34,551 nucleotides of DNA from Betaproteobacteria bacterium (GTDB lineage: Bacteria > Pseudomonadota > Gammaproteobacteria > Burkholderiales > Casimicrobiaceae): contig DAHUXO010000191.1 in assembly GCA_027307095.1 (NCBI GenBank), positions 1 to 34,551 of the forward strand. The letters are read 5' to 3'. Of this stretch, positions 1 to 34,551 are shown one piece after another. The translations under genes and the position numbers were made by a program. The notes below the pieces were generated by a model. The model saw only the letters and a program-made list of their open reading frames with translations. It had not been told where the DNA came from and searched no databases. Position 1 is the first letter of the stretch, and every line of letters starts with the position of its first letter.

Positions 1-1089
1 GAGCTCCTCGAGCGTGGCCTTGACGGTACCGAGGTAGTCCTCGGGCAGGGCACGCGAATCGGTGCGCGGATATGTGAGCGCCTTGTGCTTTTCGTAGAGT
101 GCCTGCGCGAGCGAGAGCGTCGTGCGCGCCGAGAAGCCGAAACGGCCGTTCGCCTCGCGCTGCAGGCTCGTCAGGTCGTAGAGCAGCGGCGCGATCTGCG
201 TCGACGGCTTCGATTCCTCAGTGACCTGCCCCGGCTTGCCGACACAGGCGGAAGCGATCGCGCGTGCGGCGGCTTCGTCCCAGATGCGCTCGGGGCGCCG
301 GTCCGGGTCGTCCTCGGCGATGCCTTGCGCATTCGCGCCGGTGGACGCGCCGTCGCGCTTCCTGAAATTCTCGTCGAACCAGCGGCCGGTGTACTCGCCG
401 GCTTCCGCGCGGAATGTGCCGGCGAGCTCCCAGTAGTTGCGCGGCACGAATGACCGGATCTTCCCCTCGCGCTCCACCATGATCGCGAGCGTCGGCGTCT
501 GCACGCGACCGACCGTCGTCAGCTGGAACCCGCCGGCCTTGGAGTTGAATGCAGTCATCGCGCGCGTGCCGTTGATGCCGACCAGCCAGTCCGATTCGGA
601 TCGGCAGACGGCCGCGTCGGCGAGCGGGCGCATCGTCTGGTCGCTGCGCAGGCGGGCGAAGCCTTCGCGGATCGACGCGGGCGTCATCGACTGCAGCCAG
701 AGGCGGTCGATCGGCTTGTCCGTCTTGGCGTACTGGGCGATGTAGCGGAAGATGAGCTCGCCTTCGCGGCCCGCGTCGCAGGCGTTGACCAGGCGCGAGA
801 CGTCCTTGCGCTTGATCAGCTTCAGCAACGTCCTGAGCCGCGCTTCGTTCTTTTCGATCGGTTTCAGCGCGAAGCGCGACGGAATGGCGGGAAGCTGGGC
901 GAACGTCCACTTGCCGCGCTTCACCTCCTCTTCCTCGGGCATCCCGATCTCGAGCAGGTGGCCGACCGCCGACGAAAGCACGTAGGTGTCGCTTTCGAAG
1001 TAATCGGCATGCTTGGTGAAGCCGCCCAGCACCCGCGCGATGTCGGCGGCGACGGAGGGCTTCTCGGCGATGATCAGGTTCTTGGGCAA
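1..1089 (-). CDS. topB: DNA topoisomerase III-like type IA topoisomerase (N-terminal 363 codons; truncated by window edge)
   Basis: Manual reverse-strand translation from TTG at 1089: (M)PKNLIIAEKPSVAADIARVLGGFTKHADYFESDTYVLSSAVGHLLEI...NACDAGREGELIFRYIAQ...GINGTRAMTAFNS...TTVGRVQTPTL. Toprim and type IA topoisomerase motifs are present. The TTG start explains its absence from the ORF track. Confidence 0.88.
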   Translation of the reverse strand, partial: MPKNLIIAEKPSVAADIARVLGGFTKHADYFESDTYVLSSAVGHLLEIGMPEEEEVKRGKWTFAQLPAIPSRFALKPIEKNEARLRTLLKLIKRKDVSRLVNACDAGREGELIFRYIAQYAKTDKPIDRLWLQSMTPASIREGFARLRSDQTMRPLADAAVCRSESDWLVGINGTRAMTAFNSKAGGFQLTTVGRVQTPTLAIMVEREGKIRSFVPRNYWELAGTFRAEAGEYTGRWFDENFRKRDGASTGANAQGIAEDDPDRRPERIWDEAAARAIASACVGKPGQVTEESKPSTQIAPLLYDLTSLQREANGRFGFSARTTLSLAQALYEKHKALTYPRTDSRALPEDYLGTVKATLEEL

Positions 1090-1336
1090 GGGAGTCCGGA
1101 TTCGGAAGCTGCTGCGCAGCGCCAGTGGCGGGCGGTGCGCCGGAGTTGGTTCAACATGCGGCCCCCGGGCGCATTTGCCAAGCGACTGGCAGAGGGCGGG
1201 GGGATTTGGGGTCGCCGATACTACCGAAGGTCGCGAGGCGCGGGCAACCGTCGTTTGGATGATCCCCGGCGATCGGCACCAGGGATCGCTGCCAATGCAT
1301 AGCACCAATGCTGGATAGTGCGGCAGTGAGCGCTCG

Positions 1337-2602
1337 CTATCGACCCCGGTTGATTCGCTGCCACAGACCGCCCGGCAACGCCGCGACGCGGCGCTCGAGC
1401 TCGAGCCGGACCAGTTCGGCGGCGACGTCGGACGCCGCGAGGCCGGTGCGCGCCACCAGGACGTCGACCGCGACAGGGCCGTGTTCCAGTGCCGCGAGCA
1501 GTGCCATGGCGTCGCTGCCGCGGGTGTCCGCCGCGTCCGCAACCGCGGCCCCCGCATCATGGCCTGCCGCTTCGGGGCCTGCGTAGCGCTGCGCCCTGGC
1601 GGCATTCCCGCCGCGGACGGCCGCCCCCGAAGGCGCGGTTGCGGGCTGCGCGAGTCCGAGCTCGTCCAGGACATCCTGGGCGGTTTCGACGAGCTTCGCG
1701 CCTTCGCGGATCAGCTTGTGGCAGCCCCGCGCGAACGGCGAATGGATCGAACCCGGGATCGCGAACACTTCGCGACCCTGCTCGCCGGCGAGCCGCGCGG
1801 TAATCAGCGACCCGGATGACAGCGTCGCCTCGACGACCAGCACGCCGCGCGCGAGGCCGCTGATCAGTCGGTTGCGGCGCGGGAAATTTTCCTTGCGCGC
1901 CGGCGTTCCCGGAAAATATTCGGACAGCAACGCGCCATCGGCAGCGATGCGCCTCGCGAGATCGCGGTTCCTGGCGGGATAGACGCGATCGGGCCCGGTG
2001 CCGACCACCGCGATCGTCGATCCCGCAGCGGGCGCGCCCGCGCCTGCGGCGCCGTGATCCGGCGCGCGACCGGTTGTACGATCGGCGCGGCGCGAACCGC
2101 GATCGATCGTCCGGTCGAGTGCACCTTCATGGGCGGCGGTGTCGATGCCCTCGGCGAGTCCCGAGACGATCGTGAGTCCGGCCACGCACAGCGCGGCGGC
2201 GAATTCGCGCGCCGTCTCGATTCCCTGCGGAGTCGCGTTGCGACTGCCTACGATCGCGAGTGCCGGGCGGTTCAGCAGATCGCGTCTGCCGATGTGGAAC
2301 AGCACCGGCGGAGCGTCGCCGACGTCGAGCAGCGCCCGCGGATAGTCGGCGTCGTCCCAGGCGATCAGGTCGTGACCGGGATCCTCGAGCCAGCGTGAGA
2401 TCGCCTCGATGGCTTCGCGCGGCCCCGCCGCGAGCACGCGGTCGGCCACCGCCGGCCCGACGACGCGCGAGAGTTGCGCACGCGAGGCGCCGAGCACGGC
2501 CGCCGGGTCGCCGAATGTGCGCAGCAGGTCGACTGTCGCGCGCTGCGGAATCGTCCTGTGTGCGAGCTCAGCCCACGCAAGCTTGCGCGGATCGACGGGC
2601 AC
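1337..2602 (-). CDS. dprA: DNA processing protein DprA (Smf), with an internal insertion
   Basis: Within the 1337..3697 ORF: ALAIVGSRNATPQGIETAREFA...GLTIVSGLAEGIDTAAHEGALD...STIAVVGTGPDRVYPARNRDLA...SEYFPGTPARKENFPRRNRLISGLARGVLVVEA...SGSLITARLAGEQGREVFAIPGSI. Start placed at GTG 2602, just downstream of the LysM gene. Confidence 0.92.
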   Translation of the reverse strand: MPVDPRKLAWAELAHRTIPQRATVDLLRTFGDPAAVLGASRAQLSRVVGPAVADRVLAAGPREAIEAISRWLEDPGHDLIAWDDADYPRALLDVGDAPPVLFHIGRRDLLNRPALAIVGSRNATPQGIETAREFAAALCVAGLTIVSGLAEGIDTAAHEGALDRTIDRGSRRADRTTGRAPDHGAAGAGAPAAGSTIAVVGTGPDRVYPARNRDLARRIAADGALLSEYFPGTPARKENFPRRNRLISGLARGVLVVEATLSSGSLITARLAGEQGREVFAIPGSIHSPFARGCHKLIREGAKLVETAQDVLDELGLAQPATAPSGAAVRGGNAARAQRYAGPEAAGHDAGAAVADAADTRGSDAMALLAALEHGPVAVDVLVARTGLAASDVAAELVRLELERRVAALPGGLWQRINRGR

Positions 2603-2628
2603 CGAGCGCGTGCTGCGGCCTTCAGGGT

Positions 2629-3738
2629 TCAGGGCGTCCTGACGTAATCGCCGACGCGCACCGCGCCGCTGGAATTGAGCACCAGCGCGTAGGACACGCG
2701 GTCGAACACGCGGAAGACCATCAGGATGCCGAGGTGCTCGTCGGGAATCTTCAGGTACGCAGGCTGCGAGTAGCTGGTCGTGTTGTCCAGGTTCGGGAAC
2801 ATGATCGACGGGCCTTCGTGCCCCGGTCGCGGATCGCGGATCGGCGCAATGGTCCGGTAGATCGCGAGCACATTGCCCACTTCGAGACCGTCCTGCTTGC
2901 CCTTGTCGAGCGCGACCACGTAGTCGCGACCGGTTTCGGAGCCGTCGCGCGCGAGCTTCAGGATATGCCCGTCGATCAGGTGATCGGGAGCATGCGGCAC
3001 GTAGTTCTGGATCACCTCGCGCGTCGCGGGCAGCAGCCGGTCGCCGATGACGATTTCCTCGGTGGCGCTTTCGATTCGCGCCGTCGACGCCTCGTCGGGC
3101 TTGCCGAACTGCTCGACCCGCGCGGTGCCGAGGAAACGGTTCTCGTAGCCCAGCGTTTCGCCCTTGGCGTTGACCAGGCGCTCGCCCGGCCGGTAGATGT
3201 ACCAGAGGTCGCCGCCCTTGGGATCGAGGCCCGCGACATAGATGGTGTCGCCCTCGCCGCGCACGACGCGATCGTCGCGGCCGGCGACGATCTCCGCCGC
3301 GCCGGCGAGCCCGTGCGGCCCGGTGATCAGCGGACGGGTCAGGAAGGGCTCGATGTCGGCCTGCGGGATCGCGGGTATCGCCTGTTCGGTGAGCGGCGCA
3401 ACGCGCACCGACGGCGAGAGTCTGACGGTTTGCCGTTCGAGGGTCAGCTCGGGTTGTCCGCCGACGATGCCGAGCTTGATGACGTCGCCCGGGTAGATCA
3501 GGTTCGGATTGTGAATTTGCTCGCGGTTCATCCGCCACAGTTCGGGCCAGCGCCAAGGCTGTTTGAGGAACTTGCCGGCGATTCCCCACAGCGTGTCGCC
3601 CTTCTGGACCGTGTAGCTCGACGGTGGATGGTCGGCAAGCTGGATCGTCTGGGCGCCCGCGGCTGCGCTGCCCGCCGCGATGCAGAGGAGCGCGCAAACA
3701 GCGATCAGGCGTGAGACTGTGGTAAAGTATTGACGCAT
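2629..3738 (-). CDS. LysM-domain exported protein
   Basis: Signal peptide ([30 protein letters not shown]) followed by LysM motif [49 protein letters not shown]; divergent from def and upstream of dprA as in many betaproteobacteria. Confidence 0.9.
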
Positions 3739-3847
3739 ATGGCCTCTTTCGGGTGGGGCGGACTTGCTAACGTCCTAAACCGCCACAAAATAAGGACTTA
3801 AAGACGATTCTGCATCTGGAACTTGCATTTGGCAAGTCAAAGCGCAC

Positions 3848-4351
3848 ATGGCCCTGCTCCCGATCCTCGAATACCCCGATCCGCGTCTCAAAAAGGTTGC
3901 AGCGCCGGTCGCTGCCGTGACGCCGGAAATCCGCAAACTGGTCGCCGACATGGCCGAAACGATGTATGCAGCACCAGGCGTGGGGCTCGCGGCGACGCAA
4001 GTGAACGTTCACAAACAAGTGATCGTAATCGACATATCCGAGCATCGGGACGACCTTCGGGTATTCATCAATCCGGTGCTCCTGGAGGCCGAGGGCGAGG
4101 CCGAAAACGAGGAAGGCTGCCTGTCGGTTCCCGGCTACTACGACAAGGTCGCCCGAGCGGCGCGAATCCGGGTCCGCGCGCAAAACGAGCGCGGGGAAAC
4201 AATCGAGCTCGACGCCGAGGGGTTGCTCGCCGTCTGCGTGCAGCACGAAATGGACCATCTGCGCGGAAAAGTCTTCATCGAATACCTCTCCCCGCTCAAG
4301 CGCACGCGCCTCGCCGCGAGGTTGCGCAAGAAGCACCAGCTCGCCGGCTGA
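3848..4351 (+). CDS. def: Peptide deformylase
   Basis: Motifs [17 protein letters not shown] and [10 protein letters not shown]; followed by fmt. Confidence 0.97.
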
Positions 4352-4365
4352 GCCGGCGCCATCGC

Positions 4366-5358
4366 ATGCGCGTGGGTTTCGCCGGCACGCCGGAATTCGC
4401 CGTGCGCGCGCTGGCAGCGCTCCACGCCGCAGGGCACACGATACCGGTGGTGCTCACCCAGCCCGATAGGCCATCGGGCCGAGGGCTGGCGCTCGCCGCC
4501 TCCGCGGTCCGACGCCATGCCGACGCACAGGGGTTTCCGGTTCTGCAACCACGGAGCCTCAAGGACGCTGCGTCGCGGGCAGCGCTGCTCGCGATCCCGG
4601 TCGACGTGCTCGTCGTCGCCGCCTATGGGCTGATCCTGCCGCGCGAGGTCCTCGGATGGCCCACCCACGGCTGCCTCAACATCCACGCTTCGCTGCTGCC
4701 TCGCTGGCGTGGGGCGGCGCCGATCGCGCGCGCCGTCGAGGCCGGCGACGCGACGACCGGCATCACGATCATGCAGATGGACGAAGGGCTCGACACCGGC
4801 GCGGTGGTCGAGGCGCGCGCTCTCGACATCGATGCGCGCGAGACGGCCGGGACGCTTCACGATCGGCTCGCGGACCTGGGCGCGGCGACGATCGTCGACG
4901 TGCTGGCCATCCTGGCGTCGAACGGACGACTCGAGAGCCGGCCGCAACCCGAGTCCGGCGTCACCTATGCCGCCAAGCTCGGTCGGGAGGACGCCCGGAT
5001 CGACTGGAACCAGACCCCGGTCGCGATCGACCGCAGGATCCGCGCGATGTCGCCCTCCCCTGGCGCAGCGGCGACATGGCAGGCCGACGCGTTCAAGCTG
5101 TGGCTGGCCGAGGTCCCCGGCGCCGGCGGCTACGCGGACGCGAGCGCGGGTCCGGGGGCCGGCGCCGCCGCCGAGCCCGGTACGATCGTCGCGGTCGGCG
5201 CTGCCGGGATCGACGTGGTCTGCGGACCTGCCGGTGCTCGCGGCATCCTGCGCATCGTCGAGGTCCAGCCCGCAGGCGGCAGGCGCATGCCGGCGGCGGC
5301 CTTCGCGGCCGGACGCCGCATCGTGCCCGGGTCGCGTTTCGGCACGGTGAGCGTGTGA
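4366..5358 (+). CDS. fmt: Methionyl-tRNA formyltransferase
   Basis: MRVGFAGTPEFAVRALAALHAAGHTIPVVLTQPDRPSGRG...LNIHASLLPRWRGAAPIARAVEAGDATTGITIMQMDEGLDTG; start ATG 4366 inside the longer 3823..5358 ORF. Confidence 0.96.
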   Translation: MRVGFAGTPEFAVRALAALHAAGHTIPVVLTQPDRPSGRGLALAASAVRRHADAQGFPVLQPRSLKDAASRAALLAIPVDVLVVAAYGLILPREVLGWPTHGCLNIHASLLPRWRGAAPIARAVEAGDATTGITIMQMDEGLDTGAVVEARALDIDARETAGTLHDRLADLGAATIVDVLAILASNGRLESRPQPESGVTYAAKLGREDARIDWNQTPVAIDRRIRAMSPSPGAAATWQADAFKLWLAEVPGAGGYADASAGPGAGAAAEPGTIVAVGAAGIDVVCGPAGARGILRIVEVQPAGGRRMPAAAFAAGRRIVPGSRFGTVSV

Positions 5359-5424
5359 GACGCCGCCTCCTGCCGGACGCCGCCGGCGAGCCGCATCGCG
5401 TCGCCGCCGGATAGCGCGCACCCC

Positions 5425-6726
5425 ATGCACACCGAACAGGCGCTGGCGGCACGCGCAGTCGCGCGCGTCATCGACGACGGTGCGAACCTGGCCGAAGCGC
5501 TCGCGGAAGTCGACGACCGGAGCGAGCTGCGCGGCCGAACGCTGGTGCAGGAGCTCGCGTACGGGACGCTGCGGCACTGGGGCACGCTCGACGCGCTCAC
5601 GCGCAAGCTCTCGCGCAACCCGATGCCCGATGCGCTGCTGCGGTCGCTGACCGCGGTGGCGCTCTACCAGATCCTGCATACGCGTGCACCGGCGTTCGCG
5701 ATCGTCGACCGCGCGGTCGAGGCGGCGGCGCAACTCGCGCGTCCGGCGGCCAAGTCGCTCGAGAACGCGCTGTTGCGCAGGTTCCTGCGCGAGCGCGATC
5801 CGCTGCTCGCGGCCGTGCGGGACGACGAGGTCGCGCGTCACTCCTACCCGAAGTGGTGGATCGATCGCGTGCGCCGCGACCATCCTGCCGACTGGGAGGC
5901 GATGCTCGCGGCCGGAAACGCGCGCCCGCCGCTGTCGCTGCGGGTCAACCGCAGGGTCACGACCGCGCAGGCGCTGGTCGCGCGCTTCGCCGAAGCGGGG
6001 ATCGAGGCGACGCCGGCCGGCGACTGGGGCATCGTCGTCGCGGTGCCGAGGCCGGTGGCCGAGCTCCCCGGCTACGCCGACGGGGCGTTCGCCGTGCAGG
6101 ATCTCGGCGCGCAACTCGCGGCGCCGCTGCTCGGCGTCGCCGACGGCATGCGCGTGCTCGACGCCTGTGCGGCGCCCGGCGGCAAGACCACGCAGCTGCT
6201 CGAATGCGCCGATATCGACCTGACCGCGCTCGATGCGGACGGCACCAGGCTCGGCAGGCTGCGCGACAACCTGCGGCGCCTGCGCCACGACCAGCGCAAT
6301 GTCCGCGTCGCCGAGGGCGACGCCACGAATCCCGGCCCGTGGTGGGACGGCAAGCCGTTCGACCGCATCCTCCTCGACGTACCGTGCACGGCGTCGGGCA
6401 TCGTGAGGCGCCACCCCGACATCAAATGGCGGCGCCGCGCGGCCGACGTCGAGGCATTCGCCGCCGGGCAGTCGCGGCTGCTCGACGCCGCCTGGCCGCT
6501 GCTCGCGACCGGCGGTCGCCTGCTCTATGTCACCTGCTCGATATTCCGGGCCGAGAACGACGAGCGCATCGACGATTTCTGCCTCCGGCACCCCGGCGCG
6601 TTGCGTGAAACCCTCAACTTCCCCGAGGGCGTGATCCATCGCGGCGGTCAAATCTTGCCTTCGGCTTCCGGGGCGCGCCACAATCAGGACGGGTTCTTCT
6701 ACGCCCTGCTACGCAAGAACCCGTGA
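5425..6726 (+). CDS. rsmB: 16S rRNA (cytosine(967)-C(5))-methyltransferase RsmB
   Basis: NusB-like N-terminus, then DACAAPGGKTTQLLE...ILLDVPCTASGIVRRHPDIKW...LLYVTCSIFRAENDE (both catalytic Cys motifs). Confidence 0.95.
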   Translation: MHTEQALAARAVARVIDDGANLAEALAEVDDRSELRGRTLVQELAYGTLRHWGTLDALTRKLSRNPMPDALLRSLTAVALYQILHTRAPAFAIVDRAVEAAAQLARPAAKSLENALLRRFLRERDPLLAAVRDDEVARHSYPKWWIDRVRRDHPADWEAMLAAGNARPPLSLRVNRRVTTAQALVARFAEAGIEATPAGDWGIVVAVPRPVAELPGYADGAFAVQDLGAQLAAPLLGVADGMRVLDACAAPGGKTTQLLECADIDLTALDADGTRLGRLRDNLRRLRHDQRNVRVAEGDATNPGPWWDGKPFDRILLDVPCTASGIVRRHPDIKWRRRAADVEAFAAGQSRLLDAAWPLLATGGRLLYVTCSIFRAENDERIDDFCLRHPGALRETLNFPEGVIHRGGQILPSASGARHNQDGFFYALLRKNP

Positions 6727-6805
6727 GGCCGCTGCGGCGCCTCGGCACCCTGCGCGAAGGGTAGTTCACCGCCCCGGAAACGGGGCCGACGCGCATTCTC
6801 CCCGC

Positions 6806-7399
6806 ATGCCGCCCAACCCCCATCGCGATTCCGTGCCGGCCTCGACAACGCGCCGCCGCCTGCTGGCCGCGGCGGCCGGGGCTGCGATCGCGCTCGCCGC
6901 GGCCGGGACGCGGGCGGACAGCATCCCGGTCCGCGGCGCCTCGCTGCGGATCGCGGACGGCGAAGTCCTGCTGTCGGCCGATTTCGATTTCGCGCTAACG
7001 CCGACGCTCCAGGAAGCGCTGGACAAGGGCATCCCGCTGTATTTCACGTTCGAGTTCGAGCTCACCCGCGCACGCTTCCTCTGGTTCAGCGAAAAAGTCG
7101 CGCAATGGTCGATCACCTACCGGGTGTCGTACAGTTCGCTGACGCAACAGTACCGGGTCGCGAGCGGTCCGCTCGGCCAGGCTTTCGATTCGCTGGGAGA
7201 CGTCCAGCGCTTCATCGGGCGCGTAGCATCACGGCCGGTGCTGCGCGCCGACGAACTCATGAAGGGAACCCGCTACGACGCCGCGATTCGCGAAAAACTC
7301 GATGTCAACGAGCTGCCCAAGCCGTTCCAGGTCAATGCGCTCGCGTCGCACGAGTGGCAGCTATCCTCGGACTGGCACCGTTTCACGTTCACGCCATGA
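6806..7399 (+). CDS. DUF4390-type exported protein
   Basis: RRRLLAAAAGAAIALAAAGTRA signal-like N-terminus; GIPLYFTFEFELTRARFLWFSEKVAQWSITYRVSYSSLTQQYRV typical of the family between rsmB and ntrY; ATGA overlap with the next gene. Confidence 0.85.
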   Translation: MPPNPHRDSVPASTTRRRLLAAAAGAAIALAAAGTRADSIPVRGASLRIADGEVLLSADFDFALTPTLQEALDKGIPLYFTFEFELTRARFLWFSEKVAQWSITYRVSYSSLTQQYRVASGPLGQAFDSLGDVQRFIGRVASRPVLRADELMKGTRYDAAIREKLDVNELPKPFQVNALASHEWQLSSDWHRFTFTP

Positions 7400-9555
7400 C
7401 GAGCCTTCTCGCATCGCGGCGCCTGCGTTGGTTCTCGCTCGCGTTTGCGGGCATCGCCGCGATCGCGCTGTTCCTGCTCGCGACGGCCACCGCCAACACC
7501 GACCTGTTCGCGGGCCACTACAACACGCTGCTGCTGATCAACGGCGCACTGGTGGTGCTGCTGATGCTGGTGGTCGGAGGCCAGCTCCTGCAGCTGCGCC
7601 GCAACCTCGTCTCGGGGGTATTCGGATCGCGCCTGGCGTTGCGCCTGGTGCTGCTGTTCTCGCTGGTCGCCGTGCTTCCCGGCGCGCTGGTCTACGCCGT
7701 GTCGGTGCAGTTCCTGGGCCGCAGCATCGAGAGTTGGTTCGACGTGCGCGTGGACCGGGCGCTCGACGGGGGCATCAACCTCGGCCGCAGCTAGCTCGAT
7801 TACCTGCTGAAGGAGACCACGACTCGCGCGACCGCGATCGCATCGGCGCTGGCCGACGCGCCCGGGGCCGCAGCGTCGACGCTGAGCCACGCATCCGAGC
7901 AGGCCGGCATCTACGAGTCGGCCCTCTATTCACCGTCGGGCAGCGTGCTCGCCGTCGGCGGCATCGGTGGGTCGCTGATGCCGCCGGATGCCCTGCCCGG
8001 CGATGCGCTGCGCCGGGCCCGGCTGCAGCAGACCTACGCGAGGGTCGAACAGGCCTCCGACGGCGGCCTGCTGCTGCGCGTCGTCGTTCCGGTGAACAGC
8101 AGCGACCGGATCGACCCGCTGCGCGTGTTGCAGGTGATCGAGCGCGTGCCGCGACCGCTCGCGCAGGATCTCGAGAAAGTCCAGGCCGGTGCGCGCGACT
8201 ACAAGGAGATCACGTTCTCCCGCAATGCGCTGAAGCGGCTCTACCAGGTGACGCTGACGCTGACGCTGCTGCTCGCGCTGACCTCCGCGCTCGGCCTCGC
8301 GGTGGTGCTTTCCGAGCGCTTCGCGGCGCCGCTGGGGCGGCTCGCCGAGGGCACGCGCGCGGTTGCCGGCGGCGATTTCACGCGACGCCAGCCGGTGACG
8401 TCGACCGACGAGCTCGGCGTGCTCACCGAATCGTTCAACACGATGACCTCGCAGCTCGCGGACGCGAAGCTGCGCACCGAGGAATCGCAGCACGCGACCG
8501 AGATGACCCGCGCCTACCTCGAGAGCGTGCTCGGCAACCTGTCGTCGGGCGTTCTCGCATTCGACGACCGCTACCGCCTGCGCACCGCGAATCCCGCCGC
8601 GGCCGTCATCCTGCAGCAGCCGTTCGCCGATCTTGCGGGGGCCCCGCTCGCGGACTGGGGCGGACGGCTGCCCGCGCTCGCGCCGTTTGCCGAGCTGGTC
8701 GCCGAAGGGTTCCGAGGCTCGCGCGACGGACAATGGCAGCGGGAGGCGGCGCTCACCGTCGCCGGCCAGACGCGGACGCTGCTGCTGCGCGGAACCCGCC
8801 TGCCCGGAGCGCCGGTCCCGGGATACGTCGCCGTGTTCGACGACGTGTCCGAGCTCCTCGAGGCGCAGCGCGACGCCGCGTGGGCGGAAGTCGCGCGCAG
8901 GCTCGCCCATGAAATCAAGAACCCGCTCACGCCGATCCAGCTCTCCGCCGAAAGGCTCGCGGTGAAGCTCGGGCCCCGCCTCGACGAGAGCGACCTGGAG
9001 ACGCTGCGGCGCGGAACGCAGACGATCGTCTCGCAGGTGGCCGCGATGAAGCACATGGTCGATGATTTCGCGATCTACGCGCGCCAGCCCCGCCCCGGCC
9101 AGATGCAGGCCGTCGACGTCGCGGCGCTCTTGCTCGACGTGCTGGCTCTATACGACAATCTGCGGCCGCACGTCGCGCTCGCGCTTCCCGAGGCGCCGGT
9201 CATGATTCAGGGTGAACCCACCCGCCTGCGCCAGGTGTTCCACAATCTGCTGCAGAATGCGATCGATGCGCAGACCGGCAGCGACGACCCGCGGATCGAC
9301 ATCACGCTGTCCGTGACCGGCACGGAGATTGCGCTCTCGTTCGGGGACCGCGGCCCGGGATTTGCCGGGAACGTCCTCGAGCATCCGTTCGAGCCGTACG
9401 TGACCACCAAGGCTAAAGGCACCGGATTGGGGCTTGCAATCGTGAAGAAGATCGTAGACGAACACGCCGGACGCGTGACGCTGGAGAACATCGTTCCCCA
9501 CGGCGCACGCGTCACCCTGCACTTCCGCGCGCTCAAGTCGGCGGCGGCCGCATGA
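7396..9555 (+). pseudogene. ntrY: NtrY-like transmembrane sensor histidine kinase, interrupted by an in-frame TAG at 7792-7794
   Basis: ATG 7396 (ATGA overlap with DUF4390 gene). Same reading frame on both sides of the stop: ...LDGGINLGRS-TAG-LDYLLKETTTRATAIASALADAPG... then TM segment, HAMP, PAS-like region, H-box RRLAHEIKNPLTPIQLSAERL, and ATPase motifs QNAIDAQ, GDRGPGF, TKAKGTGLGLAIVKKIVDEH. May be a real disruption, a readthrough site or a sequence error. Confidence 0.85.
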
Positions 9556-10853
9556 CGGAAGTCCGCGTGGCGCACGCCAGGGAGATCCTCGTCGTCGACG
9601 ACGAGGTCGGCATCCGCGAGCTGCTCTCCGAGATCCTGCAGGACGAGGGTTACCGGGTCGCGCTCGCCGAAAACGCCGGCGAGGCGCGTGCGTACCGGCA
9701 GCGCCAGCAGCCCGCGCTGGTGCTGCTGGACATCTGGATGCCCGACACCGACGGCGTGACGCTGTTGCGCGAATGGGGCTCCGGCGGGCTCCTGACGATG
9801 CCGGTGGTGATGATGTCGGGTCATGGCACGATCGAGACGGCCGTCGAGGCGACGAAGATCGGCGCCTTCGATTTCCTGGAAAAGCCGATTGGCTTGTCGA
9901 AGCTGCTGTCGACGATCGCCCGGGCATTCAAGACCGCCGCGGCGAACGAGCCGCGGCGCGTCTCGCTCTCCCCGCTGGGGACGGGCGCCGCGATACGCGA
10001 GACCGAGCGCGTGCTCGAGGGACTGCTCGCGGCACGCCGGCCGATCCTGGCCCTCGGCGAGCCCGGCACCGGCCACGAGGTGGTCGCGCGCGCGCTGGAG
10101 CTGTCGGGCGCGCCGTTCGTCGCCCTGCCCAACGGCGCGCGCCTCGCCAACAATCCGCTGCTGCTGATCGAGGAGGCGCGCGAGGGGGTGCTCTACTGCG
10201 CCGAGATCGGCCAGTATTCGCGCGCCGAGCAGAAAGGCCTCGCGTTCCTGCTGCCGAAGCTCGACAAGCACCACATCGTGCTGGTGGCGACGTCCAGCGA
10301 GCCGCTCGCGAACCTCGCCGCCGAAGGGCGCTTCGACGCGGCGCTGCTGGCGCAGCTGTCCGCGGGCGCGGTCGTGCTTCCGCCGCTGCGCGCGCGACGC
10401 GAGGACATTCCGACGCTGATCGAGCGGTTCTGGCGCGACGCCGCGGCCGGTGAGCGGGCGCAGCCGCTGCTCGCGACGCTGTCGCCGGTCGCGCTGACGG
10501 CGCTCGCCAACGCGTATTGGCCGGGAAACCTCGACCACCTGCGCAACGTCGTTGCGAACATGCTCGTCGTGCGCGGCGACATCACCCCGGAACACGTCAA
10601 GCGACTGCTGGGCGAAGCGGCGTCGCCCAACCAGGTGATCGCGCCCGAGATCACGACGCGGTTCTTCGAACTGCCGCTGCGCGAAGCCCGCGAGGCGTTC
10701 GAGCGCATCTATTTCGAGCAGCTGCTGGGACGCGAGCAGAGCAACATGAGCAAGGTGGCGGAAAAGGCAGGTCTCGAGCGCACGCACCTCTACCGCAAGC
10801 TGAAGCAGCTCAACATCCGTTTTGCGCGCCGCGGCGACGACAGCGCGGCCTGA
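9552..10853 (+). CDS. ntrX: NtrX-like response regulator with degenerate sigma54-type AAA+ domain
   Basis: Receiver: ILVVDDEVGIRELLSEILQDEGY...LVLLDIWMPDTDG...MMSGHGTIETAVEATKIGAFDFLEKPI; Fis-type HTH SNMSKVAEKAGLERTHLYRKLKQLNI; altered Walker A GEPGTGHE and no GAFTGA. Confidence 0.9.
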   Translation: MTEVRVAHAREILVVDDEVGIRELLSEILQDEGYRVALAENAGEARAYRQRQQPALVLLDIWMPDTDGVTLLREWGSGGLLTMPVVMMSGHGTIETAVEATKIGAFDFLEKPIGLSKLLSTIARAFKTAAANEPRRVSLSPLGTGAAIRETERVLEGLLAARRPILALGEPGTGHEVVARALELSGAPFVALPNGARLANNPLLLIEEAREGVLYCAEIGQYSRAEQKGLAFLLPKLDKHHIVLVATSSEPLANLAAEGRFDAALLAQLSAGAVVLPPLRARREDIPTLIERFWRDAAAGERAQPLLATLSPVALTALANAYWPGNLDHLRNVVANMLVVRGDITPEHVKRLLGEAASPNQVIAPEITTRFFELPLREAREAFERIYFEQLLGREQSNMSKVAEKAGLERTHLYRKLKQLNIRFARRGDDSAA

Positions 10854-10873
10854 ATCAGGCCGGCGTCCCGATC

Positions 10874-12763
10874 GTGACCACGGCGACCGCATCCGCAGGA
10901 CGGCAAGCGCGCATGCTTCCCCTCGTCGTCGGCGCGATCGGTGTCGTCTACGGCGACATCGGCACCAGTCCGCTATACACGCTGCGCACGGCGTTCACCG
11001 GGCCCTACGGCCTCTCGCTGACGCACGACAACATCCTCGGCGTCCTGTCGGCGATCGTCTGGGCGCTGCTGATCGTGGTCACGCTGAAGTACATCACGCT
11101 GATCATGCGTGCCGACAACCGTGGCGAGGGCGGGATACTCGCGCTCACGGCGCTGGTCTCGCGCGGGGTCGCCGACCGCGGCCGCCTGCGCTGGTGGCTC
11201 GTGGGGCTCGGGATCTTCGGGGCGGCGATGTTCTATGGCGACGGAATGATCACGCCCGCGATCACCGTGCTGGGCGCGGTCGAGGGCCTGGGCATCATCG
11301 CGCCGGCGATGCATCCTTTCATCGTTCCGGTCAGCGTCGTGATCCTGGTCCTGCTCTTCGCGATCCAGCGCAAGGGCACGGCGAGCCTCGGTGCGGTGTT
11401 CGGGCCGGTGATGCTGCTGTGGTTCATCGCCCTGGCGATGCTGGGGGCGCTGGAGATTGCGCGCCACCCCGCGGTGCTCGCGGCGCTCGACCCCGTGTAC
11501 GCAGCGAGGTTCGCGGGGGCGAACCCGGCAACCGCGTTCGTCGCGATGGGGGCAGTCGTGCTGGCCGTGACCGGCACCGAGGCCCTCTACGCCGACATGG
11601 GGCACTTCGGGAGGAGCCCGATCCGGCGCGCGTGGCTTTTCCTCGTCTTCCCCGCGCTGCTGTTCAACTACTTCGGGCAGGGCGCGCTGATCCTGCACGA
11701 TCCGGGGGCGATCCAGAACCCGTTCTACCTGCTGGCCCCGGACTGGGGACGCATGCCGCTGCTGCTGCTCGCGACCGCCGCCGCCATCATCGCCTCCCAG
11801 GCGGTGATCTCAGGCGCATTTTCGCTGACGCGCGCCGCGATCCAGATGGGCTACTGCCCGCGCCTCACGATCGAGCACACCTCGGAGCGCACGATCGGCC
11901 AGATCTACGTGCCGTTCATCAACTGGATGCTGCTGGTCGCGATCATTGCCCTGGTCCTGGGCTTCCGCACTTCCGACAACCTCGCGAGCGCGTACGGCAT
12001 CGCGGTGACGATGGCGATGCTGATCGATTCGATCCTGATCTTCGTCGTCATGCGCCGGATCTGGCGCTGGCCCAAATGGGTGGCGGTGCTGGTCGCAGCG
12101 CCGCTGCTCGCCGTCGATCTGACGTTCCTCGCGTCGAATTCGCTGAAGATACCGGATGGCGGCTGGTTCCCGCTGCTGATCGGCGGGGCCGTGTTCACGC
12201 TTCTGACGACCTGGAAGCGCGGTCGCGCGATCCTGATGCGGCGGCTCGCCGAGGACGCGATGCCGCTCGACCTGTTCATCCAGAGCATCGAGGCGTCGCC
12301 GCCCACGCGGGTGCCGGGAACCGCGGTGTTCCTCACCTCGACGGCCGACCGCGTGCCGCACGCGCTGCTGCACAACCTCAAGCACAACAAGGTCCTGCAC
12401 GAGCGGGTCGTCTTCCTGACGATCGTGACCAAGGACATTCCCTACGTCGCGGAGGCCGACCGCGTCGAGATCGCGCCGATGGGCTGCGACTTCTACCGGA
12501 TGGTGGCCAAATACGGATTCAAGGACGAACCCGACGTCCCGGAGCTGCTCGAGGACTGCGGCCGCAACGGCTTCGCTTTCGACATGATGGAGACATCGTT
12601 CTTCGTTTCGCGCGAGACGCTGATCGCGACCGTGTCGCCCGGCATGGCGCTGTGGCGGGAGAAGCTGTTCGTGTCCATGTCGAAGAACGCCACCAAGGCG
12701 TCGGAGTTCTTCCACGTGCCGACCAACCGCGTGGTCGAGCTCGGCACGCAGGTCGAGCTCTGA
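10874..12763 (+). CDS. kup: Kup family potassium uptake transporter
   Basis: MLPLVVGAIGVVYGDIGTSPLYTLRTAF...KYITLIMRADNRGEGGILAL...FYGDGMITPAITVLGAVEGL; GTG 10874 (or ATG 10913) start inside the longer ORF; 629 aa from GTG. Confidence 0.95.
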   Translation: MTTATASAGRQARMLPLVVGAIGVVYGDIGTSPLYTLRTAFTGPYGLSLTHDNILGVLSAIVWALLIVVTLKYITLIMRADNRGEGGILALTALVSRGVADRGRLRWWLVGLGIFGAAMFYGDGMITPAITVLGAVEGLGIIAPAMHPFIVPVSVVILVLLFAIQRKGTASLGAVFGPVMLLWFIALAMLGALEIARHPAVLAALDPVYAARFAGANPATAFVAMGAVVLAVTGTEALYADMGHFGRSPIRRAWLFLVFPALLFNYFGQGALILHDPGAIQNPFYLLAPDWGRMPLLLLATAAAIIASQAVISGAFSLTRAAIQMGYCPRLTIEHTSERTIGQIYVPFINWMLLVAIIALVLGFRTSDNLASAYGIAVTMAMLIDSILIFVVMRRIWRWPKWVAVLVAAPLLAVDLTFLASNSLKIPDGGWFPLLIGGAVFTLLTTWKRGRAILMRRLAEDAMPLDLFIQSIEASPPTRVPGTAVFLTSTADRVPHALLHNLKHNKVLHERVVFLTIVTKDIPYVAEADRVEIAPMGCDFYRMVAKYGFKDEPDVPELLEDCGRNGFAFDMMETSFFVSRETLIATVSPGMALWREKLFVSMSKNATKASEFFHVPTNRVVELGTQVEL

Positions 12764-12774
12764 CCCCGATTTCC

Positions 12775-12804
12775 AAATTGAAAACGCCGGCCCGCGGCCG
12801 GCGT
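12775..12804 (-). terminator. Predicted intrinsic terminator for rpoH (convergent kup/rpoH junction)
   Basis: Stem ACGCCGGCC-CGC-GGCCGGCGT at 12784-12804; read on the minus strand it is followed by TTTTCAATTT. Confidence 0.75.
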
Positions 12805-12828
12805 CGAGATGAACCCCGAGGGTCTGCG

Positions 12829-13686
<858 letters not shown>

Positions 13687-13741
13687 CGAGTTCTCCTTTC
13701 GTGGGCGGCGGGGTGTCGATTGCCGAGTACCGCCCGGCGCC

Positions 13742-13771
13742 ATTTTAGCACTCGCCAACTAAGAGTGCTAA
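13742..13771 (-). promoter_or_regulatory. Candidate sigma70-type rpoH promoter overlapping CIRCE
   Basis: Minus strand TTAGCA (13766-13771) - 18 nt - TAAAAT (13742-13747); pattern match only. Confidence 0.45.
13745..13771 (-). promoter_or_regulatory. CIRCE element (HrcA operator) upstream of rpoH
   Basis: TTAGCACTC-N9(GCCAACTAA)-GAGTGCTAA, a perfect 9-9-9 match to the CIRCE consensus, 58 nt upstream of the rpoH start codon. Confidence 0.93.
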
Positions 13772-13986
13772 TGCCGGCAAATGGTTCCCGAGAAAATCAG
13801 TCGGGTATACGAGGATCGCCCCGGACACGGGCGGCGTCGCACGGTTGGGCCGCGGGATGGGCGCGCGGTTCCCGGGACACGTCCGTCGGCCCGGAAGCTT
13901 CGGCGCCCCGGCTGGGAATGCTTGCCGCGTCTTGCGAGCGTGCACCCACACTCATCGCCAGGCCCAGCCCGGCGGCGGCAAGGCGG

Positions 13987-15048
13987 TTACCCCGGTTGTT
14001 CCGGCGGGAGCAGCGCGTCGACGAACTCGCGGGCGCGAAACGGCTGCAGGTCGTCGACTCCTTCGCCGACGCCGATGAACTTCAGCGGAATCGGGTGCTG
14101 CCGCGCGATCGCGGCGATGATCCCGCCCTTGGCGCTTCCGTCGAGCTTGGTCATCACGAGCCCGGTGAGTCCGATCGCGGCGTCGAAGGCCTTGACCTGC
14201 GCCAACCCGTTCTGTCCGGTGTTGGCATCGAGGACCAGCCATACCTCGTCCGGCGCCTGCGCGCGCGCCTTGCCCAGCACGCGCTTGATCTTCTTCAGCT
14301 CCTCCATCAGGTGGAGCTGCGTCGGAAGGCGACCGGCGGTGTCGGCGAGCACGACGTCGATTCCCCGCGCACTCGCCGCCTGCACGGCGTCGAACATGAC
14401 CGCCGCGGGGTCGCCCCCTTCCTGTTGGATGACGGTGACGTCGTTGCGCTCGCCCCAGACCGCGAGCTGCTCGCGCGCGGCCGCGCGGAAGGTATCGCCT
14501 GCGGCCAGCAGCACCGACAGCCGCTGCTGATGCAGCCACTTGGCGAGCTTGCCGATCGACGTGGTCTTGCCGGCGCCGTTGACGCCGGCCAGCATGATCA
14601 CGCAGGGCCGCGCCGGCGCGACGGCCCAGGGCGACTCGAGCCTGCCCACGAGATCGACCAGCGCCTCGCGCAGCAAGGCCCGGGGATCGGCGTCGGGGCC
14701 GGCGCGGCGGTACCGGTTGCCGAGCTCGTCGAGGAGGTGGGCCGTCGCTTCGACGCCGACGTCTGCGCCGAGCAGCGCCGCCTCGAGCGCGTCCAGCGCC
14801 TCGTCGTCGAGCACGCGGCGCCGGAAAGCCCCGGCGAGCGCCCCGGCGAGCTTGTCGCGCGAAAGCTCCAGGCCCGCCTTGAGGCGGTCGGTCCACGAGC
14901 GACGGGGTGCCGCCGCCTCGGCGGCGGGCGCCGCGGCGACATCGTTGCCGGCGTCGCCGACCGTGTCGGCAACCGGGGGCTGCGCGGTCGCGGTCCCGGG
15001 CGCCGGCGGGGTTTCCTTGGCGGGCTTGCGCTTGAAGAGGTCGAACAT
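13987..15048 (-). CDS. ftsY: Signal recognition particle receptor FtsY
   Basis: MFDLFKRKPAKE...IMLAGVNGAGKTTSIGKLAKWL...LLAAGDTFRAAAREQL...VVLADTAGRLPTQ...GLVMTKLDGSAKGG; start ATG at 15048. The longer ORF to 16275 is antisense extension. Confidence 0.96.
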   Translation of the reverse strand: MFDLFKRKPAKETPPAPGTATAQPPVADTVGDAGNDVAAAPAAEAAAPRRSWTDRLKAGLELSRDKLAGALAGAFRRRVLDDEALDALEAALLGADVGVEATAHLLDELGNRYRRAGPDADPRALLREALVDLVGRLESPWAVAPARPCVIMLAGVNGAGKTTSIGKLAKWLHQQRLSVLLAAGDTFRAAAREQLAVWGERNDVTVIQQEGGDPAAVMFDAVQAASARGIDVVLADTAGRLPTQLHLMEELKKIKRVLGKARAQAPDEVWLVLDANTGQNGLAQVKAFDAAIGLTGLVMTKLDGSAKGGIIAAIARQHPIPLKFIGVGEGVDDLQPFRAREFVDALLPPEQPG

Positions 15049-15171
15049 CAGGGGTGACGACGTGGCCGGTGGCGCTCCAAGGCGCAGTCGGCGCGGAGCT
15101 TCGCCGCCGTCCGGATTGGACGGCACGCGGGAAAGCTGGAATTCTACCGGTCCGCTGCCGACCTCTCGCCC

Positions 15172-15723
15172 GTGCCTGCACCCAACCGAGTACGCATCAT
15201 CGGCGGCCGTCATCGCGGCCGCCAGGTCCGCGTTCCCGATGCTCCGGGCCTGCGCCCGACGCCGGACCGGGTGAGGGAGACGGTGTTCAACTGGCTGGGG
15301 CAGGACCTGACTGGCGCACGGACGCTCGACCTGTATGCCGGGACGGGGATCCTGACGCTCGAGGCCTGCTCGCGTGGCGCCGCGCTGTCGGTCGCGGTCG
15401 ACCGCAATCCGGCGCTGATCCTCGCGTTGCGCAGTGCCGCCGAGGCGATGGGCATCGACGCGATCGAGACCCACGTCGGCGACGCCCTCGTTTGGGCCGC
15501 GCGCGAGACGCGCGATTTCGACGTGATCTTCGCCGATCCGCCGTTCGCCGAGGACCCGTGGTCCGCGCTGTTCGACCGGGCCGCCCGCCTGCTCGCGCCG
15601 GAGGGCCGCCTGTACGCGGAGGCCGGCAGGATGCTCTCCCCGCCGCCGGGGCTGTCGATCGTCCGCCATGCGAAGGCGGGGCAGGTGCATTATCATCTGC
15701 TTGCCCCTGCAGCCCCGCCCTGA
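15172..15723 (+). CDS. rsmD: 16S rRNA (guanine(966)-N(2))-methyltransferase RsmD
   Basis: VRIIGGRHRGRQVRVPDAPGLRPTPDRVRETVFNWLGQ...LDLYAGTGILTLEA...DVIFADPPF; GTG start. Confidence 0.95.
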   Translation: MPAPNRVRIIGGRHRGRQVRVPDAPGLRPTPDRVRETVFNWLGQDLTGARTLDLYAGTGILTLEACSRGAALSVAVDRNPALILALRSAAEAMGIDAIETHVGDALVWAARETRDFDVIFADPPFAEDPWSALFDRAARLLAPEGRLYAEAGRMLSPPPGLSIVRHAKAGQVHYHLLAPAAPP

Positions 15724-15777
15724 CCGTCCCGGCGACGCGATGTCCCCGCGCCGCCCGCCACCGCGAAGCCCCCGAAG

Positions 15778-16257
15778 ATGAAAGTCGTCTACCCCGGCAC
15801 GTTCGACCCGTTTACCCGCGGGCACGAGGATCTGGTGCGTCGCGCTTCGCGCCTGTTCGAATCCGTCGTCGTCGGGATCGCCGACAGCGAGGCGAAGCGG
15901 CCGTTCTTCAGCGTCGACGAGCGCCTCGCGATGACGCGCGAAGTGCTGCGTCCCTATCCGAACGTCGAGGTCCTGAGCTTCTCGTCGCTGCTGATGGATT
16001 TCGTCCACGCGCAGGGCGCATCCGTGATCCTGCGGGGCCTGCGCGCGGTGTCGGACTTCGAGTACGAGTTCCAGATGGCGGGAATGAACCGCAACCTCTA
16101 CCCCGAGATCGAGACACTGTTCCTGACGCCCGACGAGAAGTACATGTTCGTCTCGGCGACGATCGTGCGCGAGATCGCGCGCTTCGGGGGCGACGTCTCG
16201 AAGTTCGTGCATCCGGTGGTCTCCGAGGGCCTGCGGCGCAAGGTCGCGGCGCTCTGA
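15778..16257 (+). CDS. coaD: Phosphopantetheine adenylyltransferase
   Basis: [28 protein letters not shown]...[25 protein letters not shown]...[21 protein letters not shown]. Confidence 0.97.
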
Positions 16258-16281
16258 CGCCACGACAGTCGCCAACCGTGA

Positions 16282-16611
<330 letters not shown>

Positions 16612-16622
16612 GACGGCCGTCT

Positions 16623-18596
16623 TCAGCCGTTGGCCGCGAGCGGCAGGCCTTCGGGCGCTTCGATGATCAGGTCCACCGCGGCGACCTGCCTGCGCAGGCC
16701 CTGGCGCTGGGTCTCGAGCGCCTCGCGCGACTGCTCGAGCTCGACGATGCGGGTCTCGAGCTCGTCGCTCGCGCGGTGGATGCGACGGATGCTGTCGAGC
16801 CTGCGCCGCAGCTGGATGTGGTGCTCGCGCACCTGCGTCTCCAGCGGCGACATCACTGCCTTGAGCCACGCCTCGACGTCGCGGTTCGCGACCTTGTAGA
16901 TGTGCTTGGAGCGTGACGCGATCGACTCGAAGAACTGCTTCATCAGCGGGTACTTGGCCTTGCTGACCATGTTCCACAGCGTGTTGAAATGGGTGTTGTA
17001 CGCACGCTCCATGCGCTCGATTTCCTTCAGGTACTTCAGCACCGAGAACTGAGGGGGGACGAAGGTCTCGAGGGCGTGCTCGTGGGCGAAGCGCGTGTAC
17101 ATCGCCCGCATCAGGTCGTGGATCTCGGCCGCCTGGCGGCCCGCCTGGTCGAAATCGGCGCGCAGCCGCGCAAAGAATTCGCCCATGGCCTCGCGCACGC
17201 CTTTGGTGAACGGGCTCTCCTCGATGCGGGTGCGGGTGCGCGCGGCGTTCTGGCGCAGCGCCGACAGCCCGATCACGTCGAACAGGTCGTTGGTGTGCTG
17301 CGTGAAGACGTTGCGCAGCGCCGTGTAGCGCGCGAGGCCTTTCTCGAAGACCTCCTTCTCTTCCTGCACGCGCGCCATCATGTGGACGACGACGTCCTGG
17401 TTCTTGCCGCGCAGCGCCGTCAGCTCGGCGAGCTGCTCGACGATGCTGCCGGTGCGCGAATCGAGGATCGAGCGGATCGACCCGGTCATCGCGCGGACCT
17501 CTCCCTGCGTGGCAGCCCCGACGAAGTCGCGCTTGGCGGGGATCAGCTTGCGAGACAGCGAGTGCTCGAGGACCGGCAGGCGGCTTCGCGCGAGCAGCGC
17601 ATCGTCGCCATTGACCTTGGCGAGCAGCGCCTTCTGCGCCGACACCGCGAACACCTGCGTGGGCGGGATGCCGAGCATCGATGCGCTCTGCTCGACCTGG
17701 CGGTCGATCTCGGCGTTGATCTCGACCTCTTCCTTCAGGTCGTCCCACAGGCCGTCGATCTTGTTCAGCACCACCAGCCGCGTCGCCCGCGTCGATGCGT
17801 CCTCGCCGGCGAGGTGACCGTTCCAGACGTCGAGGTCGGTCTTGGTCACGCCGGCGTCCGCAGCGAGCAGGAACAGGATCGCGTGGGCGCTCGGCAACAG
17901 CGACAGCGTGAGCTCGGGTTCGGTGCCGATCGCATTGAGGCCGGGCGTGTCGAGGATCACCAGTCCCTGCTGCAGCAACGGATGCGGGAAGTTGATGATC
18001 GCGTGGCGCCAGGCAGGGATGTCGACGCTGCCTTCGTCGCCACGCTCCAGCGCGGCGAGGATGTCGTCATCCCGGTCGCTGTAGAGGCCGTACTTGCGCG
18101 CGAGCGCGACGGGCACGCGCTTGACCTGCGACACCCGCGCCAGCGCCTCGGCCATCCGGTCGGCGGCGCCGAGGTCGAGCGGAAAGCTGACCCACTCGTC
18201 GGCGTAGTCCTTGAATTCGCTGACCGACGCATCCTTCAGCCGTGTCTCGATCGGCAGCAGGCGGATCGACGGCGGGCGCGACGGGTCGTAGAGCAGCTCG
18301 GTCGGGCACATCGTCGTGCGCCCGGCCGAGGACGGGAGCAGGCGTTGGCCGAAGTCGGCGAAGAAGATCGCGTTGATCAGCTCGGACTTGCCGCGCGAGA
18401 ACTCGGCGACGAACGCGACGACCAGCTTGTCCTGCTGCAGGCGCTCGAGGAGTTGCTGGACCTTGATCTCGACCTGCGCATCGGCCAGGTCCTGCTGCTG
18501 CAGCCATTCGTGCAGCGACGAAATCCCGGCCGAGAGGCGGCGGCGCCAATCGGCGTAGCCCTCGAAACGGGCAGCGAGGTCGCGTGAGGCAGTCAT
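16623..18596 (-). CDS. Dynamin-like GTPase
   Basis: VVAFVAEFSRGKSELINAIFF (P-loop), GRTTMCPTEL (G2 region), VILDTPGLNA (G3), VVLNKID (G4), long helical C-terminus. Start ATG at 18596. Confidence 0.85.
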   Translation of the reverse strand: MTASRDLAARFEGYADWRRRLSAGISSLHEWLQQQDLADAQVEIKVQQLLERLQQDKLVVAFVAEFSRGKSELINAIFFADFGQRLLPSSAGRTTMCPTELLYDPSRPPSIRLLPIETRLKDASVSEFKDYADEWVSFPLDLGAADRMAEALARVSQVKRVPVALARKYGLYSDRDDDILAALERGDEGSVDIPAWRHAIINFPHPLLQQGLVILDTPGLNAIGTEPELTLSLLPSAHAILFLLAADAGVTKTDLDVWNGHLAGEDASTRATRLVVLNKIDGLWDDLKEEVEINAEIDRQVEQSASMLGIPPTQVFAVSAQKALLAKVNGDDALLARSRLPVLEHSLSRKLIPAKRDFVGAATQGEVRAMTGSIRSILDSRTGSIVEQLAELTALRGKNQDVVVHMMARVQEEKEVFEKGLARYTALRNVFTQHTNDLFDVIGLSALRQNAARTRTRIEESPFTKGVREAMGEFFARLRADFDQAGRQAAEIHDLMRAMYTRFAHEHALETFVPPQFSVLKYLKEIERMERAYNTHFNTLWNMVSKAKYPLMKQFFESIASRSKHIYKVANRDVEAWLKAVMSPLETQVREHHIQLRRRLDSIRRIHRASDELETRIVELEQSREALETQRQGLRRQVAAVDLIIEAPEGLPLAANG

Positions 18597-18799
18597 GCAG
18601 CCGGCCCTTCCGGGTCGCGCGCGGAATTTAGGAGTCGAATGGGCATACCAATCAACGGCAGGCAAGCACAAGTCGTGCCGGGGCCGTGCCGCGTCTGGCC
18701 GTGCCGAACCGGGATGGCGGGGCCCCGGCGTCGAACGTCACAACCTGCCGGCACCGCGCCCCGACGTCCGCAGTGCCCGTCGCGAGCGGCAGGCGAGCG

Positions 18800-19618
18800 T
18801 CACCGCCGCTGGCATTTCGGGCAGTGGAACGACGAGCGCTGTCCGATGCGCGACACGCGGATCGTCGACGCGCAGACGCGGCAGGGTTCGCCTGCGCGTC
18901 CGTACACGAAATACCCGAGCTGGAAGTATCCTGACGAGCCGTCCGAGCCGACGTAGTCGCGCAGCGTGCTTCCGCCCTTGGCGATCGCTTCGGTGAGGAC
19001 GTCACGCACGCTCGCCACGACCCGGGCGAGGCGGGGCTTCGAAACGCTGCGTGCCGAAAGCGCGGGCCGGATGCCGGCGCGGAACAGCACCTCGTTCGCA
19101 TAGATGTTCCCGACGCCGGTGACGACGCGGTTGTCCATCAGCGCGAGCTTGATCGCCGCGCTGCGCGAGCGTGTCGTGCGCCAGAGGTAGTCGGCATCGA
19201 ATGCCGCGTCGAAGGGCTCGGGCCCGAGCGACGCCAGCAGCGGGTGGCGCTCGACATCCGATTCGACCCAGAGCATCGCGCCGAAGCGGCGCGGATCGCG
19301 ATAGCGCAGCGTTGTTCCGTCCGCGAACACGATGTCGACGTGGTCGTGCCGGGTCCTCGGCGGAGGTCCGTGCCAGATGCGCAGCGATCCGGTCATGCCG
19401 AGATGGACGAGCAGCGCCGCTTTGCCGCTGCGCAGCAGAAGGTACTTGCTGCGGCGGTCGACGCGATCGATCGTCGCGCCGCGCATCCGTGCTTCGAGGT
19501 CGGCGGGAACCGGCCAGCGCAAGCGCCGGTCGTACACGTCCACGCGCAGAACACTGCGGCCGGTCACGTGCGGCGCGATGCCTCGACGCGTGGTTTCGAC
19601 TTCAGGGAGCTCTGGCAT
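18800..19618 (-). CDS. mutM: Formamidopyrimidine-DNA glycosylase
   Basis: MPELPEVETTRRGIAPHVTGRSVLRVDVYDRRLRWPVP...VGNIYANEVLFRAGIRPAL...C-terminal zinc finger CRVCASTIRVSRIGQRSSFHCPKCQ. Confidence 0.96.
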   Translation of the reverse strand: MPELPEVETTRRGIAPHVTGRSVLRVDVYDRRLRWPVPADLEARMRGATIDRVDRRSKYLLLRSGKAALLVHLGMTGSLRIWHGPPPRTRHDHVDIVFADGTTLRYRDPRRFGAMLWVESDVERHPLLASLGPEPFDAAFDADYLWRTTRSRSAAIKLALMDNRVVTGVGNIYANEVLFRAGIRPALSARSVSKPRLARVVASVRDVLTEAIAKGGSTLRDYVGSDGSSGYFQLGYFVYGRAGEPCRVCASTIRVSRIGQRSSFHCPKCQRR

Positions 19619-19746
19619 GGCGGATCGCTGTCGCGGCACGCGCCGGCGCATCGATGGCGGCAGCGGCGGAGCCGAGAGGCCGCGCCCGACTATAGTAATC
19701 TAACCGTGGTCCCTGCCCTGCCGGGGACGCGAAGGTGTGCCTGCCG

Positions 19747-21510
19747 ATGACCGTGTCCCGATTCCTCGCTTTTCCCGCGATCGCCGCGCTCGCGATCGGC
19801 GCGACCGCCGCCGCGGCGCAGACCTCGGCAGCCGCCACGAAGCCCGTTGCCGCGCCAGTCGCGAACGGCTCCGCGGTGAACCTGACCGCGGACCTGTTCT
19901 ACCGGCTGCTGCTCGGCGACGTCGCCTTGCAGCGGGGCCACGCCGACGTCGCGGCGCGCGCGTACATCGATGCAGCGCGCGACGCGAAGGATCCCCGGCT
20001 CGCGGACCGCGCGACCGAGATCGCGATCGCGAGTCGCCAGCGCGCACTGGTCGAGGAAGCGGCCGCGCTGTGGCGCAAGCTGGATCCCGAGGCGGAGCGC
20101 CCGAAGCAGGTGCTCGAGGCGCTCGCGGCCAACGGCGGCCACGGACCGCTTCCGCTGTCGGCCGGCGCGGAGGAATTGCGCGCGAGGCTGGAGCAGGTGC
20201 TGTCGAAGGCCGCGCTGTCGGGCCAGGGTGTCGGCCCGGTGTTCCTGCAGATCAACGAGCTGTTCGCGCGGCAGTCCGACAAGCGCGCCGTGCTGGCGCT
20301 GGTCCGCGATGTCGCCCAGCCGTATCCGAAGACCCCGGAGGCCCATTTCGCCGTCGCGCTCGCAGCCTTCATCGTCGGGCCCGACGACGAGGCCGCAGAG
20401 GCCGAGGCCGCCAACGAAATCGATCAGGCGCTGGCGCTCAAGCCGGATTGGGACCGCGCGGCGATCCTGAAAGGCGAGATCCTCGCGCGCAAATCGAAAT
20501 CCGCGCAGGTCGCATGGCTCGAATCGTTCGTCGCGAAGGAACCGCTGTCCAGGTCGGTCAACGGCGCGCTCGCCCAGGTCTATGTCGACCAGAAGCGCTA
20601 CGCGGACGCGCGGGCGCTGATGAAGAAGCTGTGGGACCACGAGCCGGCGTCGCACGAGCTCGAATTCGCGGTCGCCGCGATCGACCTCGAGATGAAGGAT
20701 TATTCGGAGGCCGAGCGGCTGTTCGGCGAGTTGAAGCGCGCGGGCTACGGCGAGCCGGGTGCGATGGACCTCTACCTTGCCCAGGTCGCCGAAGAGCAGA
20801 AGCAGTACGACAAGGCGATCGAGCATTACCGGGCGGTCACCGACGGGGACCGCGCCTGGCTTGCGAAGCTGCGGATCGGCACGATGTACGGCAAGGAAGG
20901 CAAGCTCGCGCAGGCGCAGCGCTGGTTCGAAGGCCTGGACGCGGCCACCCCCGAGCAGAAGATCCAGGTCAGGCAGGCGCAGGCGCAGGTGCTGCGCGAT
21001 GCCGGCGACGATGCGGGCGCATACCGCGTGCTCGAGAAGGGTCTCGCCGATCACCCCGATTCGCCCGACCTGATCTATGCCCTCGCGATGGCGGCCGAGA
21101 AGCTCGATCGCGTCGACGAAGCCGAGGTGCAGCTGAAGCGACTGGTGGAGATCAAGCCCGACGACGCGCAGGCGCTGAACGCGCTGGGCTACACGCTGGT
21201 CGACCGGACGCAGCGCACGAACGAGGGTTATGCGCTGATCGAGCGCGCGCACAAGCTCTCGCCCGACGATCCGTTCATTCTCGACAGCATGGGCTGGGCG
21301 CTCTACCGCCTGGGCCGTCTCGACGAGGCCGAACGCTACCTCGAGCGCGCACTCGACGGGAAGCCCGACCCCGAGATCGCGGCGCATCTGGGCGAGGTGC
21401 TATGGCGCAAGGGCGACCGCGACCGCGCGCGCGAGGTCTGGGAGGCCCAGCTCGCGGCGCACCCCGACAACGCGGTACTCAAGGAGACGATCCGGAGGCT
21501 CGAGCCATAG
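19747..21510 (+). CDS. TPR-repeat exported protein
   Basis: Signal peptide MTVSRFLAFPAIAALAIGATAAAAQ and multiple TPR-like helices (e.g. ALNALGYTLVDRTQRTNEGYALIERAHKLSPDDPFILDSMGWALYRLGRLDEAERYLERAL); upstream of lolB. GTG 19735 is an alternative start. Confidence 0.88.
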   Translation: MTVSRFLAFPAIAALAIGATAAAAQTSAAATKPVAAPVANGSAVNLTADLFYRLLLGDVALQRGHADVAARAYIDAARDAKDPRLADRATEIAIASRQRALVEEAAALWRKLDPEAERPKQVLEALAANGGHGPLPLSAGAEELRARLEQVLSKAALSGQGVGPVFLQINELFARQSDKRAVLALVRDVAQPYPKTPEAHFAVALAAFIVGPDDEAAEAEAANEIDQALALKPDWDRAAILKGEILARKSKSAQVAWLESFVAKEPLSRSVNGALAQVYVDQKRYADARALMKKLWDHEPASHELEFAVAAIDLEMKDYSEAERLFGELKRAGYGEPGAMDLYLAQVAEEQKQYDKAIEHYRAVTDGDRAWLAKLRIGTMYGKEGKLAQAQRWFEGLDAATPEQKIQVRQAQAQVLRDAGDDAGAYRVLEKGLADHPDSPDLIYALAMAAEKLDRVDEAEVQLKRLVEIKPDDAQALNALGYTLVDRTQRTNEGYALIERAHKLSPDDPFILDSMGWALYRLGRLDEAERYLERALDGKPDPEIAAHLGEVLWRKGDRDRAREVWEAQLAAHPDNAVLKETIRRLEP

Positions 21511-21533
21511 CGAGGGGCCGCGTCCTGCTCGTG

Positions 21534-22076
21534 ATGGCTGCGGCGGTGCTCGCGGGTTGTGCTGTGCTGCCGCCGGCACCGACCGCGCCGGGCGCGGCGG
21601 GCGTGGCCGATCTGCCGTTCGCGGTCGACGGAAGGCTCTCGGCGCGCCATGGCGAGGAAGGCGTCGCGGGCGCGTTCACTTGGAACCACGAACCCGGGCA
21701 CGATTCGATCGATCTTTCGACGCCGCTCGGACAGACGCTCGCCGAGATCGACGGGAATGCCGACGGCGTGCGCCTGCACCTGCCCGACGGCACCACGGAC
21801 AGTGCGCCCGACTGGGGAACGCTGACCCGGCGCGCATTCGGTGTCACGATCCCGGTGGAGGGCCTCGCGTACTGGATACGGGGCGTGCCGCGCGCCGGTG
21901 CTCCGGCGCGCATCGAGCGCGACGCGCAAGGCCGCACCCTGGTGCTGCGCCAGGATGGCTGGGAGATCGTCTGTGGCTACGCGGACGATTCGGCGACCCG
22001 GCCCGACCGCGTGACGCTGCGCTACGCCGACACGCCGCCGATCGACGTCCGCGTCGTCGTCGATCGCTGGCAATGA
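21534..22076 (+). CDS. lolB: Outer-membrane lipoprotein insertion protein LolB
   Basis: MAAAVLAGCAVLPPAP lipobox (LAGC), FAVDGRLSARHGEEGVAGAFTWNHEPGHDSIDLSTPLGQTLAEI; ATGA overlap with ispE. Start could be GTG 21531. Confidence 0.88.
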   Translation: MAAAVLAGCAVLPPAPTAPGAAGVADLPFAVDGRLSARHGEEGVAGAFTWNHEPGHDSIDLSTPLGQTLAEIDGNADGVRLHLPDGTTDSAPDWGTLTRRAFGVTIPVEGLAYWIRGVPRAGAPARIERDAQGRTLVLRQDGWEIVCGYADDSATRPDRVTLRYADTPPIDVRVVVDRWQ

Positions 22077-22921
22077 CGCGGGCCGCGCAGGTGCTGGTGG
22101 TCCCTGCGCCTGCCAAGGTGAATCTGTTCCTGCACGTCACCGGCCGGCGCGCCGACGGCTATCACACTCTCGAGTCGCTGTTCACGCTGATCGACCTCGC
22201 CGATGTGTTGACGATCGAGGACCGGGATGACGGCCGGATCCTGCGCGGCGCCGACGTTCCGGGCGTTCCCGAACACGACGACCTGGCGCTGCGCGCGGCG
22301 CATGCGCTGAGGCGGGCCTGCGGAACGCGCCGCGGCGCGGTGATTGCGCTGGACAAGCGGATCCCGCAGGGCGCAGGTCTGGGTGGCGGAAGCTCGGATG
22401 CCGCGAGCGTCCTGCTTGCGCTGAACCGGATGTGGTCGCTGTCGCTGTCCCGCGCGGAGCTCATCGGCATCGGCACGGACCTGGGCGCCGACGTTCCTTT
22501 CTTCCTCGGCGAGTGGGCGGCGCTCGCGCGTGGCGTCGGCGAGCGCCTGACGCCGATGTCGCTGCCGCAGTCGTGGCTCGCGTTGGCGATGCCTCCGGTG
22601 CAGGTCGCGACCGCAGTGATTTTCGCAGCACCGGAATTGACACGATCGACCGCGTCGGCGAAAATAGACGTCTTTTCCGAAGGTTACGGTCGGAACGATC
22701 TCGAGAGCGCGACGGCGGCCCGGTTTCCTCCGGTCGCCGAGGCGTTGCGCGCCTTGCGGCGGGCATCGCCGCACGCGCGGATGACGGGTTCGGGCGCATG
22801 CGCGTTCGCGGCGTTCGCCACCGCGGCCGAGGCCCAGGCTGGGCTGGCAGTGCTGCCCGCAGACATTCCGGGGCGCGTGGTCCGCACGGTCGCGCGACAC
22901 CCGCTGGCGTCGTTCGCGTAA
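22073..22921 (+). CDS. ispE: 4-diphosphocytidyl-2-C-methyl-D-erythritol kinase
   Basis: VPAPAKVNLFLHVTGRRADGYHTLESLFTLID...KRIPQGAGLGGGSSDAASVLLALNRMW...RMTGSGACAFAAF. Confidence 0.96.
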   Translation: MTRAAQVLVVPAPAKVNLFLHVTGRRADGYHTLESLFTLIDLADVLTIEDRDDGRILRGADVPGVPEHDDLALRAAHALRRACGTRRGAVIALDKRIPQGAGLGGGSSDAASVLLALNRMWSLSLSRAELIGIGTDLGADVPFFLGEWAALARGVGERLTPMSLPQSWLALAMPPVQVATAVIFAAPELTRSTASAKIDVFSEGYGRNDLESATAARFPPVAEALRALRRASPHARMTGSGACAFAAFATAAEAQAGLAVLPADIPGRVVRTVARHPLASFA

Positions 22922-22981
22922 GGTTGCTTCAGGATCGGTCCGTGGCGGAGCGCGGAACGGACAGATTGCGCAGGTTTCCGC

Positions 22982-23058
22982 TGGGGAGTCGCCAAGTTGG
23001 TTAAGGCACCGGATTTTGATTCCGGCATTCGAGGGTTCGAATCCTTCCTCCCCAGCCA
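22982..23058 (+). tRNA. tRNA-Gln(TTG), CCA encoded
   Basis: Acceptor TGGGGAG/CTCCCCA, anticodon stem CCGGA-TTTTGAT-TCCGG with anticodon TTG, T-loop GGTTCGAATCC, discriminator G plus CCA; lies between ispE and prs. Confidence 0.96.
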
Positions 23059-23194
23059 TTCCCATGCCGACGCCGCCACGGTGACGGCCATCCGTTTCCG
23101 GCATCCGATGCGCGCCCCCGACCCTACCCCCGCCGTTCCACCCCGCCGCTCCCAAGGCTGACCCAGTCCCACTGTTCCGGATCCGAGTCGACAA

Positions 23195-24145
23195 ATGTCC
23201 TTCGAGCGCATGCGGATTTTCACCGGCAATGCCAATCCGAAGCTGGCCGAAGCCGTCTGCCGCCACCTGAACATCAGCCTCGGCCGTGCCGTCGTCGGGC
23301 GCTTCTCCGACGGCGAGGTGATGGTCGAGCTGCTCGAGACCGTCCGCGGGCGCGACGCATTCATCCTGCAGTCGACCTGTGCGCCGACCAACGACAACCT
23401 GATGGAGGTGATGGTGATGGTCGACGCGCTGAAGCGCGCGTCGGTCGCGCGCGTGACGGCCGCCATTCCATACTTCGGCTACGCGCGGCAGGACCGCAGG
23501 CCGCGTTCGGCCCGCGTGCCGATCACTGCGAAAGTCGTCGCCGACATGCTGGCGACCGTCGGCGTCGATCGCGTGATGATGATGGACCTGCACGCTGACC
23601 AGATCCAGGGCTTCTTCAACATCCCGGTCGACAACATCTACGCGACGCCGGTGCTGCTCGGCGACCTCTGGAAGCGCAACTACGACAACCTGCTCGTCGT
23701 ATCGCCCGACGTCGGCGGGGTCGTGCGCGCACGCGCGATCGCCAAGCGCCTCGACTCGGATTTGGCGATCATCGACAAGCGGCGGCCCAAGGCCAACGTG
23801 GCCGAGGTGATGAACATCATCGGCGACGTCGACGGCCGCACCTGCGTGATCATGGACGACATCGTCGACACCGCGAACACGCTGTGCAAGGCCGCGACCG
23901 CGCTGAAGGAGCACGGCGCGCAGAAGGTCATCGCGTATTGCACGCACCCGGTGCTGTCGGGCGGCGCGGTCCCGCGCATCGCCGACTCCGACATGGACGA
24001 GATCGTCGTCACCGACACGATCCCGCTGTCGCCCGAGGCGCAGACCTGCGCGAAGATCCGGCAGCTGTCCTGCGCGCAGCTCCTCGCCGAGACGATGACC
24101 CGCATCTCCAACGAGGAATCGGTGTCGTCGCTGTTCACCGAGTAG
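23195..24145 (+). CDS. prs: Ribose-phosphate pyrophosphokinase
   Basis: [114 protein letters not shown]. Confidence 0.98.
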
Positions 24146-24164
24146 CGCCGATGCCCGGATCGCC

Positions 24165-24941
24165 ATGCCCGAATCGATAGCCGCGGATCTCGCAGGCAAG
24201 TCCGTCCTGGTCACCGGCGCGTCGACGGGTATCGGCGCGGCCGCCGCGCGCGCCTTCGCGCGCGCGGGCTGTCGCGTCGCGATCCATTACAACGCGAGCC
24301 TGAACCGGGCCGAGGAGGTGGCAGCCGACGTCCGCTTCGCCGGGGCGCAGGCCTTCCTGGTCGGCGGCGACCTGAGGTCGTCGGCGAAGGCGCGCGAGGT
24401 CGTCGAAGCGGTCGCGGCGCATTACGGAGGCCTCGACATCCTGGTCAACAACGCAGGCGGGCTCGTCCGGCGCGTGCCGATCGCCGAGGTCGACGACGAG
24501 TACTTCGACGCGGTGGTCGACTTGAACGTCCGCTCGCTGGTCGCGGCGAGCGCGGCGGCGGTTCCCCACATGCGCAGGGCCGGACGCGGCAACATCGTCA
24601 ACGTCACGTCGATCGCGGCACGCAACGGCGGCGGTGCCGGCTCGGTGATCTATGCGTCGGCGAAGGGTTTCGTGTCGACGTTCACGCGCGGGCTGGCGAA
24701 GGAGCTCGTCCGGGACGGGATCCGCGTCAACGCAGTGTCGCCGGGCGTCATCACGACGCCTTTCCACGAACGCTATTCGACGCCCGCGATGCTCGAAGCC
24801 TTCAGGACGGCGATCCCGATGTACCGGCTGGGGACCGCCGACGAATGCGCGGGCGCGTTCCTCTACCTCGCGTCCGACGCGCTGTCCGGGTTCGTGACCG
24901 GCCAGATCCTCGAGGTCAACGGCGGCCAGTTGATGCCGTAG
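24165..24941 (+). CDS. Short-chain dehydrogenase/reductase (SDR)
   Basis: VLVTGASTGIGAAAARAFARAGCRVAIHYNAS, LVNNAGG, NVTSIAARNGGGAGSVIYASAKG (YxxxK), RVNAVSPGVITTPF, FVTGQILEVNGGQ. Confidence 0.93.
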   Translation: MPESIAADLAGKSVLVTGASTGIGAAAARAFARAGCRVAIHYNASLNRAEEVAADVRFAGAQAFLVGGDLRSSAKAREVVEAVAAHYGGLDILVNNAGGLVRRVPIAEVDDEYFDAVVDLNVRSLVAASAAAVPHMRRAGRGNIVNVTSIAARNGGGAGSVIYASAKGFVSTFTRGLAKELVRDGIRVNAVSPGVITTPFHERYSTPAMLEAFRTAIPMYRLGTADECAGAFLYLASDALSGFVTGQILEVNGGQLMP

Positions 24942-25024
24942 CCATCCGCCTGCGGCTGGCGCAAACTCGAACCCAGGACGCGAGCCGCCGTTGCGGGAAG
25001 CGCGTCCTGTTCCGCGAGGGTCCG

Positions 25025-25597
25025 ATGGCAACACCCCCCGAAGCTCCGTCGCCGCCCGCGCAACGCAGGCGCGAGACCCTGGCCGGGCTCGGCGCGAGCC
25101 TGCGCTCGTTGCACCGCGTGCTGGTCGAGCGCTCCCGCCGCGATTTCGAGCGGCAGCGTCACGCGATCCTCGGTGCCGGCGAGCTGCTGAAGCTCCTGAC
25201 CAGCGATGCGCACTTCGCGTGGCTGCGCGAGCTGTCCGAGCTGATCGTCGACCTCGACATCTTCCTCGATGTCGATCCGGCCCCGGGGGACGATGACGCA
25301 GCCGCGGTCCGCGCGGAGGTCGAACGCCTGCTCGCTCCGCCGCCCGGTGTGGCGACCGACGTCGCCGGGGCCGCTGCCGCGCCTCCGGCTCGCACGGAGC
25401 CTGCGGCGCCCGACGTAGCGCCCGACCAGGGGTTCGGCGCGCACTACTGGACCTACGTCCATGACGACCCCCAGGTCGCGATCGCGCACGGCGAGGTGAA
25501 GCAGGCGCTTTCGCGCCTGCCGAGTCCGCGCGACGTCGACGAGGCAGCGGTGCTGCACGCGCGGCACCTGTTCCGCGAGGCGCGCAGCCACCGCTGA
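25025..25597 (+). CDS. Hypothetical protein
   Basis: Full-length ORF in the direction of the surrounding genes with ATG 25025; no family recognised: [81 protein letters not shown]... Confidence 0.7.
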
Positions 25598-25625
25598 CCC
25601 CTCAAAACCCCAAAACCCGAAAACC
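25598..25625 (-). repeat. Phased T4G4-like G-rich repeats (G-rich on minus strand)
   Basis: Minus strand reads GGTTTTCGGGTTTTGGGGTTTTGAGGGG; plus strand CCCCTCAAAACCCCAAAACCCGAAAACC. Confidence 0.8.
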
Positions 25626-25626
25626 G

Positions 25627-25678
25627 CGGAAAACCGGGACGCACCACGTTTTAAAACGTGGTGCGTCCCGGTTTTCCG
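25627..25678. repeat. Perfect 52-bp palindrome, no spacer; possible terminator or dispersed repeat unit
   Basis: CGGAAAACCGGGACGCACCACGTTTT|AAAACGTGGTGCGTCCCGGTTTTCCG: 26-bp arms are exact reverse complements. The outer pairing CCGAAAACCG (25617-25626) / CGGTTTTTTCGG (25682-25693) extends the structure. Confidence 0.95.
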
Positions 25679-25703
25679 TCCCGGTTTTTTCGGTACGGTT
25701 TCC

Positions 25704-25712
25704 TGCTATAAT
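25704..25712 (+). promoter_or_regulatory. Extended -10 promoter for rplY
   Basis: TGCTATAAT: consensus TATAAT preceded by TGN, about 100 nt upstream of the rplY ATG. No good -35. Confidence 0.65.
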
Positions 25713-25814
25713 TCAAGGCTTTCCGCGCGCCGGCCGGCACGCGGGCGTCGACCATGGCGGACGACCGGCATCGATCCCGGAAGGCCGCAGACAAACCTGA
25801 AGGAGTCGCCACCA

Positions 25815-26531
25815 ATGGCCACGATCGAATTCACCGCGTTTGCCCGCACGACCGAAGGACGCGGCGCGTCGCGCCGCATGCGCCGCGGAGGCAAGACCCC
25901 CGGCATCGTCTACGGCGGGGCCGCGAAGCCGCAGCCGATCGAGCTCGACCACAACGCGCTGATCCACGCGCTGCGCAACGAAGTGTTCCACGCGTCGATC
26001 CTGTCGATGAAGGTCGACGGCGCGACGACCCGCGTCCTGTTGCGCGACGTCCAGATGCATCCGTTCCGCAACGAGGTGCTCCACGTCGACTTCCAGCGCA
26101 TCGACGAGGCGAAGAAGATCCACATGAAGGTGCCGCTGCACTTCGTCAACGCGGACGTGTCGCCGGCGGTCAAGACGCAGGGCGCGATCATCAGTCACGT
26201 GAAGACCGAGCTCGACATCGCCTGCCTGCCGAAGGACCTGCCTGAATTCATCGAGGTCGACCTCTCGGGCCTCGACACCACGCATTCGCTGCACGTTTCC
26301 GGCGTCAAGCTGCCCGCCGGCGTGACCGCCGTCACGCACAGGACGGGGGACCCGGTCATCGCCACGGCGGTCGTGCCGAAGGCCGCGGCCGAGACCGAGG
26401 AGACCGTTGCCGCGGCGGCCGAGCCTGCCGCAGGCGCTGCCGCTGCCACGGAAGCCAAGCCGGCCGAAGCGAAGGGCGCGGAGAAGGCAGGCGAGAAGAA
26501 AGAAGCGGGCAAGGACGAGAAGAAGAAGTAA
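25815..26531 (+). CDS. rplY: Ribosomal protein L25 / general stress protein Ctc
   Basis: [49 protein letters not shown]...[12 protein letters not shown]...[15 protein letters not shown]; followed by CTC domain and an Ala/Glu/Lys tail; upstream of pth. Confidence 0.96.
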
Positions 26532-26598
26532 TCGGCCGTGCTCGACCGCCCCGCGGTTGCGGTCCCGGCCCCGTGCCGGGTCCCGCGAGCGGATGCCG

Positions 26599-26629
26599 GC
26601 CCGCAGGGGGCTTCTGTCGGCGGGCTTTT
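26599..26629 (+). terminator. Predicted intrinsic terminator after rplY
   Basis: GCCCGC-N15-GCGGGC followed by TTTT; loop larger than usual. Confidence 0.5.
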
Positions 26630-26650
26630 CGTTCGTCCGGCTGACGATCG

Positions 26651-27268
26651 ATGAGCATGCCGATCCGACTGGTCGCGGGACTCGGCAATCCCGGGCGCGG
26701 CTACGCGGCGACGCGGCACAACGCGGGATTCTGGTTCGCCGACGAGCTCGCGGCGAGGCTTTCGGCGTCGTTCTCGGTGGAGCCGAAGTTCGCGGCGGAC
26801 GTCGCCCGCACGGGCGCGCTGCGGATCTGCAAGCCGACGACGTTCATGAACGGCTCCGGGCGCGCCGTCGCGGCGATCGCGCGCTTCTATGGCATCGAGC
26901 CCGGGGAGATCCTCGTCGTCCACGACGAGCTCGACCTCAGGCCGGGCGAGGCGAAGCTCAAGCTGGGCGGGGGCCATGCCGGGCACAACGGCCTGCGCGA
27001 CATCCATGCGCAGCTCGGCAGCGCGGACTTCTGGCGGCTGCGGCTGGGCATCGGGCATCCGCGCGAATCGCAGGTGCCCGAGCGCGAGGTCGTCGACTAC
27101 GTGCTGAAGCCCCCGGCGACGGAGGATCGCGGCGCGATCGAAGCGGCGATCCTGCGCGCGATCGGCGCGTGGCCCGACATCGCGCGCGGGGACATGGAAC
27201 GCGCGATGCTCGCATTGCACACACGACCGCGCGACGCAGGCGTCGCGCCCAACGGGGCCGGAACATGA
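26651..27268 (+). CDS. pth: Peptidyl-tRNA hydrolase
   Basis: [33 protein letters not shown]...[13 protein letters not shown]...[49 protein letters not shown]. Confidence 0.97.
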
Positions 27269-28359
27269 GCGTCAGATGCGGAATCGTAGGATTGCCCAAT
27301 GTGGGAAAGTCGACGCTGTTCAATGCACTCACCAGGGCAGGCATCGCCGCCGAGAACTACCCGTTCTGCACGATCGAGCCGAATGTGGGGATCGTCGAGG
27401 TGCCGGATCCGCGGCTCGCCGCGCTCGCCGCGATCGCGAAGCCGCAGAAGGTGATCCCGGCGACGGTCGAGTTCGTCGACATCGCCGGCCTGGTCGCTGG
27501 GGCGTCGAAAGGAGAGGGGCTCGGCAACCAGTTCCTCGCCACCATCCGCGAGACCGACGCCATCGCCCACGTGGTGAGATGTTTCGAGGACCCGAACGTC
27601 GTCCACGTCGGCGGCAAGGTCGACCCGATCAGTGACATCGGGACGATCAACACCGAGCTTGCACTCGCCGACCTCGCCGCGGTCGACAAGCAGATGTCCA
27701 AGGTCGAGAAGCTCGCGCGCGCCGGGGGCGACAAGGAGGCGCAGCGCACCCACGCCGTGCTCGCACGCGTCCGCGCCGCGCTGAACCAGGCGAAACCCGC
27801 CCGCACCGTCGAGCTCCATGACGAGGAGCGGGCGCTGCTGAAGCCGTATTTCCTTCTGACGATGAAGCCGACGCTCTACGTCGCGAACGTCTCCGAGCAC
27901 GGTTTCGAGGGCAACCCGATGCTCGAGGAGCTCCGGCGCCACGCGCAGGCCGAGAAGACCCCGGTGGTCGCGATCTGCGCCGCGATGGAGGCGCAGATCG
28001 CCGACCTCGACGCCGAGGACAAGGACATCTTCCTCGCCGACATGGGGATGACCGAGCCGGGGCTCGACCGGCTGATCCGCGCCGGATACGATCTGCTCGG
28101 CCTGCACACGTATTTCACCGCAGGCGAGAAGGAGGTCCGCGCGTGGACGGTCGCGAAGGGCGCGACGGCGCCGCAGGCGGCGGGCGTCATCCACACCGAT
28201 TTCGAGCGCGGATTCATCCGCGCCGAGGTGATCGCCTACGCCGACTACACCGCGCTCAAGGGCGAGCAGGGTGCGAAGGAAGCGGGCAGGATGCGACTGG
28301 AAGGCAAGGACTACGTCGTGCGTGACGGCGACGTGATGCACTTCCGCTTCAACGTCTAG
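27265..28359 (+). CDS. ychF: Redox-regulated ATPase YchF/OLA1
   Basis: [51 protein letters not shown]...[31 protein letters not shown] overlap with pth. Confidence 0.97.
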
Positions 28360-28391
28360 GGCGGCCGCGGGCCGCGCAAGGGGGTCTTTCG

Positions 28392-28901
28392 ATGCGCATC
28401 GCCGCCGATGAATGCGCCTGGCTGGCGTCGCGGGGCGCGCGTTGGGTCGCGACCGCCGCGGTCATGCTGCTCTCCGCCTGCGCGACGATGCTGCCGGGCA
28501 TCCCGCCCCGCATCGACGTCGTGGGCGTCAGCCTCGACCGCATCGTCGGGTCCGATGCGTATTTCAGCGTCGCCGTGTCGATCTCGAATCCCGACGACCG
28601 CGACGTCGTCATCGAAGCACTCGACGGAACGCTGTCGATCGAGGGGCAGGAGGTCGCCAAGGGCGACCTCAAGGCGCCCGTGCACGTGCCTGCGCACGGC
28701 AGTGCGAACGCCGAGTTCTCGGCGCGCACCGGCATGGACGCCGTGCTGCTCGCGGTCGCGAAGGCGATGCAGCGCGGTGCGCGCACGCACCCGTCGGCGG
28801 TGCCGCCCTCGCTCCACTACCTGATCGAGGGCCGCGCGAAGCTCGCGGGCGGCGCGAGCCTGCCTTTCTCACGCAGCGGGGACGTCGGGGGATCGAAGTG
28901 A
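28392..28901 (+). CDS. LEA type 2 (LEA14-like) family lipoprotein
   Basis: Lipobox [60 protein letters not shown] resembles a WHy/LEA14 domain. Confidence 0.75.
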
Positions 28902-29728
28902 CGGCGCTGCGCTTCACCAAGATGCAGGGGCTGGGAAACGATTTCGTCGTCGTCGACGCGACGCGCGCTCCGTTCACGCTCGCTCCCGCTGACATCCGGC
29001 GCCTCGCCGATCGTCGTTTCGGAGTCGGCTGCGACCAGGTGCTGGTCGTCGAGGCTGCCCGCGGGGACGCCGATTTCCGCTACCGGATCTTCAACTCGGA
29101 CGGCGGCGAGGTCGAGCAGTGCGGCAACGGGGCGCGCTGCTTCGTCGTCTTCGTCCGCGAGCACGGGCTGACCGACAAGCGCGAGATCCGCGTCGAGACC
29201 GCAGGCGGATTGATCGTCCCGCGGATGGAGCCCGACGGCGAGGTGATCGTGGACATGGGGGTGCCGCGGTTCCTGCCCGAGGAGGTCCCTTTCACCGGGG
29301 GCGCCGGTGGCGTCGTCGAGCCGCTGGACGTCGACGGGACCGTCGTGCAGATCTCGGTGCTTTCGATGGGCAACCCGCACGCGGTGCAGGTCGTCGCCGA
29401 CGTCGACACCGCACCGGTCGCGACGATGGGACCGTTGATCGAGCGGCACCCGCGGTTTCCCCGGCGCGTCAATGCGGGATTCATGCAGGTCGTCGATCGC
29501 GCTACCATTCGACTGCGCGTCTTCGAACGGGGTGCGGGCGAGACGCTCGCCTGCGGAACCGGCGCCTGCGCGGCGGTCGTCGCCGGAATCCGGCGCGGCC
29601 TGCTCGATGCGAGCGTCCGGGTGGTCACGCGCGGGGGCGATCTCGCGATCGCGTGGCGGGGAGGCGATGCGCCGGTCATGATGAAAGGCCCGGCCTGCAC
29701 GGTCTTCGAAGGCGAGTGGCGCGGCTGA
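28898..29728 (+). CDS. dapF: Diaminopimelate epimerase
   Basis: [21 protein letters not shown]...[19 protein letters not shown]...[10 protein letters not shown]...[20 protein letters not shown] start overlapping the upstream stop (GTGA). Confidence 0.97.
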
Positions 29729-29787
29729 CCGGACCTGCGCAGGCGCCCCGGGATCGATCAACACGCTGTCAACGACCAAGGACCTGG

Positions 29788-30441
29788 ATGGACGCGAGTG
29801 TCGTCGCCGAATACCTGAAGCAGCACCCGGATTTCTTCGAGGACTACGCCGACATCGTAGCCGAGATCTTCGTGCCGCACCCGCACGGCGGCCACGCGAT
29901 CCCGATCGCCGAACGCCAGATCCTCACGCTGCGCGACCGGATTCGCGATCTCGAGCGGCAGCTCGCCGAGCTGGTCCGCCACGGCACCGAGAACGATGTC
30001 ATCAGCGAGAAGCTCCATCGCTCGACGCTCGCGCTGTTCGCCGCGCGCGACCTCGAGACGACGCTGGCCGTTCTGTCGCACAGCCTGAAGGAGGATTTCG
30101 CGGTGCCCCAGGTCGCGATGCGCATCTGGGACGCGGACCCGGGCGAGGCCCGGCTTCCCGAGCTCGCGGAAGTTTCGACGGAAGTTCGCGACTATGCGGA
30201 CCACCTGCGCGGACCCTACTGCGGCGCCCAGGCGGCAGAGGGGTCGCGCGCGTGGTTCGAGGACGGCGAGTCGCTGGGCTCGTTCGCGTACCTGCCGCTG
30301 CGCACCGAGACCACGTTCGGCGTGCTCGCCCTCGCCAGCCGCGACGCCCAGCGCTTCCATTCCGCGATGGGGACCGTCTACCTGCTGCGCCTCGCCGAGC
30401 TCGCGAGCATGGCGATCGCGCGTTTCCTGCCCGCGTCCTAG
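29788..30441 (+). CDS. DUF484 family protein
   Basis: MDASVVAEYLKQHPDFFEDYADIVAEIFVPHPHGGHAIPIAERQILTLRDRIRDLERQLAELVRHGTENDVISEKLHR; located between dapF and xerC as usual. Confidence 0.92.
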   Translation: MDASVVAEYLKQHPDFFEDYADIVAEIFVPHPHGGHAIPIAERQILTLRDRIRDLERQLAELVRHGTENDVISEKLHRSTLALFAARDLETTLAVLSHSLKEDFAVPQVAMRIWDADPGEARLPELAEVSTEVRDYADHLRGPYCGAQAAEGSRAWFEDGESLGSFAYLPLRTETTFGVLALASRDAQRFHSAMGTVYLLRLAELASMAIARFLPAS

Positions 30442-30451
30442 CGCTCCCGCG

Positions 30452-31381
30452 ATGTCCGCGACCATCGCAGCGCCTGCAGGAACTTCGGAGGAGAACGCGG
30501 CGCTGTTCGACGCGTTCGCCACCCATCTGGCGCCGCGCCCCATCCACACCCGCAGTGCCTACCTGCGCGATGTCGTGCAGCTGCTGTCGCTCGCCGGCAC
30601 TGCGCCCGTCGCGCGGCTGTCGCGGGCCCAGTTGATGCGCCACATCGCGACGCTGCACGGGCGCGGACTTTCGGGGCGGAGCCTCGCGCGGGCCCTGTCG
30701 GCGTGGCGGGCGTTCTATCGTTTCCTGCTGGAGCGCGACCGGTCGCTGGGCGACGATCCCTGCGCGGGCATCAAGGCGCCGAAATCGCCGCGACGGCTGC
30801 CGTCCGCACTGTCGCCCGAGGAGGCCATGCGGCTGGTCACGATCGATGATGCCGATCCGCTGGCGATGCGCGACCGCGCGCTGCTCGAGCTCGCCTATTC
30901 GTCGGGGTTGCGCCTGTCGGAGCTTGCGCAGCTCGACCTCGGGGCCTGCGACCTCGCGGTCGGGGAGGTGCGCGTGCTCGGCAAGGGCAGCAAGGAGCGC
31001 ATCGTGCCGGTGGGAAGCGCGGCACGCGCCGCGATCCAGCGATGGCTCGCGGTCCGGGGCACCCTGGCGGCCGCGGGCGAGACCGCGATGTTCGTCGGCC
31101 GGCCGGGGCGCAGGCTTTCGCCGCGGGCGATCGAGCGCAGGCTCGCGCAGTGGGCCGTCAGGCAAGGCCTGACGCGCCACGTCCACCCGCACATGCTGCG
31201 GCATTCGTTCGCGAGCCATGTGCTGCAGTCGTCGGGCGACCTGCGCGCCGTGCAGGAGATGCTGGGCCACGCGTCGATCGCCAGCACGCAGGTGTACACG
31301 CACCTCGATTTCCAGGCGCTCGCGAAGGTCTACGACGCTGCGCACCCGCGCGCGCGGCGCAGGAAGCGCGGCACGGGCTGA
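30452..31381 (+). CDS. xerC: Site-specific tyrosine recombinase XerC
   Basis: SSGLRLSELAQLDL (Arg I), HVHPHMLRHSFASHVLQSSGDLRAVQEMLGHASIASTQVYTHLDF (HxxR, H, Tyr); dapF-DUF484-xerC context. Confidence 0.95.
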   Translation: MSATIAAPAGTSEENAALFDAFATHLAPRPIHTRSAYLRDVVQLLSLAGTAPVARLSRAQLMRHIATLHGRGLSGRSLARALSAWRAFYRFLLERDRSLGDDPCAGIKAPKSPRRLPSALSPEEAMRLVTIDDADPLAMRDRALLELAYSSGLRLSELAQLDLGACDLAVGEVRVLGKGSKERIVPVGSAARAAIQRWLAVRGTLAAAGETAMFVGRPGRRLSPRAIERRLAQWAVRQGLTRHVHPHMLRHSFASHVLQSSGDLRAVQEMLGHASIASTQVYTHLDFQALAKVYDAAHPRARRRKRGTG

Positions 31382-31398
31382 ATCCGCGCGCAGGCGCT

Positions 31399-32271
31399 TC
31401 AGTCCCGCTTCGGCAGCGCATCGGCGGCGTCGAAGAACGCCGCGATGACGCGGGTGTGGCGCCGCTCGTTCAGGCACACGACGTGCGCGTGCGTCCGCAC
31501 GTCGGCGTCGATGATCGGGACCGTGCGCAGCCGGCGATCGGGAACGAATTCGATCTCCGACACGGCTGAGATGCCGAACCCCTCCAGTGCGGCCTCGCGC
31601 ACCGCCTCCCGGCTGCCGATCTCGATCGCGACGCGAGGCACGACGCCGGAGGCGCGTAGCGCGTCGTCGAGCGCCTTGCGGGTCGTCGATCCGCGCTCGC
31701 GCACGATCATCGGCTCCCCCGCGAGCTCGGCGATCCGGATGCCGCGACGGCGGGCGAAGCGGTGGTCCGTCCGCACGAGGATCACGACGTTGTGCGACCT
31801 GAACGGGGTGAAATGAAGCCGCGGGTCGGCCGCGTAGTGGGCCAGCACCGCGACGTCGGTGTGCCGCTCGAGCAGGCCCTGGACGACCTGCTCCGAGTTG
31901 CCCACGGCGATCGCGAGCTCGATCGCGGGATGGCGCTGCCGGAACGCTCCGAGGATCGCCATCACGTGATAGGGTCCGACGGCGCCCACGCGCAGGTGTC
32001 CGGCGCGCAGCTCGCCGGTGTTCCTGAGCAGTGCCAGCGCTTCTCCCTCCTGCTCGAAGATGCGCTGCGCGATCGCGTAGAGCGCATCGCCCGTGTCGGT
32101 CAGCGCGACGCTCCGCCCGCGACGCAGGAACAGCTCGATGCCGTACGCCGCCTCCAGCGCGCGCACCTGCGAGGTGACGGTCGGCTGGCTCACGTGCAGC
32201 GCCCGCGCGCCCGCGGTGAAGCCGCCGTGACGCGCGACTGCGTAGAACGACCGGAGGTGGGCGAGCCGCAT
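31399..32271 (-). CDS. LysR-family transcriptional regulator, resembling aminoethylphosphonate-associated LysR proteins
   Basis: MRLAHLRSFYAVARHGGFTAGARALHVSQPTVTSQVRALEAAYGIELFLRRGRSVALTDTGDALYAIAQRIFEQ; divergent from an Fe-ADH gene. Confidence 0.88.
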   Translation of the reverse strand: MRLAHLRSFYAVARHGGFTAGARALHVSQPTVTSQVRALEAAYGIELFLRRGRSVALTDTGDALYAIAQRIFEQEGEALALLRNTGELRAGHLRVGAVGPYHVMAILGAFRQRHPAIELAIAVGNSEQVVQGLLERHTDVAVLAHYAADPRLHFTPFRSHNVVILVRTDHRFARRRGIRIAELAGEPMIVRERGSTTRKALDDALRASGVVPRVAIEIGSREAVREAALEGFGISAVSEIEFVPDRRLRTVPIIDADVRTHAHVVCLNERRHTRVIAAFFDAADALPKRD

Positions 32272-32285
32272 AGAAGGATTCTATG
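32269..32285. promoter_or_regulatory. Dyad CATAGAA-GGA-TTCTATG overlapping the lysR start codon
   Basis: Perfect 7-3-7 inverted repeat in the divergent intergenic region; contains a T-N11-A LysR-box-like motif; overlaps a second dyad GATTC-N5-GAATC (32277-32291). Confidence 0.6.
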
Positions 32286-32433
32286 TGAATCGTGCAATTT
32301 TTGTATTGGATGAATGCCAGCGACCCCCGGATACTGTGTCCAAGGCCTGCGGCCGCGGGGAGGCGGCGCGGGCGTCATCGAGCTTTCACGATCCGGTGGA
32401 ACACTGTGCCCTCGCCAGGGGCAGGGGGTGGTC

Positions 32434-33528
32434 GTGTTGCGGTGGACGTTTCACAATCCGGTCGAGGTGACGTTCGGGGAGGACGCGCTCGACCGCCTGC
32501 CGGCAGTGCTCGGCGCGCGGACCGCCGCGCTGGTGACGTTTCCCGAGGCCTCGGCGCTCGGATACGTCGCGCGCGTGTCGCGGTTGCTCGGGCCCGCGCT
32601 CGCAGGCGTCGTCGACGACATTGCGCCGAACCCCGATGTTGCCGAGCTCTCGCGACTGCACGCGCGCTTCAGGCACGAATTCGGACACTGCGACGCGATC
32701 GTCGCGCTGGGCGGCGGCAGCGTGCTGGACACCGCCAAGGTCCTTTCCGTCGACGCCCCGACCGGCGGCTTCCCGGAGCTCGCACGACTGCTCGCGAAGG
32801 GCGTCGCGTTCGTGCCCGGAGGCGTCAAGGCGCTGATCGCCATCCCGACGACCGCAGGCACCGGAAGCGAGGTGACGCCCTGGGCGACGGTCTGGGACCG
32901 GGAGGCCGGACGCAAATATTCACTGCACCTGCGCGAGACCTGGCCCGAGGCGGCGATCGTCGACCCGCGCCTGTCAGCGAGCGCCCCGCGCGCGCTGACG
33001 CTGCAATCCGGCCTCGACGCCCTGTCGCACTCGCTCGAGGCGATCTGGAATGTCAATGCGAACCCGGTGTCGGATTCGCTGGCGGTTTCGGCGGCACGGC
33101 GCATGCGCGCGACGCTGCCGGACCTGGTCGAGAAACTGGACGATTCGCGGCTTCGGTCCGAGGCCGCCCTCGCCGCCCTGGAAGCGGGCCTCGCATTCTC
33201 GAACACCCGCACGGCGCTCGCCCATTCGATCTCCTACGAGATGACGCTGCGACATGGGGTGCCGCACGGCATCGCGTGCTCGTTCACGCTGCCGCTGGTC
33301 CTCGGGCGCGCGATCGGCACGCGGCCCGACCGCGACGCGGTGCTCGCCCGCGTCTTCGACGTACCGCTGGCGAGGGCGCCCGACGAGCTCGCGGCGTGGC
33401 TCGAGCGACTGCAGGTCAGCACCGAATTCACGAGTTATGGCGTAACAGCGGAGGAGTCGCGGGTGCTGGTCGAGTCGGCGCTCGCTGGACCGCGTGGTCG
33501 CAATTTCATCGGGGCGACGCCCGGCTGA
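32434..33528 (+). CDS. Iron-containing alcohol dehydrogenase, phosphonate-metabolism type (putative)
   Basis: RWTFHNPVEVTFGEDALDRLPAVLG...IVALGGGSVLDTAKVLS...AIPTTAGTGSEVTPWATVWD...GLDALSHSLEAIWN...ALAHSISYEMTLRHGVPHGIACSF (metal-ligand His motifs). Start uncertain (GTG 32428 or 32434, or TTG 32437). Confidence 0.85.
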   Translation: MLRWTFHNPVEVTFGEDALDRLPAVLGARTAALVTFPEASALGYVARVSRLLGPALAGVVDDIAPNPDVAELSRLHARFRHEFGHCDAIVALGGGSVLDTAKVLSVDAPTGGFPELARLLAKGVAFVPGGVKALIAIPTTAGTGSEVTPWATVWDREAGRKYSLHLRETWPEAAIVDPRLSASAPRALTLQSGLDALSHSLEAIWNVNANPVSDSLAVSAARRMRATLPDLVEKLDDSRLRSEAALAALEAGLAFSNTRTALAHSISYEMTLRHGVPHGIACSFTLPLVLGRAIGTRPDRDAVLARVFDVPLARAPDELAAWLERLQVSTEFTSYGVTAEESRVLVESALAGPRGRNFIGATPG

Positions 33529-33565
33529 CTCCGGCCGGCACGATCGTTCCGCACAAGGAGGAGCG

Positions 33566-34551
33566 ATGGACTCAGCAATTGCGGGTAATCCCACCGGGCC
33601 GGTAGCCGACGAACGCAGCCGCAAGCTCGTCACGCTGGCGAGCCTGATCGGCACGACGGTCGAGTGGTACGACTTCTTCATCTACGGCACGATCACCGGC
33701 CTGGTCTTCAACAAGCAGTTCTTCCCGAGCGACGACGTGTTCGTGTCGACGATGCTCGCGTACACCGTCTACGCGGTCGGCTTCGTCACGCGTCCGGTCG
33801 GCGGCATCCTGTTCGGCCATTTCGGCGACCGCATCGGACGCAAGCCGCTGCTGGTGATCACGCTGCTGATCATGGGGATCTCGACGTTCCTGGTCGGGCT
33901 GGTTCCCACGTACGCGTCGATCGGGGTCGCTGCGCCGCTGCTCCTGCTGTTCCTGCGGCTGTTGCAGGGCATCGGGCTGGGTGGCGAGTGGGGCGGTGCA
34001 GTGCTGATGTCGTTCGAATACGCCCCCCGCGAGCGGCGCGGCTTCTACGCCTGCTTCCCGCAGGTGGGCCTCGCGATCGGGCTCTGCCTCGCCACCGGGG
34101 TGGTCGCGCTGCTGTCGTCGACGCTGACGGACAATGCATTCCAGTCGTGGGGCTGGCGCGTCGCGTTCCTGATCTCGATCGTCCTCGTCGGCGTCGGCCT
34201 GTTCGTGCGGTTGCGCATCCTCGAGACGCCCGAGTTCGCGCGCGTGCGCGATGGGCGCAAGATCGTCGCGGTGCCGGTCGGCGAAGTGATCCGCGACTAC
34301 AAGTCGAACGTGCTGCTGGGCTGGGGCGCGCGCTACATCGACGGCGTCGTGTTCAACATCTACGCGGTGTTCACGATCGCCTATCTCGTCGGCATCCTGC
34401 ACTACGACAAGACGGCGATCCTGTCCTCGATCTCGATCGCCGCGTTCGTGCTGATCTTCACCATCCCGGTCTTCTCCCGCCTGTCCGACCGGATCGGGAG
34501 GCGAACCGTCTTCGGCTGGGGCGCGTTCGCCTGCGGGGCAGTCGCCTTCCC
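33566..34551 (+). CDS. MFS transporter, metabolite:H+ symporter (MHS) type; truncated by window edge
   Basis: AAGGAGGAG Shine-Dalgarno just upstream of ATG 33566; RKLVTLASLIGTTVEWYDFFIYGTITGLVFNKQFFPS...GFVTRPVGGILFGHFGDRIGRKPLLVITLLIMG...LQGIGLGGEWGGAVLMSFEYAPRERRGFYACFPQVGLAIGL. Not in the ORF track because its stop lies outside the window. Confidence 0.92.
   Translation, partial: MDSAIAGNPTGPVADERSRKLVTLASLIGTTVEWYDFFIYGTITGLVFNKQFFPSDDVFVSTMLAYTVYAVGFVTRPVGGILFGHFGDRIGRKPLLVITLLIMGISTFLVGLVPTYASIGVAAPLLLLFLRLLQGIGLGGEWGGAVLMSFEYAPRERRGFYACFPQVGLAIGLCLATGVVALLSSTLTDNAFQSWGWRVAFLISIVLVGVGLFVRLRILETPEFARVRDGRKIVAVPVGEVIRDYKSNVLLGWGARYIDGVVFNIYAVFTIAYLVGILHYDKTAILSSISIAAFVLIFTIPVFSRLSDRIGRRTVFGWGAFACGAVAF

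Follow-up and report, generated by a model that had tools for sequence, protein, structure and literature searches.

TIRYT genes are bracketed by long inverted repeats that contain GGGGWSAS, and some of these repeats form moderately abundant families dispersed as dimers or clusters (Di Nocera 2013, PMC3733652). Most TIRYT genes have been placed in TnpA-Y1 subclass 2.1, which is RAYT group 1; the survey that placed them did not find REP-like sequences adjoining subclass 2.1 genes (PMC6006769). For RAYT group 1, the largest of the RAYT groups, a link to dispersed repeats has thus far been left open (PMC6006769). Mobilization in trans by a Y1 transposase has been proposed for REPINs (Bertels & Rainey 2011, PMC3116915).

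Here, we describe a repeat family whose closest known kind is the TIRYT, or TIRtron, class. The family came to attention through a palindrome beside rplY in a stretch of 34,551 bases (the window). Based on sequence comparisons, this palindrome very probably belongs to a non-autonomous mobile repeat family scattered through the genome, as a TIR doublet moved in trans by a TIRYT-type Y1 enzyme. We favor this reading because of the number of copies, their doublet form and covarying arms, a transposase gene framed by the repeat, the co-occurrence of repeat and enzyme, and the existence of occupied and empty sites. The doublet would consist of two inverted TIR units of ~20 bp in a REPIN-like arrangement, joined here without a loop, and was most likely mobilized by a Y1/HuH single-strand-DNA transposase (TIRYT; RAYT group 1, TnpA-Y1 subclass 2.1), the gene for which is itself bracketed by the same units. 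The kind of element is already known; what is new is the loop-less sub-form and a further member family.

The palindrome is exact over 52 bp, with 26-bp arms (CGGAAAACCGGGACGCACCACGTTTT and AAAACGTGGTGCGTCCCGGTTTTCCG) and a spacer of 0, as an earlier sequence-only reading of this DNA had described (Table 1). No second palindrome of this size occurs in the window, where the runner-up perfect inverted repeat has 12-bp arms, and palindromes with 26-bp arms are expected by chance ~2.7e-10 times in 34,551 bases of the window's composition. The outer arms proposed in the same reading do lengthen the structure, pairing across a 3-nt bulge to give a folded region at 25620-25688. As single-stranded DNA the window doublet has a folding energy of -39.7 kcal/mol (z -11.2). 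The palindrome had no match in phage or plasmid collections, and nothing thus points to an origin in either. An Rfam scan of the window gave a single match, a tRNA, and a literature search for the core strings of the repeat returned only unrelated papers.

Table 1. Positions of features at the rplY locus and of genes that carry in-frame repeat copies
Feature	Sequence	Positions	Strand	Basis or remark
Hypothetical gene, stop codon 2 bp ahead of inserted block	window	25022..25597	+	no Pfam or NCBIfam match
Inserted block, approximate extent	window	25600..25699		orthologous-site comparison; missing or replaced in G005 and G011
Outer left arm AAAACCG, partner of 25682-25688	window	25620..25626		remnant of a partial extra unit of the kind that adjoins other copies
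Core, loop-less palindrome of two inverted units with TTTTAAAA centre	window	25627..25678		window sequence
Left repeat unit, ACGTGGTGCGTCCCGG read on minus strand	window	25634..25649	-	exact match to unit dispersed in genome
Right repeat unit, ACGTGGTGCGTCCCGG	window	25656..25671	+	matches dispersed unit
Outer right arm CGGTTTT, part of TTTTCCGTCCCGGTTTTTTC (truncated unit without ACGTGGT)	window	25682..25688		copy comparison and fold
rplY promoter, extended -10 TGCTATAAT, just 3' of insert	window	25704..25712	+	sequence; TATAAT-like box kept at empty sites
rplY (ribosomal protein L25), downstream of insert	window	25815..26531	+	69-98% identical across genus
Genes with in-frame copies	G000 C82	L090:3-2435; L040:785-3013	-; -	
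Gene with in-frame copy	G000 C355	L087:791-1870	+	
Gene with in-frame copy	G000 C237	L026:899-2821	-	
Gene with in-frame copy	G000 C148	L051:928-2280	+	

The genome of the window (G000) is a metagenome assembly of 2.96 Mb in 368 contigs, 95.7% complete and, to judge from its neighbors, betaproteobacterial. The unit ACGTGGT[G/C]CGTCCC occurs in it ~95 times in 42 clusters, mostly as inverted pairs, an abundance that sets the palindrome apart from a single-copy terminator. The consensus of all copies is (G)AAAACGTGGT[G/C]CGTCCC[G/T]G[T/G/A]TTTTC. Simple inverted pairs (<>) make up 20 of the 42 clusters, and 15 contain three or four units with an inverted pair inside (7 <>>, 6 <<> and 2 <<>>); the remaining 7 have other layouts. 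Of 35 inverted pairs, 9, at distinct loci, are joined without a loop exactly as the window doublet is; several other pairs are separated by ~14 bp and a third class by ~40-52 bp between 16-bp cores. Variants in the two arms agree within pairs, with 29 mismatches observed compared to a minimum of 70 in 5000 permutations, suggesting that the doublet travels, or is corrected, as one unit. A lone unit forms only a weak hairpin (-2.4 to -3.4 kcal/mol, no better than shuffled sequences), so the enzyme may recognize either the sequence or the doublet as a whole.

Perfect palindromes can break contigs in metagenome assemblies, and one might suppose that the loop-less form is an assembly artefact in which one arm has been folded back. 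For example, the rplY contig of G012, the sister genome that shares the window copy, terminates inside the palindrome, and a single flank is matched by its contig C177 both forward and reversed. Such an origin is nevertheless extremely improbable, given that the nine loop-less copies in G000 have flanks that differ on both sides, that several more are found in the separately assembled G012 (C143, C189 twice, C221 and C255), that most other doublets have real spacers, and that the window copy is syntenic with relatives on both flanks. Contigs also end or fold back at palindromes at the end of G012 C23 and at the starts of G000 C279, C157 and C342, as well as in G012 C177; short-read assemblies therefore probably under-count the repeat family and break its transposase gene. 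The G000 segments C228:81-256 and C355:13220-13371 share a left flank and the meaB frame, have 4 and 3 units, respectively, and differ in their right flanks, a difference that reflects either variation between strains or errors of assembly at the repeats.

The sequence-only reading had suggested looking for an associated RAYT/Y1 transposase, and one is present in G012. Contig C9 of G012 encodes a 286-aa IS200-like Y1 transposase (3928-4785; PF01797, E=1.7e-14) with HVH (NHVH) and Y...NP (YIEMNP) motifs, which scores 71 bits against the NCBIfam model REP_Tyr_transpos, whose cut-off is 80. The gene adjoins hemL and is bracketed by two inverted units on each side, at 3799-3837 (-) and 4825-4863 (+). 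A PDB sequence search with this enzyme found nothing at E<0.1, and its extended C-terminus matches neither an HTH nor the DnaA_C family in Pfam. An orthologue (~86% identical) is represented in G000 by its 3' end, which occupies the first bases of contig C342, with two units 110 bp on. The neighboring hemL is likewise cut by a contig end, suggesting that the G000 gene is most likely present and was broken by the assembly, which contains only a C-terminal fragment. Because this fragment comprises the C-terminal extension alone, a PF01797 family search of G000 missed it, and a protein search with the G012 enzyme recovered it.

The type of repeat tracks the type of transposase, both within the genus and in distant genomes. 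Among the transposases from six other genus members (42-49% identical), five are bracketed by different inverted repeats; the flanks of the sixth, in G008, contain no matching repeat pair. Outside the genus, an Aromatoleum metagenome-assembled genome (MAG) that contains the window unit has the best-matching transposase (63% identical), which is bracketed by that unit. The same arrangement is found in a Burkholderiales MAG with the window unit, and enzymes from tubeworm symbionts are bracketed by the closely related repeat GGGGACAGACCACGG. The Y1 transposases of the genus and their inverted repeats could readily serve to study how transposases and repeats coevolve. A second Y1 gene of G012 (L092, C219) is bracketed by a different repeat, GGGGTCAGAGCT, and the repeats that bracket the other Y1 transposases of the genus (L136-L141), that of G008 excepted, include GGTCCGACCCTATTTA and GTGTCAGACACCG, among others.

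By analogy with IS200/IS605 and TnpA-REP enzymes, the transposase would cut the folded single-stranded doublet and paste it elsewhere, probably during replication, and the loop-less form would still be mobile as a unit. More tentatively, with a likelihood that we put a little below even, a RAYT-group-1 enzyme may drive a recent expansion of TIR doublets in which the loop-less palindrome is a self-contained, actively spreading form and the family remodels proteins in frame. A close pair of genomes with and without individual copies, together with the framed transposase, constitutes a natural system in which to test the movement of TIR doublets by group 1 enzymes, and the loop-less doublets provide a simple single-strand substrate.

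Like TIRYT genes and TIRtrons, the lineage has a Y1 gene (PF01797, HuH, Y...NP) bracketed by long inverted repeats that are also dispersed as dimers or clusters. The GGGGWSAS core is matched with at least one mismatch by the window unit (GGGGACGC or CGGGACGC) and exactly by the sibling TIRs GGGGTCAG and GGGGACAG. The window family goes beyond the described TIRYT families in its ~95 units in 42 clusters, its fused loop-less sub-form, and its occupied and empty sites between close species. We infer that the enzyme belongs to subclass 2.1; in contrast to the members of that subclass surveyed previously, which were without REP-like neighbors (PMC6006769), its gene is bracketed by the dispersed repeats. 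The doublets resemble REPINs, being two inverted units with covarying arms that fold into one hairpin and are kept as a single mobile unit. Unlike REPINs, they are built from units without a conserved, GTAG-footed strong hairpin, a quarter of the pairs have a spacer of 0, and the enzyme comes from another clade.

Other known classes share some of these features. As in the GTAG REPs and BIMEs of enterobacteria and pseudomonads, the repeats are extragenic palindromes downstream of genes that occur as dimers and clusters; unlike in those families, the unit contains GTGG with no conserved foot hairpin, and the sibling families lack GT[AG]G. The sequence-only reading was right in suggesting a mobile and dispersed REP/MITE-like repeat, as the copies, transposase and empty sites indicate, and the class of the repeat is a TIRYT-type TIR. 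We rejected canonical GTAG REPs because the unit hairpins are weak and variable between variants and the sibling TIRs lack GT[AG]G, and we rejected a DDE-type MITE because the cognate enzyme is of the Y1 type and the occupied and empty sites compared on contig C16 have no clear duplication. CGTC REPs and rickettsial RPE (PMC3733652) are similar to the window family in forming palindromic dimers, in having CGTC in the unit, and in being inserted in frame within genes for replication and repair. The CGTC families have 8-9-bp stems and are without a dedicated transposase (PMC3733652), whereas the window family has a cognate one.

Among the 22 genomes of the genus, exact units number 89 in G000, 102 in G012 and 1 in G017; the remaining 19 have none. 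A reversed-pattern control occurred once in this set, in a repeat-free genome, and not at all in the repeat-bearing genomes. Comparison of orthologous sites revealed both occupied and empty states, as the sequence-only reading had proposed to look for. For example, a loop-less copy on contig C16 of G000 is missing in G012, whose sequence is 100% identical over the following 122 bp, and in the outgroup G011, placing the insertion on the G000 lineage. The loop-less site on C221 is filled in G000 and G012 and empty in G005. The loop-less sites on C189 of G012 have no matching sequence in G000. Neither a clear target-site duplication, in the C16 pair, nor a clear cleavage tetranucleotide was found. 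The lack of a target duplication would fit a spread of doublets without a transposase, through template switching at hairpins or gene conversion, with the match between transposase flanks and repeat being incidental; strand switching could also produce the agreement of arms within pairs. We regard this as very unlikely, since the empty site is clean and the tracking of transposase type by repeat type extends across the genus and to distant genomes.

The rplY locus itself is among the polymorphic sites. The palindrome is common to G000 and G012 and missing from the orthologous sites of G005, G011 and G014, which places the insertion before the split of G000 and G012, in their common ancestor. 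The palindrome begins 29 bp past the hypothetical gene's stop codon and ends 25 bp ahead of the extended -10 of rplY; the insertion landed between that stop codon and an already existing promoter. Sequence orthologous to the hypothetical gene precedes rplY in G005, G011 and G014.

This position resembles that of other copies. In G000, repeat copies closely trail stop codons. A simple codon-based gene finder resolved the intergenic gap around 28 clusters: half of these gaps (14) are convergent, the other 14 are co-directional, and divergent gaps are absent. In the same stretches, the 46 gaps that lack a repeat comprise 2 convergent, 31 co-directional and 13 divergent ones (Fisher test on divergence, p=0.0012). 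Placement downstream of genes agrees with published REP behavior (PMC3733652). The bias toward 3' ends is compatible with selection against insertions in promoters and with a terminator-like role; it may have arisen because promoter disruption is selected against and a hairpin behind a stop codon is tolerated or useful.

The absence of divergent gaps could also be expected if the palindrome were primarily an intrinsic (bidirectional) terminator separating rplY from transcription of the prs-SDR-hypothetical operon, with repetition reflecting convergent use of a sequence that terminates well. The predicted RNA hairpin (-48 to -63 kcal/mol) and a GC-rich CCCGG stem followed by TTTT on both strands point in the same direction. 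We find this very unlikely as a primary identity, because it leaves unexplained the identical sequence at unrelated loci, the transposase genes bracketed by the repeat unit, the lack of copies in 19 of the 22 genomes of the genus and the in-frame copies within genes. An ordinary terminator already adjoins some copies (for example, CCCCGCCGCGTGCGGGGCTTTTTG on C353), and a consensus terminator scan identified none at the palindrome. The hairpin followed by a T6 tract in the sequence-only reading holds in part: the tract is real (25685-25690), but TCCCGG (6 nt) separates it from the perfect stem, and four of its six T residues are base-paired in the extended fold. The palindrome thus differs from an intrinsic terminator, in which a GC-rich stem is followed directly by a U-run. 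Neither a lone strong terminator nor a cruciform-forming regulatory site, both raised previously, found support as its main identity.

The palindrome may still act secondarily as a boundary or in a terminator-like way. Its site between stop codon and extended -10, its persistence in both G000 and G012, and the 3'-end bias of copies would accord with a mobile element that was later co-opted at rplY as a terminator or boundary, an account that is compatible with the mobile-repeat explanation. Retention is limited to two genomes, however, and neutral tolerance combined with purifying selection against promoter insertions predicts the same pattern, and we therefore consider co-option unlikely, though less so than the other alternatives.

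As a mobile repeat, the family also reaches into genes. In G000, copies lie in frame within real genes, namely those for DnaE2 (error-prone DNA polymerase; two copies), the MeaB GTPase, a MetX-MetW fusion and a membrane protein (one copy each), and they illustrate how such repeats could reshape proteins. The metX and metW genes have been joined into a single open frame by a repeat copy, and are fused in G012 too. The homologous place in DnaE2 is occupied by one unit in a MAG of the Burkholderiaceae (L145). In G005, a sibling loop-less doublet with the core AC[GC]GGGTCCGTCCC (L109 near 1586-1637, C102) lies at the same dnaE2 position as one of the G000 copies.

Downstream of the insert, the 5' leader of rplY (25756-25792 in the window) contains a motif, GCGGACGACC ... 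GGAAGGCCGCAGAC, that is kept in 14 of the 15 members of the genus that were compared. The motif flanks a hairpin of variable length, has no Rfam match, and is possibly an L25 autoregulatory leader.
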